Assembly: GCF_006542355.1 (NCBI RefSeq)
Contig: NZ_CP038141.1
Coordinates: forward strand, 1,494,001 to 1,558,000
DNA length: 64,000 bases
Direction of reading: 5' to 3'
Source of the DNA: Swingsia samuiensis
GTDB lineage: Bacteria; Pseudomonadota; Alphaproteobacteria; Acetobacterales; Acetobacteraceae
Shown here: in pieces, positions 1 to 64,000 of the stretch
Position numbering within the stretch: position 1 is the first letter of the stretch
Layout: every line of letters begins with the position of its first letter
The notes under the pieces: generated by a model
The model's database searches: none
The model's input: the letters and a program-made list of their open reading frames with translations, nothing else
Told to the model about the DNA's origin: nothing
Program-made: the position numbers and the translations under genes

Positions 1-676
1 AGGTTGCCCATACAGCGCCTAAAATTCCTAGAATATAGAGTAACTGCCAGCCGAAAGGGTTGAGATACCAACCATTAGGGTCCAGCCAATTCGGGATGGT
101 GAGGTGAGGATCAATGTTTGCAATTGCCCAGATGATTATGCTTGAGGCTAATAAGAGCCAAACACTCTTTTTGAGAACCATATAAATTAAAGGGAAAAGA
201 GCTAGTAAAACGATATAAAGAGGTAGAATGTTTAAATAGCTGGGGAGCGCATCAAAAGTGAGGATACGCCACACCCAATCATATCCGTGAGCTAATTGGG
301 GTTCTAAAATATATTCTGGGACAGGCTGATAATGGCGCCAGTGTCTTACTGTCCAAATAAAGATAAATGTCAGCCCGGTTTGATAAATATATAGCTTTAA
401 GCATCGGCTGAAAATACGTTGAAAACCAGTGAGCCAACCTTGTCGATCAATAAGACGCCCATAAGCAAGAAAAGACGCATACCCTGCTAGCATAACAAAT
501 ATCTCAGCAGCGTCTGCAAAACTGAAGTTTCTTATTGTAATGCGATTAGCGAGATCATCAGGGACATGGTCTGCCAGCATCATGAGCAGGGCGAGGCCAC
601 GTAAAGCATCGACACGATGATCTCGAAGATGTTTTTTAGGAGGGTTTGAAGTTAAAGATGGGGTCGACGCTTGCAT
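1..676 (-). CDS. OpgC-type acyltransferase family membrane protein (partial, C-terminus beyond left edge)
   Basis: The minus strand is open from an ATG at 674-676 to the window edge, about 225 codons. The N-terminus reads RVDALRGLALLMMLADH, followed by FADAAEIFVMLAGY, the pattern of the OpgC/acyltransferase-3-like family: R-x-DALRG at the first membrane helix and a D-x-AE-x-F-x-x-x-G-Y second helix. Several hydrophobic segments follow. OpgC proteins are inner-membrane enzymes that succinylate periplasmic glucans; many homologues have other or unknown acyl acceptors, so the substrate here is inferred only. It runs in the same direction as the glycosyltransferase-like gene at 810-2141, about 130 bp downstream of that gene, so both may serve surface glycan or glycoprotein decoration. 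The C-terminal half is not in the window. Confidence 0.75.
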   Translation of the reverse strand, partial: MQASTPSLTSNPPKKHLRDHRVDALRGLALLMMLADHVPDDLANRITIRNFSFADAAEIFVMLAGYASFLAYGRLIDRQGWLTGFQRIFSRCLKLYIYQTGLTFIFIWTVRHWRHYQPVPEYILEPQLAHGYDWVWRILTFDALPSYLNILPLYIVLLALFPLIYMVLKKSVWLLLASSIIIWAIANIDPHLTIPNWLDPNGWYLNPFGWQLLYILGILGAVWAT

Positions 677-809
677 TGGTATGAATAAGTCCAAAGGAAG
701 CAAGAGTAATTACATTGTTTCCTATTTATTAAAATATAAAAAATAATCACGCGTAAAGCACTTCTATTATAACATTTAGTTTATTATTTAATTTTTTATG
801 AAGTTCACC

Positions 810-2141
810 CTATTTTTTTAATAAAGGGCGGAGTGTAGAAATAACATGTTCAGGTGTAATCATGTAGCTGCACTCAAACATACGGTCTGTACCCTTGAAG
901 TAAGGGCAGAAAAGTGGGTCATTTCGATCTAGTAGTTGTGAGGTATCATTAGCACACCCAGTGCAAACATGACGGTTGATTACTCGATACGGCGTAAAGA
1001 ACTCGTTAAATGGTTCGGTAAAACCACTAATCATTACGACAGGCGTGTTTACAGTCCATGCAAGCCAAGAAAGACCAGAAGATAGACCAATAAAGAAATC
1101 CGCGTGTTTAAGCCAACGTGCACGCTCAGTTAGAGGTTTGTCCCCAGTTTCATCAATGACGTCTTTTGGCAACATATTCCAAATATTTTCTTGGCCTTTC
1201 CCCTTACTCTGATCAATGCAGACGATGCGGTATCCCTGTTTTTGGAGGAATTGAATAATATTGGGCCAACCATGGGGGTTTAACCAATATTTATATAATC
1301 CAGATGCTTGTGTTGCGATACATATGTAAGGCTCTTCTAAAGGGCGGTCATTATTTTCGAGTGTAATGTGAGGTTTACGCTCTATGGGAGGTAATCCTAA
1401 AATATAAGGGGCTGTATGGACTAGGCCAGATTGGCGATAGTCATTGGGTTGGTATTTCCGCTCTAAGTCATTCGCGAAAATCATGACTTTGTAATGAGCG
1501 TAATAGTCGTTTTCTTTTTGAAGCTCTTTGTTGGTTATAAAGGTAATATGAGGATATTCTTTTTCAAATAAAGGGATAAGAGCCGGAGAAACGCAGCAGT
1601 CTATACGGCAGTTATGAATTTTTGAAAAAGCAGAAACATGCTCTATCCATGCGATATGATCTCCTAGTGCGCCCAAATGCATGGAGACTAGGATTTTTTT
1701 ATTTTCCAAGGAAAAAACATGAGAAAAAATTTCTTCCTGATTTTTCCAAATTGTAAGTTCTAAAGGAAAAAAATATCGCTTCTCAGTTTGGAGGAGCCCA
1801 GATGAGAAGAGAGCATCATCAAAAATGACGGTGTTCGTGTGTGTGTCCCGTAAACGAACATGCCAGTGTGCTGGTTCAGGAAGCCATATACGACACCCAT
1901 CCATAAAGTCGAAACGAATGTCATTGGGGCCTTTTTGGGATAGTTTTTTTTCAATATTTCCAAAAGGATTATTAGGATTATTTCTTAATTGAATAGATGG
2001 AAGGTCTTCAAAGGAAGTAGATTTTTCAAAAAAAGCACCAAAATCTTTATCATCATCAAGTAAAGAATTTCCTTCATTAATTAAATCAAGAATTTCTTGT
2101 GTATCTTTTTCCGATAGAGATTTTTTTTTAGATATCATCAT
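810..2141 (-). CDS. TibC-like autotransporter strand-loop-strand O-heptosyltransferase
   Basis: This 443-residue protein belongs by recognisable motifs to the bacterial autotransporter heptosyltransferase family (TibC/BAHT), which adds heptose to serines of autotransporter passenger repeats in the cytoplasm. Seen directly: a glycosyltransferase-9-like half with YICIATQASGLYKYW and HADFFIGLSSGLSWLAW (the nucleotide-sugar fold), and a C-terminal cluster of four cysteines, about C393, C396, C412 and C424 (CTGC...FC...EC). That cluster corresponds to the metal-binding iron-finger of TibC. About 80 N-terminal residues are extra and charged. No autotransporter substrate lies next to it, which is unusual since family members often sit beside their target. 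Conservation of the motifs makes the family call solid; the acceptor is unknown. Confidence 0.8.
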   Translation of the reverse strand: MMISKKKSLSEKDTQEILDLINEGNSLLDDDKDFGAFFEKSTSFEDLPSIQLRNNPNNPFGNIEKKLSQKGPNDIRFDFMDGCRIWLPEPAHWHVRLRDTHTNTVIFDDALFSSGLLQTEKRYFFPLELTIWKNQEEIFSHVFSLENKKILVSMHLGALGDHIAWIEHVSAFSKIHNCRIDCCVSPALIPLFEKEYPHITFITNKELQKENDYYAHYKVMIFANDLERKYQPNDYRQSGLVHTAPYILGLPPIERKPHITLENNDRPLEEPYICIATQASGLYKYWLNPHGWPNIIQFLQKQGYRIVCIDQSKGKGQENIWNMLPKDVIDETGDKPLTERARWLKHADFFIGLSSGLSWLAWTVNTPVVMISGFTEPFNEFFTPYRVINRHVCTGCANDTSQLLDRNDPLFCPYFKGTDRMFECSYMITPEHVISTLRPLLKK

Positions 2142-2276
2142 TTATATTCTTATTGGTGCGTTGGGATCAGGTCTATATTGGAAGGAATTATAGCATATAC
2201 AACCGGTTAGTTTGCTATATAATAGTAATTATCCAAAAGCATTATATTTTTCATAAGGGAACAGGCAGGAGAAGTC

Positions 2277-3479
2277 ATGACTGTATCAAGTGAGCAGGGT
2301 AATCGATTGTCACACGAAGATATAACCAAAAACATTAGTGGTTTATCTTTGTGTTCATCGTTGAGCTATAAAAGAAGAGTCGCTCCTATTTTTATGGGAG
2401 TGTTGGGGGTTATGCTCCTTCCATTATCGGCATGTACTCCTTCCATTGGGCCTAAGAATATGCGGCGCGATCGTATTGATTACGATCGGGAGATCAGCCG
2501 AGGCCAAAAAGAGGAGATGTTACTTAATATTGTAGCGCTGCGGTACGCTGATCCACCAACGCTGCTGCAAACGACCCAGATTATTGCTGGATATACGTTT
2601 TCTAAAAATTTCATGGGGTCGATTATGGGCGACCCGTGGAATGGTATGGGCGGTACCAACATGATTGGTGGTACCGCAGGTGTATCCCTTTCAGATAATC
2701 CAACGGTAACGTATCAACCTGTTTCTGGGCCTGCATTTGCGTCGAATTTATTACAACCTATTTCACCTCAGGCTCTTGTACCCGTTTTTGCAAGTAGTGC
2801 GCCAATTGACGTGATTATGGAGTTGGCAGTGCAGTCTGTTAACTCTATCCATAATGTGCATGGGATGGAGAACGAGCGCGACATTGTTCAAAAGGATGCA
2901 AAGCGTTTTTCTTTCTTGATGAAGGCTTTGCGTAGGCTACAAATTGCGGATGCGATTAATTTTAAAGAAATTCCAGCACAGCCAGCCTTTAAGAATACTC
3001 CAGCACAGCCTGAAAAGTTTTATCTTGTGTTTGCGCCGACAGAGAGCGCAGAAATTGCAGCCTTACAAAATCAGGTTAAACAAATTCTCAAATTGTCTCC
3101 TAATCTAAAGGAGGCAGAAATAATTTTTGCGAACTATACGACCAAGAAAAATCAGATTGCGATTTTAACGCGTTCAATGATGGCCATCTATGCAAGTATT
3201 GCTTATACGATTGAGGTGCCGGAAGAGGCTATTAAAGATGGACAGACGGTCCCAACGATTAATGGGCGTGTAAATAATGAGCCACCTCCAATTATTATTC
3301 GTTGTTCGAAAGACAAACCAAGCTTTTCTGATGTGATGGTTCAGTATGAACATCATTGGTATTGGATTTCTAAAAAAGATTATGAAAGTAAAATAGCCTT
3401 TACTATTTTGCAGATCTTAAGTGCTCTTGCTCAAAATAGTATGGCATCTGGAGCGATGGTCACGATACCTGCTCGTTAA
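2277..3479 (+). CDS. Putative outer-membrane lipoprotein of unknown function
   Basis: A 400-residue protein not assigned to a named family. A basic stretch (YKRR, residues 31-34) is followed by a hydrophobic segment and a lipobox LSAC with the lipidated cysteine at residue 53, so the mature protein is probably a lipoprotein. The true start could be an internal one nearer the KRR, because 30 residues before the n-region is long for a type II signal peptide. The region after the cysteine reads DYDREISRGQKEEMLLNIVALRYADPP, a recurrent pattern in uncharacterised proteobacterial lipoproteins. A strong terminator follows at once, so it appears monocistronic. It is divergent from the TibC-like gene with 135 bp between; there is no direct evidence that they work together. 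Confidence 0.7.
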   Translation: MTVSSEQGNRLSHEDITKNISGLSLCSSLSYKRRVAPIFMGVLGVMLLPLSACTPSIGPKNMRRDRIDYDREISRGQKEEMLLNIVALRYADPPTLLQTTQIIAGYTFSKNFMGSIMGDPWNGMGGTNMIGGTAGVSLSDNPTVTYQPVSGPAFASNLLQPISPQALVPVFASSAPIDVIMELAVQSVNSIHNVHGMENERDIVQKDAKRFSFLMKALRRLQIADAINFKEIPAQPAFKNTPAQPEKFYLVFAPTESAEIAALQNQVKQILKLSPNLKEAEIIFANYTTKKNQIAILTRSMMAIYASIAYTIEVPEEAIKDGQTVPTINGRVNNEPPPIIIRCSKDKPSFSDVMVQYEHHWYWISKKDYESKIAFTILQILSALAQNSMASGAMVTIPAR

Positions 3480-3485
3480 TTATTC

Positions 3486-3522
3486 ATGTGGCTTGGTTTA
3501 AGGCCAAGCCACATTGTTTTTA
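3486..3522 (+). terminator. Rho-independent terminator, usable by both converging genes
   Basis: An 11-bp perfect stem (ATGTGGCTTGG at 3486-3496 and its complement at 3504-3514) with a 7-nt loop is followed by a T-rich tract (TGTTTTTAT). It lies between the lipoprotein stop and the converging SulP gene, whose last codons run into it. Confidence 0.85.
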
Positions 3523-4974
3523 TATGTTTAGTAATTTTTCTTGAGATTGATCGTTAATAATTCTGTGTAAATCGTTATTTAGTCCTATCACGTTGACTGT
3601 TTTCTTGTGCGACTGAATTTTAGAAATTGTTTTGTCTAGTGTTTGAACGGCAGTTATATCCCAAAATCGTGCATCTGTTAGATCGAGAGTAATGTTCTGG
3701 GCATCTGAATGATAGTTGACGGTATTTAATAACGTATCAGCAGAAGCAAAGAATACTTGTCCTGTGAGGGTATAAGTTTCTGTGTTGCCTTGTCGATTAT
3801 AATGGATATGGAGCAGTTGAGCCGCTTTCCAAGCAAAAAATACGCCTGATAAAAGAACTCCAACAAGGACGCCTGCGGCAAGATCATGGGTTAGAATGAC
3901 CACAATAACAGTGACAATCATCGTAAAGCTGGAGAGCTTTGGGTGCTGAGTTAGATCTTTGAGGCTACTCCATGAGAAAGTGCTAATGGAAACCATGATC
4001 ATAATCGCAACAAGTGCTGCCATAGGGACTTGCGCAACCCAACGATGAAGCAAAACCATTAAAATCAATAAGAATGCCCCGGCTGTAAATGTGGAGAGGC
4101 GGCCTCGTCCACCATAACGTAAATTACCTACTGTTTGTCCAATCATCCCGCATCCAGCTATCCCTCCGAAAGCACCAACGAGAATGTTGGAAATACCAAG
4201 GCCTGTACATTCCATCCGTTGATTGCCGTGAGTGTCTGTCAGATCATCAACGACGGTGGCCGTCATCATAGATTCAAGAAGACCAACCGCAGCCATAGCG
4301 ACAGCGTAAGGAAAAATGGTGGAAAGGGTACTCCATGTAAGGGGGATATGGGGGAGCGTGAGATGAGGTAAACCAGTTGGGAGCTCACCTAAATCTGCCA
4401 CTTTATGGACAGGCATAGGATGTAAAATAGTAATACAAGTAAGAACAATGATGCAGATTAGAGGAGAGGGAATAGCATCAGAAATTTTTGGAAGGAGATA
4501 TATAATAACAAGCCCTAGAGCGATAAGAGCGTATGTCTCAACTCCTACACCGATCATTTGTGGCACTTGAGCGGAGAAAATAAGAATAGCTAGGGCATTC
4601 ACAAAGCCGGTTCTTACTTCTGCAGGAACAAAACGCATAATGGCTTGTAAACGTAATAAGCCAAAGATGATTTGCAGCCCCCCAGCAAGCAAGGTGGCAA
4701 GTAGCATAGCCTGAACCCCATGCGTATGGACGAGGGGCGCTGCAACGAGAGCAACGGAACCTGCTGCTCCAGAAATCATACCTGGGCGGCCACCGAATAT
4801 CGCAATTGATACTGAGATAACGAACGAAGCAAAAAGAGAAACTGCAGGAGAAACACCGGCAATATAAGAAAAGGCAATGACTTCAGGGATCAGAGCAAAT
4901 GTTCCGACCATCCCTGCCAAAATTTCACGCACAGGGTTTTCACTCCACTGGCGTTGATAAAGAGAAAAATTCAT
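3520..4974 (-). CDS. SulP family anion permease with C-terminal STAS domain
   Basis: A 484-residue inner-membrane carrier of the SulP/SLC26 family. The N-terminus has the family pattern IPEVIAFSYIAGVSPAVSLFAS followed by FGGRPGMISGAAGSVALV, and about ten to twelve hydrophobic segments can be traced. Residues from about 395 to the end form a STAS-like domain (ITLDLTDARFWDITAVQTLDK), which normally regulates transport. Family substrates include sulfate, bicarbonate and dicarboxylates; nothing here decides between them. The gene stands alone, convergent with the lipoprotein gene and separated from it by a shared terminator. Confidence 0.9.
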   Translation of the reverse strand: MNFSLYQRQWSENPVREILAGMVGTFALIPEVIAFSYIAGVSPAVSLFASFVISVSIAIFGGRPGMISGAAGSVALVAAPLVHTHGVQAMLLATLLAGGLQIIFGLLRLQAIMRFVPAEVRTGFVNALAILIFSAQVPQMIGVGVETYALIALGLVIIYLLPKISDAIPSPLICIIVLTCITILHPMPVHKVADLGELPTGLPHLTLPHIPLTWSTLSTIFPYAVAMAAVGLLESMMTATVVDDLTDTHGNQRMECTGLGISNILVGAFGGIAGCGMIGQTVGNLRYGGRGRLSTFTAGAFLLILMVLLHRWVAQVPMAALVAIMIMVSISTFSWSSLKDLTQHPKLSSFTMIVTVIVVILTHDLAAGVLVGVLLSGVFFAWKAAQLLHIHYNRQGNTETYTLTGQVFFASADTLLNTVNYHSDAQNITLDLTDARFWDITAVQTLDKTISKIQSHKKTVNVIGLNNDLHRIINDQSQEKLLNI

Positions 4975-5149
4975 TGAAACCCTTTGAAAGCTAAGATCAA
5001 CAGAAGATGCGTTGTATTCAGGCCCAACGCGGCAATGGTGCTCTTCTTATAATCTGTTCTTGAAGAAGAATAAATTTGCTATTTGATCTTTTTTTAAAGA
5101 AAGGGCTGGACGCAGTGATATCTTTTCTTTAAAGAAGGCTTCGCTGTGT

Positions 5150-5226
5150 GGCGGATGTAGCTCAGTCGGTAGAGCGCCGGTTTGTGGTACCGGTTGTCGC
5201 GGGTTCGATCCCCGTCATTCGCCCCA
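5150..5226 (+). tRNA. tRNA-His (anticodon GTG)
   Basis: A full cloverleaf can be folded. The acceptor arm is GCGGATG (5151-5157) pairing with CATTCGC (5216-5222). The extra G at 5150 pairs with C73 at 5223, which is the hallmark G-1 of tRNA-His. The anticodon stem is CCGGT/ACCGG with loop TTGTGGT, placing the anticodon GTG at 5184-5186. The T-arm is GCGGGTTCGATCCCCGT and the CCA end is encoded at 5224-5226. Confidence 0.97.
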
Positions 5227-5298
5227 GCAAATTCATAAAAATGATAGATTACGAAAGAATATTAAGAATACTCTTTCGCGATATATGGCTTTCTAGTG

Positions 5299-5628
5299 TT
5301 AGTGACTGGATGTTTTGGAAAAAACATTCATAACAATCACACCTGCAATGATAAGCGCCATACCGACCATGGCTGGCATATCGAGTTTTTGCCCTTGGAA
5401 GATCCATGCAACGGTAGAGATCAAAACGATTCCAACGCCTGACCAAATGGCGTAAGCGATACCTGTGGGTATTTCTTTGAGAGCGAGAGAGAGAAAGTAA
5501 AAAGCGATTATATAGCCTAAAATGACGATAATCGTTGGGATAAGTTTAGTGAACCCGAGGCTTTGTTTAAGTGATGAAGTCGCAATTGTTTCAGATATAA
5601 TGGCGACAGCAAGATACGCATAATTCAT
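5299..5628 (-). CDS. Small multidrug resistance (SMR) exporter, EmrE/QacE type
   Basis: A 109-residue, four-helix membrane protein closely matching EmrE in length and motifs. The membrane-embedded acidic residue is E13 (EmrE E14), and the third helix has GIAYAIWSGVGIVLI with Y59 and W62, which line the substrate pocket in EmrE. Members work as antiparallel dimers exchanging protons for cationic drugs or, in the Gdx subgroup, guanidinium; the GIAYAIWSG motif favours the drug-exporter (Qac) subgroup. It is followed on the same strand by the SDR gene about 18 bp upstream of its start, so the two may be co-transcribed. Confidence 0.92.
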   Translation of the reverse strand: MNYAYLAVAIISETIATSSLKQSLGFTKLIPTIIVILGYIIAFYFLSLALKEIPTGIAYAIWSGVGIVLISTVAWIFQGQKLDMPAMVGMALIIAGVIVMNVFSKTSSH

Positions 5629-5646
5629 AAGTTTTTCTTCGAAAAA

Positions 5647-6543
5647 TCAGACGGGGGGAAGGTAAGGGCGAGCAAGAAGTTTCTTCAGCCCATATTCTAA
5701 AGGTACCGGCTTCACCCCTAACTCATTTTCCATGCGGGTGATATCAAAGTTTTTATCTTCTAGTAAGCGGCGGACTTCTTCAGGGGTAATCTTGGGTAGT
5801 TTATTCATGTGTTGAATCAGATGCGCTGCCGCACTGAGCATCCATCCAGGAACAGAAATAATAGGACGGCCGCCCATTTCCGCAAAATAAAGAATCATAC
5901 GGACAAAAGTGCGGTAAGAAACAGCTTTAGGCCCCGCGATGACGATACTTTCAGGTGTTTTTATTCGGCCTTTAGCAATCAGATCAATCGCAGCAATCAT
6001 GCTATTGGTGACATCACTCTGATAAATGGGCTGAACAAGTGATTTACCCCCTCCAGGCAATGGAATAATGGGTAAACGCTCAAGTAATGTAGCGAGGCGC
6101 TGAACATTATCCTCCCCTTGAGCACCGTAAATCATCGTTGGATGAAGGATAACAGAAGGGCGGCCATCTTGTATTAAAGCCTGCTCCCCCTTGAGGACGC
6201 CTCTGCCATGATCATCCATCCAGCGTGTAAATTTGCGTGTGCTTCCTAAGGCGACAACAGGTGCCTGAGTAGCCTTTAGGATATTTGGGATATATTTGGC
6301 ATGCGCTGTATTTATAACAAGATCAGCATTTTCTAGGGCGATGGGCAGATTCTCTGCATCCGTCAAATCAGCTTGTCGAACAGCTTTGCAGGCATCGGCT
6401 AAGTCGGGTGCTAGTTTCCCACAACTGCGAACAACTGCAATGACGTTGAGGTTGCGTTGAATGAGCGCACGGCACAAAGCTGCACCAGAGCGCCCATTGG
6501 CCCCAATAACGCAGATATTCATATCAGTGAGTGTTTGTGTCAC
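5647..6543 (-). CDS. Extended SDR / NAD(P)-binding epimerase-like protein (NDUFA9-like)
   Basis: A 298-residue protein whose N-terminus is a Rossmann fold with the motif GANGRSGAA (residues about 14-22), followed by strand-helix repeats. It resembles the atypical extended short-chain dehydrogenases that include NDUFA9-like and NmrA-like proteins. No clear YxxxK catalytic pair stands out, so it may bind nucleotide without oxidoreductase activity. Its ATG overlaps the stop of the upstream gene (ATGA at 6540-6543), so the two are translationally coupled. Substrate unknown. Confidence 0.75.
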   Translation of the reverse strand: MTQTLTDMNICVIGANGRSGAALCRALIQRNLNVIAVVRSCGKLAPDLADACKAVRQADLTDAENLPIALENADLVINTAHAKYIPNILKATQAPVVALGSTRKFTRWMDDHGRGVLKGEQALIQDGRPSVILHPTMIYGAQGEDNVQRLATLLERLPIIPLPGGGKSLVQPIYQSDVTNSMIAAIDLIAKGRIKTPESIVIAGPKAVSYRTFVRMILYFAEMGGRPIISVPGWMLSAAAHLIQHMNKLPKITPEEVRRLLEDKNFDITRMENELGVKPVPLEYGLKKLLARPYLPPV

Positions 6544-8000
6544 TGAACGGTAACTTTTAAGCTCTTTTCGATCAAAGCTTCCGTGTCTGAAGAAGATTTG
6601 AATAAGTCTGATACGATAATGGGTGTGGCGGTAGAGAGGTTAAAAGAAATTGTACGATTTTGGGGAGATGATAAGAAATCAGGAACAGGGCTCAATGCTG
6701 GAACGTCTGAGAGGGATGCAGTGAGTTGTTTGATAATGGCATCACGAACTAAGGCTTGAGCCTTTGGATCTGACGGTAGAGTATTTCCTGATATTCTCGC
6801 GAGCATAGGAATTAAACTATTAACCATACGGTCACCGTGAATACTCACGCTGATTTCAGAGAGTTTTATAGCATGAAGCATAGCCTCTAATTTCAAGAAT
6901 TGATTTTTATCACTGTCATTTGAAGTGTTTTTCAGTTCTTGATTAATCGTTGGCGTCAATAGTTTGATAGAGACCGATGCGTTACTATAATTCGGAATTG
7001 TGACGTTATATTGAATATTATAAGAGCCGGTATGGATGTCTTTGGTGGCCGTGGTTTGTATAGATGAATGTGCTCCATCAAGTTGAATGGGGAGTTTTTT
7101 ATTGGTGAGATGGAAATGAATTCCGGTGTTTGAGCTAACGGTTGAAAGGGTATCAACTCCAGTTTTCGACGCGTTGCTTGTTATTTGATCAATAGCGAAC
7201 GACATGCGTTCCTCTGAAAAACTTACTTTTTGTAAAGAAAGCGAAGCGGGGTAGATATCGCTCCAATATAACATATTGGGGGTCAAAGCATGTGAAAGTG
7301 CGAGCGGTAAATTCGCTTGGCTGAATTTAAGGGTCTGAATGTTAAATTCGGCTAATGTGGTGGGTTTATCTGATTGAACTGGGATGTTCTTGGGTGAAGG
7401 AATATCTGCAATGGCTTGAATGTCATTCAATAAGAAAGAAACCGTTTTGTCATTAGCATAATCATCTATGTGTATTTGAGAGATTTTTAATGCTGCACCG
7501 ATTGAGGATTTATCATCTGCACTTTTTATAGAAAGATGATCGACGTCTCCATGGCCTAGGCTTATTTGCTCAGGTAATTGATTTAAAGGTGTGTGCTTGA
7601 GATCGAAATTAAGAGGCGTAATAAGGTGGTTTGCGTGTAAAGAGTTTACATTTAGTAAAGCTTTAGGTGTCTGGAGTGAGCCGCTGGTTATATCAAGAAC
7701 AGAGAGGCTTAATTTTCCATCGGGTGTCGTGGTGGGGTGGCCTAATAAAACCTGACAAGCGCGGAAGGTTTGAGGCCCTCTTTGTAAGACGACATCTTTT
7801 AGCGTGACGCCTCGTGCGAATATAGCAGGCTCAGCCGAACTATACGTTAATGTCGTGCCGGGTGGAAGGGACTCACGAAAACGAGCCAAGCCGTGTTGCA
7901 CAGATACAGATGCAGCATGGTGGATACCCACGGCGCTGATACCGGCAATAACAGCAATCAAGCTAAATGTAAGCACTGAGCGTTTCACGTTATTCGTCAC
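6540..8000 (-). CDS. Membrane-anchored protein of unknown function
   Basis: A 486-residue protein with a single N-terminal hydrophobic segment (about residues 9-28, VLTFSLIAVIAGISAVGIHHAA) and a long Ser/Thr/Leu-rich region that is otherwise soluble, so it is probably anchored in the inner membrane facing the periplasm. The stretch TYSSAEPAIFARGVTLKDVVL recalls the repeat style of AsmA/DUF2125-like periplasmic proteins, but the resemblance is weak and I do not assign a family. It is coupled by a 4-bp overlap to the SDR gene. Confidence 0.7.
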   Translation of the reverse strand: MTNNVKRSVLTFSLIAVIAGISAVGIHHAASVSVQHGLARFRESLPPGTTLTYSSAEPAIFARGVTLKDVVLQRGPQTFRACQVLLGHPTTTPDGKLSLSVLDITSGSLQTPKALLNVNSLHANHLITPLNFDLKHTPLNQLPEQISLGHGDVDHLSIKSADDKSSIGAALKISQIHIDDYANDKTVSFLLNDIQAIADIPSPKNIPVQSDKPTTLAEFNIQTLKFSQANLPLALSHALTPNMLYWSDIYPASLSLQKVSFSEERMSFAIDQITSNASKTGVDTLSTVSSNTGIHFHLTNKKLPIQLDGAHSSIQTTATKDIHTGSYNIQYNVTIPNYSNASVSIKLLTPTINQELKNTSNDSDKNQFLKLEAMLHAIKLSEISVSIHGDRMVNSLIPMLARISGNTLPSDPKAQALVRDAIIKQLTASLSDVPALSPVPDFLSSPQNRTISFNLSTATPIIVSDLFKSSSDTEALIEKSLKVTVQ

Positions 8001-8160
8001 TTCTTCTTAATTACGTTCATGAAGTGGGGTATAGCCTATATTATAGAGCAAGAGAACATTACTTTTGATGTTAAGAGAGTGTTTGATTGAGGTATTAAAA
8101 TACCACATCATAAAAAATGGCAGAAAACTCTATCGAATCAGAGTTTGGATGAATTTTCGC

Positions 8161-8189
8161 TTGACGCTTTTATAAATGATGGTCATAAG
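8161..8189 (+). promoter_or_regulatory. Probable sigma-70 promoter of rplM-rpsI
   Basis: TTGACG (8161-8166) is followed after exactly 17 bp by CATAAG (8184-8189). The rpoH promoter proposed at 47306-47334 has the same architecture and the same -10 hexamer. It would give a 5' leader of roughly 95 nt for rplM. Confidence 0.55.
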
Positions 8190-8210
8190 GCCGTTACTTA
8201 GTTCGTTTGT

Positions 8211-8235
8211 GCCATGAAGTGCTACGCTTCATGGC
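8211..8235 (+). promoter_or_regulatory. Stem-loop in the rplM leader
   Basis: A 9-bp perfect stem, GCCATGAAG at 8211-8219 with its complement at 8227-8235, and a 7-nt loop. It lies between the proposed promoter and the rplM start and has no T-run, so it is not a terminator. Because rplM operons are autoregulated through leader RNA in other bacteria, it is a candidate L13 (or S9) binding site; that role is inferred. Confidence 0.45.
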
Positions 8236-8292
8236 GGAAATGTTATCCAAAGACATGATATTGTTTCGTGTTCTAAAGTTGGAATGTTATTA

Positions 8293-8766
8293 ATGAAGAC
8301 TACACGTTCGCTGAAGCCAGCGGAGGTGACGAAGAATTGGGTGTTGATCGATGCCGAAGGGCTCGTTCTCGGCCGTCTCGCCTCCATTATCGCTAACCGC
8401 CTGCGCGGTAAGCATAAGCCACAATTTACACCACATGTTGATTGCGGTGATAATGTTGTTGTGATTAATGCTGACAAAATTGCTCTTACAGGCAATAAAT
8501 TTGGTCAGAAGCTTTTCCATTACCACACAGGCCATCCTGGTGGAATTAAAGAGCGTACAATTACACAACGCCTCACAGGAAAAAATCCAGGGCATGTTGT
8601 TGAGAAGGCTGTTGAGCGTATGATTACGCGTGGTCCTCTGCAACGCGCTCAGATGAAGCACCTTTATGTTTATGCTGGATCTGAACATCCGCATGACGGT
8701 CAGAAGCCTGCTAAATTAGATGTAGCTGCTCTGAACCGTAAGAACACAATTTCACACGAGTCGTAA
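8293..8766 (+). CDS. rplM: 50S ribosomal protein L13
   Basis: Ribosomal protein L13 of the large subunit, 157 residues from the chosen start. The family motif [15 protein letters not shown], the GKHKP...[14 protein letters not shown] block and the HTGHPGG motif are all present. Two in-frame ATGs exist (8284 and 8293). The second is chosen because GGA at 8281-8283 then lies about 9 nt upstream, and the protein then begins MKTTRSLKP like other alphaproteobacterial L13. It forms an operon with rpsI, 9 bp downstream. Confidence 0.97.
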
Positions 8767-8775
8767 GGCCTGACT

Positions 8776-9267
8776 ATGTCTGAGACCCAAGAGCGTACCG
8801 GCACATTGCAGGACCTTGCGAGCGCAGCTCCTGCAATAAACACAAACGTAGCCCCAGTTCACGAACAAAAGCGTGATGCTCAGGGCCGTTCTTATGCAAC
8901 AGGCCGTCGTAAAGACGCAGTTGCTCGCGTATGGATTAAGCCTGGCAAAGGCGATATTATTGTGAACGGTCGCCCGGTCACAACATACTTTGCTCGTCCA
9001 GTGCTTCGTATGATCATTACGCAGCCTTTCCTTTTAACGGATCGTTACAACCAGTTTGACGTGTATTGCACGGTGACAGGTGGCGGACTTTCTGGCCAAG
9101 CCGGGGCGGTTCGTCATGGTATTTCACGTGCATTGACACATTATGAACCAGCACTTCGTGGTATCCTGAAGGTTGCAGGCTTCTTGACACGTGATAGCCG
9201 TGTTGTTGAGCGTAAAAAGTATGGTCGTGCAAAAGCACGTCGTTCTTTCCAGTTCTCAAAGCGCTAA
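8776..9267 (+). CDS. rpsI: 30S ribosomal protein S9
   Basis: Ribosomal protein S9, 163 residues. The first about 35 residues are an acidic/Ala-rich extension typical of alphaproteobacterial S9. The core starts at [21 protein letters not shown], and the basic C-terminal tail ends [17 protein letters not shown], the part that reaches the ribosomal P-site tRNA. It is co-transcribed with rplM and ended by a strong terminator 23 bp downstream. Confidence 0.97.
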
Positions 9268-9289
9268 TTTTCAGTTCTTTGTGGGATGC

Positions 9290-9328
9290 AAAAAAGCTCT
9301 GGCCATTTATTGGCCAGAGCTTTTTTTG
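9290..9328 (+). terminator. Rho-independent terminator of rplM-rpsI
   Basis: AAAAAAGCTCTGGCCA, a short loop, then TGGCCAGAGCTTTTTTT: a perfect GC-rich stem flanked by an A-tract and a T-tract, immediately after rpsI. Confidence 0.95.
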
Positions 9329-9439
9329 TTTTTTAAAGTGTTCGTCCGTTCTATTTTTCTACCGGATCATAGCATAAATTACCGTCTTATGGCAGAATGA
9401 GATACGTTTTCTATCGCCGCCGTATACGAGAGTGATGAC

Positions 9440-10516
9440 ATGCTAACATTTTCTATCGAAAAAACTGATACTCCAACAGATGCAAAAAAGCGTGCAGAGT
9501 GGCTAGCGAACCCTGTATTTGGGCGTATATTTACAGATCATATGGCGATTATTCGTTATTCAGAAGGCAAAGGCTGGCATGATGCAAAAATTACAGCGCG
9601 TAAACCTTTGAGCATTGATCCTGCGTCTACAGTTTTACATTACGGACAAGAAATTTTTGAAGGAATGAAAGCTTATCGCGGCGCTGATGGACACATAAAG
9701 TCGTTTCGTCCGGAGGCAAATGCAGAGCGTTTTGCAGCGTCCGCCCGGCGGATGGGTATGGCTGTTTTACCTGAAGATCTATTTGTGCAAGCCGTGGATG
9801 AATTGGTGCGTATAGATCAGGATTGGGTTCCTTCTGGGGAAGGCCAAAGCCTGTATTTACGTCCCTTTATGATTTCGAATGAGGTTTTTTTAGGCGTCAA
9901 ACCTTCGACAGAATATTTGTTTATTGTAATTGGCTGCCCTGTTGGGGCTTATTTTGGTTCCGGAGCGGTTTCGGTTTGGGTGTCTGAATTTTTCACGCGA
10001 GCTGCAATTGGTGGAACCGGAGAGGCCAAATGCGGTGGGAATTATGCGGGTAGTTTGGTCGCGCAAGCGGAAGCAAAAGAAAAGGGCTGCGATCAGGTTC
10101 TGTTCTTGGATGCTCGTGAACGGCGGTATGTCGAAGAAATGGGCGGTATGAACATTATGTTCGTTCGCAACGATGGGAAGATTGTAACACCACCTTTAGG
10201 AGGTACAATCTTACGAGGGATCACAAGGAATAGCATTATTCGCTTAGCTGCGGATAACGGGATTGAGGTTTTAGAAGAACCTGTTGATATTGAAGAGGTA
10301 TTTTCTGGCGCAGCCTCAGGAAAATACACAGAAGCTTTTGCGTGTGGTACTGCTGCTGTATTGTCTCCTATAGGGAAATTACGTCGTCCTTCAGGTGAGG
10401 CTGTGTTTGGAAATGGTGAGCCCGGACCAATTGCAATAAAACTCAAGAAGATTTTGACAGATGTCCAGAGTGGGCGTGCGCCAGATAAGCATAGTTGGTT
10501 GCATGATATTGTTTGA
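9440..10516 (+). CDS. ilvE: Branched-chain amino acid aminotransferase
   Basis: A 358-residue PLP-dependent fold-type IV aminotransferase that makes leucine, isoleucine and valine from their keto acids with glutamate. The PLP lysine is K197 in GEAKCGGNYAGS, and LHYGQEIFEGMKAY and the EMGGMNIMFV segment are characteristic of the long (type II) bacterial/eukaryotic BCAT class rather than the roughly 310-residue E. coli IlvE. It is monocistronic, between the rpsI terminator and its own terminator at 10526-10554. Confidence 0.93.
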   Translation: MLTFSIEKTDTPTDAKKRAEWLANPVFGRIFTDHMAIIRYSEGKGWHDAKITARKPLSIDPASTVLHYGQEIFEGMKAYRGADGHIKSFRPEANAERFAASARRMGMAVLPEDLFVQAVDELVRIDQDWVPSGEGQSLYLRPFMISNEVFLGVKPSTEYLFIVIGCPVGAYFGSGAVSVWVSEFFTRAAIGGTGEAKCGGNYAGSLVAQAEAKEKGCDQVLFLDARERRYVEEMGGMNIMFVRNDGKIVTPPLGGTILRGITRNSIIRLAADNGIEVLEEPVDIEEVFSGAASGKYTEAFACGTAAVLSPIGKLRRPSGEAVFGNGEPGPIAIKLKKILTDVQSGRAPDKHSWLHDIV

Positions 10517-10525
10517 TAATAATAC

Positions 10526-10554
10526 AAGGCCTTTCTTAGAGAGGCCTTTTCTTT
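10526..10554 (+). terminator. Rho-independent terminator of ilvE
   Basis: AAGGCCT (10526-10532) pairs with AGGCCTT (10542-10548) and is followed by TTCTTT, 10 bp after the ilvE stop. Confidence 0.75.
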
Positions 10555-10585
10555 AAGTATATTAGAAAAACGAAAAGATCATTCT

Positions 10586-12010
10586 ATGGCTCAAAAAGTT
10601 GTTCCTGTTATTTTATCGGGTGGATCAGGGAGCCGATTGTGGCCGGTGTCACGTGGGAGTTATCCTAAGCAGTTTTGGCCATTGCTGAATGATCATACAC
10701 TTATTCAGGAAACAGCGTTAAGGGGGAGCGCCTGTGGTTCGGCTGATCCCATTATTGTATGTAACGCAGACCATCGGTTTATTATCGCTGAACAATTGCG
10801 AGAAGCCGGAATAAAAAATCCGAAAATTGTACTGGAGCCTGTAGGGCGTAATTCTGCTCCTGCGATTGCCGCTGCTGCTTTTTTAGTAGCTCAAGAAGAT
10901 CCAGACGCAATTTTGTGGGTGATGGCTGCGGACGCGGCTATTACGGATCTGAAATCTCTCCAAGACAGCTTACAAAATGCGGTTTTAGTGGCGCAGTCAG
11001 GCTGGATTGCAACCTTTGGCATGAAGCCGACAAAGCCTGAAACTGGCTATGGCTATATAGAGGCTGGTTCACCTATACAGAATATTCCTCAAGCGTATGA
11101 GGTTGCTCGTTTTATTGAGAAGCCGTCTTTGGATATAGCTCAGGAATTAATCCAGTCTGATAAATATTTCTGGAATTCTGGAATGTTCCTAGCCAAAGCA
11201 AAAGTCTTTTTGTCTGAAATACGCTCTTATGAGCCAGAAATTTATACTACGATTAAGCAGTCTGTTCAGCACTGTCGTGTAGATATGGATTTTATTCGTC
11301 TGGATGAAGAAAGTTTTCAGAAATCGCCGAATATATCAGTTGATTATGCCATAGCTGAGAGAACAAAGCTTGCAGCCGTTATCCCCGGTGATTTTGGATG
11401 GTCCGATATAGGAAGTTGGGACTCTTTGTGGGATTTGAGCCCTAAAGATCCACAAGGTAATGTGGTGTATGGAGAACATATTTTCTTAGATCGGACAAAG
11501 AATTGTTATGTCCGATCAGATGGTATCGTAACGGCTGTTACGGGTGTGGATGACCTGATTGTTGTTGTTACATCCGATGCCGTGATGATTTCTCATCGGG
11601 ATAATGCGCAAGATATTAAACATGTGGTAGCCCGTCTAAGTGCCGCTGGTCGCAAAGAAGCTGTAGAGCATAAGCGATTATACAGACCATGGGGTTTTTA
11701 TGAGAGCCTCATTCAGGCTGAGCGTTTTCAGGTAAAAAGAATAGTCGTGGAGCCCGGTGGTAAATTGTCTTTACAAAAGCATTATCATCGAGCTGAGCAT
11801 TGGGTTGTTGTCGCGGGTACAGCCTTGGTAACGCGAGATAATGAGCAGCTTGTTCTTCGGGAAAATGAAAGTGTGTATTTACCTTTAGGGTCTGTGCATC
11901 GGCTGGAGAACCCAGGCAAGATACCGTTAACGTTGATTGAAGTTCAGTCCGGCCCGTATTTAGGTGAAGATGATATTATTCGCTTAGAAGATGTTTACGA
12001 ACGAAACTAG
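10586..12010 (+). CDS. Mannose-1-phosphate guanylyltransferase / mannose-6-phosphate isomerase (bifunctional)
   Basis: A 474-residue type II bifunctional enzyme (ManC/AlgA/XanB family) that makes GDP-mannose for exopolysaccharide or other glycans. The N-terminal nucleotidyltransferase starts with LSGGSGSRLWPVSR and has YPKQFWPL. The C-terminal cupin half (from about residue 350) has RPWGFYESL, then PGGKLSLQKHYHRAEHW with the metal-binding histidines of the isomerase. It is not in a visible exopolysaccharide cluster. Its 3' end overlaps the converging mocA-like gene by 35 bp. Confidence 0.93.
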   Translation: MAQKVVPVILSGGSGSRLWPVSRGSYPKQFWPLLNDHTLIQETALRGSACGSADPIIVCNADHRFIIAEQLREAGIKNPKIVLEPVGRNSAPAIAAAAFLVAQEDPDAILWVMAADAAITDLKSLQDSLQNAVLVAQSGWIATFGMKPTKPETGYGYIEAGSPIQNIPQAYEVARFIEKPSLDIAQELIQSDKYFWNSGMFLAKAKVFLSEIRSYEPEIYTTIKQSVQHCRVDMDFIRLDEESFQKSPNISVDYAIAERTKLAAVIPGDFGWSDIGSWDSLWDLSPKDPQGNVVYGEHIFLDRTKNCYVRSDGIVTAVTGVDDLIVVVTSDAVMISHRDNAQDIKHVVARLSAAGRKEAVEHKRLYRPWGFYESLIQAERFQVKRIVVEPGGKLSLQKHYHRAEHWVVVAGTALVTRDNEQLVLRENESVYLPLGSVHRLENPGKIPLTLIEVQSGPYLGEDDIIRLEDVYERN

Positions 12011-12629
12011 CGCTCTCCATAGCGTGATAGTTAGATGTATCTAACCATCCAGCCTGAATAGCCATTTTAACATCTTCGGGTCTATCCAGATCATGGAGGA
12101 GTTCGGGGGCTCGGATTGTCTCGTTATGAGATGATTGAAGAATTTTTTTGAAGCCTTGATCCCCGTTAAGTGTGTGTGTTTGTGTAAGGGTAGCAGGCGT
12201 TATTCGTGCAGGAATACCCGATAGGTTTGATGAGTATTCTGTCATTACATTACAATTTTGTGGGTGGAAAAGGAGCAGGTTGAGTAAGTGCTGTTTTGTA
12301 AGGCGGAATTGATCTGTCGTAAGAATGAGAGTGGGAAGGTTGGTAGTCCCTAAACTTTGGGCGGCACATTGAAGAGAACTGGATAAGCCAGTTTTCCACG
12401 CAGGGTTATAAATAATTTCGGCTGTGGGAAAGTTTTTCACCGCCTCTTCGATACGTTCTTTATATGCACCTGTAATAATGAGAAGTCGGTTCGGCTGCGT
12501 TTGAAAAGCAATGCGTGCTATATGCTCTACTAAGGGGCGTCCCTGAGAGGTTAAAAGCTGCTTAGGATAACCTAATCTTTTGCTTTCTCCCGCTGCGAGA
12601 AGAATAATATTATGGGGGGGGATGTTCAT
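11976..12629 (-). CDS. MocA-like molybdenum cofactor nucleotidyltransferase
   Basis: A 217-residue MobA/MocA-type nucleotidyltransferase. LLAAGESKRLGYPKQLL (residues about 10-26) is the nucleotide-binding loop of the family, and TLILTTDQFRLT corresponds to the metal-binding region, where MocA proteins usually have DQP; the change to DQF is slightly atypical. MocA turns Mo-molybdopterin into the cytosine dinucleotide form used by xanthine-dehydrogenase-family enzymes. It is coupled (4-bp overlap) to the XdhC-like gene upstream, which strongly supports that role. It is convergent with, and overlaps, the manC-type gene. Confidence 0.8.
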   Translation of the reverse strand: MNIPPHNIILLAAGESKRLGYPKQLLTSQGRPLVEHIARIAFQTQPNRLLIITGAYKERIEEAVKNFPTAEIIYNPAWKTGLSSSLQCAAQSLGTTNLPTLILTTDQFRLTKQHLLNLLLFHPQNCNVMTEYSSNLSGIPARITPATLTQTHTLNGDQGFKKILQSSHNETIRAPELLHDLDRPEDVKMAIQAGWLDTSNYHAMESASFVRKHLLSE

Positions 12630-13603
12630 TTGACAGGAGCCGCTCTGTAGATGGCGATAATCTGTGAAAGTATGGAAAGGGCAATTTCCATGGGGGTTTG
12701 TGCCCCGATATCCAGCCCTGCAGGAAGTTGTAATTTTGTTAAAACTTCATCAGAGATCCCGGCTTGTTTTAAAGTCGATATTTTTTGAGGGATTTTTTTA
12801 CGGCTTCCTAAAATACCAACGCAAAAAGCATCTGATTGTAAGGCTCGTTCAGCAACAATGAGGTCTGTCTCTGCATCATGTGTCAGGGAGTAAACGGCAG
12901 TCCATTGATCAAATTGAATATGCGATAATGCTGTAATGATATCTCGTCGGTCGTATTGGGAGAGAGGAATCCCTTGGGGAGGGAATTCAGGCCCTTTGGG
13001 GCGAAGAATATGGATATCTAAGTTAAAATGAGGGGCTAATTGAACAAGAGCGAGCGTAACAGGATCATGCCCGACTAAAATTAATTTAACTTTTGGCGTG
13101 TAGGTGCGTTGGAATAAGTGTGTTTCAGAAGGAAGGGTTTTTGACGTGAAAAACATTTCCCCATCATTGAGATCCGTTACGAGGATAATTGGTTGCCTTG
13201 CGCTCATTGCTTGGCGTCGTATTTGAATATAGTCGGCAAGATTACGAATTGGGCGTACGAAGATATTAATTCGACCGCCACATGTGAGTTGAACATCTAG
13301 TGTTGGGCTGTTGGCACCATAATCCAGCATACGAAACGTATTGTTTTTAATGCAGGCAACCGCCTCTGTTTGAATAGCTGATTCAACACATCCGCCAGAT
13401 ACGTAGCCTGCAATCTCGCCGTCCTCGGAAATGAGCATTTCACTACCAAGAGGGCGCGGGGATGAGCCTGTAATTTTGACAAGGGTGGCTAAAGCGACTT
13501 TCTTATTTTCAGAAAGCCACTTTTCTGCATGGGGGGTGAAGTCTTCCATCAGCCCATATTCTGGCCATGGTGGTAAGGTATTAAAACTAAGAGGCGTGCT
13601 CAT
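12626..13603 (-). CDS. XdhC/CoxI family protein
   Basis: A 325-residue protein with the XdhC N-terminal domain (VALATLVKITGSSPRPLGSEMLIS, then GYVSGGCVESAI, residues about 35-80) and a C-terminal Rossmann domain (LILVGHDPVTLALV; later VGILGSRKK). XdhC proteins bind the molybdenum cofactor and help sulfurate and insert it into xanthine-dehydrogenase-type enzymes. The target enzyme is not in the window. It is divergent from moeA with 120 bp between, so the two halves of the molybdenum block share one control region. Confidence 0.88.
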   Translation of the reverse strand: MSTPLSFNTLPPWPEYGLMEDFTPHAEKWLSENKKVALATLVKITGSSPRPLGSEMLISEDGEIAGYVSGGCVESAIQTEAVACIKNNTFRMLDYGANSPTLDVQLTCGGRINIFVRPIRNLADYIQIRRQAMSARQPIILVTDLNDGEMFFTSKTLPSETHLFQRTYTPKVKLILVGHDPVTLALVQLAPHFNLDIHILRPKGPEFPPQGIPLSQYDRRDIITALSHIQFDQWTAVYSLTHDAETDLIVAERALQSDAFCVGILGSRKKIPQKISTLKQAGISDEVLTKLQLPAGLDIGAQTPMEIALSILSQIIAIYRAAPVK

Positions 13604-13700
13604 AAAAGCCCTTTTTTATAAATGCGCCCCTTTAGTGTGGCTGGTGAATATAGCAAAACATTTAGGTTTTGATTCTGTCTGAAGCAATTTATAACGCTAT

Positions 13701-13706
13701 TATAAT
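13701..13706 (+). promoter_or_regulatory. Possible -10 element for moeA
   Basis: A perfect TATAAT lies 18 bp before the moeA ATG. No good -35 sits at 16-18 bp, and transcription from it would leave an almost leaderless mRNA. I see no Moco-riboswitch-sized leader in this 120-bp gap. Confidence 0.35.
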
Positions 13707-13723
13707 CTGGCATAGAACCAGTC

Positions 13724-14935
13724 ATGGAGCAAAATTTGCAAGAACTCCTAAGCGTACAAAAAGCAGAAAAACTTGTATTGGGATATGCGTGTCCGTTTGG
13801 AACCGAGCGTATTTCATTGCCTGAAGCGTCAGGGCGTATTTTGCGGCAGACGATCAAGGCTGAAAGAGCTCAGCCGCCTTATGATCGTGTGATGATGGAT
13901 GGCGTTGCGTATCGTTATGTAGCCGATCGACGTGAGTTTTTGTGCCACGGTGTTCAGAGGGCGGGGAAACCGCCTAAAATATTGCCTGATGGTGCTTCAT
14001 GTATTGAGGTGATGACAGGCGCTGTGTTGCCTGAAGGTGCAGATGTTGTTGTCCCTGTTGAGCGGATTATAAAAGAAGGAAAACATATTCGCCTTCAAGA
14101 GGGATATTACCCTGAAAAAGGACAATTCATTCATGTTAAAGCAGCGGATTGTAAGGCTGGATCCGAGCTTTTAAAGTCAGGTGCTCGTTTAAATGCTCCC
14201 GCATTGGGCGTCCTGGCTGGGAACGGATATGCAGAGGTTGAGGTTTCTCGAATACCATCGATTGCACTTGTTTCTACGGGAGATGAATTGGTTGATGTTG
14301 GAGCGGCTGTAAAAACTTGGCAAATTCGTCGCTCTAATGAATATGCTTTAATGGGGGTTTTGGCTGAGAAAGGTCTAACCAAGGTTGAACGATTTGTTAT
14401 TCGGGATGAATTGTCTGAAACAATCGCTCAGTTGCAAAATATTTTAGAGCGGCATGATGTTATTATTCTAAGTGGTGGTGTTTCAATGGGCGCGTTTGAT
14501 TATGTCCCCACCGCTTTGGCTAAGTTGCGGGTTGAGAAAGTTTTTCATAAGGTTGCTCAGCGCCCCGGGAAACCTCTTTGGTTTGGTGTAGGGCCTGAAG
14601 GACAACGTGTTTTTGGTCTGCCGGGTAACCCCGTGTCTGCACTATCCTGCGCTGCTCGTTATATTTTACCAATGTTAAAAACAGCACTATGTTATGCTGA
14701 AGTAGCAGCGTATCCGGTTGAGATGACTGAATCTGTTAATCTGGTTCCTGAGATGGCGCGCTTTCTTCCTGTAAAAATTTCTCATGATCAGACTGGAAAA
14801 TTATTGGCTCACCCCCGACCTATTGCAACATCGGGAGATTTTAATTTTTTGGCTGAAACAGATGGAATTGTTGAACTTCCTCCGGGAGTAGGCCGGTTTG
14901 ATGCAGGCGGACATGCTTTATTTTATGAATGGTAA
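13724..14935 (+). CDS. moeA: Molybdopterin molybdotransferase
   Basis: A 403-residue MoeA, which inserts molybdate into adenylylated molybdopterin. Seen: DRVMMDGVAYR (the usual S-x-MDG-x-A segment), EVMTGAVLPEGADVVVPVE, IALVSTGDELV, IILSGGVSMGAFDYV and FGLPGNPVSAL, the classic MoeA order of motifs. First gene of the moeA-moaA-moaC-mobA-moaD-moaE operon; moaA starts 9 bp after its stop. Confidence 0.95.
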   Translation: MEQNLQELLSVQKAEKLVLGYACPFGTERISLPEASGRILRQTIKAERAQPPYDRVMMDGVAYRYVADRREFLCHGVQRAGKPPKILPDGASCIEVMTGAVLPEGADVVVPVERIIKEGKHIRLQEGYYPEKGQFIHVKAADCKAGSELLKSGARLNAPALGVLAGNGYAEVEVSRIPSIALVSTGDELVDVGAAVKTWQIRRSNEYALMGVLAEKGLTKVERFVIRDELSETIAQLQNILERHDVIILSGGVSMGAFDYVPTALAKLRVEKVFHKVAQRPGKPLWFGVGPEGQRVFGLPGNPVSALSCAARYILPMLKTALCYAEVAAYPVEMTESVNLVPEMARFLPVKISHDQTGKLLAHPRPIATSGDFNFLAETDGIVELPPGVGRFDAGGHALFYEW

Positions 14936-14944
14936 ATTAAAGGC

Positions 14945-15958
14945 GTGGTAAAAGATCGGTTATTACGGCCATTAAAAGATCTGCGGATTTCGGTGATGGA
15001 TCGTTGTAATTTCCGTTGTCCATACTGCATGCCTGAGGCGAAATATCATGAGCATTTTCGTTTTTTAGATGCCTCAGAGCGTTTGAGTTTCGATGAAATT
15101 GAGCAAATTGCGCGCGTAGCCGTGTCGTTGGGTGTAACGAAATTGCGGCTGACAGGAGGTGAGCCTTTGCTTCGCCCTGATCTGCCAGAACTGGTGAAAC
15201 GGTTACGGGGGTTAGAAGGTGTCACGGATATTGCGTTAACCACGAATGGAGTTTTGCTCGATCGGTATGCCGAGAGTTTAAAATTGTCAGGATTAAGCCG
15301 TGTAACGATTAGTTTGGATAGTTTGGATCCTGCTGTTTTTACTCGAATGAGTGGTGACCGCTCATCCTTAACTCCTGTGTTGAAAGCGATTGAAAAAGCC
15401 AAAGAGATTGGCTTCCCAAAAGGCATAAAATTGAATGTTGTGGTGCAAAAAGGCATTAATGATGAAGGAATGGAAGACCTAGCTGGTTATTTCCGGCATT
15501 CAGGGATAACGGTTCGTTTCATAGAATATATGGATGTTGGCACTCGTAATCATTGGAATTTGGAGGAAGTCTTACCGTCGGCCGTGTTATTGGAGCGGCT
15601 GTCCCGCCGGTGGCCTCTTGTGGCTGTTGAAGCAGGGTATCGAGGCGAGGTGGCGAAGCGGTATCGATATGCAGATGGGGCCGGTGAGATTGGGTTTATT
15701 TCTTCTGTAACAGCTCCCTTTTGTGGGGATTGTTCACGTGCTCGTTTATCGTCAGATGGCAAAATATATACTTGTTTATTTGCGTCTGAAGGGCATGATT
15801 TAAAGAGCCTTTTAAGACAGGGCGCGGATGATCAGGTCGTTAGAAATCATCTGATCGCTCTTTGGGAAAAGCGGCGTGACCGTTACAGTGAAGAGCGTTC
15901 TTCAGGAGAAGAAAGCAAAAATCAACATCGTATAGAGATGAACTATATCGGTGGATGA
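14945..15958 (+). CDS. moaA: GTP 3',8-cyclase (radical SAM)
   Basis: A 337-residue radical SAM enzyme that performs the first step of molybdopterin synthesis. The SAM cluster motif is C21-x3-C25-x2-C28 (DRCNFRCPYCMP), and the C-terminal second [4Fe-4S] site has cysteines at about 260, 263 and 277 (FCGDCSRARL...YTCLF). The protein ends in the functional GG tail (NYIGG). The start is GTG at 14945 with an AAAGG ribosome site just upstream. Confidence 0.96.
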   Translation: MVKDRLLRPLKDLRISVMDRCNFRCPYCMPEAKYHEHFRFLDASERLSFDEIEQIARVAVSLGVTKLRLTGGEPLLRPDLPELVKRLRGLEGVTDIALTTNGVLLDRYAESLKLSGLSRVTISLDSLDPAVFTRMSGDRSSLTPVLKAIEKAKEIGFPKGIKLNVVVQKGINDEGMEDLAGYFRHSGITVRFIEYMDVGTRNHWNLEEVLPSAVLLERLSRRWPLVAVEAGYRGEVAKRYRYADGAGEIGFISSVTAPFCGDCSRARLSSDGKIYTCLFASEGHDLKSLLRQGADDQVVRNHLIALWEKRRDRYSEERSSGEESKNQHRIEMNYIGG

Positions 15959-15976
15959 TAATTAAGGAGCATCCAG

Positions 15977-16459
15977 ATGAAAACACTGACGCATGTTGAT
16001 GAGCGAGGCGAAGAACCTCGGATGGTGGATGTCAGTCATAAAAACATAACGGAGCGGATAGCTCACGCACAGGGACGTGTTGTGTTTCCTGAGGACGTTG
16101 CTCAAACGTTAAGTGATGCAGGTTTTATGACTAAAAAGGGGGCCGTTTTAACCGTTGCGCAAATTGCGGGGGTTATGGGCGTAAAAGCTACGTCTCAACT
16201 TATTCCATTGTGTCATCCTTTAATGCTGAATGGGTGTAAGGTTGAAATTACAATGCAAGGTAATGAGGCTGTCATCGATTGTCGGGTGTCCTGTCAGGGC
16301 AAAACAGGAGTTGAGATGGAAGCGTTAACAGGAGTTTCTGTCGCTGCTTTGACCCTCTATGACATGTGCAAAGCTTTGTCTCATGATATTGTTATTCGAG
16401 ATATAAGGCTTATAGGAAAAGCGGGTGGTAAGCGTGATTTTCAGAGAGCTGGAGTATGA
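15977..16459 (+). CDS. moaC: Cyclic pyranopterin monophosphate synthase
   Basis: A 160-residue MoaC, which converts the MoaA product to cPMP. The motifs LIPLCHPLMLNGCKVE and GVEMEALTGVSVAALTLYDMCKA contain the conserved catalytic region. AAGGAG stands about 8 nt before the ATG. Its stop overlaps the mobA start by 4 bp. Confidence 0.96.
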   Translation: MKTLTHVDERGEEPRMVDVSHKNITERIAHAQGRVVFPEDVAQTLSDAGFMTKKGAVLTVAQIAGVMGVKATSQLIPLCHPLMLNGCKVEITMQGNEAVIDCRVSCQGKTGVEMEALTGVSVAALTLYDMCKALSHDIVIRDIRLIGKAGGKRDFQRAGV

Positions 16460-17037
16460 CCCTGCTTTATGGACTGGTGCTAGCAGGTGGAAAAAGCTCT
16501 CGCATGGGAGAAGATAAAGCCGCTCTTTCTTATCATGGTGTTCCTCAGCTTGAAGCCGCTTTTGATTTAGTAAAGCCGTTTGTTGCGCAATGTTTTGTTT
16601 CTGTAAGAGCGGACCAAAAGGGAGATGCTTTGCGAGGCCGTTTTGATCAGATTATAGATACAGTTGATATTGAAGGGCCTTCTGCCGGACTTTTATCAGC
16701 ATATGAGCAATATCCAGATGTTGCATGGCTGGTCTTGGCATGTGACTTACCGATGGTGGATCGTGGCACATTGGAAACATTGATATCTGCACGGGATGCT
16801 CAGTGTAGTGCTGTGGCATATCGGAGTGAATATGATGGTTTGCCCGAGCCGTTATGTGCCATTTGGGAGCCGAATGCTTTAATGGGGTTGGCTCAGCAGG
16901 TGAAAGGTGGGAAAACTTGTCCCCGAAAATTATTATTGAATAACCATACGCTGATTATAGATCCACCGAAGGCTGGAGCTCTTGATAATATTAATACCCC
17001 ACAAGAGCGTTTGCGCATACAGAATAGGGTAAAATAA
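16456..17037 (+). CDS. mobA: Molybdenum cofactor guanylyltransferase
   Basis: A 193-residue MobA that attaches GMP to Mo-molybdopterin to give the MGD form. VLAGGKSSRMGEDKAAL (residues 7-23) is the nucleotide-binding loop and LVLACDLPMVDRGTL the metal site. Start ATG overlaps the moaC stop; moaD starts directly after the stop. Together with the MocA-like gene it implies that both guanine- and cytosine-dinucleotide cofactors are made. Confidence 0.92.
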   Translation: MTLLYGLVLAGGKSSRMGEDKAALSYHGVPQLEAAFDLVKPFVAQCFVSVRADQKGDALRGRFDQIIDTVDIEGPSAGLLSAYEQYPDVAWLVLACDLPMVDRGTLETLISARDAQCSAVAYRSEYDGLPEPLCAIWEPNALMGLAQQVKGGKTCPRKLLLNNHTLIIDPPKAGALDNINTPQERLRIQNRVK

Positions 17038-17280
17038 ATGATCCGCCTTGAATTAGAATATTTTGCTCAGATGAAAGAGATAGCTGAGAAAAGTAAAGAG
17101 GTTATCCATACGGATCTTAAGAAAGCAGAAGACTTATACTTGGAATTAAAAGAAAGATATAACTTTCCGTTTAAAGGGTCTCGTTTGCGGGTGGCTGTAA
17201 ACGGTGATTTTGTTCCATGGGATTACCAACTTAAGAATGGTGATCATGTTGTTTTTATTCCTCCTGTGACAGGTGGGTAA
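17038..17280 (+). CDS. moaD: Molybdopterin synthase small subunit
   Basis: An 80-residue ubiquitin-like sulfur carrier that ends in the required Gly-Gly (PPVTGG). The C-terminal glycine is thiocarboxylated and donates sulfur to cPMP within MoaE. Its stop overlaps the moaE start (TAATG). Confidence 0.93.
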   Translation: MIRLELEYFAQMKEIAEKSKEVIHTDLKKAEDLYLELKERYNFPFKGSRLRVAVNGDFVPWDYQLKNGDHVVFIPPVTGG

Positions 17281-17720
17281 TGTCTTTTAACGTTTTTTCT
17301 TTCCCGGTGGATTTGAACCAGTTGCGTGAGGAGCTACGCCTTGCAGAGGCGGGTGGCTTTTGTTCATTTGAGGGGTGGGTTCGTAATCATAACGAAGGGC
17401 ATGCTGTAAGCGGTCTGGAGTATGAAGCGTATGAACTTTTAGCTCAAAAAGAGGGTGAGCGGATTTTAGAAGAAGCTCGTGGGCGGTTTGAGATTAATCA
17501 TGCTGTTGCAATGCATCGGACGGGCTTTTTGAAAATTGGGGATGTTGCGGTGTGGATAGGTGTTTCTGCTCCTCATCGGGATGCTGCTTTTCAGGCATGT
17601 CGCTATATTATTGATGAAATAAAACGGCGCGTTCCTGTTTGGAAAAAAGAGCATTACGTGGATGGGCGTGCAGAGTGGGTCGCATGTCATCATTGTGAGA
17701 ATGGAGCCCACCATTTGTAG
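17280..17720 (+). CDS. moaE: Molybdopterin synthase catalytic subunit
   Basis: A 146-residue MoaE. GGFCSFEGWVRNHNEG, LEYEAYELLA, and the C-terminal RRVPVWKKEHYVDGRAEWV, whose lysines bind the pterin substrate, are all present. It is the last gene of the molybdenum operon. No mogA/moaB gene is present here. Confidence 0.95.
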   Translation: MSFNVFSFPVDLNQLREELRLAEAGGFCSFEGWVRNHNEGHAVSGLEYEAYELLAQKEGERILEEARGRFEINHAVAMHRTGFLKIGDVAVWIGVSAPHRDAAFQACRYIIDEIKRRVPVWKKEHYVDGRAEWVACHHCENGAHHL

Positions 17721-17839
17721 GTTCGTCAAAACCGATCAAATGTGGAATATAAATAATAAAATTCAATAGATCAAAAAACGTAGGTCTTTACCACCTTTTT
17801 TGAAAAAGGGTCTATCTAAGGTTTATTTTTAATTGAAAT

Positions 17840-17854
17840 TGCAAATCATTCTCA
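17840..17854 (+). promoter_or_regulatory. Probable Fur box
   Basis: TGCAAATCATTCTCA matches the palindromic Fur core TGATAATnATTATCA at most positions. It lies 40 bp before the start chosen for the next gene, in an AT-rich gap after moaE, so iron repression of the downstream pair is likely. The match is by eye. Confidence 0.55.
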
Positions 17855-17893
17855 ATTAATATGTCTTCAGAGATATTGATTCGGAGATATATT

Positions 17894-18454
17894 ATGCCAC
17901 GGACGCCATTATTCTTATCCGATTTGTGCTGCTGTGAGCGTTTAGCTCTTTGGAGTGTAAGGTGCCTTATCAATCGTTATCGTCTGCCTTTTTGTGCTGA
18001 GACAAGAACAACTGATGGCATGTATCCTATGTCCTTTCGCTCTGTTCTGGATGCAGCCGAGCGGTCTTTTTCTTATGCGGAGGCTTATTTAAAAGAAAAT
18101 GGACAGATCAAATTAAATGTTAATCCTCCCGGGGCTCAAAACTTAACAGAAGTAGAAGAGCGATTTATTCAAGTTATACAGATTGTTCAAAATCAAGGCT
18201 ACCAAGAAGCATTTGCTGTTTTGGACGGAATATATCCAGATCATACTTTGCAGGGGTATTTGGTTGCCGCTCTGGCTTTAGTCGCAGATTGTATGTCAGG
18301 AATTGGTCATTGGTTACCGCTACCAGAACGTAAGTCAACCGGGGCAGGCGCATTGTCTTCTCTTGTAAGGTGGAGGGACACACGGCCAGAAGATGTACGC
18401 GTTCTATGGCCGAGAGAAAGTTCATTAAAGGCAGACGCGCAGGTAATGCACTAA
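17894..18454 (+). CDS. Unknown protein, probably iron-regulated
   Basis: A 186-residue protein I do not recognise. The ATG at 17894 is preferred over 17861 because GGAG at 17883-17886 sits 7 nt upstream. The N-terminus has three adjacent cysteines (DLCCCERLALW); the rest looks alpha-helical (DAAERSFSYAEAYLKENG..., EERFIQVIQIVQNQGYQEAFAVLDGIYPDHTLQGYLVAALALV). No signal peptide or clear membrane helix is visible. The Fur box upstream and the one-base overlap with a tiny membrane protein gene suggest a two-gene iron-responsive unit. Confidence 0.65.
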   Translation: MPRTPLFLSDLCCCERLALWSVRCLINRYRLPFCAETRTTDGMYPMSFRSVLDAAERSFSYAEAYLKENGQIKLNVNPPGAQNLTEVEERFIQVIQIVQNQGYQEAFAVLDGIYPDHTLQGYLVAALALVADCMSGIGHWLPLPERKSTGAGALSSLVRWRDTRPEDVRVLWPRESSLKADAQVMH

Positions 18455-18624
18455 TGACTAACAAATCTACTTTAATATTCACGGATCGTAGCTTGGAAAT
18501 AGTGCTTATGGCTTTGTTGGTTCTAAGCGGTGCAGTTTTGAGCACATTCTGGATTATGTGTATGGTCCCAGAAATTGGGCTGTATGATATTGTTAACTAT
18601 CTTTTATATGATAGCTTTCAGTAA
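18454..18624 (+). CDS. Small single-pass membrane protein (56 aa)
   Basis: ATG at 18454 shares its first base with the TAA of the previous gene (TAATG), so translation is coupled. The product has a short polar N-terminus, one hydrophobic helix of about 25 residues (IVLMALLVLSGAVLSTFWIM) and a polar tail. An in-frame longer start upstream lies inside the previous gene and is unlikely. Function unknown; it probably partners the 186-residue protein. Confidence 0.6.
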   Translation: MTNKSTLIFTDRSLEIVLMALLVLSGAVLSTFWIMCMVPEIGLYDIVNYLLYDSFQ

Positions 18625-18667
18625 GAAGAAGGGCATAGCAAGTTCATTTGCGTGCCCTTACTTCTTA
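18621..18667. terminator. Bidirectional terminator between converging genes
   Basis: GTAAGAAGAAGGGCA (18621-18635) and TGCCCTTACTTCTTAT (18653-18668) form an imperfect long stem with an uninterrupted AAGGGCA/TGCCCTT core. It lies between the small membrane protein gene and the ornithine decarboxylase gene. Confidence 0.65.
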
Positions 18668-18675
18668 TCTCACGT

Positions 18676-19815
18676 TTAAATGTAATACTCTTCTAATGGT
18701 GGAAAACCATTAAACCCTACCGAGCAATATGTAGAGACATACGCTCCTGTTGCTAGGATTTCGATACGATCTCCACTTTTGAGAGCATCGGGAAAAGCGA
18801 CACGATTTTTTTCGTATAAGATGTCAATGCCGTCACAGCTTGGGCCAGCAACAATACAGGGAGAGGTTGAACCCCCAGTCTGATCATGCGGGGTGCGGAA
18901 TTGATACCGAATAGCTTCGCCTTCCGTTTCGGCTAAACCACCAAATCGTCCGATATCAAGGTAAACCCATCGAGGGTCTGTCTCAGCGCCACCGCGACGG
19001 CTTACGAGAATAACCTCTGTGGAAACCGTTCCTGCCTGACCAACCATATAACGGCCTGGTTCCAGAAAGATCTCTGGTCTTTTGTGAGGAAAATACTCCG
19101 TTAACGCGTCGTCAATGGCTTTTGCGAAGTCATAAATAGGTGGAATTTTTTCACGATAGTGAGTGGGGAAACCACCACCCAGATTAAGCATCTGGAGGTC
19201 AATACCCTCATGGCATAAGTCATTAAAAAGAGTAGAGACAGCGCGAATGGCATGCTGGTAAGCTGCGATTCCTGTTTGTTGGCTTCCAACGTGGAAGGAT
19301 AACCCATAAGGGATAAGATTTAATTCTTTTGCACGAAGCATGAGGGTGTGGGCATGTGCCGTAGTCGTGCCAAACTTGCGAGAAAGAGGCCAATCGGCAC
19401 CTTCGTTTTCCACAGCAAGGCGGCAAAAGACACGGCTTCCAGGGGCATGTTGTGCAATTTTCTCCAGCTCTTCTAAGCTGTCAAACACAAACAGATTGAT
19501 GCCTTTTGCATATGCTTCTGTGATGGCAGAGGGCTTTTTAAGCGTATTGCCGTAAGAAATATGCTTGGGGTCGGCGCCCGCATCTAAGCACATCTGAACC
19601 TCTTGCAAGGAGGCCGCATCAAAGCAAGAGCCAAGAGAAACTAAGCGTTTCAATATAGCAGGAGCAGGATTAGCTTTGATGGCATAAAAAATCTTACCAT
19701 CAGGGAGCGCCTTATGGAGGTCGTGATAATGTTGCTCAACAACATCAAGATCTACGATAAGGCAGGGAGTAGCCGGAACTTGCTCAGTAAGAAACCGGGT
19801 GATTTTGGGAGTCAT
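18676..19815 (-). CDS. Ornithine (lysine/ornithine) decarboxylase, fold-type III
   Basis: A PLP-dependent decarboxylase of about 379 residues that makes putrescine (and possibly cadaverine). FYAIKANP carries the PLP lysine. HVGSQQTG, LNLGGGFPTHY, FLEPGRYMV and GPSCDGIDIL with the catalytic cysteine follow in family order. The frame is open to 20025, but the conserved domain begins at TPCLIVDLDVVEQ; the ATG at 19815 is chosen because GGGA is 9 nt upstream (a second ATG at 19824 abuts that site). The upstream sequence is better explained as an RNA leader. Confidence 0.88.
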   Translation of the reverse strand: MTPKITRFLTEQVPATPCLIVDLDVVEQHYHDLHKALPDGKIFYAIKANPAPAILKRLVSLGSCFDAASLQEVQMCLDAGADPKHISYGNTLKKPSAITEAYAKGINLFVFDSLEELEKIAQHAPGSRVFCRLAVENEGADWPLSRKFGTTTAHAHTLMLRAKELNLIPYGLSFHVGSQQTGIAAYQHAIRAVSTLFNDLCHEGIDLQMLNLGGGFPTHYREKIPPIYDFAKAIDDALTEYFPHKRPEIFLEPGRYMVGQAGTVSTEVILVSRRGGAETDPRWVYLDIGRFGGLAETEGEAIRYQFRTPHDQTGGSTSPCIVAGPSCDGIDILYEKNRVAFPDALKSGDRIEILATGAYVSTYCSVGFNGFPPLEEYYI

Positions 19816-19829
19816 GTCACTCATTCCCA

Positions 19830-19990
19830 GAACCAGACTTGTCGGGGTAAAGCCCAACAAGTGTGTTGCGAAACGGTCGAACGGACCGGCGAATAGCGGG
19901 ATCTCTTGTTTCTGAAGATCCTGAAGGCCAGAGCGCTTGACGTCGTTGCGTAACCTCGAAAAGGGCCAGTGGCACGTGCGTTGCTGCGTG
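19830..19990 (-). promoter_or_regulatory. Candidate speF-type RNA leader of the ornithine decarboxylase gene
   Basis: This stretch upstream of the decarboxylase start is distinctly richer in G+C than its surroundings and carries nested inverted repeats: 19838-19861 (CTTGT...ACAAG, with GGG/CCC inside), 19874-19888 (CGGTC/GACCG), and 19899-19921 (GGATCT/AGATCC with one interruption). A conserved cis-acting RNA (speF) is known upstream of alphaproteobacterial ornithine decarboxylase genes, and position and strand fit; I have not matched it to the covariance model. Alternatively it encodes an N-terminal extension of 67-70 residues. Confidence 0.45.
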
Positions 19991-20179
19991 AGGCGGCATA
20001 TGACGTTAAAAGTCTTTTGTTGCAAGGGATAATTTTATTATTTTCGAAATATTAATATTAGTTGCTTATATAAAGGGAACAAAGATAGCTCTTTCTGCGT
20101 ATGATGTTGCGGCAAGCAATAATATTAAATAGTTGTAAAGTTTCTTGGACCATTAACAGGACTTGATGAGGACTTTTGC

Positions 20180-21334
20180 GTGACCTTCTCCACTGATTCT
20201 TCCGCAACAGAACAGAAAAAAGGCACGGCTCCAGCGCCAGATTCGAAAGCTGTTAATGTTAATGCGGAAATAAAACGTATCCGTAAAAAGCTGTCCGAAG
20301 CGGATAGAGAAGCCATCATTCAAGTCCGAAAATATGGTCTTGAGGGGCCGGGAACAGGGGCAAGATCTCCGTTTTCTATGCCTTGGGGTGGCTGGAAGCT
20401 GGTTTTTCGGCAAGTGTTTTCAGAGGCGGGGTCCTCAGAAACTTCTTTATCTGCTGCCGGGTGTGCATTTTATGCCACATTGTCTTTATTCCCTGCTATT
20501 TCGAGTTTGATCTCGGTTTATGGACTGGTGTTTGACCTTAATACAGTTGAACCTCAGCTTGAGTTATTGAGACATCTTTTGCCGCCCGCTGCTTACACGT
20601 TGATTGGTGGCCGCATACATGAGTTGGTCTCCCAACCGCATACGTCTTTGACAATTGGACTGATATTTTCGCTGTTCATCGCGTTATGGTCTGCTTCGGC
20701 AAGCACAAAATCAATGCTTTCAGCTTTGAATATGGCTTACAATGTTGACGAAAGCCGTGGTTTTATCAGCTTTCAGCTTACGGCTCTTATTACCACGTTA
20801 GTAACCATTATGGGGGCGGCTTTAACACTTGCCTTGATGGTGGCGGCTCCGGCTTTGGTTGATTATTTGCCTGATATATTAGGGGTTCAGCGATTATTGC
20901 CGCCGTTTGATTGGCTTGTTTCGTATGGAGCAAGGCTGTTTTTCCATACGCTTGGGCCAATATTAATGCTTTTGTTTGTGTTCGTTTTTGTGACCCTTCT
21001 TTATCGGTTTGGGCCTTCACGAAAAGCATCAAAATGGCGCTGGATTATCCCAGGTTCGTTGATTGCAACGTTCTTTTGGGTCCTTACCTCGCTTGGTTTT
21101 TCTTGGTACGTGGCTCACTTTGCCAGTTATAGCGTGACGTATGGACCACTTGGCGCTGTGGCGGCAATTATGATGTGGTTTTTTGTAAGTGTTTATGTTG
21201 TGCTGGTGGGAGCCGAGTTTAATGCAAGTTTAGAAGAGAGAGCAAAAGGCTCCTTGCCGCGTATTGCTGGGATGCCACAAGTCTCTTCTGTTGTATCGGC
21301 TGCAATGGCCTCAAATGAGATGCCAGAGCAATAA
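20180..21334 (+). CDS. YihY/BrkB family inner-membrane protein
   Basis: A 384-residue protein with about 75 polar N-terminal residues followed by six hydrophobic segments. The motifs AAGCAFYATLSLFPAISSLISVYG, LWSASASTKSMLSALNMAYNVDESRGF and YGPLGAVAAIMMWFFVSVYVVLVGAEFNA are characteristic of the YihY/BrkB family. Its molecular function is not established; the old RNase BN assignment of the family was withdrawn. Start GTG at 20180 with GAGGA about 8 nt upstream. It converges with rlpA and the stop codons are one base apart. Confidence 0.88.
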   Translation: MTFSTDSSATEQKKGTAPAPDSKAVNVNAEIKRIRKKLSEADREAIIQVRKYGLEGPGTGARSPFSMPWGGWKLVFRQVFSEAGSSETSLSAAGCAFYATLSLFPAISSLISVYGLVFDLNTVEPQLELLRHLLPPAAYTLIGGRIHELVSQPHTSLTIGLIFSLFIALWSASASTKSMLSALNMAYNVDESRGFISFQLTALITTLVTIMGAALTLALMVAAPALVDYLPDILGVQRLLPPFDWLVSYGARLFFHTLGPILMLLFVFVFVTLLYRFGPSRKASKWRWIIPGSLIATFFWVLTSLGFSWYVAHFASYSVTYGPLGAVAAIMMWFFVSVYVVLVGAEFNASLEERAKGSLPRIAGMPQVSSVVSAAMASNEMPEQ

Positions 21335-21335
21335 T

Positions 21336-21902
21336 TTAAGGTTGTTGAGGCTCTTGCACAGTCTTTGCAGAAGATGGGGCCTCTGCAACTTCATTTTGTG
21401 AAGCATTTTTAGGAGCTAGTGGCGCAATTTTCACATGAGCTGTGCCCGAGTTTACCATTCCAATTTTTTCAGCAGCAGCATGCGATAAGTCAATAATCCG
21501 ATGATTAAATGGACCACGATCATTGACGGTAACAACAACAGATCGGCCTGTATCTTCAGAAGTGACGAGTAGTTTGGTGCCAAGTGGTAATGAGGGATGT
21601 GCTGCTGTTAAGTCATTCGAGTTAAATGTGGAGCCATCGCTGGTTTTTCTTCCGTGAAAATGGCGGCCGTACCAGCTGGCAACGCCACTTTGTGTCCATG
21701 TCGCAACTTTATGTGCTTTTCTGGCAAGGGCCGCACGTACTGCGGAGGCCCAGCTTGTATGGGGCGCAGGGGTGAGGGGAGCGGGAGAATCGTCAGCGGC
21801 ATGAGCCGGCAGACTAACTCCGCATAGCAACACAAAAAAAACAGCGTGGCGCAAACGCAATTTAGATACGGAAGAATGAAGTTGAGATATTATATGAGGC
21901 AT
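21336..21902 (-). CDS. RlpA-like septal/cell-wall double-psi barrel protein
   Basis: A 188-residue secreted protein. A signal peptide spans about residues 17-35, with likely cleavage after AHA. The RlpA double-psi beta-barrel domain has GVASWYGRHFHGRKTSDGSTFN, LPLGTKLLV and VNDRGPFNHRIIDLSHAAAEKIGM, including the catalytic-type aspartate. RlpA proteins bind or cleave denuded glycan strands of peptidoglycan. No SPOR domain follows, unlike in Pseudomonas RlpA. No lipobox is seen, so it is probably periplasmic rather than a lipoprotein. Confidence 0.88.
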   Translation of the reverse strand: MPHIISQLHSSVSKLRLRHAVFFVLLCGVSLPAHAADDSPAPLTPAPHTSWASAVRAALARKAHKVATWTQSGVASWYGRHFHGRKTSDGSTFNSNDLTAAHPSLPLGTKLLVTSEDTGRSVVVTVNDRGPFNHRIIDLSHAAAEKIGMVNSGTAHVKIAPLAPKNASQNEVAEAPSSAKTVQEPQQP

Positions 21903-22069
21903 GAAATTAATATCTTCCTTTACGAGAAACTAAAGGCTTATGAGGTTTTTTAACATAAAACTTCTTAAGATGCATTAATGAACCTTTGGAAAGAGGCATC
22001 ATTAGGGCATGAATGGTTTTGTTTTAAGAAGCTTTCATGAATCTTCTGAAAGTGCTATCGCGCGTGTAA

Positions 22070-22519
22070 ATGAAACGTCCTCTGATTGCCGTTCTGAACG
22101 GTCCGAACTTAAATATGCTTGGTTTACGTCAGCCTGAAGTTTATGGGCATGCGACGTTAGACGATGTAGAACATCTATGCATTCAAGCTGCTGAGCGGCT
22201 TGATATTGCTATAGATTTTCGGCAAACGAATGGAGAGGGCGAACTTGTTTCATGGGTGCAGGAATGTCGCGATCGAGCTGATGGAATCGTGATTAATCCA
22301 GCCGCTTATGGACATACATCTATTGCTTTGTTGGATGCTTTGCTGGCGGTCGAGTTGCCAGTGATTGAGGTCCACATTTCCAATATTCATCGCCGGGAGG
22401 CATTTCGCCATCATACTTACGTTTCTCAAGCTGCAATTGGTGTTATTTGCGGTCTGGGGGTGCGAGGGTATGCGCATGCGCTTCAGGCAATTACAGACAT
22501 GATCGAAGACGAAGGATGA
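22070..22519 (+). CDS. aroQ: 3-dehydroquinate dehydratase, type II
   Basis: A 149-residue type II dehydroquinase of the shikimate pathway. LNGPNLNMLGLRQPEVYG holds the active-site Arg and Tyr, NPAAYGHTSIALLDAL the substrate Asn and His, and EVHISNIHRREAFRHHTYVS the conserved His/Arg region. It is the first gene of an aroQ-accB-accC operon, an arrangement common in proteobacteria; it overlaps accB by 4 bp. Confidence 0.95.
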   Translation: MKRPLIAVLNGPNLNMLGLRQPEVYGHATLDDVEHLCIQAAERLDIAIDFRQTNGEGELVSWVQECRDRADGIVINPAAYGHTSIALLDALLAVELPVIEVHISNIHRREAFRHHTYVSQAAIGVICGLGVRGYAHALQAITDMIEDEG

Positions 22520-22968
22520 GCCGTATGCTCGTGGATAAGGATGCCATTCGGGCATTGGCCGATATTTTAACGGAAACCGGCCTAACTGAAATTGAAATAG
22601 CAGAAGCGGATAGCCGTATCCGGGTAGCGCGCGGAAGCACTGTTGTGCAGGCTGCTGCTCCTGTTGCTGCTGCGGCACCTGCAACAGGTAGTGTTGCTGA
22701 GGCAGCGCCCGCTGTTGCGAACCCTGAAAAACACCCAGGAATGGTTCCAAGCCCAATGGTGGGTGTGGTTTATCTGACTCCCGATCCTGCTTCGCCTCCT
22801 TTTGCACAAGAAGGTCAAACGGTATCAGCCGGTCAAACGATCATGCTGATTGAAGCGATGAAAACATTTAACCAAATTAAGGCCCCTCGTTCCGGTGTGC
22901 TGACCAAGTTTTTAGTAGAGACAGGTCAACCTGTTGAGTACAGCGAGCCTTTGGCGATTATTGAATAA
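22516..22968 (+). CDS. accB: Biotin carboxyl carrier protein of acetyl-CoA carboxylase
   Basis: A 150-residue BCCP. An N-terminal helical region (VDKDAIRALADILTETGLTEIEI) is joined by an Ala/Pro-rich linker (about 45-75) to the biotinyl domain. The biotinylated lysine is K116 in IEAMKTFNQIKAP. The ATG at 22516 overlapping the aroQ stop (ATGA) is chosen over the longer in-frame start. The last base of its stop overlaps the accC start. Confidence 0.95.
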   Translation: MSRMLVDKDAIRALADILTETGLTEIEIAEADSRIRVARGSTVVQAAAPVAAAAPATGSVAEAAPAVANPEKHPGMVPSPMVGVVYLTPDPASPPFAQEGQTVSAGQTIMLIEAMKTFNQIKAPRSGVLTKFLVETGQPVEYSEPLAIIE

Positions 22969-24317
22969 TGTTTTCGAAGATTCTTATTGCCAATCGAGGT
23001 GAGATTGCACTGCGTATTCAGCGCGCTTGCCGAGAGATGGGTATAAAAACGATAGCGGTTCATTCCACAGCAGATGCTGATGCCATGCATGTTCGCTTGG
23101 CAGATCAGGCTGTTTGCATTGGCCCACCTAGTGCACGAGACTCCTATCTGAATGTTGCTGCTATTTTATCTGCGGCAACAATTACAGGTGCCGAGGCAAT
23201 CCATCCTGGATATGGCTTTTTGTCTGAAAATGCAGAATTTGCAGAGACAGTTGAAGAGCATGGTTTGGCTTTTATTGGTCCGACAGCCCAGCATATTCGA
23301 ATGATGGGAGACAAGATCACTGCTAAGACGACGATGGAAGAATTGGGGGTCCCTCTTGTTCCTGGCTCTGACGGTGCTTTGAAAAATTTAAGCGAAGCGC
23401 GTCAGGTAGCGGAGCAAGTTGGCTATCCGGTTCTTATTAAGGCTGCGGCTGGTGGCGGTGGCCGTGGTATGAAAGTAGCTCACTCTGCAGATGAGATTGA
23501 GGAAGCTTGGACGGTAGCGCGAACAGAAGCTCGTGCAGCTTTTGGTAATGACGAAGTTTACCTTGAAAAATATCTTAACCGTCCACGGCACATTGAGCTT
23601 CAAATTTTAGGTGATCAATACGGGAACGTTGTGCATTTTGGTGAGCGTGACTGTTCTTTGCAGCGACGCCATCAGAAGCTTTTGGAAGAAGCAGGCTCAC
23701 CTGTACTAACAGATGCAGAACGTGAAGAAATTGGGCAAACGGTTACAAAAGCTCTTTCCCGGATGGGATATCGTAATGCTGGGACGTTAGAATTTTTGTA
23801 TCAGGACGGTCAGTTCTCTTTTATTGAGATGAATACGCGTCTGCAGGTTGAGCACCCTGTTACAGAAATGGTGTGTAATGTTGATCTGGTAAAAGAGCAG
23901 ATTCGCGTGGCAGCCGGTGAGAAGCTTGGCTATACACAAAAAGACATAAAAATGTCAGGCCATGCGATTGAATGCCGTATCAATGCGGAAGATCCTGAAA
24001 CGTTCTTACCAAGCCCTGGAACGATTAATGTATTCCATGCTCCTGGTGGGCTAGGGGTTCGTATGGATAGTGCTATTTTTGCCGGATATCGTATTCCTCC
24101 TTATTACGATAGTATGATCGCGAAGCTTATTGTTCATGCTCCAACGCGTGCAGAAGCGATTGCTCGGATGCATCGTGCTTTAGATGAATGTGTTGTAGAT
24201 GGAGTGAAAACAGTTATTCCACTACATCGTAAGATTCTATCAGACCCTTCTTTTCAAAAGGGGGATTATACTATTCACTGGCTAGAGCAGTTTGTCGCGG
24301 CTCAAAGCAAATCTTAA
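22968..24317 (+). CDS. accC: Acetyl-CoA carboxylase biotin carboxylase subunit
   Basis: A 449-residue ATP-grasp biotin carboxylase. The N-terminal ILIANRGEIALRIQRACREMG, the glycine-rich ATP loop KAAAGGGGRGMKV, and EMNTRLQVEHPVTEMV near residue 290 are diagnostic. It carboxylates biotin on AccB in the first step of fatty-acid synthesis. Translationally coupled to accB (TAATG). Confidence 0.97.
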   Translation: MFSKILIANRGEIALRIQRACREMGIKTIAVHSTADADAMHVRLADQAVCIGPPSARDSYLNVAAILSAATITGAEAIHPGYGFLSENAEFAETVEEHGLAFIGPTAQHIRMMGDKITAKTTMEELGVPLVPGSDGALKNLSEARQVAEQVGYPVLIKAAAGGGGRGMKVAHSADEIEEAWTVARTEARAAFGNDEVYLEKYLNRPRHIELQILGDQYGNVVHFGERDCSLQRRHQKLLEEAGSPVLTDAEREEIGQTVTKALSRMGYRNAGTLEFLYQDGQFSFIEMNTRLQVEHPVTEMVCNVDLVKEQIRVAAGEKLGYTQKDIKMSGHAIECRINAEDPETFLPSPGTINVFHAPGGLGVRMDSAIFAGYRIPPYYDSMIAKLIVHAPTRAEAIARMHRALDECVVDGVKTVIPLHRKILSDPSFQKGDYTIHWLEQFVAAQSKS

Positions 24318-24334
24318 AACGAAAAGAAAAGAGC

Positions 24335-24907
24335 ATGTTGCAATACGCAGAAACGATATGTGTCGATGCAAAGATTGGTCATGTACCACATGTGGTTTCT
24401 GCGTTGTCAGATTTGGAAAATGCAGGGGCCTGGGTAACGGAAGTTGGCCAGCTTAACCAACTCTTGCTCTTTTACTCTTCATCTAATTTGCTTGACCTTC
24501 AAAGGCAGCGTGCCGCGTTGCTTGCTAAAATTCCTCAAGAGTTCATTCTTCAAACGGATATTACGACTTGGCGTGTGATTGCTCCCGTATTGCCGATGGG
24601 AGTGTATGGCCAAGCGTATGAATGGCGGTGTTATCACGTTCTGCCAAATGAGATGGAGAAAGTAGAGCGTGAGTTTTTGTCTGCTTTGAACCGGCGCGTT
24701 GAAGTCTCTCCATTAATGTGTGGTTTGATCTCTTTAGAGGGGACGCCGCGTATTGCGCATTTATGGCCGTATGGTGATGTGAAGGACAGACAGGAGAAAA
24801 GGGCGCAAGCCGTTGCCGCTGGAGGTTGGCCTCCTAAGGTTGCTCCATATTTATACAAGATGAAAAATGCATTATTATCACCACTCGCATCTTCTCAATG
24901 GAAATGA
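24335..24907 (+). CDS. NIPSNAP family protein
   Basis: A 190-residue protein with two ferredoxin-like halves. The second half has YEWRCYHVLPNEMEKVEREFLSALNRR and later LEGTPRIAHLWPYGDVKDRQEKRAQA, the NIPSNAP pattern of a dimeric alpha/beta barrel. No enzymatic activity is established for bacterial members. It follows accC by 17 bp with GAAAAGAG in between and is probably the last gene of the aroQ-accB-accC operon, a position often taken by other genes in relatives. A link to lipid synthesis is inferred only from position. Confidence 0.75.
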   Translation: MLQYAETICVDAKIGHVPHVVSALSDLENAGAWVTEVGQLNQLLLFYSSSNLLDLQRQRAALLAKIPQEFILQTDITTWRVIAPVLPMGVYGQAYEWRCYHVLPNEMEKVEREFLSALNRRVEVSPLMCGLISLEGTPRIAHLWPYGDVKDRQEKRAQAVAAGGWPPKVAPYLYKMKNALLSPLASSQWK

Positions 24908-25163
24908 AGAAAAAGAGGGTGCTGTCCGAGGGTTTATTTCTCAGAAAAGCTTATTTTTAGAACAATAATTCCGTTCTTATATAAAATAAGAAAGAAAATA
25001 AAAAATTAATTCGATACTTTTTGACAAATGATGTTGTCGTTTGCCTGTTGGTCATGTAGCCCTTGTCGGGTATATAGGGAAAAGTTTTCACGATACTGTG
25101 TACGTAGGCGGAAATGATTTTCGTTTTGTACATCGTGATATCAGTTGAACAGCGAGTATTCCA

Positions 25164-27017
25164 ATGTCTCTGAATTCCGTCGTTGAGAGTGTGACCGCAC
25201 GTGTTATCGAGCGTTCGAAGGTCTCACGTCGCCGATATCTCGCTTTGATGGAGCGTAATAGGGAGAAGGGAGTATCCCGTCCGCGGCTTGCATGTGGAAA
25301 TCTAGCGCATGCGATTGCAGCTGCAGGAGCCGATAAACCTGACCTGATGCGTCCGCTGGATAAGAATATCGGCATGATTACAACATATAATGATATGTTG
25401 TCAGCCCATCAGCCTTATGGTCATTATCCAGACCAAATCAAATTGTTTGCTCGTGAGGCAGGAGCGACAGCGCAGGTAGCGGGCGGAGCGCCGGCGATGT
25501 GTGATGGCGTGACGCAAGGACAAGAGGGGATGGAGCTTTCTCTTTTCTCTCGTGATGTTATTGCGATGTCAACGGCGGTGGGTTTGAGCCATGGCATGTT
25601 TAATAGCGTGGCCTTGCTCGGTGTTTGTGATAAAATTGTTCCCGGCTTGTTAATGGGAGCTTTACGGTTTGGTCATTTGCCAACCATGTTAATCCCCGCT
25701 GGGCCAATGACATCTGGCTTGCCCAATAAAGAGAAATTAAAGATTCGTCAGCTCTTTGTCGAAGGTAAGGTTGGAAAAGAAAAACTGATGGAAGCCGAGA
25801 ATGCTTCTTATCATGGTCCAGGAACGTGTACGTTTTATGGAACAGCTAATACCAACCAAATGATTGTGGAAATCATGGGCCTTATGATGCCCGATTCTGC
25901 TTTTATTCCGACAAATACGCCACTGCGTCAGGCGATGACGCGTGCGAGTATACATCGTTTGGCTGAGATTAGCATTAACGGTGATGATGAACGATCATTG
26001 GCAAAATGTGTTGATGAAAAAGCCATTGTTAATGCCGCTATTGGTCTTTTGGCGACAGGTGGTTCAACAAATCTGACCATACATTTGCCTGCCATCGCGC
26101 GGGCTGCAGGAATTGTTTTCGATTGGGAGGACTTTAGCCGTTTGTCTGCTGAAGTCCCGTTGATTACGCATGTGTACCCCAATGGCTCAGAGGATGTGAA
26201 TGCCTTCAATCGTGTTGGAGGAATGCCAACCGTTATCTCTGAACTGATTGATGCGGATCTTTTACACACCGATATATTGACGATTTCACGCGGTGGAATG
26301 AAAGACTACACACAACGCGCGTCTTTAAGTGAAGACGGCAAGAGTGTGGTGTATAACCCATCGAAGCCATCTTCAGACCCAAATATTCTAAGAGGAATTA
26401 AAGAACCGTTTAGTTCAGATGGAGGCATTAAGCTTCTTGAAGGGAATATTGGTCGTGCCATTTATAAAAGCAGTGCAATTAAAGAAAAGCATTTAACGGT
26501 TGAAGCACCTGCACGTGTCTTTATAGACCAGAAAGATGTTGCAACTGCTTATCAAAATGGTGAACTGGAGCGCGATGTCGTTGTTGTCGTTCGCTTTCAA
26601 GGACCAGAAGCAAATGGAATGCCAGAGCTACATAAATTGACGCCTGCTTTAGGTGTTCTGCAGGATCGTGGATTTAATGTTGCGTTAATCACAGATGGTC
26701 GTATGTCTGGTGCGAGTGGAAAGGTACCAGCAGCTGTGCACGTGGTTCCAGAGGCACAAGATGGTGGGCCTATCGCCAAGATTAAGGACGGAGATATCGT
26801 CCGGGTATGTGCTGTGACAGGCCGAATTGAAGTCTTGGCAGACCCTCATGAGTGGGAGGCTAGAAAACCAGCTCAACCTCCGTTGCCAGCCCTTGGAACT
26901 GGACGTGAGATGTTTGCCCTTATGCGTTCTGTCCATCTTTCAGCAGAAAGAGGTGCATCAGCCATGATTGAGTTGATGGAAAAAGACCTTGATGCTGTTG
27001 GTGATAATATTCAGTAA
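25164..27017 (+). CDS. edd: Phosphogluconate dehydratase
   Basis: A 617-residue IlvD/Edd family [Fe-S] dehydratase that converts 6-phosphogluconate to KDPG in the Entner-Doudoroff pathway. Seen: [50 protein letters not shown] with a cluster cysteine, [29 protein letters not shown] and [18 protein letters not shown]. Length and motifs fit Edd rather than IlvD. It forms an operon with eda, 18 bp downstream. Confidence 0.96.
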
Positions 27018-27035
27018 GAGACGAGGACCGTTAGA

Positions 27036-27659
27036 ATGAGTGATACAGCAAAGATTGATGCAGTCATGACACGCAGCCCTGTGCTGCCTGTTATTGTGGT
27101 AAAAGACGTAGCGCATGCGCGCCCTTTAGCAGAAGCATTAGTAGCCGGTGGTTTGACAACTCTGGAAGTAACGCTTCGTACGCCATGCGCATTAGAAGCT
27201 ATTTCTGAAATGTCTAAGGTTAAGGGCGCATTGGTAGGTGCCGGAACGGTACTTAATCCAGATGATTTGAAAAATGCAGTTCAGGCTGGCGCACAGTTTA
27301 TTGTAAGCCCAGGTTTGACAGCACCTTTGGCAGATGCTGCGCAGAAACATGATATTCCATTTTTGCCAGGTATCGCGAATGCAGGCGATATTATGCGTGG
27401 CCTCGATATGGGGTTGAAGCGGTTTAAGTTTTTCCCAGCGATGAATAATGGTGGGATACCTGCGCTAAAGAGCCTATCAAGTGTATTTGGTGGTATTCGT
27501 TTCTGCCCAACAGGTGGTATTACAGAAGATACGGCCGCTGAATGGCTTGCTCTTCCATCTGTGTCATGTATCGGTGGTTCATGGATTACAGCGGGTGATT
27601 TTGATCCAGAAAAAATCAAAGAACGCGCTGCAGCGGCTGCTCGTTTAAAAGCGTCTTAA
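27036..27659 (+). CDS. eda: 2-dehydro-3-deoxyphosphogluconate (KDPG) aldolase
   Basis: A 207-residue class I aldolase that splits KDPG to pyruvate and glyceraldehyde-3-phosphate. The Schiff-base lysine is K131 (RFKFFPA) and the catalytic glutamate is E44 (LEVTLRTP). VGAGTVL and CPTGGI complete the phosphate site. With edd it makes the complete lower Entner-Doudoroff branch. A hairpin terminator lies just beyond. Confidence 0.96.
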   Translation: MSDTAKIDAVMTRSPVLPVIVVKDVAHARPLAEALVAGGLTTLEVTLRTPCALEAISEMSKVKGALVGAGTVLNPDDLKNAVQAGAQFIVSPGLTAPLADAAQKHDIPFLPGIANAGDIMRGLDMGLKRFKFFPAMNNGGIPALKSLSSVFGGIRFCPTGGITEDTAAEWLALPSVSCIGGSWITAGDFDPEKIKERAAAAARLKAS

Positions 27660-27668
27660 GCACATGTA

Positions 27669-27703
27669 AGCACGGTAAGGACTATATTGGTTGTTACCGT
27701 GCT
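27669..27703 (+). terminator. Terminator of edd-eda
   Basis: A 10-bp perfect stem, AGCACGGTAA (27669-27678) and TTACCGTGCT (27694-27703). The downstream tract is only moderately T-rich. Confidence 0.6.
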
Positions 27704-27779
27704 GTTAAATCAAAATAATTGTTAAAAAATTACAAAACAACAATTTGCAGAAAAATTTTAATTCAAGCATAAGCTCCGT

Positions 27780-28343
27780 GTGACTGGGCGTTCTCATCTT
27801 CTTATCGGCGGTTTTTCTATTCTGTGTGCTATGCGCTGGAATTGGTTGTTGCCTGACCCTCTTTCTGTTTTTGCAGGGCTTTTCGGTAGTTTATTGCCGG
27901 ATATTGATACAGAGAGATCTATTTTAGGTGCCCGTATCAAGTTAATATCACGCTTTCTAGCAAAAGCATTTGGCCATCGTGGTCTCACTCATTCAGCTGT
28001 TGTTTTGTTGTTAACGATGGGGATAGCAGGGTCTTGGTGGGGATATTCTGTTTTGCGAGGGCCACTTGGTGCTTTATTCTTAGGTGTTGCGACGCATATC
28101 ATAGCTGATTTATTAACAGGTGGATGCCAAGTTTTAGCGCCTTTGAGCCGTTCAAGGATTTCTTTTTGGCCTTATGTGCGGACTGGTGGTATTGGTGAAT
28201 TCATGCTGCTTATGCCTACTTTAATTCTTTTGGGGTGGTTAAGTTTTGCAGGGCGTGTTTTACCAGCTTCGCATTCTCATTTTTATGTGCATCATATTCC
28301 GTTGCGCAGACCTGATTTGAAGGATATTTCTTTTCCATCATGA
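27780..28343 (+). CDS. YdjM-like metal-dependent membrane hydrolase family protein
   Basis: A 187-residue integral membrane protein starting at GTG 27780. [10 protein letters not shown] near the N-terminus, [11 protein letters not shown] and [12 protein letters not shown] are the histidine/aspartate motifs of the YdjM (LexA-regulated inner-membrane hydrolase) family. Four hydrophobic segments can be counted. Substrate unknown. Its stop overlaps the purH start by 4 bp, so the two are co-expressed; no SOS box was noticed upstream. Confidence 0.82.
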
Positions 28344-29917
28344 CCGAGACTCGTCTTCCTATTCGCCGCGCGCTTTTATCTGTTTCTGATAAATCAGGGC
28401 TTATTGAACTTGGCCGTGCGCTTTCTGACCATGGTGTAGAGTTGTTGTCGACAGGGGGGTCTGCCAAGGCTCTACGTCAGGCAGGGCTTATCGTTAAAGA
28501 TGTTTCAGATCATACAGGTTTTCCGGAAATTTTAGATGGGCGTGTTAAGACGCTCGTTCCTCAAGTTCATGGGGGTATTTTAGGCCGGCGTGATATGCCC
28601 GCACATGTTGCGCAAATGCAAGAGCATGGTATTGAGCCGATCGATTTGGTGTGTGTAAATTTATACCCCTTTGCAGCAACGGTTGCTTCGGGTGCGTTGC
28701 CTGCAGATTGTATTGAAAATATTGATATTGGTGGCCCTGCAATGATACGGGCTGCGGCTAAAAATTTTGATCATGTTACGATCTTAACGTCTCCAGAGCA
28801 GTATCACTCTTTGGTAGAATCTCTCAAAAATGGTGGAACGTTATTAAGTGATCGGCGTGCGTATGCGGGCGCAGCATATGCACATACGGCTTCTTATGAT
28901 GGAATGATAGCACGGTGGTTTGCTGAGCAAGCTGGAGAGTTTTTGCCGCCAGTTCTAACGTTGAGTGGAGAGCGGAGCGAGCTATTGCGGTATGGTGAAA
29001 ATCCACATCAGCAAGCGGCATTTTATCATGATGGAACAAAGCGTGCAGGCATAGCGACAGCCCAGCAAATTCAAGGGAAGGCGCTTAGTTATAATAACCT
29101 GAACGATACAGATGCAGCTTTTGAAGCTGTGTCTGAATTTGATGCTCCAAGCGTTGTTATTGTAAAGCACGCGAACCCCTGTGGTGTTGCTTCTGCCGAG
29201 AATTTGGAGCAGGCATGGATTGCAGCCTTACGGTGTGACCCTGTTTCAGCATTTGGTGGAATTGTAGCTGTTAATAGAACGTTAGATGCGGCGACAGCGG
29301 CTCGAATTAGCGAAATCTTCACGGAAGTGATTGTGGCTCCAGATGCAGATGCTGGAGCGAAAGAAATTTTAGCGAAAAAGAAGAACCTTCGTTTGCTCTT
29401 AACAGGCGCTATGCCTAATCCGACAGCTGAAGGCTTGGCTTTTCGCTCTGTCGCAGGTGGGTTCTTGGCGCAAAGTCGTGATGCCGGGCGTGTAAGCGAA
29501 AAAGACTTGAAAGTGGTGACCAAGCGGGTTCCTACAGAACAGCAAATGAAAGATTTGTTGTTTGCATTTCGGGTTGCCAAGCATGTAAAATCAAATGCTG
29601 TTATTTATGTCCGTGATGGTGCCACCGTTGGTGTCGGGGCGGGGCAAATGTCTCGTGTTGACAGTGCGCGTATTGCGGCTCGCAAAGGTGAGGATGCTGC
29701 AAAACTGGCGGGAGAGGATAAGCCATTAACGGCTGGCTCTGTCGCTGCGTCAGATGCATTTTTCCCTTTTGCGGATGGCTTGGAAAGTGTGGTTGCCGCA
29801 GGTGCTGTCGCTGTTATTCAGCCCGGTGGTTCAATTAGAGACCAAGAAGTGATTGATGCGGCAGACGCTGCTGGGATTGCTATGGTCTTTACAGGGATGA
29901 GGCATTTCCGACATTGA
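28340..29917 (+). CDS. purH: Bifunctional AICAR transformylase / IMP cyclohydrolase
   Basis: A 525-residue enzyme performing the last two steps of IMP synthesis. The N-terminal cyclohydrolase domain starts at [20 protein letters not shown] and includes [17 protein letters not shown] and [14 protein letters not shown]. The C-terminal transformylase has KHANPCGVA, with the catalytic Lys-His, and [11 protein letters not shown]. Complete at 525 residues, as in E. coli. Confidence 0.97.
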
Positions 29918-30273
29918 AACCATTTGCATTATTTGTCTTATTTATGGGGGTAGTGGCGTCCGGCTTTGCGGATGCTGCCCCATGTAGCTATGACGTGACG
30001 CCTCTTCCTGTAAAAACAGGCATTGTGTCGCGACTGATATCAAACGGCGTTCTGCTAAAGGATGGGACTACCGTTCTTTTGCCAGAAGGGCTGTTGGCTA
30101 ATATTCGTTTAGGTCAACCTCTGACTGTTCGAGGTTTGGTGTCGGTAAATGGCCATACAGTGCAGGCATTTGCTCTAGATGGCACTCCGCCGGTATGCCC
30201 AAACGAAGATAATACTTCGGTCTCTAAAGGGCCTTTCGCCGGTTCTGCTGAATATGATCGGATTCAGGATTAG
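29914..30273 (+). CDS. Small secreted protein of unknown function (119 aa)
   Basis: The frame starts at TTG 29914, overlapping the purH stop (TTGA). The product has an N-terminal signal peptide (about residues 4-21, ending ADA) and a mature domain of about 98 residues rich in beta-type sequence, with cysteines near 24 and 94 that could pair. No family recognised. Coupling to purH and the signal peptide argue that it is real. Confidence 0.6.
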
Positions 30274-30364
30274 TTTTATATAAAAAGTTAAAGCTTTCTT
30301 TACACTTATAGAGCAATGTCTTCGCAGTAATACTCAGCTATTTACTTTTCTGGAGGCATTGCTT

Positions 30365-31363
30365 GTGTCGCGTATTTTAGACACTTCAGAGGTGTTGGGA
30401 CGGCAGAGGGATTTTAAAATGTCTCTTCAGAATGAGGAGCATTTATCCCATGAAAGATTTCAAGATTTTCTAAAAAGTTATGAAGAGAAAAGGGCTGTAA
30501 TAAAAAAAGAAGCCCTCGTGACAAAGAAACAGATTCAAGATCAAAAAAAATTGGTTGTACCCGAGAAGGAGAAAAACTCTTTTGCTTTAAAAAAGGATCA
30601 ATCTGTATTTTTTGAAAATAGTAATAAAATAAAAACGTCGAAGAATGAAGAAAAGGAGAATGTAGGCAAAGAAAAATCTACGTCAAAATATAAAATTGAA
30701 AGAAAGTTGGATATTCATTTTAAAGATATAGATAAAACAAGAACGATGATGTCATATCGAGGAGGGATAAAAAATAAAGAGGACGCTGCCCCTCATGAAA
30801 ATGATAAAGTACTTGAGGCTCCTCCTACAGTATTAAATTTGATCAATCAGAAAAATATTCTTCCAGATAAAGGAGAAAAATTTATTTTATCTTCTTTGCA
30901 AGAAAGGAATGAAGAGGTTTACCATCCATCAATATCAGAGAAAAAAAATGAAGTTGCATGGAAGGAAGAAGACAAACAGATTAAGGAAAATATATCAGTA
31001 GAGAAGAAAAAAGAGATAAAGTTCTTAAAGAAAGAAGAAAAGCCACCTGTAGAGAAGAAAGAAGATTGGAAGACACATCTTATTCATCATACATCCTCTA
31101 AATTATATATTAAATCTAAAATAGAAATAATAATGGGAAAGAAAGGGAAAATAGTATTCCATATTAAAAATAGGAAGGATGAATTAAGAGGAAGTAGTTC
31201 TTTAATTAAAATAGAAAATAAAGAAATATTAGAGAGTTTGGTAACGCATAGAGATGATATAGTTAAGTCTTTGCAATCAACAGATTTTTTAAATGTGAAT
31301 CATATAAATATTCCTTCTGTTGTTTTAGATATAAAGCAAATGGATACAAAAAGGATACGTTGA
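30365..31363 (+). CDS. Probable flagellar hook-length control protein (FliK-like)
   Basis: A 332-residue protein of extreme Lys/Glu/Ile content, coded by AT-rich DNA. Start GTG 30365 is chosen because GGAGG at 30352-30356 is 8 nt upstream. Residues 1 to about 230 look disordered and charged. The last about 90 residues (KLYIKSKIEIIMGKKGKIVFHIKNRKDELRG...) resemble the FliK C-terminal domain, with alternating strands and a final amphipathic segment. Position directly before flgD supports FliK. Low-complexity composition means the family call rests on context. Confidence 0.55.
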   Translation: MSRILDTSEVLGRQRDFKMSLQNEEHLSHERFQDFLKSYEEKRAVIKKEALVTKKQIQDQKKLVVPEKEKNSFALKKDQSVFFENSNKIKTSKNEEKENVGKEKSTSKYKIERKLDIHFKDIDKTRTMMSYRGGIKNKEDAAPHENDKVLEAPPTVLNLINQKNILPDKGEKFILSSLQERNEEVYHPSISEKKNEVAWKEEDKQIKENISVEKKKEIKFLKKEEKPPVEKKEDWKTHLIHHTSSKLYIKSKIEIIMGKKGKIVFHIKNRKDELRGSSSLIKIENKEILESLVTHRDDIVKSLQSTDFLNVNHINIPSVVLDIKQMDTKRIR

Positions 31364-31479
31364 ACTCCCATCAGGAATTTGATGACAGTTTTACAAGGAT
31401 CAACAAAAAAGAAATTATAAATAAAGGAAAAATTTACGCTTCTATCTTTAAGAATGGAAAGTTGAACGTTACAGCATAA
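31360..31479 (+). CDS. Small ORF between fliK candidate and flgD (39 aa)
   Basis: A TTG at 31360 overlaps the stop of the previous gene (TTGA), the same coupling geometry used by the gene at 29914. The frame runs 39 codons, ending 12 bp before flgD, and the product is basic (INKKEIINKGKIYASIFKNGKL). No family is recognised. It fills the gap between two tightly packed genes, which is weak support; it could also be a decayed gene end. Confidence 0.3.
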   Translation: MNSHQEFDDSFTRINKKEIINKGKIYASIFKNGKLNVTA

Positions 31480-31491
31480 GTTGGAAGAAAT

Positions 31492-32220
31492 ATGACGTCT
31501 ATTATACGGAATCAATTACATGGTTCTATCGTAGATACGGCAGTATCAGCGGCAAGAAAAAAAGAAATTTCCTCAAATGCATCTTCTAATACACAAAAAA
31601 CAACGAATTTAGGGAATTCAGCGCTTTCTTCGTTAACTGGTAATTTTAATCAGTTTTTAACGTTGTTAACGGCGCAGTTGCAGCATCAAGACCCTAGCAA
31701 CCCGATGAATACAGATAGTTTTACCAGTGAACTGGCTCAGTTTGCAGGCGTACAGCAAGCTGTTCAAACCAATAATCATCTTTCGAGTTTAATTTCAGCA
31801 ACGCAAGATACTCAGATGACCTCTAGTGTAGCGATGCTTGGAAAAAAAGCTACGGCAACCACATCTGTTTTGCCTTTGCAACAGAGTAGCGCAAATGTCC
31901 ACTTTAGAGCGGATCAAGCTGGAACAGTTGCTATTGCTGTAACGGATGCCTCTGGAAAAATTGTGAAGACGACGGAGTTACAGGTTCAAGCTGGGGAGCA
32001 TAGCTGGCATTGGGATGGCGTAGGGAATGACGGGCAACTAGCCCAGAATGGTCAATACTCCATAGCAATAGAAGAAAGCAAAAATGGAGATAGTATTGAT
32101 CTTCCCACTCAAACAACAGGGACGATTACAGGGGTAGATAAAGCGTCAGGTGGTATTAAAGTAAAAATGGGAGAGAGCGAAGTTGCCTTAGGCTCAATTT
32201 CTGAATTCTCAAATGAGTAA
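31492..32220 (+). CDS. flgD: Flagellar hook assembly scaffold protein
   Basis: A 242-residue FlgD, the hook cap. The N-terminal signature NFNQFLTLLTAQLQHQDPSNPMNTDSF and SELAQFAGVQQAVQTNNHL are diagnostic. The C-terminal half contains the FlgD immunoglobulin-like domain (WHWDGVGNDGQLAQNGQYSI). Second main gene of the flagellar cluster. GGAAG lies 7 nt before the ATG. Confidence 0.95.
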   Translation: MTSIIRNQLHGSIVDTAVSAARKKEISSNASSNTQKTTNLGNSALSSLTGNFNQFLTLLTAQLQHQDPSNPMNTDSFTSELAQFAGVQQAVQTNNHLSSLISATQDTQMTSSVAMLGKKATATTSVLPLQQSSANVHFRADQAGTVAIAVTDASGKIVKTTELQVQAGEHSWHWDGVGNDGQLAQNGQYSIAIEESKNGDSIDLPTQTTGTITGVDKASGGIKVKMGESEVALGSISEFSNE

Positions 32221-32261
32221 AACGAGTTGTAAATTAAGTAGATATTAATATTTTTGCTGCA

Positions 32262-32296
32262 TCTTTACCTTCTATTGGAGCCTATAAAGGTAAAGA
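32262..32296 (+). promoter_or_regulatory. Inverted repeat ahead of the fliF leader ORF
   Basis: TCTTTACC (32262-32269) is exactly complementary to GGTAAAGA (32289-32296), with a 19-nt loop. It lies in the 150-bp gap between flgD and fliF, just before the 24-codon ORF, and sequesters part of that ORF's ribosome-site region. It is not followed by a T-run. Confidence 0.35.
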
Positions 32297-32299
32297 ACT

Positions 32300-32374
32300 A
32301 TGCGAAGAAAACAGCTCATTATTGAGGTGTGGCAAAATAAATCGGAAGAGCGATTCGATGAGGTAAAGGGGTGA
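32300..32374 (+). CDS. 24-codon leader ORF overlapping the fliF start
   Basis: ATG at 32300 opens a frame of 24 codons (beginning MRRKQLIIEVW) ending in TGA at 32372-32374, which overlaps the fliF GTG (GTGA). AAAGG lies about 9 nt upstream. The overlap suggests that translation of this ORF delivers ribosomes to fliF. A role as leader peptide is inferred; the coding potential of so short a frame is unproven. Confidence 0.35.
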   Translation: MRRKQLIIEVWQNKSEERFDEVKG

Positions 32375-33945
32375 AGGCTCTTTTAACGAATTTGAAGCAA
32401 CTCGGATTGCCACGTCTTGCCGCTTTAGGCATTGTTGGAGCTATCATGGTCGTATTTTTAGGCTTCCTTGCATTTCAAGGAACAGGAAGTCTAAAGACTT
32501 TGCTGTATCGTGATTTAGATCCTCGAGAAGCTGGAGAAATTGTAGAGCAGCTGAATAAGGCTCATATACGATATGTTCTTCAGCAAGGAGGCCAAGAAAT
32601 TCGTGTCAGTGAAGGAGATGTTGCGCCAGCACGTCTTTTACTAGCACGGAACGGTCTGCCTTCTGGAGGTTCAGTTGGATACGAAATTTTTGATAAAAAT
32701 AACAATTTCACAGCGACTGAATTTGAACAAAATATTAACGAAACAAGAGCTTTAGAAGGAGAGCTAGAGCGTTCTATTCGTTTGATACATGGTGTTCAAA
32801 ATGCGCGTGTTCATCTCGTTCTTCGGCATAGGGAGTTATTTTCAGCAGAGGAGCAATCTGCTCAAGCAAGTGTTCTCTTATCTTTAGATGGTGGTCGTCG
32901 TTTGGATGAAGAGAATGTGGCTGCAATTGTTAATTTAGTTGCGGCTGCAGTTCCTGGCTTAGAAACCAAGAATATTTCAATCATTGATAATCATGGACAT
33001 GTTTTAATTCGACAAGGTGATGGTAGTGTTTCTGGCAAGGAAACACCTGATCGGCAAAGGCAAGCTCTTGAACAAAGGCTTTCAAGAGAAGTGGAGGATA
33101 TGCTGACAGCCTTTGTTGGAGAGGGGCATATTCGAGTAGAGTCGAATATCACGATGAACAATGATCGTGTTCAGGAAACGCAAGAAAGTTATGATCCTGA
33201 TCAGCAAGTTCTGCGTTCACAACAAACAAAAAATGAAAAGAGTATAAATACTCAAGCTAATTCTAATACCAGTGTTGCGAATAATTTACCCAATGCAAGT
33301 GCTGGGCAACCTCAAAGTGGAAATCAAAACTCCCGCCAAGAGCTGACAGAAAATTATGAAATCAGCAAGAAAGTTAGAACGTTAATTCAAGATCAGCCCA
33401 GAATTTCCAGGATGAGTATTGCTGTGATGGTTGATGGAACGATGAGTGCTGATGGGAAAGGAAAGCCTGTTTGGCATTCACTGCCACCAGAAGAAATAAA
33501 CCGACTATCAGCCTTAACTAAAAGTGCCATTGGGTTTGATGCTAAACGAGGGGATAGTGTGACAATTATGTCGATGAAGTTCTCTCATACAGATGAAAAA
33601 TTCTTTGAAAAGAAACAGACATTTATAGAAAAGGTTATTACAAACCCATATTTTTTACAGTTCACTCATTTATTAATTTTTGCATTGGGGGTGTTATTAA
33701 TATCATTTTTTATTATCAAACCGCTTCTGAAAGAACGGCCTACTAGTAGTATAAATGCCTTAATCCCACAAAATAACAATATAGTTGACGCCGAAATTCA
33801 GTCAGGTTCAGAAAGAATACAAGTAGATGGGGTCAATGGAACTGTTAACGCATCTTTTGTGAAAAAAGCAATTAATTTGGTGGAATCTACTCCTGAGGAA
33901 AGTGTTGCTGTCATACGTGACTGGATAAAGCCTCAACATAATTAA
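32371..33945 (+). CDS. fliF: Flagellar MS-ring protein
   Basis: A 524-residue FliF that forms the membrane ring of the flagellar basal body. The first transmembrane helix is at about residues 13-33; the ring-building motifs LLYRDLDPREAGEIVEQL, ARLLLARNGLPSGGSVGYEIFD and LEGELERSIRLIHGVQNARVHLVL follow. A Ser/Asn/Gln-rich loop (about 275-325) and a second transmembrane helix near 430-450 precede the FliG-binding tail. Start is GTG. Confidence 0.96.
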   Translation: MKALLTNLKQLGLPRLAALGIVGAIMVVFLGFLAFQGTGSLKTLLYRDLDPREAGEIVEQLNKAHIRYVLQQGGQEIRVSEGDVAPARLLLARNGLPSGGSVGYEIFDKNNNFTATEFEQNINETRALEGELERSIRLIHGVQNARVHLVLRHRELFSAEEQSAQASVLLSLDGGRRLDEENVAAIVNLVAAAVPGLETKNISIIDNHGHVLIRQGDGSVSGKETPDRQRQALEQRLSREVEDMLTAFVGEGHIRVESNITMNNDRVQETQESYDPDQQVLRSQQTKNEKSINTQANSNTSVANNLPNASAGQPQSGNQNSRQELTENYEISKKVRTLIQDQPRISRMSIAVMVDGTMSADGKGKPVWHSLPPEEINRLSALTKSAIGFDAKRGDSVTIMSMKFSHTDEKFFEKKQTFIEKVITNPYFLQFTHLLIFALGVLLISFFIIKPLLKERPTSSINALIPQNNNIVDAEIQSGSERIQVDGVNGTVNASFVKKAINLVESTPEESVAVIRDWIKPQHN

Positions 33946-33952
33946 TAGGTTT

Positions 33953-34969
33953 ATGAATATGAAATTATTGCAGCACGAAACAACTGGGTCACAAAAAGCG
34001 GCTATTTTGATGATGACGCTTGGTGAAGCGAATTGTGCGCTTTTGTTTGAACAAATGAAAGAAGAGGAAATACGAAAAATCTCAGTAGCGATGTCTGAAC
34101 TTGGAATTGTTACGGCAGAAACTGTTGAGCGGGTTTGCAAAGAGTTTAGCCATAATATGGGGTCGACAGGTTCTTTTGTTGGTGATCTGGAAACGACGGA
34201 ACGATTGTTAAAAAACTCTTTGTCTGACAATCGAGCAGATGCGATTATGCAAGAAATTCGGGGACCAGCTGGACGCACAATGTGGGAGAAGTTGGGAAAT
34301 GTTTCTGAAAATGTTTTAGCTAATTATTTAAAACAAGAACATCCACAGACTGTAGCGGTAGTTTTAAAGTATATCAAAGTAGATCATGCCGCTAAGGTAT
34401 TAGGATTATTTGAGGAGGATTTTGCTGTCGAGGTTATGGAGCGAATGCTCAATACTCACCAAGTATCTAATGAGATTTTGCAGAGTATAGAGAAAGCGTT
34501 ACGTTTAGAGTTTGTTGGGAATGCTCCTAAGAACTCTCAAAAAGATAGTTATGAAGTTTTAGCTGATATTTTTAATAATTTTGACCGTCGAAACGAAGAG
34601 CGCTTTATGGCAGCTCTTGAGGTTCGAAGCTTAAATGATGCTGAACGTGTGAAAAATTTGATGTTCACATTTGAAGATTTGGTAAAACTTTCTCCAGAAG
34701 GATTAACGGTTCTTTTAAGTAAAGCATCGCGTGATTTATTACCGATCGCTCTTAAAGGAGCAAGTGACGGATTAAGGAAGTCATTTTTTAATACGATGTC
34801 AGAGCGTGCAAGGCGCATGTTAGAAGACGAAATTAATAATTTAGGACCAGTACGAATAAAAGATGTCGATTTGGCTCAAAGTAAATTTGTACAAATTGCA
34901 AAGGATTTATTAGAGCAAAATGAGATTGATATATTGGATCTGGATTCATCTGATAATGAGTTTATTTAA
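33953..34969 (+). CDS. fliG: Flagellar motor switch protein FliG
   Basis: A 338-residue rotor protein linking FliF to the C-ring. SQKAAILMMTLGEANCALLFEQM at the N-terminus, the middle-domain EHPQTVAVVLKYI motif and the C-terminal LMFTFEDLVKLSPEGLTVLL charged region that meets the stator are all present. Starts 7 bp after fliF and its stop overlaps the fliH start by one base (TAATG). Confidence 0.96.
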   Translation: MNMKLLQHETTGSQKAAILMMTLGEANCALLFEQMKEEEIRKISVAMSELGIVTAETVERVCKEFSHNMGSTGSFVGDLETTERLLKNSLSDNRADAIMQEIRGPAGRTMWEKLGNVSENVLANYLKQEHPQTVAVVLKYIKVDHAAKVLGLFEEDFAVEVMERMLNTHQVSNEILQSIEKALRLEFVGNAPKNSQKDSYEVLADIFNNFDRRNEERFMAALEVRSLNDAERVKNLMFTFEDLVKLSPEGLTVLLSKASRDLLPIALKGASDGLRKSFFNTMSERARRMLEDEINNLGPVRIKDVDLAQSKFVQIAKDLLEQNEIDILDLDSSDNEFI

Positions 34970-35601
34970 TGAATACATTGTTTTTTGAAGATTTTGATCA
35001 TCCTGTTCCTTCTAAGGTTCTTCAGGAAACGTCTCTTACAAGAGAAGAATCTCCGTATAAATATACAGAAGAGGATATGAAACATTGGAGGGAAAGTATT
35101 TGGAACGATTATAAAATAGAAGAGGAGGCACGAAGAATAGAGGATAAGAAAAAGTGGGAAGAAGAAATTAAAGACGTTGTTGAGAGAAGATTAGAAAACC
35201 TCTCAGATAGAATTGATAATTCTATTAATGTTATTGGTAAAAAAACAGCATTAACTATTATTTCACAAGTATGTGCTCTTTTACCTAATGTTATGGAGCA
35301 TTACGGGAATAAAGAACGTGATTCGTTAATTGAAAGAATTATACCCAACATTCGATTGGGTTTTCCAATACATATTCAAGGAAATGAAGACGATGTGGGG
35401 GTTATTATTCAGAGAATGAAAAATATTACGTCGAGTAATATTACATTTTCTATCGATAAGGCCGCTAAGTCGGGAGACTTTGTTTTGTCTTGGGGAGAGG
35501 GCCGTCTTTCAAGGAGCGGAGAGCAGTTAGGCAAAGAAATTATTGCATTAATGGAAGCACAACTCAATGAATGTGGAAGTGAAAGGGGAGCTGATGAGTG
35601 A
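34969..35601 (+). CDS. fliH: Flagellar assembly protein, FliH-like
   Basis: A 210-residue protein with an extended acidic N-terminus, a coiled-coil region (about residues 40-85, WNDYKIEEEARRIEDKKKWEEEIKDVVERRLENL) and a C-terminal domain typical in layout of FliH, the regulator of the FliI ATPase. Sequence identity in this family is low; position between fliG and fliN is the main evidence. fliI is not in this window. Confidence 0.75.
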   Translation: MNTLFFEDFDHPVPSKVLQETSLTREESPYKYTEEDMKHWRESIWNDYKIEEEARRIEDKKKWEEEIKDVVERRLENLSDRIDNSINVIGKKTALTIISQVCALLPNVMEHYGNKERDSLIERIIPNIRLGFPIHIQGNEDDVGVIIQRMKNITSSNITFSIDKAAKSGDFVLSWGEGRLSRSGEQLGKEIIALMEAQLNECGSERGADE

Positions 35602-35935
35602 TATTGAAAGTAATATTGATTTAGAGGAACTGCAGGAGAGTTCTGAAAAGAAAATCAATATGCCTCGTACGGCTCGAGATTTAGAGGCGATTTACGATAT
35701 CCCTGTAACGGTAAGTGTTGTTTTAGGAAAAACAACAATGCCTGTTAATCAGCTTTTACGCTTAGGGCGTGGAGCAATTGTTGAACTGGATCGGAAGATA
35801 GGGGATCCGGTTGATATATTGGTGAATAATCGTCTCATTGCACGCGGTGAGATTGTTATGGTGGATGATAGCCGCTTAGGCGTTACCATGACGGAAATAA
35901 TAAAAACAGAAAAAATAACTCATGACCGACACTAA
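35594..35935 (+). CDS. fliN: Flagellar motor switch protein FliN
   Basis: A 113-residue C-ring protein. The start ATG 35594 (overlapping the fliH end by 8 bp) is preceded by AGGGGAG at 35584-35590. The SpoA domain is complete: IYDIPVTVSVVLGKTTMPVNQLLRLGRGAIVELD, then DILVNNRLIARGEIVMVDDSRLGVTMTEI. Confidence 0.94.
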   Translation: MSDIESNIDLEELQESSEKKINMPRTARDLEAIYDIPVTVSVVLGKTTMPVNQLLRLGRGAIVELDRKIGDPVDILVNNRLIARGEIVMVDDSRLGVTMTEIIKTEKITHDRH

Positions 35936-36008
35936 TTAACCAGTTGTTATATATTTGACGGGTATTTTGAAAAAGGAAAAAGAATATTTTGTAAATGGAA
36001 TCTTGTAG

Positions 36009-38156
36009 GTGATAGAAAAGCAAATAAGCCTTCCGCTCAGGCGCACATCCGATGCAGTGAAAGGCTTTTTAGAGAAAAATACTCCTGCAAGACTAAAAAA
36101 TTTACCGATTTCTGCCCCAGGGTCAGATGTTGGTTTGGCATTAGCGGTTGCCGCTTTGCTCTCTATTTTGGTTATTCCTTTACCAACATTTATTCTGGAT
36201 GTTGGTCTTTCTCTATCTGTTACTTTATCTGTACTTGTTCTAATGGTTGCGCTGTTTTTATCTAAACCATTAGATTTTACCTCTTTCCCCACCTTACTAT
36301 TATTAACGACTTTACTGCGTTTGTCTCTTGAAGTTGCGACAACACGTTTGATTTTAAGCCATGGGCATGAAGGAACGTATGCTGCGGGATATGTCGTTGC
36401 AGCGTTTGGTGGCTTCCTTATGGGAGGGGATGTCGTTATTGGAGCAATCCTTTTTTCTATTCTTTTAGTTGTAAACTTTATGGTTATAACTAAGGGATCG
36501 GGCAGGATTGCAGAAGTATCCGCTCGTTTTTCCTTGGACGCAATGCCAGGTAAACAGATGGCGATTGATGCGGAATTATCATCCGGGGCTATTAGCGATA
36601 AAATTGCGCGCCAAAAACGAAAAGATCTTCAAGAAGAGAGTGGCTTTTACGGTGCGATGGATGGTGCTGCCAAGTTCGTTCGGGGTGACGCTATTGCGAG
36701 TTTGATTATTACAGCCATTAATATTGTTGGTGGTTTAGCGATTGGTATTGGCCGGCATGGGATGTCAGTGACAGATGCTGCTGCGGCCTTTACAACATTA
36801 ACGATCGGGGATGGCCTAGTTTCTCAAATTCCAGCTTTATTGGTTTCTACAGCAGCGGGTATTGTTGTTACAAAAGGGGGAACTGAAGGGGCCGCGGATG
36901 TTGCGCTCGTTCGTCAGTTGGGTGGCAATTATAAGCCCTTGGCGCTAGCCTCAGGCGTGGCGATGGTTTTGGCTATTATGCCTGGATTACCCGCTTTGCC
37001 GTTTATCGCTCTTTCAGGCGCAGCGGGCTTTGCTGCATGGTGGCGGTATCGGACGCCAGTGAAAAGCGATGATTTTGAAGATGATACAATTAGCCTTCCA
37101 GAAAATAATTCGGCAATGGAGCTCCCTATTTCAGAGAGTTTGCGCGTAGATTTATTGAGATTGGAGTTAGGGTTTAATCTTCTATCAATTGCGAGCGGCG
37201 AAGAAGCGCGTTTGACAGAGCAAATAAAGATTTTACGTCGAACGATCGCAAGCGAGATGGGATTTATCCTTCCTCCAGTAAGAATACAGGATAATTTAAA
37301 TCTTTCGGCAGATAGTTATGCTTTGCGTATTCGTGAAATTGAAGTTGGAGAAGGTGAGGTTCAAATTAACCGCCTCTTAGCGATGAACCCTAAAGGAGGC
37401 CTCCCTAATCTGCCCGGAGTAGAAACAAAGGAGCCTGCTTTTGGTTTGCCTGCATTGTGGATTGATCAAACTTTTAGAGAGCGGGCTCTTTTAGAAGGGT
37501 ACACAGTTGTCGACCCAGCAAGTGTTATCGTCACCCATCTAACAGAGATGGTGCGTGAAAATATGTCAGAGCTTTTATCTTATACAGAAACGCAAAAACT
37601 ATTAGATGAAATGCCACGTGAACAACAAAAACTGATTGTGGATCTTATTCCTTCACAAGTATCGATTAGTATTATTCAGCGTATTTTGCAGAGTTTATTA
37701 GCTGAACGTATTTCTATACGTGATTTGTCAGGTATTTTAGAAGCAGTACAAGAAGGGTGTGGGCAAGGGTTAAAAAGCGTTTCGTCTTTGACGGCTCATG
37801 TAAGGACACGTTTAGCGCGTCAAATTAGTGCGGCAGTTACTACTCCCGAAGGATATATTCCAATTATTACTCTTAGCCCTGACTGGGAGGTGGAATGGTC
37901 AGATCACTTAAGCGGGGCTGTTGATGATGCCCATCTTGGGCTTTCGCCTTCCCGTATGAAGCAGTTAACTGTGCAGTTAAGACATGCTTTGAGCACAGCT
38001 TTGGAGCAAGGGGAGACACCTGTTATTCTCGTTGCAGCTGCTTTTCGTCGCCCTATGCGACTACTGATTGAACGTATTCGACCGCATACGATGGTCTTAT
38101 CACAATCAGAGATTTCTAGTCGTGCCAAAGTAAAAACAATAGCAGTTATCCAATAA
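36009..38156 (+). CDS. flhA: Flagellar type III export gate protein
   Basis: A 715-residue FlhA. About eight hydrophobic segments lie in the first 330 residues; FPTLLLLTTLLRLSLEVATTRLIL and the FHIPEP-type region GKQMAIDAELSSGAISDKIARQKR are diagnostic of the family. The C-terminal cytoplasmic domain, which receives export chaperones, is complete. The start is GTG 36009 with TAGGTG upstream, 73 bp after fliN. Confidence 0.95.
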   Translation: MIEKQISLPLRRTSDAVKGFLEKNTPARLKNLPISAPGSDVGLALAVAALLSILVIPLPTFILDVGLSLSVTLSVLVLMVALFLSKPLDFTSFPTLLLLTTLLRLSLEVATTRLILSHGHEGTYAAGYVVAAFGGFLMGGDVVIGAILFSILLVVNFMVITKGSGRIAEVSARFSLDAMPGKQMAIDAELSSGAISDKIARQKRKDLQEESGFYGAMDGAAKFVRGDAIASLIITAINIVGGLAIGIGRHGMSVTDAAAAFTTLTIGDGLVSQIPALLVSTAAGIVVTKGGTEGAADVALVRQLGGNYKPLALASGVAMVLAIMPGLPALPFIALSGAAGFAAWWRYRTPVKSDDFEDDTISLPENNSAMELPISESLRVDLLRLELGFNLLSIASGEEARLTEQIKILRRTIASEMGFILPPVRIQDNLNLSADSYALRIREIEVGEGEVQINRLLAMNPKGGLPNLPGVETKEPAFGLPALWIDQTFRERALLEGYTVVDPASVIVTHLTEMVRENMSELLSYTETQKLLDEMPREQQKLIVDLIPSQVSISIIQRILQSLLAERISIRDLSGILEAVQEGCGQGLKSVSSLTAHVRTRLARQISAAVTTPEGYIPIITLSPDWEVEWSDHLSGAVDDAHLGLSPSRMKQLTVQLRHALSTALEQGETPVILVAAAFRRPMRLLIERIRPHTMVLSQSEISSRAKVKTIAVIQ

Positions 38157-38178
38157 ATTATAAGAAAAGAGATACATT

Positions 38179-39189
38179 GTGGATATTCAATTTGTATATG
38201 AAAAATCAATGTCAGCTGCTGTTCGAAAAGTCCGCGATTTTTGCGGTGAAAACGCACTTATTTTATCATCGAGATTGCTTGAAGGCGGTGGTGTAGAGCT
38301 AACCGTTGGAGTAGAAAATGCTTTAGATATTAAAAGTAATGATTTAGTTATAAGTGAAATGAAAGCTTCTAAAAAAGAGATCAGTAATGATCGTGATTTA
38401 GATGATTTATATCACGAATATATTTCTTCAGGAGAGAGCTCAGAAGAAATATTTGAAAATTATATAAAGGTTCAATCCTTGCATAAGATTGATTTCACAC
38501 AGCCTGTAATGGTTTGTGGTATGCCAGGAAGTGGAAAAACGTTAACTGTTACCCGTTTAGCAACACGATGTGTGCAGGAAGGGTTGACGCCTATCGTGAT
38601 TACAACAGACACAGAGCGCGCAGGTGCATTCGAACAATTAACGAAATGTATGAATCTCTTAAAGGTGACTTTACTGTTCGCGGAAGACCCTGAGAGATTA
38701 GCTTTTTTATGTCAACAAAATGGAGGAAAAAGGCCGGTTATTATTGATACGGCAGGCGTTGCTCCTTTTGATAAAACAGCTTTGGACTATTTAAAAAACT
38801 TGCAAGAAGTATCAAAAAGTAAACTTACTTTAGTACATCCCGCAGGAGAAATACCAAGTACAACATTAGAAATTGTAGCCGTATTTTGCCGAGTTGGTGC
38901 ACAAAGAATGATTATCTCAAAAACAGACTGTTCCCGGTGTTCTGAAGGGGTCACTAAAGCTGCTTTTGCTGGGGTTCCCTTAGCGGGGGTAAGTGTGAGT
39001 AATCGGCTGATTGATGGATTAATAGAAGTGACGTCGAAAAATTTTCAGCAGATTGTCTTTAGATCGTCACAGAACAGGCCTCTCACAGATTTGAATAATA
39101 TTGAGAAAGATATGTTGAAAAAGAATATCCAGATAAAAATGAATAATACGGTCTTATCACAGCATATTGCGGCTCAAAGAAGAGTGTGA
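38179..39189 (+). CDS. flhF: FlhF-like SRP-family GTPase
   Basis: A 336-residue protein with a short N-terminal basic region and an SRP-type GTPase domain: P-loop GMPGSGKTLTVTRLA near residues 115-129, VIIDTAGVAPFD (the DTAG G3 motif) and ISKTDCSR in place of the G4 TKxD. FlhF sets the site and number of flagella. It is the last gene of the flagellar run, 22 bp after flhA. The helical N domain is short compared with enteric FlhF. Confidence 0.85.
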   Translation: MDIQFVYEKSMSAAVRKVRDFCGENALILSSRLLEGGGVELTVGVENALDIKSNDLVISEMKASKKEISNDRDLDDLYHEYISSGESSEEIFENYIKVQSLHKIDFTQPVMVCGMPGSGKTLTVTRLATRCVQEGLTPIVITTDTERAGAFEQLTKCMNLLKVTLLFAEDPERLAFLCQQNGGKRPVIIDTAGVAPFDKTALDYLKNLQEVSKSKLTLVHPAGEIPSTTLEIVAVFCRVGAQRMIISKTDCSRCSEGVTKAAFAGVPLAGVSVSNRLIDGLIEVTSKNFQQIVFRSSQNRPLTDLNNIEKDMLKKNIQIKMNNTVLSQHIAAQRRV

Positions 39190-39297
39190 TGCTTTTTAAG
39201 CTTAAGAAGTAACAAAAAATTAAACATTACCTCCCTTTCTTTAAAAGAAATTCTTACTAATCTACTCTGCAAAATATATGATTTTGGAGTTGCTTTT

Positions 39298-40140
39298 ATG
39301 CGTGTTGCTGTAATTCAGATGGAACCTTCGGCTGATCGAGACGCAAACATCGCACAAGCAGAAAAATTTATACATGAAGCAAGTGCCCAAGGCCCATTAG
39401 ATTTGGTTGTTTTACCAGAAGTCTGGAATTGCTTGGGGGGAACAATTGAACAAAAACATAAAGCAGCTGAATTTTTTCCTCAAAACGGAGAAAAAGGAGG
39501 TGTGCTTTATGAAACACTCAAAAGCATTGCTCAAAAATATAAAGTATGGGTCCATGGTGGCTCTATAGGAGAAAAAACGGCAAAATCAGAAGGCGCTAAA
39601 TTAGCTAATACGTCTTTGGTGTTCGATCCTGACGGTGTTGAACAAGCGCGGTATAGAAAAATACATTTGTTCGATGTCGTTACTCCGAATGGAGAGGGAT
39701 ATCGTGAGAGTGATAGTTATGTTCCAGGAGATGCAATCAAGACGGTTGATATCGCCAATATTCCAACCGGCCTAGCGATTTGTTACGATGTGAGGTTCTC
39801 TGAATTGTTTGCAGCATTGCGGGATGCTGGTGCTAAAATGATCATTCTGCCCGCAGCATTTACGAAGCAAACAGGGAAAGCGCATTGGGAAGTGATGATT
39901 AGAGCCCGGGCGATTGAAACGCAGTCATGGGTTATCGCGTGTGGAACGACGGGTAGCTATGTTGACGGTGATGGAAGCATAAGAGAAACATTTGGACATT
40001 CAATGATTGTTAATCCTTGGGGATGCGTTGTATTATCTCTAGGAAGTGAACCGGGCTGGGGAGTGGCCGAGTTGGATATTGATTTGGTTTCTCAGGTGAG
40101 AGAACGGATGCCGGTGCAAGAAAATAGACGGTTGGTCTGA
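39298..40140 (+). CDS. Carbon-nitrogen hydrolase, Nit/omega-amidase type
   Basis: A 280-residue nitrilase-superfamily amidase. The catalytic triad is visible: Glu in the first block with VLPEVWN, Lys in YRKIHLFD and Cys in GLAICYDVRFSELF. This matches the Nit1/Nit2 branch (deaminated glutathione amidase or omega-amidase), cytosolic metabolite-repair enzymes; which of the two cannot be told. It is followed 6 bp on by the NAD kinase gene. Confidence 0.9.
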   Translation: MRVAVIQMEPSADRDANIAQAEKFIHEASAQGPLDLVVLPEVWNCLGGTIEQKHKAAEFFPQNGEKGGVLYETLKSIAQKYKVWVHGGSIGEKTAKSEGAKLANTSLVFDPDGVEQARYRKIHLFDVVTPNGEGYRESDSYVPGDAIKTVDIANIPTGLAICYDVRFSELFAALRDAGAKMIILPAAFTKQTGKAHWEVMIRARAIETQSWVIACGTTGSYVDGDGSIRETFGHSMIVNPWGCVVLSLGSEPGWGVAELDIDLVSQVRERMPVQENRRLV

Positions 40141-40146
40141 GAGATT

Positions 40147-40905
40147 ATGAAGATTGCTTTCATCGCAGCATGTACGCAAGCCGCTCAAGAAGCTTATCAG
40201 GTTTTTATAAACCGATATGGAAAGGTTCCTTTAGAAGAAGCGGACGTTGTCGTTAGCTTGGGCGGTGATGGCTTTATGCTGGAAACCTTGCACCGTGTGC
40301 TTGGTTTGGATTTAGCTGTTTATGGAATGAATTATGGTACGATTGGCTTCTTGATGAATACAGCCAATGAAGATCATCTTTCAGAACGTCTTCTTAGAGC
40401 ACAGCCTTCTTTATTACATCCTCTTCAAATGACGGCGACAACCACGACAGGAGAGGTGCATGAATCTTTAGCTTTTAATGATGTGTTCTTATTTCGACAA
40501 ACACGTCAAACCTCTCGGATACAGATTAAAATTGATGGACGCATTCGGCTGGAAGAGTTGATTTGCGATGGTATTATTGTTGCGACCCCGGCAGGTTCAA
40601 CCGCGTATAACTTATCGGCTCATGGGCCAATCGTTCCATTAAGTGCAAATATATTACCCTTAACGCCGATCTCTGCTTTTCGTCCTCGGCGATGGAGAGG
40701 TGCGTTATTGCCATCGTCTGCGGTAGTACAGTTTACGATGATGGATACAGAGAAACGGCCGACTGCTGCGGTAGCTGATTTCCATGAAATTAGGGATGTG
40801 TTTGAAGTCGTTGTAAAAGAAGATCGTACACAATATGCGACGGTACTCTTTGACCCAGACCATGGGTTGTCAGAGCGAATTATAGCCGAGCAGTTTATGG
40901 AATAA
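40147..40905 (+). CDS. nadK: NAD kinase
   Basis: A 252-residue ATP-NAD kinase that makes NADP. The catalytic GGDG is in VSLGGDGFMLETLH; YGMNYGTIGFLMN and the NAD-binding loop TPAGSTAYNLSAHGPIVP follow. Alphaproteobacterial NAD kinases of about 255 residues look like this. Ends at a strong shared terminator. Confidence 0.95.
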   Translation: MKIAFIAACTQAAQEAYQVFINRYGKVPLEEADVVVSLGGDGFMLETLHRVLGLDLAVYGMNYGTIGFLMNTANEDHLSERLLRAQPSLLHPLQMTATTTTGEVHESLAFNDVFLFRQTRQTSRIQIKIDGRIRLEELICDGIIVATPAGSTAYNLSAHGPIVPLSANILPLTPISAFRPRRWRGALLPSSAVVQFTMMDTEKRPTAAVADFHEIRDVFEVVVKEDRTQYATVLFDPDHGLSERIIAEQFME

Positions 40906-40908
40906 GAG

Positions 40909-40938
40909 CAATAGAGGTTTATTTAAAAACCTCTATTG
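40909..40938. terminator. Bidirectional terminator between nadK and the phosphatase gene
   Basis: A 12-bp perfect stem, CAATAGAGGTTT (40909-40920) and AAACCTCTATTG (40927-40938), with a 6-nt loop, lies between two converging stop codons. A/T tracts lie in the loop and flank. Confidence 0.75.
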
Positions 40939-40944
40939 GGGGTA

Positions 40945-41436
40945 TTATTTTCGAGAGGGAACGGGGCCAAGGGTTTTATTCGCTAAGTTTTTGCAGGCTT
41001 CAGAAACTTGCTCCCATGTGACATCAAACCCACTATCTGGCCCATAATAGGGATCTTCTACCTCTTTGCCTTCCCAGTTTGGGATGTGGTCGAGCATTAA
41101 GGAAACCTTGGCTTTGCTGCCGGATGGTTGCATTTCTTGGAGGTGAACGAGATGAGTGTTATCCATCGCAAGGATATAATCAAAGCGATCAAAATCTTCG
41201 CGTTTCACCAGCCTTGCTCTTAAATGGGATGCATCAATTCCGTGTTTTGCAGCTACTTTACGTGCACGAGGGTCAGGCGGGTAGCCGAGGTGCCAACGGC
41301 CAATTGCTGCTGAATCAATATCTAATTCGAGTTGACGTTCTTCTGCCTCTTTACGCATTGCGAGTTCCGCAAGGGGAGAGCGGCAGATATTACCAGTACA
41401 GACAAAAAGAAAACTACTCATGTTTGGGTCAGCCAT
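40945..41436 (-). CDS. Low-molecular-weight protein-tyrosine phosphatase
   Basis: A 163-residue cytosolic phosphatase. The P-loop CX5R is C13-TGNIC-R19 (FVCTGNICRSPLAE), and the catalytic aspartate is in VEDPYYGPDSGFD. Length and motifs match the housekeeping LMW-PTP rather than the Wzb subgroup paired with a tyrosine kinase, and no kinase is adjacent. A start at residue 6 (MSSFLFVCTGN) is also possible. Its 5' end overlaps the AEC gene by 19 bp. Confidence 0.92.
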   Translation of the reverse strand: MADPNMSSFLFVCTGNICRSPLAELAMRKEAEERQLELDIDSAAIGRWHLGYPPDPRARKVAAKHGIDASHLRARLVKREDFDRFDYILAMDNTHLVHLQEMQPSGSKAKVSLMLDHIPNWEGKEVEDPYYGPDSGFDVTWEQVSEACKNLANKTLGPVPSRK

Positions 41437-42395
41437 ATAAAGAATGCCATTGTGAAGATGGAGCTTGTTGTTCCAAAAAACAAGACAGATGCGATTTCAC
41501 GTTCTAAAACACGGTATCGTAACGCAAGAATAACATTAATAGATGCGCTTGGAATAGCCATTGTTAAGACACTTTCCTGAAGTGCTAAATGCGTAATGCC
41601 CCATGACCGCGCGATAAGATATATAGTAAACGGGATAAGCAAATTACGCAAAAAGACGATAATGCCGACCAAAGCGCTAAAACGAATTTGTCTGGCAAAC
41701 AGGACGACGCCGGAGGCAAAGAGAGCGGCTCCACCTGTTGTATGACCTAAGAGCATAAATGAGTTTTTTAGCGGTTGTGGTAAAGAGAATCCTAAACAGA
41801 CGAGAATAAGTGCTGACAAAGGAGCCCAAACAACAGGTTCCCGGCAGGCATGTTCTAAATGCCCAATAAGTTCTTTCAACTTGCTGCTTGGAAGAACCGC
41901 TTTTGGGGATGATCGGGTATGACTATGGTTCATTAAAATCATAGTGATGGGAAGCTGGATCAGGTTCATTGCTAAAGCTGCAATAGAAATAGGAACAGCA
42001 CTGGAGGCACCAAACAGTTGCCCTAAAACAGGAATCCCAATGAAAGGAACCGCTGGGCCAGTAATCGTCATGGAAATGACGGCAGCTTCAGCGAGCGGCT
42101 TTTTAAAGAAAGAGCGTAGAAGAATAAAAGAGATGAGATACCCCCCCAGCATTGCAAAGAGAATGAGGGCTGCAATAGGGCCGGCAGAGAGTACTAAAGT
42201 TTTGGGAATAGTGAGAATAGAAACAAATAATTCTAATGGTAAAGCGTATAACATGACCAAGCGTGTTAAAACTGTAGCTTGCTCTGTATCGAATGTGCGG
42301 CGGTAAGCAGCAAAATATCCTATGCCCAAAGTTACCAAAATCGGCAGGATAGCCTGAGAAATTGTAATGAGCAGAGAGGGTGGGGCTGCCATCAT
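41418..42395 (-). CDS. AEC (auxin efflux carrier) family transporter
   Basis: A 325-residue membrane protein with about ten hydrophobic helices in the two-halves layout of the AEC family. The segments ILPILVTLGIGYFAAYRRTF at the N-terminus and ASGVVLFARQIRFS in the second half are typical. Bacterial members move malate, malonate or other organic acids. The NAD-malic enzyme gene lies about 450 bp away on the other strand, which makes an organic acid substrate plausible but unproven. Confidence 0.85.
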   Translation of the reverse strand: MMAAPPSLLITISQAILPILVTLGIGYFAAYRRTFDTEQATVLTRLVMLYALPLELFVSILTIPKTLVLSAGPIAALILFAMLGGYLISFILLRSFFKKPLAEAAVISMTITGPAVPFIGIPVLGQLFGASSAVPISIAALAMNLIQLPITMILMNHSHTRSSPKAVLPSSKLKELIGHLEHACREPVVWAPLSALILVCLGFSLPQPLKNSFMLLGHTTGGAALFASGVVLFARQIRFSALVGIIVFLRNLLIPFTIYLIARSWGITHLALQESVLTMAIPSASINVILALRYRVLEREIASVLFFGTTSSIFTMAFFIWLTQT

Positions 42396-42466
42396 AAATC
42401 CAGTATAGTCAAAAAATTATTTTGTAACGATACCGGTATTAATTTGAGGCGTCTACCCTCTATCCG

Positions 42467-42766
42467 TTATGGAAGTTCAAGAGGAATAACTTTGAGTTTT
42501 ATCGAGATAAATTTCCACTTAAAAGCCAGAATGTTGTCAGGCTTTTGAGATGCTTTTTTAGAGCAAAGGAAATGTAAAAGCAAAAGCCCAAGATCAGTAT
42601 AAAATAAGGTTGTAGCAATGCGCGTAACAAAAGGGATATGCGTAAACATGAGAAAAAAGGCAGCAAGGCTGATCAGCATATAGATCGTATTTTTTTGATA
42701 ATTTAGTGAAAAATACAGCATAGTTGGATCCAATAGTAACGATAAAGGCGCGCGAGTTTCTGTCAT
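42467..42766 (-). CDS. Small hypothetical membrane protein (99 aa)
   Basis: An open frame of 99 codons with two hydrophobic segments (about residues 28-50 and 52-68) and a basic C-terminus. No ribosome site is obvious and no family is recognised. It lies between the AEC transporter and the malic enzyme gene, on the minus strand; it may be real but support is thin. Confidence 0.4.
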   Translation of the reverse strand: MTETRAPLSLLLDPTMLYFSLNYQKNTIYMLISLAAFFLMFTHIPFVTRIATTLFYTDLGLLLLHFLCSKKASQKPDNILAFKWKFISIKLKVIPLELP

Positions 42767-42848
42767 TTTATGAGGATATCATTTTATCGCCTTTTAGGAG
42801 GAGATGCTATAAAATAACACAGATTATTTTGAGTGGAGTATTAAAGAG

Positions 42849-44501
42849 ATGGCTGAAAAAATGTCTGTTTCGCTATCAGGAAATGATTTGTTGAGTAATG
42901 CTTTTTTGAATAAAGGTCAGGCATTTACCAAGTCAGAACGTCGTATGTTTGGGTTAAGTGGCGCGCTGCCTCAAGCCGAGCATTCTTTAGAAGATCAGGT
43001 AAAAGCGGCTCAGCTTTTCCTAAAAGATTTACCCACGCCTTTGGCACGTTATATTCGTCTGCGTGAAATTCAAGATAGTAATGAAACGCTTTTTTACGCG
43101 TTATTAGATGCGGATATCGAGGCGATGTTACCGTTGGTCTATACACCTACGGTTGGGGAGGCATGTCAAAAATTCTCAGAGCTTTGGCAAAAACCACGTG
43201 GGATATTTTTGAGCTATCCTGAGCGCGAGCAAATGAGGGATATTTTGGCTAACCCTGCATTTGATGATGTCCGTGTGATCGTCGTAAGTGATGGAGAGCG
43301 TATTCTTGGTTTAGGGGATCAGGGGGCTGGCGGTATGGGAATACCGATTGGGAAGCTCTCTCTTTATACCGCTTGTGCAGGGATTGCACCTAACCAAACG
43401 CTTCCAATTCTTTTGGATACAGGAACGAATAATCAGGAAAGGTTAGATAACCCCAACTATATCGGGTGGCGTCATGAGCGTATTCGGGGTGCAGAGTATG
43501 ATGCTTTTATCGATCAGTTTGTGACGGAAGTAAAACGACGTTGGCCTCATATTTTATTACAATGGGAGGATTTTGCTAATCCCAATGCCGCGCCTATTTT
43601 GGAACGGTATCGTGACAAAATCTGTTCATTTAATGATGATATTCAAGGGACAGCCTCTGTTGCGGTCGGTGCCATTCTTGCTGCTAATCAGGCAAACGGC
43701 CGTAAATTACACGAACAGACGATTGTTATGCTCGGCGGAGGTTCCGCCGGGGTTGGTATCGCTCGATTATTAGTGCGTGTCATGTGTGATGAAGGGGTGA
43801 GTGAGGAGCAAGCCCGTCGCCAGTTTTATATGCTGGATAAGGATGGCTTATTAACCACCCAAAGGGACAATTTGGATGTTGGGCAAAAATTGTTCGCCCG
43901 GTCAGATTGGGAAAACTCTCAGAATGATTTAGCTACGGTTGTATCAACGGTAAAACCTTCTATCTTGATTGGTGTCTCTGGGGTTTCTGGATTGTTTAAA
44001 GAAGATATCATTCGGGAGATGGCTGAGCATTGTGAACGGCCGATCATTTTTCCTTTATCCAATCCGACTTCCCATGCGGAAGCTACGCCTGAGGATATTC
44101 TGAAATGGACAAAAGGCCGTGCTCTTGTCAGCACTGGGAGCCCATTTCCTGCGATAGAGTATAATGGCAAGAAGCGACGCGTCGATCAGACCAATAATTC
44201 GTATATTTTTCCAGGGATGGGGCTAGGCATTTTAGCGTGCGAAGCAACGAGCGTTACCGAAAATATGTTTATGGCAGCGGCACAGCAATTAGCTAATCTT
44301 TCTCCATTAAAGAAAGATCCAGAAGGCAATCTTCTGCCACCGGTTCATGAATTGAAAAACGTTGCGATATCCATCGCTGAAGCAACAGCAAAACAAGCGC
44401 AGGAAGATGGTGTTTGCAAAAAAATTGATGACAATACATTAAAGGACAGGATGGCCGATCTCATTTGGCAGCCTGTTTATAGGGAATATATCAAGAAATA
44501 A
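42849..44501 (+). CDS. maeA: NAD-dependent malic enzyme
   Basis: A 550-residue long-form malic enzyme that oxidatively decarboxylates malate to pyruvate. VYTPTVGEACQKFSELW holds the catalytic Tyr, GAGGMGIPIGKLSLYTACAGI and the metal-binding EDFANPNAAPILERYRDKICSFNDDIQGTA follow, and VMLGGGSAGVGIARLL is the dinucleotide fold. Length (about 550) separates it from the short MaeB type fused to phosphotransacetylase. NAD preference is inferred from class. Confidence 0.93.
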   Translation: MAEKMSVSLSGNDLLSNAFLNKGQAFTKSERRMFGLSGALPQAEHSLEDQVKAAQLFLKDLPTPLARYIRLREIQDSNETLFYALLDADIEAMLPLVYTPTVGEACQKFSELWQKPRGIFLSYPEREQMRDILANPAFDDVRVIVVSDGERILGLGDQGAGGMGIPIGKLSLYTACAGIAPNQTLPILLDTGTNNQERLDNPNYIGWRHERIRGAEYDAFIDQFVTEVKRRWPHILLQWEDFANPNAAPILERYRDKICSFNDDIQGTASVAVGAILAANQANGRKLHEQTIVMLGGGSAGVGIARLLVRVMCDEGVSEEQARRQFYMLDKDGLLTTQRDNLDVGQKLFARSDWENSQNDLATVVSTVKPSILIGVSGVSGLFKEDIIREMAEHCERPIIFPLSNPTSHAEATPEDILKWTKGRALVSTGSPFPAIEYNGKKRRVDQTNNSYIFPGMGLGILACEATSVTENMFMAAAQQLANLSPLKKDPEGNLLPPVHELKNVAISIAEATAKQAQEDGVCKKIDDNTLKDRMADLIWQPVYREYIKK

Positions 44502-44516
44502 ATTGCATAAGAGAAA

Positions 44517-44544
44517 CCTTACCCCACTTCAAAGTGGGGTAAGG
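44517..44544. terminator. Bidirectional terminator between malic enzyme and catalase genes
   Basis: A 13-bp perfect stem, CCTTACCCCACTT (44517-44529) and AAGTGGGGTAAGG (44532-44544), with a minimal loop, between converging genes. Confidence 0.85.
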
Positions 44545-44554
44545 AAAAGTAAAA

Positions 44555-46003
44555 TTACTTTTTCTGAGAAAGAACGGCTTCTTTAATACGTTGGCCGATT
44601 TTCTCATCAATGTTGGACCAGTATTCAAAGACGCGTGAAAGAACTGGTTCTTCTACTCCGCCTAAAATATGACCAGCAACATTGTTTACAAGACGTTCAC
44701 GAGCCGCCTCATCCATCACTTGGGTCACAAGTGTGCGGGCTTGGCTGAAATCATCATCGTCTTTACGAAGTGTGTAAGCAGACCGTACAAACTCACCATC
44801 AGCTGCCCAAACAGCATTCTCTGGGAAGCGTTGAGGGTCAGCCGCTGGGCCACCTTTGGTATTCGGAGCATAAACAGGGTCGCTTGCGTTTTGTATCCGC
44901 ATTGCCCCGCCTTTTGTATAGCTGTGAACAGGACATTTTGGAGCATTAACTGGGATCTGTTTGTAGTTAACACCTAAGCGTGCTCTGTGCGCATCTGCAT
45001 AGGCAAATGAACGGCCGAGAAGCATTTTGTCAGGTGACAAACCTGTTCCAGGGACAAAGTTGTTGGGCTCAAAAGCAACCTGTTCAATTTCAGCAAAGAA
45101 GTCTTGTGGGTTACGGTCAAGAACAAGCTTACCAACTTCGATCAGTGGGTATTCCTTTTGAGACCATACTTTGGTGAGATCAAAAGGATTAATGCGATAA
45201 TGCTTTGCCTCTTCGTAAGGCATGATTTGCATCTTTAGCGTCCAGCTTGGATGCTCACCGCGTTTGATGGCCTCGAACAGATCACGGCGGTGATAGTCTG
45301 CATCTGACCCAGCCAGTTCGCCTGCTTGTTCTTGCGTGAGGCACTTAATGCCTTGATCTGTCTTGAAGTGGTACTTCACCCAGAAGCGTTCGCCTTGGGC
45401 ATTAACCCACATATAGGTATGGCTAGAGAAGCCGTCCATGTGGCGCCATGTTGCAGGGATCCCACGGTCTCCCATAAGCCATGCAACTTGATGAGCGGAC
45501 TCAGGGTTTAGCGTCCAGAAATCCCACTGCATATCATTATCGCGCAAGCCGTTATCAGCGCGGCGTTTTTGCGAATGAATGAAGTGCTGGAACTTCATGG
45601 GGTCACGGACGAAGAATACCGGCGTGTTGTTCCCCACCATATCGAAGTTACCTTCTTCGGTGTAGAACTTGACGGCAAAGCCGCGTGGATCACGCCATGT
45701 ATCTGGGCTTCCAGCTTCACCTGCTACGGTAGAGAAGCGGATAACAACGTCTGTTTTGGCGCCTTTTTGTAAGAACTTAGCGCTTGTATATTTGCTGACG
45801 TCGTGTGTGACTTCAAAATGACCAAACGCACCGCTGCCTTTTGCATGAGGTTGACGATCAGGAATCATCTCACGGTTAAAAGCCGCCATTTGTTCAATCA
45901 GATGATGATCATGAAGAAGGATTGGACCATCATTACCGACGGTTAGAGAGAATTCATCACTTGAAACGGGAGCGCCACCTGTGGTGGTAGATGGTTTAGG
46001 CAT
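44555..46003 (-). CDS. Catalase (monofunctional haem catalase, clade 3)
   Basis: A 482-residue small-subunit catalase that dismutates hydrogen peroxide. The catalytic His is H53 ([12 protein letters not shown]), the distal Asn is in [16 protein letters not shown], and the proximal haem Tyr is in [15 protein letters not shown]. Length and the [30 protein letters not shown] block put it in clade 3 (KatA-like). It appears monocistronic, with about 200 bp to the rpoH terminator upstream. Confidence 0.95.
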
Positions 46004-46149
46004 ATCTTTAAGTCCTAAAATTGAATATTATGTACAAAGACTATAAAGCGCGAGATGGCTTTAGTTTCAGAAATATACGGGAAAGAATTTGTTAAATAAA
46101 ATTTATTAAATTTATATAAAATATAATTTTTTCTTATCAATCGATCGTA

Positions 46150-46182
46150 TAAAAAAAGGTCACAAGACATACGTCTTGCGAC
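46150..46182 (-). terminator. Rho-independent terminator of rpoH
   Basis: Read on the minus strand, GGTCGCAAGAC and GTCTTGTGACC (46182 to 46157, with one G-T pair) form a stem followed by seven T residues (46156-46150), 29 bp after the rpoH stop. Confidence 0.85.
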
Positions 46183-46210
46183 CTATCTATTGATAAGCAT
46201 GATACTTAGA

Positions 46211-47104
46211 CTATGAATGAAGACCATTTTCACGACGACGGCGTTCTACTTCAGCCGCCATTGCTTTTTGTAACTTCTCCATAGCACGTGCTTCAATTTG
46301 ACGAATACGTTCCCGAGAAACATTATACTGGTGAGAGAGTTCTTCCAGAGTAAGCGGTTCTTCCTGTAAACGGCGTGCGGACAAGATATTCCGTTCACGC
46401 TCATTCAAGGTCATAAGCGCTTGATCGAGAAGGGCTTTACGGCCGGTAAACTCTTCAGACTCAGCATAAGTCTGTTCTTGGTTATCGTTATCGTCAACGA
46501 GCCAGTCCTGCCATTCACCTTCACCATCCAATTTGAGAGGTGAGTTCAGGCTATGATCTTGGGCGGATAGCCTTTGATTCATGGAAACAACTTCTTGCTC
46601 GGAAACACCTAAAGTTGTTGCAATGGAATTGACTTGCTCTGGCTTTAAATCACCATCATCAATTGCTTGCATTTGCCCTTTTAGGCGCCGCAGATTGAAG
46701 AAAAGCTTCTTCTGAGCGGCCGTTGTTCCCATTTTAACCAAAGACCAACTATGAAGAATATACTCTTGCATAGCCGCTCTGATCCACCACATGGCATAGG
46801 TTGCTAGGCGGAAACCACGGTCTGGGTCAAAACGACGGACAGCCTGCATCATACCAATGTTTCCCTCACTGATGAGTTCATTCATTGGGAGGCCATAACC
46901 ACGATACCCCATGGCAATTTTTGCTACCAAGCGTAGGTGAGATGTAACCAGACGGTGGGCTGCTTTGGTATCTTGCTCTGTGTGCCAGCGACGAGAAAGA
47001 TCAAGCTCTTCTTGAGCGCTGAGCATTGGAAATCTACGAATTTCCTGAAGGTAGCGCGTTAAGTTACTTTCAGGCCCTACTGAGATGGCGGCTGGGGATG
47101 CCAT
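46211..47104 (-). CDS. rpoH: RNA polymerase heat-shock sigma factor RpoH
   Basis: A 297-residue sigma-32-type factor. Region 2 has NELISEGNIGMMQAVRRFDPDRGFRLATYAMWWIRAAMQEYI; next is the RpoH box QKKLFFNLRRLK, specific to this sigma class; region 4 ends LEELSHQYNVSRERIRQIEARAMEKLQ. It directs heat-shock transcription. It is transcribed from a promoter after rluD with a leader of about 195 nt and AAAGGAG before the ATG. Confidence 0.95.
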   Translation of the reverse strand: MASPAAISVGPESNLTRYLQEIRRFPMLSAQEELDLSRRWHTEQDTKAAHRLVTSHLRLVAKIAMGYRGYGLPMNELISEGNIGMMQAVRRFDPDRGFRLATYAMWWIRAAMQEYILHSWSLVKMGTTAAQKKLFFNLRRLKGQMQAIDDGDLKPEQVNSIATTLGVSEQEVVSMNQRLSAQDHSLNSPLKLDGEGEWQDWLVDDNDNQEQTYAESEEFTGRKALLDQALMTLNERERNILSARRLQEEPLTLEELSHQYNVSRERIRQIEARAMEKLQKAMAAEVERRRRENGLHS

Positions 47105-47305
47105 ATGCTTCGACTCCTTTCGCCCGGGGTAGCTTAGATCTTTTGAAGCAAAGTTCAGTTCAGATCAGCGAAGGAACAATTTCCTTAAACCCTGGTGACG
47201 CATTGAGAAGGACAATTCTTAACGTCCCCACCAACTATCCCCTTAATGGGCAATCTTTGATGGTACGATCCTACCCGATGCTGCGTCACGTCATCGAGTA
47301 ATTGA

Positions 47306-47334
47306 CTTATGACAAGTATAACCGAATTTGTCAA
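47306..47334 (-). promoter_or_regulatory. Probable sigma-70 promoter of rpoH
   Basis: On the minus strand, TTGACA (47334-47329) and CATAAG (47311-47306) are separated by exactly 17 bp. The -35 is perfect, and the -10 is the same hexamer as in the proposed rplM promoter. It lies just beyond the rluD stop, giving rpoH its own transcription start with a long leader. Confidence 0.6.
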
Positions 47335-47339
47335 GGGTT

Positions 47340-48317
47340 TTAAAAAGTTGTGCCGATCAAGAGTTTTTTCAAGTCTTGAAAGTCTGATGGAGGGTCTTTT
47401 TCAAAGGAAAGCACCTCTTTTGTGCGAGGGTGTGTAAAGCCAAGACGTCTAGCGTGAAGGGCTTGGCGAGGGAAATCAAGGGCTGCTTCGCGTGCTTCTT
47501 TTGTAAGACCTCGTGCAGCAGCGGGAATTCTGCGTAAATAAACGGGGTCCCCAACAAGAGGGTAACCTGCTTGTGACAAATGGACTCGAATCTGATGGGT
47601 TCGCCCTGTAGCGAGTCGACACTCAATTAAGGATACACTAGTTTGGAATGTTTCAAGTAATTTAAAGCGTGTTAAGGCTGGTTTTCCTCCTGTCTTAACA
47701 ACAGTCATGCGTTTTCGGTCTTTTTTGTCACGGCCGATTGCGCCTTCAAATTCACCCGATGGGGGTAAAATTCCCCAAGCGAGAGCATTATAGGCGCGGT
47801 CAATGTCCCGAGCGGCAAAGGCATCCGATAAAGCATTATGGGCAAGTGCGGTTTTGGCAACGACCATCAGCCCCGAGGTGTCTTTATCTAAACGGTGGAC
47901 GATTCCTGGCCGTTTCTCACCACCTATTCCTTCAAAGCCGTCACCACAATGGCCTAATAAGGCATTCACCAAGGTTCCGCTTTCATTCCCAGGGGCGGGG
48001 TGAGTAACGAGACCTGCGGGCTTGTCGAGAACAATTAAATCTTTGTCTTCATACAAGATGTCGAGAGGAATGTTCTCAGCGATAGGACGAGCGGGAAGGG
48101 GGGGAGGAAAAGAAAGAACTAATGTCATACCCTCTCGGAGCGTTTCCGAAGGCTCTTTTAGAGTTTTATCATTCCCTGTCAGATGACCTTCTTCAATTAA
48201 GGTCTTGACCCGTGAGCGGGAAATCGTGCCGATGGCATCCGCTAAGGCACGATCAACGCGAGTTCCTGCGTTGGATGAATCACCAATGAGGCGGAATGGA
48301 GTTTCAGGATCAGACAT
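47340..48317 (-). CDS. rluD: 23S rRNA pseudouridine synthase RluD family
   Basis: A 325-residue RluA-family pseudouridine synthase. An S4 RNA-binding domain is at the N-terminus (GTRVDRALADAIGTISRSRVKTLIEEGHL) and the catalytic aspartate is in GIVHRLDKDTSGLMVVAKT. CRLATGRTHQIRVHLSQAGYPLVGDPVY completes the RluD pattern (sites 1911/1915/1917 of 23S rRNA in E. coli). Its ATG shares the CATG palindrome at 48315-48318 with the divergent gene. Confidence 0.93.
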   Translation of the reverse strand: MSDPETPFRLIGDSSNAGTRVDRALADAIGTISRSRVKTLIEEGHLTGNDKTLKEPSETLREGMTLVLSFPPPLPARPIAENIPLDILYEDKDLIVLDKPAGLVTHPAPGNESGTLVNALLGHCGDGFEGIGGEKRPGIVHRLDKDTSGLMVVAKTALAHNALSDAFAARDIDRAYNALAWGILPPSGEFEGAIGRDKKDRKRMTVVKTGGKPALTRFKLLETFQTSVSLIECRLATGRTHQIRVHLSQAGYPLVGDPVYLRRIPAAARGLTKEAREAALDFPRQALHARRLGFTHPRTKEVLSFEKDPPSDFQDLKKLLIGTTF

Positions 48318-48687
48318 GAATCAACGTTTAGTAGAAGAACAAGGTGTGAGTGAGCCTACAACATCAAAGGCGTTAATGGCGGCTGTAATCATTATGGGCG
48401 TTCTTATTATCATGGGGGTCGTTGGGATTATCGGGGTGATCGTTCATCGTGTGATGCATCCGAAGCACGCTTCTCAACAAATCGCAACAGAACATGGAAG
48501 TTTTTCGCGTCTTGCTCTTCCTTTGGCAAGAGGCGAACACATTCTGAGTGTGACATCACGAAATGACGGGCTGATGGCAGTCACGTTGGTGCAATCAGGA
48601 AGCGAGCGTATTTTACTCTGGAGCCCTGAAGAGGGGAGAATAGTCTCTGAACTCGATTTTGGAACGGAATCCTCTATTGCCCCTTGA
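48316..48687 (+). CDS. DUF6476-like small membrane protein
   Basis: A 123-residue protein with one transmembrane helix (about residues 21-43, AAVIIMGVLIIMGVVGIIGVIV) and a soluble C-terminal domain (GEHILSVTSRNDGLMAVTLVQSGSERILLWSPEEGRIV). Position next to rluD-rpoH and layout match the DUF6476 proteins of alphaproteobacteria; the match is from memory. Start ATG 48316 is chosen because it falls at the divergent junction; a longer in-frame start would lie inside rluD. Confidence 0.65.
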   Translation: MNQRLVEEQGVSEPTTSKALMAAVIIMGVLIIMGVVGIIGVIVHRVMHPKHASQQIATEHGSFSRLALPLARGEHILSVTSRNDGLMAVTLVQSGSERILLWSPEEGRIVSELDFGTESSIAP

Positions 48688-48701
48688 TGGAGGAAATGCT
48701 C

Positions 48702-49007
48702 TCAAGAGGGGGTGTTAGACAAAATGGTTTGTAGAAGGCCCGGAAAACGTTTTTCTAGGTCTTCTAGACGCAGAGTGTTGCGGTGTTGGACGCCTTGAAT
48801 TTGTGTGCGAAGGATTCCACTTTCACGAAGAACTTGGAAGTGATGGGACATGGTCGATTTTGGACGTGAGCCAATGAGCGCCGTACAATTAGCTTCTCCA
48901 TTGACGTAAAGATGCTGGACAATTTCAAGCCGGATAGGGTCTGCGAGTGCACGTAAGATTGTGATAAGATCAATCGAGTTGAGATCAGGCAAATCTGTAT
49001 ATGACAT
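48702..49007 (-). CDS. ArsR-family transcriptional regulator
   Basis: A 101-residue winged-helix repressor. ILRALADPIRLEIVQHLYV and the recognition helix SRPKSTMSHHFQVLRESGILRTQ are typical ArsR. The metal-binding ELCVCDL motif is replaced by EANCTALIGSR, so a single cysteine (thiol or electrophile sensing) rather than metal binding is more likely. The start at 49007 is favoured over 49016 because AAAGGA then lies 8 nt upstream. Divergent from the Old Yellow Enzyme gene it probably controls. Confidence 0.85.
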   Translation of the reverse strand: MSYTDLPDLNSIDLITILRALADPIRLEIVQHLYVNGEANCTALIGSRPKSTMSHHFQVLRESGILRTQIQGVQHRNTLRLEDLEKRFPGLLQTILSNTPS

Positions 49008-49048
49008 ATTTTTCATCCTTTTACTCTTGAAGATAGAACCAAACGTTC

Positions 49049-49076
49049 ATATTGTTCCAATTACATCGAACTATAT
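49049..49076. promoter_or_regulatory. Inverted-repeat operator candidate between arsR-like and OYE genes
   Basis: ATATTGTTC (49049-49057) and GAACTATAT (49068-49076) are complementary at 8 of 9 positions with a 10-nt spacer. It lies centrally in the 100-bp divergent promoter region, as expected for an ArsR-family dimer site. Confidence 0.5.
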
Positions 49077-49108
49077 GGTGAGATAATTTATTATAAAGGA
49101 GTTTCTCC

Positions 49109-50185
49109 ATGGCTGATCTTTTTTCGTCAATTAAGATTGGTGATATTATCACAAAAAATCGTATTTTTATGGCTCCATTAACACGAGCTCGTGTTGAACG
49201 CGATGCTGTGCCTGTGCCGATGATGGCTGAGTATTACGCTCAACGCGCACAAGCCGGTTTGATTATTAGTGAAGCAACGGGAATTTCCAGAGAAGGGCTT
49301 GGCTGGCCTTATGCGCCGGGCATCTGGACGGACGAACAGGTTGAAGCGTGGAAGTCTGTTACTCAAGCTGTGCATGATAAAGGTGGAAAAATTGTCTGCC
49401 AGCTATGGCATATGGGGCGCGCTGTTCATTCGTCCGTAACGGGATTACAGCCTGTTTCGGCTTCTGAAACGACAGCACCGGATGAAGTACATACATATGA
49501 TGGTAAAAAGCCTTACGAAAAAGCACGCGCTTTAACTAAAAGCGATATTACAAGAATTTTGAATGATTATGAGCAAGCCGCTCGTAATGCGATGCGCGCA
49601 GGGTTTGATGGAGTGCAAATTCATGCGGCTAATGGATATTTGATTGACCAATTCTTAAGAGATGGAACAAATCATCGTTCGGATGAATATGGTGGTTCGC
49701 TCGAAAATCGAGTGCGTTTGCTTGTTGAGGTGACACAACGTGTTATTGCAACGGTTGGTGCAGAGAAGACAGGTGTTCGCCTCTCTCCGAATGGTGATTC
49801 ACAAGGCGTGATTGATAGCGCTCCAGAAAAGATTTTTGTGCTTGCAGCGCAAGAACTCGAGCGGCTTGGTGTGGCATGGCTTGAACTCCGTGAAAATAGT
49901 ACGACTGGCACGTTTTTAGCGCCGACCGATCAGCCTAAACTGTCTCCTGAAATTCGTAAGGTTTTTCATCGCTCTCTTGTTCTTAATCAGGATTATTCTT
50001 TTGAAGAAGCGCAAGCTGCGATTAGAGATGGCCATGCGGATGCAATTGCGTTTGGACGGAAGTTTATTTCAAATCCAGATCTTCCAGATCGCTTTGCAAA
50101 GAATATCCCTTTGCAAGAGAGTAACGTGAGTACATGGTACAGCCGTGGTGAAGAGGGGTATATAGATTACCCGTTTGCTAAATAA
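49109..50185 (+). CDS. Old Yellow Enzyme family alkene reductase
   Basis: A 358-residue FMN-dependent ene-reductase (NemA/XenA relatives). NRIFMAPLTRARVERDAVP, ICQLWHMGRAVHSS-type FMN motif and GFDGVQIHAANGYLIDQFLRDGTNHRSDEYGGSLENRVRL, with the substrate-binding HxxN residues, are clear. It reduces activated alkenes or nitro compounds. AAAGGAG precedes the ATG. Divergent from the ArsR-type gene, an arrangement known for nemR-nemA-like electrophile responses. Confidence 0.92.
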   Translation: MADLFSSIKIGDIITKNRIFMAPLTRARVERDAVPVPMMAEYYAQRAQAGLIISEATGISREGLGWPYAPGIWTDEQVEAWKSVTQAVHDKGGKIVCQLWHMGRAVHSSVTGLQPVSASETTAPDEVHTYDGKKPYEKARALTKSDITRILNDYEQAARNAMRAGFDGVQIHAANGYLIDQFLRDGTNHRSDEYGGSLENRVRLLVEVTQRVIATVGAEKTGVRLSPNGDSQGVIDSAPEKIFVLAAQELERLGVAWLELRENSTTGTFLAPTDQPKLSPEIRKVFHRSLVLNQDYSFEEAQAAIRDGHADAIAFGRKFISNPDLPDRFAKNIPLQESNVSTWYSRGEEGYIDYPFAK

Positions 50186-50197
50186 AATTGTATTTGT

Positions 50198-50232
50198 AGA
50201 GCTGCCATAAACGATGGCAGCTTTCAAATTTT
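50198..50232 (+). terminator. Terminator of the OYE gene
   Basis: AGAGCTGCCAT (50198-50208) and ATGGCAGCTTT pair around a 5-nt loop, followed by an A/T-rich tract, directly after the OYE stop. Confidence 0.7.
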
Positions 50233-50577
50233 AAAGGCATCATTAGTCATTTGATCGTGGAGACTTATAGATCTCTGACGCGAAAGGTTCCTAAGATCTC
50301 ACGTACACATGCGAAAAAAGAGCGTTTTGAGTAGTGTGTTAGACACAATAACGGCACTTTAATACGTAGGAGCCGTAGATTGACGGGAGGTAAAAGCAAA
50401 TTTCATTCAGTATGGGAAGAGAAAATAAGGTATTGCTTTATCAAAGTAGATTTGGAATATAGGGGATAATAATGAAAATAAGGAAGTGTTAAGTTGTTCG
50501 TGTAAACTTCACAAAAATGTGTGTTTATTACTTTGAATAAAATAATATCTCAAAAAGGGTAGGTTTTAAAAAGCTAT
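50233..50577. other. Intergenic stretch before the toxin-like gene
   Basis: About 345 bp with no convincing frame. It holds a small palindrome TGTGTTAGACACA at 50335-50347 and an AT-rich last 150 bp that probably contains the promoter of the next gene. No tRNA, IS end or attachment-type repeat was recognised. Confidence 0.5.
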
Positions 50578-51480
50578 ATGAGTACAGTGCCACACGAAGA
50601 TAGTGAAATCTTTATTATGACGCTTCAGCAACTCAATGGATTGCTGGCTGAGGATCAGAAAGCAATGTGCCCAACAAACTTGGCGTCTTTACGATCTCAA
50701 ATAGCTTCTACGCAAAAGTCAGCATTACCTACGGGAGTAGCTCCTAACCCGATGAGGGATCGTATAAATTCGGTAAGTCCTTGGTCAGCTGTGGATTCAA
50801 TTAATGAAACTTTAAAAGATAACACTTATGTTGATATATTCGGTTGGCATGATGCTTTCGAGAATGGAAGAAGTGCTATTAAACAAATTACTATATTAGG
50901 GATAAAAGGGGATGCTTATCTGAAAGTAACGAGTGCAGGTAAAAAGCTTGTTGTTTTTAAGGGGCGTCCAGGATTAAGGGCAAAACTCTCAGGCACAACT
51001 TATTTAAGAGATAATCCTATCATAAAGGAATTGGGTCTTGTGATAGGTGAATCCGAACGCCTAGCAGAAGGGGCAACATCTAGAAGGATGGGGATTTTTG
51101 GTATGGTGACGATGGATCTCATGCATGAATGTTTACAAGATAAATTTGACATGACGAGTTTAGGCGTTACTCTTTTAAGTGATATTACCCAAGGACTTTT
51201 AGCAACATATCTTGGAGAAACAATTGGATTAATGTTGGTAGGAGCTTCTGGACCGATTGTAATGTCATTTTGTGTAATAGGAGCTGCTAGTTTTGGTGTG
51301 GCATGGGCATTTTCTGTAGCGGATAGAAAATTTGGGTTAACAGATAAGGCCATTGATCTGGCGAAAAATATTGAAAAATCTCGCCCTGTAGAGAGTTTCG
51401 TTGAATATGTGGAGCATCTTGGCTTGACATGCAAGAATCTCATCGTGCATCCAGGTGCATATTTTTCGTATAAGTATTAA
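50578..51480 (+). CDS. Putative membrane-active toxin/effector
   Basis: A 300-residue protein without a signal peptide. A polar N-terminal half (about 1-95) is followed by TYVDIFGWHDAF and then YLKVTSAGKKLVVFKGRPGLRAKLSGTTYLRDNPIIKELGLVIG. That block resembles, from memory, a conserved segment at the C-termini of secreted effectors and contact-dependent toxins ahead of hydrophobic hairpins. Two Gly-rich hydrophobic helices (about 212-250, ETIGLMLVGASGPIVMSF and GAASFGVAWAF) follow, as in pore-forming toxins. It is followed 1 bp later by a small multi-pass membrane protein. The toxin role is inferred from layout and resemblance. Confidence 0.5.
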   Translation: MSTVPHEDSEIFIMTLQQLNGLLAEDQKAMCPTNLASLRSQIASTQKSALPTGVAPNPMRDRINSVSPWSAVDSINETLKDNTYVDIFGWHDAFENGRSAIKQITILGIKGDAYLKVTSAGKKLVVFKGRPGLRAKLSGTTYLRDNPIIKELGLVIGESERLAEGATSRRMGIFGMVTMDLMHECLQDKFDMTSLGVTLLSDITQGLLATYLGETIGLMLVGASGPIVMSFCVIGAASFGVAWAFSVADRKFGLTDKAIDLAKNIEKSRPVESFVEYVEHLGLTCKNLIVHPGAYFSYKY

Positions 51481-51481
51481 A

Positions 51482-51904
51482 ATGAAAAACATTGTTATTT
51501 TTAAAGAGCCTAGAGAAAAATATCTTTTAGTTGTTCCTGTTGGAATATTACTTTTTATAATATGTATATTTTTTGAATATGTGTTCGTAATTAAAGAGTT
51601 ATGGAAATTTAATGGAGTGAATCAACTTATAAAAATAGACGATGATTTATTTAAAGGGTTAGTAGCAGGGTGGGTATTGATTGGAGTTATATTTTCTCGA
51701 TTCGTTGCTATGATCAGGAATAATAAAAAATCTCAACGAATTGAGGCTGTTATTTTATTTTCAAGTTTATTGTCTATTCCGGTAGCAATTCTTTTTTCTC
51801 ATCCATTGCTTCTTTTATGGGGTCACTTTCATCATTATTCTCTCGATCATTACGAAGCAGCTCATAGAGGGGGGTGGTACTTTTTCAAACTTGATGGGGA
51901 TTAA
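51482..51904 (+). CDS. Putative membrane immunity protein (140 aa)
   Basis: A 140-residue protein starting at ATG 51482, one base after the stop of the toxin-like gene, with AT-rich codons like its partner. Three hydrophobic segments (about 16-35, 56-75 and 86-115) separated by charged loops resemble the small polytopic immunity proteins that block pore-forming bacteriocins in the inner membrane. No family is recognised. The immunity role is an inference from size, topology and position. Confidence 0.5.
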   Translation: MKNIVIFKEPREKYLLVVPVGILLFIICIFFEYVFVIKELWKFNGVNQLIKIDDDLFKGLVAGWVLIGVIFSRFVAMIRNNKKSQRIEAVILFSSLLSIPVAILFSHPLLLLWGHFHHYSLDHYEAAHRGGWYFFKLDGD

Positions 51905-51952
51905 TTATCATGGTTGTAATAAGCATATCTAAAATTGAATAAATTCTTTACA

Positions 51953-53110
51953 TTACCCTTGATGATCTAATCGGCTTATATACAAACGCCTGCATCTTTT
52001 TCGATACCATATCCATATACCTGTTATGGAAAGTATAATTGTTATTATACCAGTAAACGCATCTAACGCCTTTCCAAAAGAGCCAATAATTTGGCCCGTA
52101 TGTAATGGATAAAGACTTCGTATTAATTCTGTCCCGCTTCCATCCAGTTCTGGAGAATCAATCCATATGATCTCTCCTGTATAACGGTTCATAAAACACG
52201 TTCTACGTCCCGTTCCAACAAAGTTAGATGTTCCTCCTGAGGCAAAAGACACACCATAGACACCGGCTTCCGAGAAGTCTTGAAATGCAACAGGAGCGAA
52301 CTGCGGATTATAGGATCTTGCCCACTTTCGAGCTATTTTTAGAGCGGCTTCATAGTCAATTGCTTGTTTGTTTTGAGAAAATATTTTCTGAGAAAAAGGT
52401 CCCCCTAAACGTGGAGGGGAAAGCATCTCTACTTCTGGCGCAAAAAACTCAGTGAAGAAATTCATAGCGACAGATGTCGATGATAAAATAAGCATCGCTA
52501 TAAAAGTCCACAAACCCAAAAGACGATGAAGCTCGATCATCGGGCGTTGTTGTAAACTTCTGCGTTTAATCAGCCATAATTTAAACCATTTAGACCAATA
52601 TTTAGGTGGGAATGTAATTATCATTCCCGCAAGCGTAAGAACGAGCCATACAAAAGCTGCGCCTCCCATAAGCCATCGCCCTATACGCCCGCCCCCTAAA
52701 GTATAGTGTACGATATGAATGCCTTGCATGAGATTGTGACGTTGGAAGCCGCCTTGAGTAGAACGTATCCCATGTATTTCTTCATTATATGGATCCCAAA
52801 AAACCTCTCTTTCTCCTTGGCTTGTCTGCACAATAGACCGCACATTTCTATTAGGGGCTGTATTAAGAGAAAATGATTTTATGATCCATGCGGGATGTCG
52901 TTGATGAATTTTCGTTATTTGCTTTGTAATAGGTGGTTTATTAAAATTTGAGGGATGATTACTAGAAATAAAAAGGTCTGGGTTAATGAGTTCATCTATA
53001 TTTGATCTATAGGCTAAAATAGTACCTGTTAAACCTGCAAAGATTAAAAACGGCGCAACGATTAACCCTAGATAACGATGAATTATATAAAAAAAATGCC
53101 GAGCTGACAT
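51953..53110 (-). CDS. PepSY-domain inner-membrane protein (iron-uptake associated)
   Basis: A 385-residue protein with four transmembrane helices. The first is in FFYIIHRYLGLIVAPFLIFAGLTGTILAYR, typical of the PepSY-TM family, and the last in ITIILSITGIWIWYRKR. PepSY-TM proteins near siderophore receptors are thought to act in ferric-siderophore reduction or handling in the inner membrane; this is family knowledge. It is divergent from the TonB receptor with a shared Fur box. Confidence 0.85.
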   Translation of the reverse strand: MSARHFFYIIHRYLGLIVAPFLIFAGLTGTILAYRSNIDELINPDLFISSNHPSNFNKPPITKQITKIHQRHPAWIIKSFSLNTAPNRNVRSIVQTSQGEREVFWDPYNEEIHGIRSTQGGFQRHNLMQGIHIVHYTLGGGRIGRWLMGGAAFVWLVLTLAGMIITFPPKYWSKWFKLWLIKRRSLQQRPMIELHRLLGLWTFIAMLILSSTSVAMNFFTEFFAPEVEMLSPPRLGGPFSQKIFSQNKQAIDYEAALKIARKWARSYNPQFAPVAFQDFSEAGVYGVSFASGGTSNFVGTGRRTCFMNRYTGEIIWIDSPELDGSGTELIRSLYPLHTGQIIGSFGKALDAFTGIITIILSITGIWIWYRKRCRRLYISRLDHQG

Positions 53111-53161
53111 AAAGAAACAATCACCCTGAGCAGCAAAATTTTGATGAAAATCAATTTTTAT

Positions 53162-53176
53162 TGATAATAATTATCA
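53162..53176. promoter_or_regulatory. Fur box between PepSY and TonB-receptor genes
   Basis: TGATAATAATTATCA is a perfect 15-bp palindrome matching the Fur core TGATAATnATTATCA at every defined position. It lies in the 117-bp divergent gap, so both genes are probably iron-repressed. Confidence 0.85.
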
Positions 53177-53227
53177 TTTGCAGTAATGGCAAGAATAACC
53201 TTATCGCATTAGTCATAATGAGAATTT

Positions 53228-55450
53228 ATGCCATATAACCTCTCTTTCGCACGTATCGCGCCTTGTGCATTTAGTGTTGCTTGCTTAGCCTTTTCTTTTA
53301 AAGATGCTTACGCTCAAAATGCCCCCCTAAAGCATCCCTACAAAAAACAAATTATCACCCATAAAGGCAAAGAAATACCTCAGTCATTACAGGCGATAAC
53401 TTCTGAAAACATTCTTGTGCGTGCCCGCCGACGCGAACAAATGGAAGTCAAAAGTGGTGGTCAACTGGGTACGTTAGGGAATGTTAAAGGATTAGACGCC
53501 CCTTTTAATATAAGGTCATATACATCATCCATTATTCTTAATCAGCAATCTCAGACTTTGGGAGATGTTTTAGAGAATGACCCATCAATTCGTACCACAT
53601 TTGGATATGGTAATTTTTCCCAACAATTCTTAATGCGAGGTTTTCCAGTTTATGGTGATGATGTTTCCATCAATGGTCTTTATGGAATTGCACCAAGGCA
53701 GCTTTTATCACCTCAAATTTTGGACCAAGTTCAAGTCTTAAACGGAGCAAGTGCCTTCGTGAATGGAGCTGCTCCAGGAGGGACAGCGATTGGTGGTAAT
53801 ATCAATCTCCTTTTAAAGCATGCGACTAAAGATCCGATTACACGTCTTACCGGAGATTATACGAGCACTGGACAAGGTGGAGGCGCTATTGATTTAGGGC
53901 GCCGGTTTGGAACCGACCATGCTTTTGGTGCACGGTTAAACGTTGCTGGTTTATCAGGAAAAACACCAATTGATCATGAACATCGTGATTCAACGGCTCT
54001 TGGTGCAGATTTTGACTGGCATAATGACCGTACCCGTATCTCCTTAGATATAGACTATCAAAAAGAAGGTGTTCGTTGGGGGCGTGCGGGTGTCTTTTTA
54101 AACAGTGCCTTAACCAGCCTGCCTAAGGTTCCTTCTGCAAAAAGTAATTATGGGCAGCCATGGACCTTTACAGATTTACAGTATCTTTTTGGCATGCTGA
54201 ATGTTGAGCATGATTTAAATCGCCATATTACATTGTATGGTGCTTTTGGTGGAATTGGCAGTAATGAGAAAGGAAATTATTCCAATCTCACTGTAAATAA
54301 TGGAGAAACAGGAGCGGGAACTTACGGAAACCTTTACGTTCCATATGTCAACACGAACGAAAGTACACGCGCAGGTGTTCGCATTCGGTTTAATACGTTT
54401 GGTGTTCATCATACCATAAATACAAGTGGATCGGGGTTATGGGCCACGACTGCCACAGCCTACGCATTCGGGAGTGGCCCCATTGCCGGGAACCTATACT
54501 CGCCAGTTTATACGTCAACGACCCCCAGTCAAAATATTGTCGGTGGAAACTTATCTAACCCTCAAAGAACTGCTTTTACACGTTTGTGGAGCATCGCTTT
54601 TGCAGACACAATTTCAGCCTTTAATAATAGAGTATTGTTGACGGGAGGTTTCCGATACCAAAATATTGTATCAAACAACTATTCTTACGCCACGACACTT
54701 CGCTTGTCTCATATCAACCAAGATGCCGTCACCCCTGTGCTTGGCGTTGTAATTCACCCGACACGTAAAACTTCAATTTATTTCAATCGTGTCGAGGGGT
54801 TGTCACAAGGACCAACGGCTTCAGGAAGTGTTGTTAATATAGGGCAGGTTTTTCCACCTTATCGTTCATTACAGTATGAACTCGGGACGAAATATGAGAC
54901 AGGTCGTTTTTCAGCCTCGATCGCAATCTATCAGGTTAACCAAAATTATTCTTATGTTGCACCGTATGGTAATGGGCAACAAATTTTTACAGTCAACGGC
55001 CTTCAGCGTAATCGCGGTTTAGAAGCTAACATCAATGGTACTGTTGTTAAAGGACTGAGGTTTAATGGCGGAGCGACAATCAATGATGCTAAAATCAGAC
55101 ATTCTGCTCAAAATATATTAGATCATAAAACAGCGATTGGTGTTCCTGATTATATGATTAATGGAAACATTGAGTATGACTTTCCTTATTTACGTGGGAT
55201 GACCCTAACTGCGCGTGTAATTAACACTGGAAAGCAATGGGTGAATACAATGAATACTCTAAAAATCCCCAACTGGACAACATTTGGCATTGGAGCGCGC
55301 TATACATTCATAACGTATCACAAACCATTAACATTACGGTTTGGCATTGATAATATCGGAAACCATCGCTACTGGTCTTCTGCTCTTGGGGGATATCTTG
55401 CTCAAGGAATGCCCCGTACATACAAAGCATCTTTTACTATGGATTTCTGA
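53228..55450 (+). CDS. TonB-dependent siderophore receptor
   Basis: A 740-residue outer-membrane receptor. A signal peptide (about residues 1-29, ending AYA) is followed by the plug domain: PFNIRSYTSSIILNQQSQTLGDVLENDPSIRTTFGYGNFSQQFLMRGFPV and LDQVQVLNGASAFVNGAAPGGTAIGGNINL. A long 22-strand-type barrel ends in aromatic F (TYKASFTMDF). The plug sequence is of the FhuA/FpvA-like ferric-siderophore group. The substrate is unknown. A Fur box lies 52 bp upstream. Confidence 0.92.
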   Translation: MPYNLSFARIAPCAFSVACLAFSFKDAYAQNAPLKHPYKKQIITHKGKEIPQSLQAITSENILVRARRREQMEVKSGGQLGTLGNVKGLDAPFNIRSYTSSIILNQQSQTLGDVLENDPSIRTTFGYGNFSQQFLMRGFPVYGDDVSINGLYGIAPRQLLSPQILDQVQVLNGASAFVNGAAPGGTAIGGNINLLLKHATKDPITRLTGDYTSTGQGGGAIDLGRRFGTDHAFGARLNVAGLSGKTPIDHEHRDSTALGADFDWHNDRTRISLDIDYQKEGVRWGRAGVFLNSALTSLPKVPSAKSNYGQPWTFTDLQYLFGMLNVEHDLNRHITLYGAFGGIGSNEKGNYSNLTVNNGETGAGTYGNLYVPYVNTNESTRAGVRIRFNTFGVHHTINTSGSGLWATTATAYAFGSGPIAGNLYSPVYTSTTPSQNIVGGNLSNPQRTAFTRLWSIAFADTISAFNNRVLLTGGFRYQNIVSNNYSYATTLRLSHINQDAVTPVLGVVIHPTRKTSIYFNRVEGLSQGPTASGSVVNIGQVFPPYRSLQYELGTKYETGRFSASIAIYQVNQNYSYVAPYGNGQQIFTVNGLQRNRGLEANINGTVVKGLRFNGGATINDAKIRHSAQNILDHKTAIGVPDYMINGNIEYDFPYLRGMTLTARVINTGKQWVNTMNTLKIPNWTTFGIGARYTFITYHKPLTLRFGIDNIGNHRYWSSALGGYLAQGMPRTYKASFTMDF

Positions 55451-55495
55451 ATACTCAGTTTTTGTATATAGAATCTGTAGAGGTTGTTTGAATAC

Positions 55496-55534
55496 ATGGT
55501 TCCCTTGGCTGACATTTCCACAAAAGGGAACCAT
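55496..55534 (+). terminator. Hairpin after the TonB receptor gene
   Basis: ATGGTTCCCTT (55496-55506) and AAGGGAACCAT (55524-55534) form an 11-bp perfect stem 45 bp after the receptor stop. The following T-tract is weak, so it may terminate or stabilise the mRNA. Confidence 0.55.
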
Positions 55535-55684
55535 CATGTTAACTTAATCGTCTTAGGTGATGAATATGAAGGCGCAACAGATACATCGAATAGATTATTT
55601 ATGGATGCCAGAATGGGTGAAAAAATTATTACAAAAAAAAGAATATATGGATTTATAAGGACCCGTTCAGGGATGTTATGTTAA

Positions 55685-55765
55685 CCTCAGCGTATTCAAG
55701 CTTTAACGCAGAGAAAACAGCAAATTGTCTCGCTGCCTGAATTAACGTTCAAAACGCTTATGCTG
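55685..55765 (+). pseudogene. Remnant of an IS6-family transposase 3' end (left copy)
   Basis: The sequence here aligns with the 3' end of the IS6-type remnant at 60165-60245: matched blocks include CGTATtCAAGC, TCTCGCTGCxTGAATTAAC and TTxAAAxCGC. Only the last about 80 bp survive. It lies in the 500-bp gap before the ABC-3C genes; the rest of the gap (55535-55684, 55766-55949) has only a 32-codon ORF at 55560-55658 of uncertain meaning. Confidence 0.55.
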
Positions 55766-55949
55766 GCATCAAATGATATTTCCATCCTTCCGGATATGCA
55801 CTGATTTTTCGTAATACTCTAATTTTCAGTCGTGATTACTGGAATTTTTGAAAATATACAATCTCATCCATTTATGCGATGAATTGAGATATTATTGAGG
55901 ACACTTGATTATTCGAAAAGAGTGATGAACGACAGGATAAGGAGAGGGG

Positions 55950-57164
55950 GTGAACGTGACAAATGATCACAGTGCCGATGACGCAGCTTTGGGTTTTCTT
56001 TACCAGGCTCAATATGCACTGCTCAGGCTATGGAACGAAGCTGTTGACGATGCTGTTATTTATCTTGAAACTCTCGACGATGTAACGCTTGAGTCCAAAG
56101 GTGAAACTATTCTTGAGCAGCTCAAGCATTCTCTTTCAGCGAAGCCTGCCAACCTTACTTTGACGAGTGTTAATCTGTGGAAAACACTCAAAGCTTGGAT
56201 CGACGTCCTTCCGGAGCTGGATCTATCCAAAACTATGTTATATCTTGTTACTGTCGCAGATATTTCTCCAAAATCCAACTTGATCTGTCTGCTTGATGAA
56301 GCTGTAGATCGCTCAGAACTTCTCATAGATCTACGAGAAGAAGCGCAGCGGGTGCTCCACGAGAGGCAGAAAGCAGAAAAAGAAGGAAAAAGAAATCTTC
56401 CTCATGAAGCAAGGGTCAAAGCTTGCCAGGCTTTTCTCGAATTAACCCACGAAAAACAAGCTAAAATTTTGTCAAAAATACGCTTAAAGCCAAATCAGAT
56501 AAATATTCGTTTTATTGAAGACGAACTTGCAAAGAGGCTTATGAGTGTCCTCTCAAAAGACCGGCAGCGTATCGCACAACGTCTGGTTGAATGGTGGAAC
56601 AGACAGATTATCCATGCTCACTGTGGCAAACGTACAAAGGCGATTAATCGCTTTGAGCTAATCTCTCAGTATATGCAGAGTATAGCCGATGTTGAACAAG
56701 ACAGTCTTGTTGACCATTTTGCCACAGAGCTCCCGCCAGAAACGTATCAATCTCATCCTATGATCGTACGCCAAATCGAGTTGATTGATGCGCAGCAATG
56801 GCAAGAAAGGATCGTAATAAACGAATGGCGGGCTCGAGAATCGCGTTCACGATGGTCAACGCAAAATCCGACTTGGCGCGAAAAAATTGTGCAGTACGAC
56901 GCCCGTTTGATTGAGGAATGGGGTTACAAATATGCTGATATGACGGCGGCTTGTAATGGTCTCTCGGAAGACAGCAAGAGGAAGGAAGGGCGCGGCTTAT
57001 TGGATTGGAGTTTTTATAGTGCCCCAAATATAATTGAGCATCTCGCCCCAAGCGTTACTTCGCCCAGCTATGTTAGGGGAACTTTTCACACTTTATCTAT
57101 TAACGGTGACGTGGGTTGGCACCCCGATTATAAGAGATTACTGGATTTCAAGAAATGTTCGTAG
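55950..57164 (+). CDS. ABC-3C system effector: Cap4/DUF4297-like nuclease domain with C-terminal ABC-3C domain
   Basis: A 404-residue protein. The N-terminus has the pattern ALGFLYQAQYALLRLWNE, then YLETLDDVTLESKGETILEQLKHS and LTSVNLWKTLKAWID. This is the PD-(D/E)xK-like fold of DUF4297/Cap4-type dsDNA nucleases, with candidate residues D44 and Q57-x-K59. The region 150-400 (EWWNRQIIHAHCGKRTKAINRFELISQYMQ...) resembles the shared C-terminal domain of ABC-three-component systems. Start GTG 55950 has AAGGAG 6 nt upstream. It overlaps the next gene by 10 bp. Domain names are from memory of the ABC-3C classification; gene order supports them. Confidence 0.72.
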   Translation: MNVTNDHSADDAALGFLYQAQYALLRLWNEAVDDAVIYLETLDDVTLESKGETILEQLKHSLSAKPANLTLTSVNLWKTLKAWIDVLPELDLSKTMLYLVTVADISPKSNLICLLDEAVDRSELLIDLREEAQRVLHERQKAEKEGKRNLPHEARVKACQAFLELTHEKQAKILSKIRLKPNQINIRFIEDELAKRLMSVLSKDRQRIAQRLVEWWNRQIIHAHCGKRTKAINRFELISQYMQSIADVEQDSLVDHFATELPPETYQSHPMIVRQIELIDAQQWQERIVINEWRARESRSRWSTQNPTWREKIVQYDARLIEEWGYKYADMTAACNGLSEDSKRKEGRGLLDWSFYSAPNIIEHLAPSVTSPSYVRGTFHTLSINGDVGWHPDYKRLLDFKKCS

Positions 57165-57640
57165 CTTATGACCTCTTTGCTGAAACGAATCCGGCCTTTG
57201 GCGCCTACGGATTGCTCGCCTTCTGCCGCAAACACATTGCAGCGTCAGGAAGAAAACCCAATTTCTCGCTTTCTTATATTGCCTTGCCGATCGCGTTGTC
57301 AGACGATCTGAACACTTCCTTCGAGGAGACGACGTCTCGTACTGGACTATTGTCGTGGCTCTATCGCTATCCGGACGTTCGCGTAGATCTAGGAGTACGG
57401 CTTGATGCTTCAAGAGACATTGTTTCGGAAGCGATGCGATTTGGTCTGAGCACAAGAGCTCTAGTGTTTGATCCTAACGGTAACCTTGGTCCCGGCGCAC
57501 GAAGACTTGTCCAAGTGCCCGCCAAGGATCTACCTCTGAACGCGAAACGCGCGTTGAATCGTGCCTCGCGTCTCGGAACATGGATGGGCAATGCGGGGTC
57601 GGCAGGGACAATTTTTTCAGCATTCGGAGTGACACTGTGA
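57155..57640 (+). CDS. ABC-3C system middle component
   Basis: A 161-residue protein that lies between the effector and the ATPase, as the middle component does in ABC-3C systems. FAETNPAFGAYGLLAFCRKHI and the C-terminal LNRASRLGTWMGNAGSAGTIFSAFGV (a glycine-rich end) fit that family. It overlaps both neighbours (10 bp and 4 bp), so all three are co-translated. GC content rises visibly from about here to 59.6 kb compared with the rest of the window. Confidence 0.7.
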   Translation: MFVAYDLFAETNPAFGAYGLLAFCRKHIAASGRKPNFSLSYIALPIALSDDLNTSFEETTSRTGLLSWLYRYPDVRVDLGVRLDASRDIVSEAMRFGLSTRALVFDPNGNLGPGARRLVQVPAKDLPLNAKRALNRASRLGTWMGNAGSAGTIFSAFGVTL

Positions 57641-59582
57641 AACGTTGGAATATTCGTCAAATCGCATTCTATAGTGTCAACGGTAGGCGCAGGACGCTCG
57701 ATTTCGACATCGGAAAGGTCAACATCATTACGGGCGCGGCCGGAACAGGAAAATCTGCGATCATCGACGCGATCGATTACTGCCTTGGCTCAAGCAAGTG
57801 CAACCTCCCATCCTTTGTACGCAATCACGCCACTGCCGTGGCGGTTCAGTGGGTGAGAGGGGAAACAGACCTTATTGTCGGACGACAGATCCCCAAGTCA
57901 GGTAGCGGCACAAGTCAAATGTATGTCAGGACAGGACGAAATTTGACTCTTCCTGAGACAGCAGAGGATCTTGAGGGCCATACCAACCGAGAGGTAGCGC
58001 GGGCGTTCATCGAAAATGCTTTTGGCATTCAGGATCTGGATAATGAAGCTTCTATCGTGAAGGGAGAGAAAGGGCGCGCTACTGTCCGCGATATTCCGCC
58101 TTACCTGTTTCTGTCAGGGGATGTGATCATTAGCAGAGGAACCCTGCTCCATGATCTCGATCGCCCAGAGAAAGCGCGAGATATCAAGGCTTCTCTCCCC
58201 TATTTTCTCGGCGTCATCAATCAAGACAGTGTTCTGGCAGCGCGACGCCTTCGCCAACTTGAAGCGGCCTTGACGAGAACCGAGCGAGAGGCTGCTGCGA
58301 AGGAAAGAAGTCAGACTGTCCTCACAGAGCGGTCGATGGCACTGTTGACGCAGGCGTTTGGCGTTGGCCTTATTCCCGAGCTTCCTATCTCTGGCACGCC
58401 TGACAGTTTCCTGCTTGAATATCTCGAAAACGTGGCTAAGGGTGGGATATCCTCGATCGATACAAGAGGTTTCGAAGCTCGTGCAATTTTGGAAGAAGAG
58501 CGACGCGAAGTTGTTGCTGAACTTCAGGAACTAAGAACTAAGCAGCGACTGCTTAAGCAGACTATTCGGGAAGCCTCTGGTTACGAATCTACTGTCTCAG
58601 GGCAATATCACAAACTGAGGCTGGTCGAGCATTTCAAATTAGGTGATGGACGATGCCCAGTGTGCGACACGCAGAATGATGCTGGCCTGAAAATGGCGGC
58701 TCAGATCCAGGAATCGCTAAATATCATCAAGAACGAAGTCCTTGTTGCCGATACGATCCGCCCGAACCTGGATGATTTTTCAAGTCGGATCGAGGCGCAA
58801 ATCAAATCCAAAGATGGCCGGTTTAAGGAAATTGAATCTCAGCTAAGCGGACTGGTTCGGGTCGATGAAGAGTCGGTGAAAACCGAATCCATTCTTCAGG
58901 AACGGGCACGGGTCGTCGGACGCATTGAGCAGTTTCTTGAGACAACTGCGAAAGATTTTCAGAGCAAAAAAGTGGATACCACGTTACTAACGCAGGAAAT
59001 CGAGAGTCTTAGAGATTTCATTGATCCGCAGTCGCGTCGTGATCGGCTACACGATGCCGAAACCATAGTTAGTTCCTATGCGACTGATATGCTTGGCGAG
59101 CTTCCTACGGAAGAACCTGCGACCGGTTCGCGGATTGTTTTCACGTCATCAACCCCGAGAATTTCTCTGATAGAGCCAAGGCGTCGTGCTGCCTTAACCA
59201 TGGCTGAGATCGGTTCTGACCAGAACTATCTCGCCATCCATCTTGCCCTTGCTTTCTCGTTGCAGAAATTCTTCAAGGAGATCACAGCACCCGTTCCTGG
59301 GGTCCTAGTTATTGATCAGATCAGCCGTCCCTACTATCCAAAGCAGGGAAAGGGAGACGAGAAGAAACTGCATGAAATGAACAAGGACGATGACCAAGTC
59401 GCCATGAAAAGATCGTTCGATTCCTGTTCGAGGAGACCGCCCGACAGGCCGGTTTGCAGGTTATTCTCATCGAGCATGCGTATATTGAAGAAGATCCAGA
59501 ATATGTCGCGGCCATCAAGGGGCGGTGGACAAAAGCGTCTGGCATAAAGCTCATTCCGCCTGACTGGCCCAGTCGCGCTTAG
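57637..59582 (+). pseudogene. ABC-3C ATPase (DUF3732, Rad50/SMC-like), frameshifted near its 3' end
   Basis: Start GTG 57637 overlaps the previous stop (GTGA). Walker A is GAAGTGKS at residues 33-40; coiled coils surround a zinc-hook-like CPVC at about residue 340; GSDQNYLAIHLALAF (about 525) and the Walker B VLVIDQISRPYY (about 556) are typical of DUF3732. After residue 590 the frame loses similarity. A shift at the AAAA run 59407-59410 restores [15 protein letters not shown], then [14 protein letters not shown] and a tail ending IPPDW before TAG at 59580-59582. One added A (AAAAAG) gives an exact 648-residue ORF, so one base seems lost. Without it the frame ends at 59547 with about 46 aberrant residues and no H-loop. 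Confidence 0.75.
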
Positions 59583-59659
59583 GGGGCGGCTTTCGGAAAA
59601 CTGGCACGGTTACGTCCAGCGTGTTTTATACGGAGCGCATGAATAAGCCCACAGTAAGC

Positions 59660-60228
59660 TACCAAAAAGGCCTAGTGTTCCAGGTGAATTAATAGCGCAT
59701 GCGATATGGCTGTATCTTTAGTTTCTCTTTGAGCTTTCGTTTGATTGAAAAAGTGTTTTTAGAGTGTGGGATTATGATGTCGTATAAGACGATCCGTTGT
59801 TGGAGACTGAAAATTTGGTGCAGATTATACTTGCCATTTACGGCGCAAGGTAGTTAAACGTGGCGATCTATAACCTCTCGACGAAGTGAGGATAAAGCTT
59901 CATTGGCTGTGGCGTGTTGTAGACCAAGATGGTTATATCCTCGATGAAATCTTACAGAGCAGCAAAGCGGAAACTCCGCCTATCTGTTCGACATCTTTCT
60001 CATAAGGTACTGAATAATCGAGTGGAAAACAGTCATTTACTACTCCGAAAGCGTGAACGGGTGATGCAAAATTCAGATCGCCAAGCGGATGTCAGAGGTT
60101 CGTCTCCGTCTTTTCTACCGTCCGTAATCTTTTCGTTCCACCCGCTGCTAACCAACGCTTTCATACGACGCATTCATCGTATCCAAGCCTTTGCACAATG
60201 GAAGGTCGCAGCTTTTCTCGCTGCATGA
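59660..60228 (+). pseudogene. Decayed IS6-family transposase (right copy)
   Basis: Fragments in shifting frames give the order of an IS6/IS26-type DDE transposase: GELIAHAIWLYL (59686-59720), FSLSFRLIEKVF...MSYKTIRCWRLK (to about 59815), DEVRIKLHWLWRVVDQDGYILDEILQ (to about 59950), and HLSHKVLNNRVENSHLLLRKRERVMQ with the final IQAFAQWKVAAFLAA to the TGA at 60226-60228. At least two frameshifts and a missing DDE middle make it inactive. The right terminal region may extend to about 60280. No other gene is seen in 59583-60420. Confidence 0.75.
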
Positions 60229-60420
60229 ATTAACCTTAAAAGCGCCTATCACGACCATCATAAGTTAACGTGACAGCACCCGGAAGCTCAATGTAAAATG
60301 GTGTCGTTTGTAACTCACTGGGGACGGGCTCATGTCCGTTATTTAACACGCTAAATTTAATGTGAAAACTTTACTTTTATTTCCTTTGAATAATAATTTA
60401 ATTACTGGTAGAAATACGTT

Positions 60421-60846
60421 ATGAAATATAAACTTCCTGATTTTACCCTTGATCTACCAGAGGGGAGTAAAGACTGTAGTATTTATGCATTTCTTTTAAC
60501 ATCCAGTAAAGGAAATACATTTAATGTAACCGTTAGGCGTCATTATCTTTCTGGAAATAGTGTTTTTACTAAATATATTAATGAAGATATTACTGCACGC
60601 ATGACTAGTGGCGAAAATTATGATCTTGCATGGAAGAAAAAATATTATCATGAAGGAAGAGAAGGTATTATTACAGCTGGTACATTAAAGGGAGCTGATA
60701 CGCAGCAAATTGATGAAAGACGACTTTATCTTTTTTCTGAAAAAATACTTTTTATTTTAACCGCATTTACTCAAGGGATTTTTACAACCGAACAACTCGA
60801 TACTCTTAATCACTTTGTAAAAGGCTTTTCATTTGATAGATCATAA
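60421..60846 (+). CDS. DcrB/DUF1795-like (Eag-type) T6SS effector chaperone candidate
   Basis: A 141-residue soluble protein without a signal peptide. YKLPDFTLDLPEGSKDCSIYAFLL at the start and the terminal FTTEQLDTLNHFVKGFSFD fit the DUF1795/DcrB fold used by Eag chaperones, which shield effector transmembrane segments before loading on VgrG. It is the first gene of the T6SS cargo cluster; the PAAR gene follows within 25 bp. It may serve the glycine-zipper N-terminus of the effector three genes on; that is inferred. Confidence 0.7.
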   Translation: MKYKLPDFTLDLPEGSKDCSIYAFLLTSSKGNTFNVTVRRHYLSGNSVFTKYINEDITARMTSGENYDLAWKKKYYHEGREGIITAGTLKGADTQQIDERRLYLFSEKILFILTAFTQGIFTTEQLDTLNHFVKGFSFDRS

Positions 60847-60867
60847 CAATACACAGGAGAAATGAAA

Positions 60868-61227
60868 ATGTCAGGTAAACCGGCAGCTCGATTAACAGAC
60901 ATGCATACTTGTCCTCAAACTGAAGGTCATATTCCGCATGTCGGTGGTCCTATCGTACAAGGTTCTCCAAATGTATTGATTAATGGTTGGCCGGCTGCTC
61001 GCGTTGGAGACAAACTTACATGCATCGGTCCATCCGATGAAATTATGGATGGTTCAACAACTGTTTTCATCAATGATAAACCGGCTGCCCGGATGGGGGA
61101 TATGACAGTTCATGGAGGTGTAATTATTGCTGGTTGTTCAACCGTTTTAATAGGTGACACTGGAAAGGGTACCCCATGTCCTCGACAAGCATCTGCTATG
61201 AACGCTCCATTTTATGATCCATCATAA
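60868..61227 (+). CDS. PAAR-domain T6SS spike tip protein
   Basis: A 119-residue stand-alone PAAR protein. ATG 60868 is chosen because AGGAG at 60855-60859 lies 8 nt upstream. The repeats GKPAARLTDMHTCP, GSPNVLINGWPAARVGDKLTC, GSTTVFINDKPAARMGDMTVHGG and GCSTVLIGD form the PAAR cone that caps VgrG. It has no transmembrane or toxin extension, so the effector is encoded separately. Confidence 0.93.
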   Translation: MSGKPAARLTDMHTCPQTEGHIPHVGGPIVQGSPNVLINGWPAARVGDKLTCIGPSDEIMDGSTTVFINDKPAARMGDMTVHGGVIIAGCSTVLIGDTGKGTPCPRQASAMNAPFYDPS

Positions 61228-61255
61228 TGAATAAATTATCATAATGAATAAATTA
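61222..61255 (+). repeat. Perfect 17-bp tandem duplication at the PAAR/DUF4123 junction
   Basis: TCATAATGAATAAATTA occurs twice in direct succession (61222-61238 and 61239-61255). The first copy contains the PAAR stop and an ATG in TAATG coupling that opens a five-codon frame; the second contains the ATG used by the next gene. Confidence 0.95.
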
Positions 61256-62128
61256 AAGAGACAAATCCAAAAAAAAATAGACGCATGGCCACATCGCCCT
61301 ATCTTTATAGCAATGGATGGCGCTCAATTTGATAATCTTCCCAATCTGCTTAGAAAAAATAAGATCTTCTTTAAGTCTCTATTTCTTGATCGAAAGCCTG
61401 GTAGCGTAGGGCGCTCAGGACCATTTTTGGCAACTATTGCACCTCATCAAGGAGAGTTTTTTTTATCATTGCCAGATGTTTTAAACGGCTCAGTCTTTTG
61501 GAACGCGCAATGTAGTTTCGATACATTTTATCGCCATTTACGAACTCTCTCTTTAGTTCGCATTCCTTCACAGTCTGAAGAAAAATCAAAAACGAGAATG
61601 GTTGTTTTCAGACATTTTGATCCAAAAACAATAGCCCTCATATTGCCAATTATGACTCTACCTCAAAGAGCACGATTTTTTGGTCCTGCTCAATCTTTGT
61701 TAATTAGTGTGCCAGAAGGTGTGCTTGAAGCAAAGCGACGCTCAAATTGGCCTGAGCCAGAAAAAGGATTTTTGTCTTTCGATCAAGAAAAAATGAATCT
61801 CATTACTGACGCAATGAAACTTCGGTCACACCATAAAATTGCAAAGTTCTTACGAGATACAGCACCAGATCAGACAAAAGATATGAATGATGAAGCTCTT
61901 TTAAAATTTGTTGAGCGATCTGAAGAAGAAAGTAAAATATTTGAAGTGACGACAGAGGCAGGTAAAGGACGTTTTGCATGGTTACAGCTCATGTCTCATG
62001 AGAAGTTTTCAAAAGATCCAGCGATTATAACTTATATGAAATCTGTAAGGCATGACCCTGATTTAGGGCTTAAACATTTAATCTCTATGACGTCTAAAGT
62101 TCACATGGAAAAGAATAAACAATCATGA
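61244..62128 (+). CDS. DUF4123 T6SS effector adaptor/chaperone (Tap-like)
   Basis: A 294-residue cytosolic protein. The N-terminal domain has FIAMDGAQFDNLPNLLRKN, GPFLATIAPHQGEFF and RHLRTLSLVRI...MVVFRHFDPKTIALILPIM, the DUF4123 signature; a C-terminal region follows. DUF4123 proteins (Tap/TEC) load a cognate effector onto VgrG or PAAR. In Agrobacterium the adaptor gene precedes tde, and here its stop overlaps the effector ATG by 4 bp, so the pairing is well supported. Confidence 0.88.
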   Translation: MNKLKRQIQKKIDAWPHRPIFIAMDGAQFDNLPNLLRKNKIFFKSLFLDRKPGSVGRSGPFLATIAPHQGEFFLSLPDVLNGSVFWNAQCSFDTFYRHLRTLSLVRIPSQSEEKSKTRMVVFRHFDPKTIALILPIMTLPQRARFFGPAQSLLISVPEGVLEAKRRSNWPEPEKGFLSFDQEKMNLITDAMKLRSHHKIAKFLRDTAPDQTKDMNDEALLKFVERSEEESKIFEVTTEAGKGRFAWLQLMSHEKFSKDPAIITYMKSVRHDPDLGLKHLISMTSKVHMEKNKQS

Positions 62129-62853
62129 GTGGCGCATTATTGGGAGGATTAGCTGGGGTTGAGATTGGTGGAGAAACAGGAGCTCTAGCAGGTCCAATAG
62201 GGGCTGCGGTAGGAGCCGTTCTTGCAGGGATTGCGGGGCTTGCTTTAGGCTCTATTGATCCAAGTATATTTGCACATGTTAATAAAAAAGCAGATGAAGA
62301 TTTAGAGCATAAAGAACCCTCTGGTCCATGTTATGATTGTGGGGACGGCCCTGATTGCTTTAAGCCTCCTAGTTCAGATCCGGACACTCTTAAAGAATTC
62401 AGACGGCAACTGAAAGGGCAAGAAAAGGGGATTAATGAAATGTCCCCTGATGAACTGCTTAATAATATTGATCGATATTCTGAACTTGGTCGAGACGCGG
62501 CTAATCCTGGTGAGAAGAAAATGCGCGAGGATTTTAGGAACCAGTGGTGGGAAGACTATTTTATTGAAGGACTGAATAAATTTGATAATAGGAATAAAGC
62601 AACGGAATATGCCGATGAGCAAATGAAAGAAAAAGCTGCGCTTCATAATCCAGATATGCGTGCAGGCGGAAGACCAATGCCGACAGATATGGGGTCTTCT
62701 AGAGTTAACTCTTCCATAGGTTCTCAATGGGGTAAAAAAGGACCATCAAGTACCTTTAAAAGATGGGAGCAATTGAAGAAGGCGGCAGAAAAAGCAAAAA
62801 AATTAGGCAAAAAGTTTATGGATGTTGACTTACTTGAATGTGAAGATTCATAA
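62125..62853 (+). CDS. T6SS DNase effector with Ntox15 domain (Tde-like)
   Basis: A 242-residue effector. Residues 1-42 are a glycine zipper (GGLAGVEIGGETGALAGPIGAAVG...) followed by a possible Zn-type C69-x2-C72-x5-C78 (CYDCGDGPDC). The C-terminal toxin domain carries H174-N-P-D177 in LHNPDMRAGG, then VNSSIGSQW, the Ntox15 pattern of Agrobacterium Tde1/Tde2, whose HxxD motif is needed for DNA degradation. There the N-terminal glycine zipper is implicated in delivery. It has adaptor upstream and immunity gene 31 bp downstream. The catalytic motif is intact. Confidence 0.88.
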   Translation: MSGALLGGLAGVEIGGETGALAGPIGAAVGAVLAGIAGLALGSIDPSIFAHVNKKADEDLEHKEPSGPCYDCGDGPDCFKPPSSDPDTLKEFRRQLKGQEKGINEMSPDELLNNIDRYSELGRDAANPGEKKMREDFRNQWWEDYFIEGLNKFDNRNKATEYADEQMKEKAALHNPDMRAGGRPMPTDMGSSRVNSSIGSQWGKKGPSSTFKRWEQLKKAAEKAKKLGKKFMDVDLLECEDS

Positions 62854-62883
62854 ATGTAATTATCTAAAAAATGGAGAAGTGAA

Positions 62884-63579
62884 ATGTCTGAAATAGATCC
62901 TCGCTCTGATATTCGTGAATTTATTCAAGAATATGGAGAGTTAAAGAATCAAAAAAAAGTATCCAACGAAATTTGCAATGAATATGAAGAAAAGTTGCCA
63001 AATGCACTGATACAGTTTTGGCGCGAATATGGAATTGGAACGTGGTTAGAAGGGAAATTTCAGTTTTGTATTCCTTCTGACTATGCAGATATTATTGATA
63101 TTCTCTTTGAAGGAGACCCTGATATTCATCCCAAGAGAACTCATATTGTGGGTTTTTCAGCTTTTGGTGATCTACTTATTTGGAATGAAGACCTACAAAG
63201 TTGTGAGGTAAATTTACCTTTATCAACGATGAAGATACCCAAATGGAATTATAGCAAATTAGGAGTAAAAAACTATTTTTTAAAAGCTCCTATTTCTGGT
63301 TTAGTTTTTGATCGTTGGTATAATTATCCTACCGATAATAAAAATTACACTTCTTTATTTAAAGAGGCGTTAGATGTGATTGGAGAAATCACTTTAGGTG
63401 AATGTTATGGTTTCTTTCCTGCGTTAGCCCTTGGTGGCGCACCTGCTCTTAAGCATATTAAAAAAGTTGATGCTAAAGTTCATTTCAACATGTTAGCTCA
63501 AATGGGTCCTTTACGTATCCGTCGTTTAAATGAGCAAGAAGAGATTGAATTTTTCCGCTATGCAGGTGCAGAGCAATAA
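62884..63579 (+). CDS. Immunity protein, GAD-like/DUF1851 (Tdi-like)
   Basis: A 231-residue protein. The N-terminal GAD-like region has LPNALIQFWREYGIGTWLEGKFQFCIPSDY; the C-terminal DUF1851 region has ITLGECYGFFPALALGGAPALKHIKKVDAKVHFNMLAQMG. This two-domain layout is that of Tdi proteins that neutralise Tde DNases. AATGGAGAAGTGAA precedes the ATG. It ends the cluster at a perfect hairpin. Confidence 0.88.
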   Translation: MSEIDPRSDIREFIQEYGELKNQKKVSNEICNEYEEKLPNALIQFWREYGIGTWLEGKFQFCIPSDYADIIDILFEGDPDIHPKRTHIVGFSAFGDLLIWNEDLQSCEVNLPLSTMKIPKWNYSKLGVKNYFLKAPISGLVFDRWYNYPTDNKNYTSLFKEALDVIGEITLGECYGFFPALALGGAPALKHIKKVDAKVHFNMLAQMGPLRIRRLNEQEEIEFFRYAGAEQ

Positions 63580-63585
63580 AATCCT

Positions 63586-63624
63586 TTAACAGGAAGGTAA
63601 TTTCATAATATTCCTTCCTGTTAA
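63586..63624 (+). terminator. Hairpin after the immunity gene
   Basis: A 12-bp perfect stem, TTAACAGGAAGG (63586-63597) and CCTTCCTGTTAA (63613-63624), with an A/T-rich loop, seven bases after the stop. The following tract is A/T-rich but not a clean T-run. Confidence 0.7.
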
Positions 63625-63625
63625 T

Positions 63626-64000
63626 TAACATTCCCACAATTTCTGAGCGATTTAGTGCTCTTCCTGACTTGAGGCATTGGCGTAAAGAGCGGTGGTGGAC
63701 AACTGAACATGCCCTCATCGGTTTCTTCTGTACCTACTGCCGGAGCGCTCTTGCCTGGTCGTTCCAATCAGTCGTTCCCAGGACTGAGCCAAACAAGAAT
63801 GGACAAAGAGGTCGATTCCCACAACCCGCTGGTAAAAGCGCCAACAGTGATGCGAAGGCTTAATGAATTTTAATTGAACCGGAGCCGAAAAGGAAAAAAT
63901 ACGTTTTGGTCATGCTTTTGAATTTTAGGTAAAGTATTTATAATTTAGGCTCGATATTATGTACCGTATTGATTTAATTTTATTACAAAGACTTGTTTCG
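63626..64000. other. Unassigned right edge
   Basis: About 375 bp. The part 63660-63860 is richer in G+C than the T6SS genes and has short frames on the plus strand with no recognised product; it could be a gene or IS remnant. The last 130 bp are AT-rich and look like a promoter region for something beyond the window. Confidence 0.4.

Follow-up and report, generated by a model that had tools for sequence, protein, structure and literature searches.

A widespread alphaproteobacterial protein family preceded by Fur-box-like operators and repeatedly encoded beside iron-storage genes

What might two coupled genes of no recognised family be doing behind a probable Fur box? The question is raised by a locus within a 64-kb stretch of DNA, the whole of which was analysed and is called the window here. 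The stretch appears to belong to the Gluconobacter group and comes from a genome of 2.19 Mb in two contigs. Gene X (17894-18454, plus strand; ORF calling and sequence) starts with ATG, is preceded by GGAG at 17883-17886 (by inspection) and encodes a helical protein of 186 aa with a cysteine triplet (CCC) at residues 12-14. Its stop codon overlaps the ATG of gene Y (18454-18624, plus strand; ORF calling and sequence) as TAATG, and Y encodes 56 aa with a single membrane segment, as judged by inspection. A moeA-moaA-moaC-mobA-moaD-moaE-like run lies upstream of X, and a PLP-type decarboxylase-like gene is convergent with X-Y (all these names by inspection). The protein search revealed a single copy of X in this genome. 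No Pfam or NCBIfam model matched X or Y at E ≤ 10. The preliminary description, which had placed a probable Fur box ahead of a coupled pair of unrecognised genes, one for a helical 186-residue protein with CCC near its N-terminus and one for a 56-residue single-pass protein, is borne out in these points, the helical character of X by the predicted structure discussed below.

The Fur-box-like operator occupies positions 17831-17857 (plus strand). Its 19-bp core (17835-17853) matches the E. coli Fur consensus at 14 of 19 positions, with P ≤ 0.05 against 200 dinucleotide shuffles of the 150 bp upstream. A 27-bp matrix was built from 18 distinct sites upstream of X, all from outside Gluconobacter and each with at least 13/19 matches to the same consensus; at 17831-17857 it scored 24.6 bits, which is the second-best locus of the window. 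The top matrix locus (53153-53185) is a strong Fur-box-like palindrome between the divergent genes for a PepSY-like membrane protein (51956-53110, minus strand; named by inspection) and a TonB-dependent receptor (53228-55447, plus strand; Pfam), the latter of which it precedes. In the same genome the 19-mer at 17840-17858 has one exact match, at its own position, and its best near-match (two mismatches) is located directly before feoA-feoB. Among the sites with three mismatches, one precedes a TonB receptor gene and three others do not precede recognised iron genes. The bfd gene of this genome carries a matrix site of 20.1 bits, so that feoAB, two TonB receptors and bfd are all marked by the matrix or the 19-mer. 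A consensus scan also distinguished a promoter-like TTGAAA-18-TAATAT (17833-17862, plus strand) spanning the Fur box; this match is weak alone, because the region holds six such sites against a shuffle mean of 3.5, only mildly above expectation.

The preliminary description had made its iron-responsive reading depend on conservation of the box in relatives, and the box is conserved. With the E. coli consensus, 61 of the 76 regions upstream of X, drawn from six genera, reached P ≤ 0.05, including all those of Gluconobacter (22/22), Komagataeibacter (14/14) and Novacetimonas (4/4), as well as 18/30 from Acetobacter, 3/5 from Gluconacetobacter and 0/1 from Acidomonas. The 15 misses are Acidomonas, G. 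diazotrophicus, G. tumulisoli and 12 Acetobacter loci; in Acidomonas, bfd lies upstream of X on the same strand and is preceded by a weaker matrix site (15.8 bits). The matrix was applied to 200 bp upstream of members of four chosen sets and compared with 60 dinucleotide shuffles (P ≤ 0.05; smallest possible P, 0.016). It was significant in 53 of 57 members: 8/8 held-out members of the Gluconobacter group (eight of that group's loci), 16 of 17 distant members of the order (L045, L099, L104 and L111-L113 being among those left out), 16 of the 18 taken from other families in the class (all 19 class loci apart from the window, less L133, which contains stops) and 13 of 14 DUF6628 genes (14 of 18 places; L254-L257, partial or weak, were left out). 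The loci missed were L100, L126, L137 and L247. As a control, 150 upstream regions belonging to called ORFs of 250 aa or more in loci of this kind were scored, and 9 were positive; in L146 and L101 the positive site is the operator of X, reached through an overlapping or spurious ORF, and the one in L150 precedes an FbpA-like gene. The operator is thus present and conserved by computation. To the extent that DNA sequence can reveal regulation, conservation of the box strongly supports the link to Fur, and Fur control of X may be regarded as well supported, probably in the form of repression.

The other half of the original proposal, that the pair is the system, has to be changed. Of the 25 genomes in the window's genus, 19 have Y at the X locus, and Y is absent at every X locus searched in other genera, the search covering the DNA around X. 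X and Y as a conserved unit were therefore rejected, Y being limited to the Gluconobacter group wherever an X locus was tested; X by itself is the functional unit. Y may be a later, Gluconobacter-specific and translationally coupled addition, perhaps serving X as a lineage-specific membrane partner or anchor. The CCC motif has a similar distribution (21/22 Gluconobacter X sequences, 0/54 elsewhere). Since it is confined to Gluconobacter among X sequences, a metal site common to the whole family is unlikely to lie here, and that reading was rejected.

X itself is widely distributed, its protein family extending over many families of Alphaproteobacteria. Of 41 relatives covered by the protein search, 25 have X: every one of the 25 genomes in the genus, the window's own among them, and none of the 16 from other families. 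In the family sample X was detected in 28 of 249 genomes. With profile A1, X was recovered from 128 of the 299 genomes sampled in the order, representing 24 of 65 genera; with profile A2 (E ≤ 0.01), relatives turned up in 49 of 190 class genomes, again counting the window's own, and six of the 49 matched only at E 0.003-0.01. A phylum-wide scan matched 21 of 299 genomes, all of the same class, in a sample whose share outside the class is unstated. Carriage of X on plasmids and in viral contigs was rejected (no PLSDB match, and no viral contig confirmed, respectively). Profile comparison gave 98.8% (E 1.3e-16 for a single pair) between the window-type and class-wide alignments; they are clearly homologous, and the family is one. 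Residues E15, R23, E88, L92, Q99 and G138 (window numbering) are kept in at least 90% of 40 A2 rows. L225, titled Gluconacetobacter entanii, was placed under Novacetimonas in the counts, as the family search groups the genera. Two X-family genes stand in tandem in L103, L106, L119 and L159; a Gluconacetobacter genome (G082, L058:8910-10686) likewise carries two tandem X paralogues and has a third copy beside bfr elsewhere. A literature search, mostly without full text, found no description of the family.

The nearest named family is DUF6628 (PF20333), which we take to be a Sphingomonadaceae-type family of unknown function; no paper on it was found in the literature searched. X falls below its gathering cut-off (27 bits), with no match even at E 10, and those distant X relatives that match PF20333 at all do so at 15 and 21.6 bits, under the cut-off. 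Alignment of profiles with hhalign gave 64% for the window-type sequences alone, 95.7% for A2 and 96.7% for the class-wide set, the remote homology spanning about 125 residues, and one of the class members is matched by A2 (E 2.1e-15) as well as by PF20333 (E 4.6e-4, below the cut-off). By these comparisons X is a relative of DUF6628 and not a member. The two are alike in size and in the Fur-like box, found upstream of 13/14 DUF6628 genes, but differ in that the DUF6628 consensus has an APCCCPRMT motif (CCC in 6 of 14 rows) and lacks the long C-terminal tail. The DUF6628 loci (L241-L253 and L114) have a conserved Fur-like box, and several adjoin an MFS-transporter-like gene (by inspection). 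The window-type, the class-wide type and DUF6628 probably constitute one remotely related alphaproteobacterial superfamily. This large family would join members previously unconnected, and DUF6628 would gain a regulatory and evolutionary context.

AlphaFold2, run on alignment A4 (window and 39 relatives), predicted X with a mean pLDDT of 82.7 and a pTM of 0.74. The model has helices at residues 13-27, 46-68, 86-99, 103-111 and 117-136, followed from about 147 by a low-confidence tail. Foldseek found nothing in PDB at E ≤ 0.001, its weak matches being a ferritin-like deformylating oxygenase (E 0.14) and Dps (from E 0.61). The best VIA-align matches were ribosomal proteins (Z 5.2), followed mostly by nuclear receptors (Z about 4-5, rmsd above 4), which was read as helical background, and the absence of ferritin-like folds among the VIA-align matches listed carries no weight either way. 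Sequence searches of solved structures gave no match for A4 and one chance-like match (E 0.38) for A6. The predicted core of X is thus confidently helical, with no clear relative. Inspection of X showed no signal peptide or membrane segment.

In the class-wide set, a cysteine just before a conserved D-E pair was seen by eye in 17 of 18 rows and a C-x2-C in 8 of 18; scripted counts were 15 and 6, an earlier D-E having been taken in two rows. The last residue is histidine in 13 of 18 class-wide rows. Control ORFs no shorter than 250 aa gave 4 of 130, and an earlier background that admitted family members and ORFs down to 150 aa gave 17 of 203. Among window-type sequences the terminal histidine occurs in 37 of 76, namely Gluconobacter 22/22, Acetobacter 13/30, Gluconacetobacter 2/5 and others 0/19. 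In the A6 members (L121-L139), a hydrophobic-His C-terminus is met repeatedly behind a linker that does not align, much as a short docking motif would be.

In the order, 111 of the 128 X genomes had a bfr position among the matches listed. Among these, X lies within 5 kb of bfr in 31, convergently in 30, in four genera: Gluconacetobacter (10/12), Komagataeibacter (12/15), Acetobacter (8/35) and Acidomonas (1/1); the counts, again for matches listed, were 0/23 for Gluconobacter, 0/4 for Novacetimonas, 0/1 for g95 and 0/20 for others. A bfr gene is present in 124 of 128 X-positive genomes (four had no bfr match) versus 87 of 171 X-negative ones (Fisher P ~1e-20, ignoring phylogeny); this co-occurrence is confounded by phylogeny, and membership of one regulon could by itself bring the genes together. 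An iron-related marker lies within 3 kb of X in 20 of 75 named loci, from Gluconacetobacter (5/5), Komagataeibacter (14/14) and Acidomonas (1/1), and in none of those from Acetobacter (0/30), Gluconobacter (0/21) and Novacetimonas (0/4). A fur-family gene adjoins X in 14/14 Komagataeibacter and 3/5 Gluconacetobacter named loci. In Acidomonas and G118, bfd is directly upstream of X on the same strand, and in Acidomonas the order is bfd-X facing bfr. The genome of the window has a convergent bfd-bfr pair on contig 1 near 855 kb (L118:7173-8001), with no X in that stretch; its bfd has a Fur-like site.

A match occurs in 48 other genomes of the class, and neighbours were examined in 19 of these, mostly the best-scoring ones. 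In three, from other families, X stands beside bfr and/or bfd: bfd-bfr-X on one strand in G450 (bfd by tblastn only), bfr-bfr-X on one strand in G557 (tblastn only), and two tandem X-family genes followed by bfd, facing bfr-bfr, in G025; the remaining 16 have neither. None of the tested markers was found near X in 14 of the 19. FbpA-like solute-binding proteins, presumably specific for iron, are encoded within 3 kb of X in G485 and G538, and one adjoins X in G234 of the order. Some of the neighbour identities were confirmed with Pfam. The statement that the locus is unlinked to transport genes holds for the window's genome and fails elsewhere: a tandem X-family pair lies between fecR and a TonB receptor gene in G380 (L103:5935-12654), another follows exbB-exbD-tonB in G139 (L106:5225-8972), feoB is about 1.9 kb upstream of X in L101, and solute-binding proteins are encoded near X in L100, L146 and L150. 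In G380 a TonB-like gene also occurs on the opposite strand, with ExbB/ExbD matches further along. In other lineages, then, X adjoins or lies near bfr, bfd or a fur-family gene besides uptake genes. The linkage is an observed one. Passages on iron regulation in a G. diazotrophicus study (PMC9368920) report that the bacterioferritin/bfd gene GDI_3449 was changed by iron, that Bfd was expressed more without iron and that a Fur box was predicted for 112 genes or operons; they make no mention of X.

The family is mostly Fur-boxed and repeatedly found beside iron-store genes, and it is therefore probably part of the response to iron shortage. We tentatively favour the view, held at somewhat less than even confidence, that X is a Fur-repressed iron-starvation protein and most likely a partner of the bacterioferritin/Bfd store. 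Fe-Fur would repress X through an operator lying inside its promoter; when iron runs short, Fe-Fur would leave the operator, and X would be made and accumulate, presumably in the cytosol. There it might act with Bfr and Bfd, for example by docking on either and promoting or gating iron release. This action on the store is suggested because linkage to bfr and bfd recurs. The helical core would be the docking body, and the disordered tail, often His-ended, may be a short docking motif or, more speculatively, handle metal. Regulation of X is well supported by sequence; its molecular role, its cytosolic location and especially its contact with Bfr or Bfd are our inferences. Iron release from bacterioferritin has been worked out mainly for the Bfr-Bfd pair, in Pseudomonas and E. 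coli. It is possible, though we consider it rather unlikely, that the whole Fur-controlled superfamily is a third component of this release beside Bfr and Bfd, built from a helical body and a C-terminal docking peptide. Against the partner reading, X is not within 5 kb of bfr in 27 of 35 Acetobacter genomes (matches listed), and its uptake-gene neighbours (fecR/TonB receptor, exbBD-tonB, feoB) fit a general role in iron starvation.

Such a role could be that of an iron-sparing effector which lowers iron use elsewhere, e.g. as an RNA or protein adaptor, as the FbpA/FbpB/FbpC proteins of Bacillus are thought to do; the bfr neighbourhood would then reflect clustering of the regulon. This is the less probable account, though one to be taken seriously, for Fur control is the most constant feature of the family and its neighbours vary, ranging over bfr/bfd, fur-family genes, feoB, exbBD-tonB, fecR/TonB receptor, solute-binding proteins and nothing recognised, and the named loci of Gluconobacter (21), Acetobacter (30) and Novacetimonas (4) have no iron marker within 3 kb of X. 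However, X again has bfr/bfd as neighbours in three other families of the class, on one strand in two of them, a pattern more specific than would be expected if just any Fur targets had clustered.

It seems improbable that X binds iron, haem or a metal cluster and serves as a chaperone between store, uptake and client proteins. The cysteine before D-E (17/18 class-wide rows, with C-x2-C in 8), the excess of terminal histidines over the control ORFs, CCC in 6 of 14 DUF6628 rows and the retention of Cys133 in 39/40 and Cys13 in 32/40 window-type rows are in its favour, but no cysteine is conserved throughout the superfamily, the window CCC is peculiar to Gluconobacter, and Cys13 is lost in some Komagataeibacter and Acetobacter. 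Least of all do we expect X to be an accessory of TonB/ABC uptake machinery or signalling. The tandem pairs beside fecR/TonB receptor and exbB-exbD-tonB, the feoB upstream of X and the nearby solute-binding proteins would suit such a function, but X has by inspection no signal peptide or membrane segment, and no uptake marker lies within 3 kb in the 75 named loci.

Three other known systems offer comparison. FbpA, FbpB and FbpC of Bacillus subtilis are small Fur-repressed cytosolic proteins of iron starvation that act with a Fur-repressed small RNA; they belong to a different phylum, and X is likened to them from their general description. Bacterioferritin and ferritin-like proteins (PF00210) share with X an all-helical structure and an iron-linked locus, but X has no PF00210 match and its Foldseek hits begin at E 0.14 and worsen. 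Bfd (PF04324) is small, has a Fur-like site in this genome and lies beside bfr; X, by contrast, is more than twice as long, helical and without a PF04324 match, a model that the Bfd of the same genome matches at 6.1e-8. A widespread Fur-controlled family near bfd-bfr, without name, structure or function, would be a new component amenable to testing in alphaproteobacteria, among them the acetic acid bacteria used in industry. In Bfd a Fur-controlled accessory of iron storage is already known; what X would add is a different family in that place, or another role in iron starvation.
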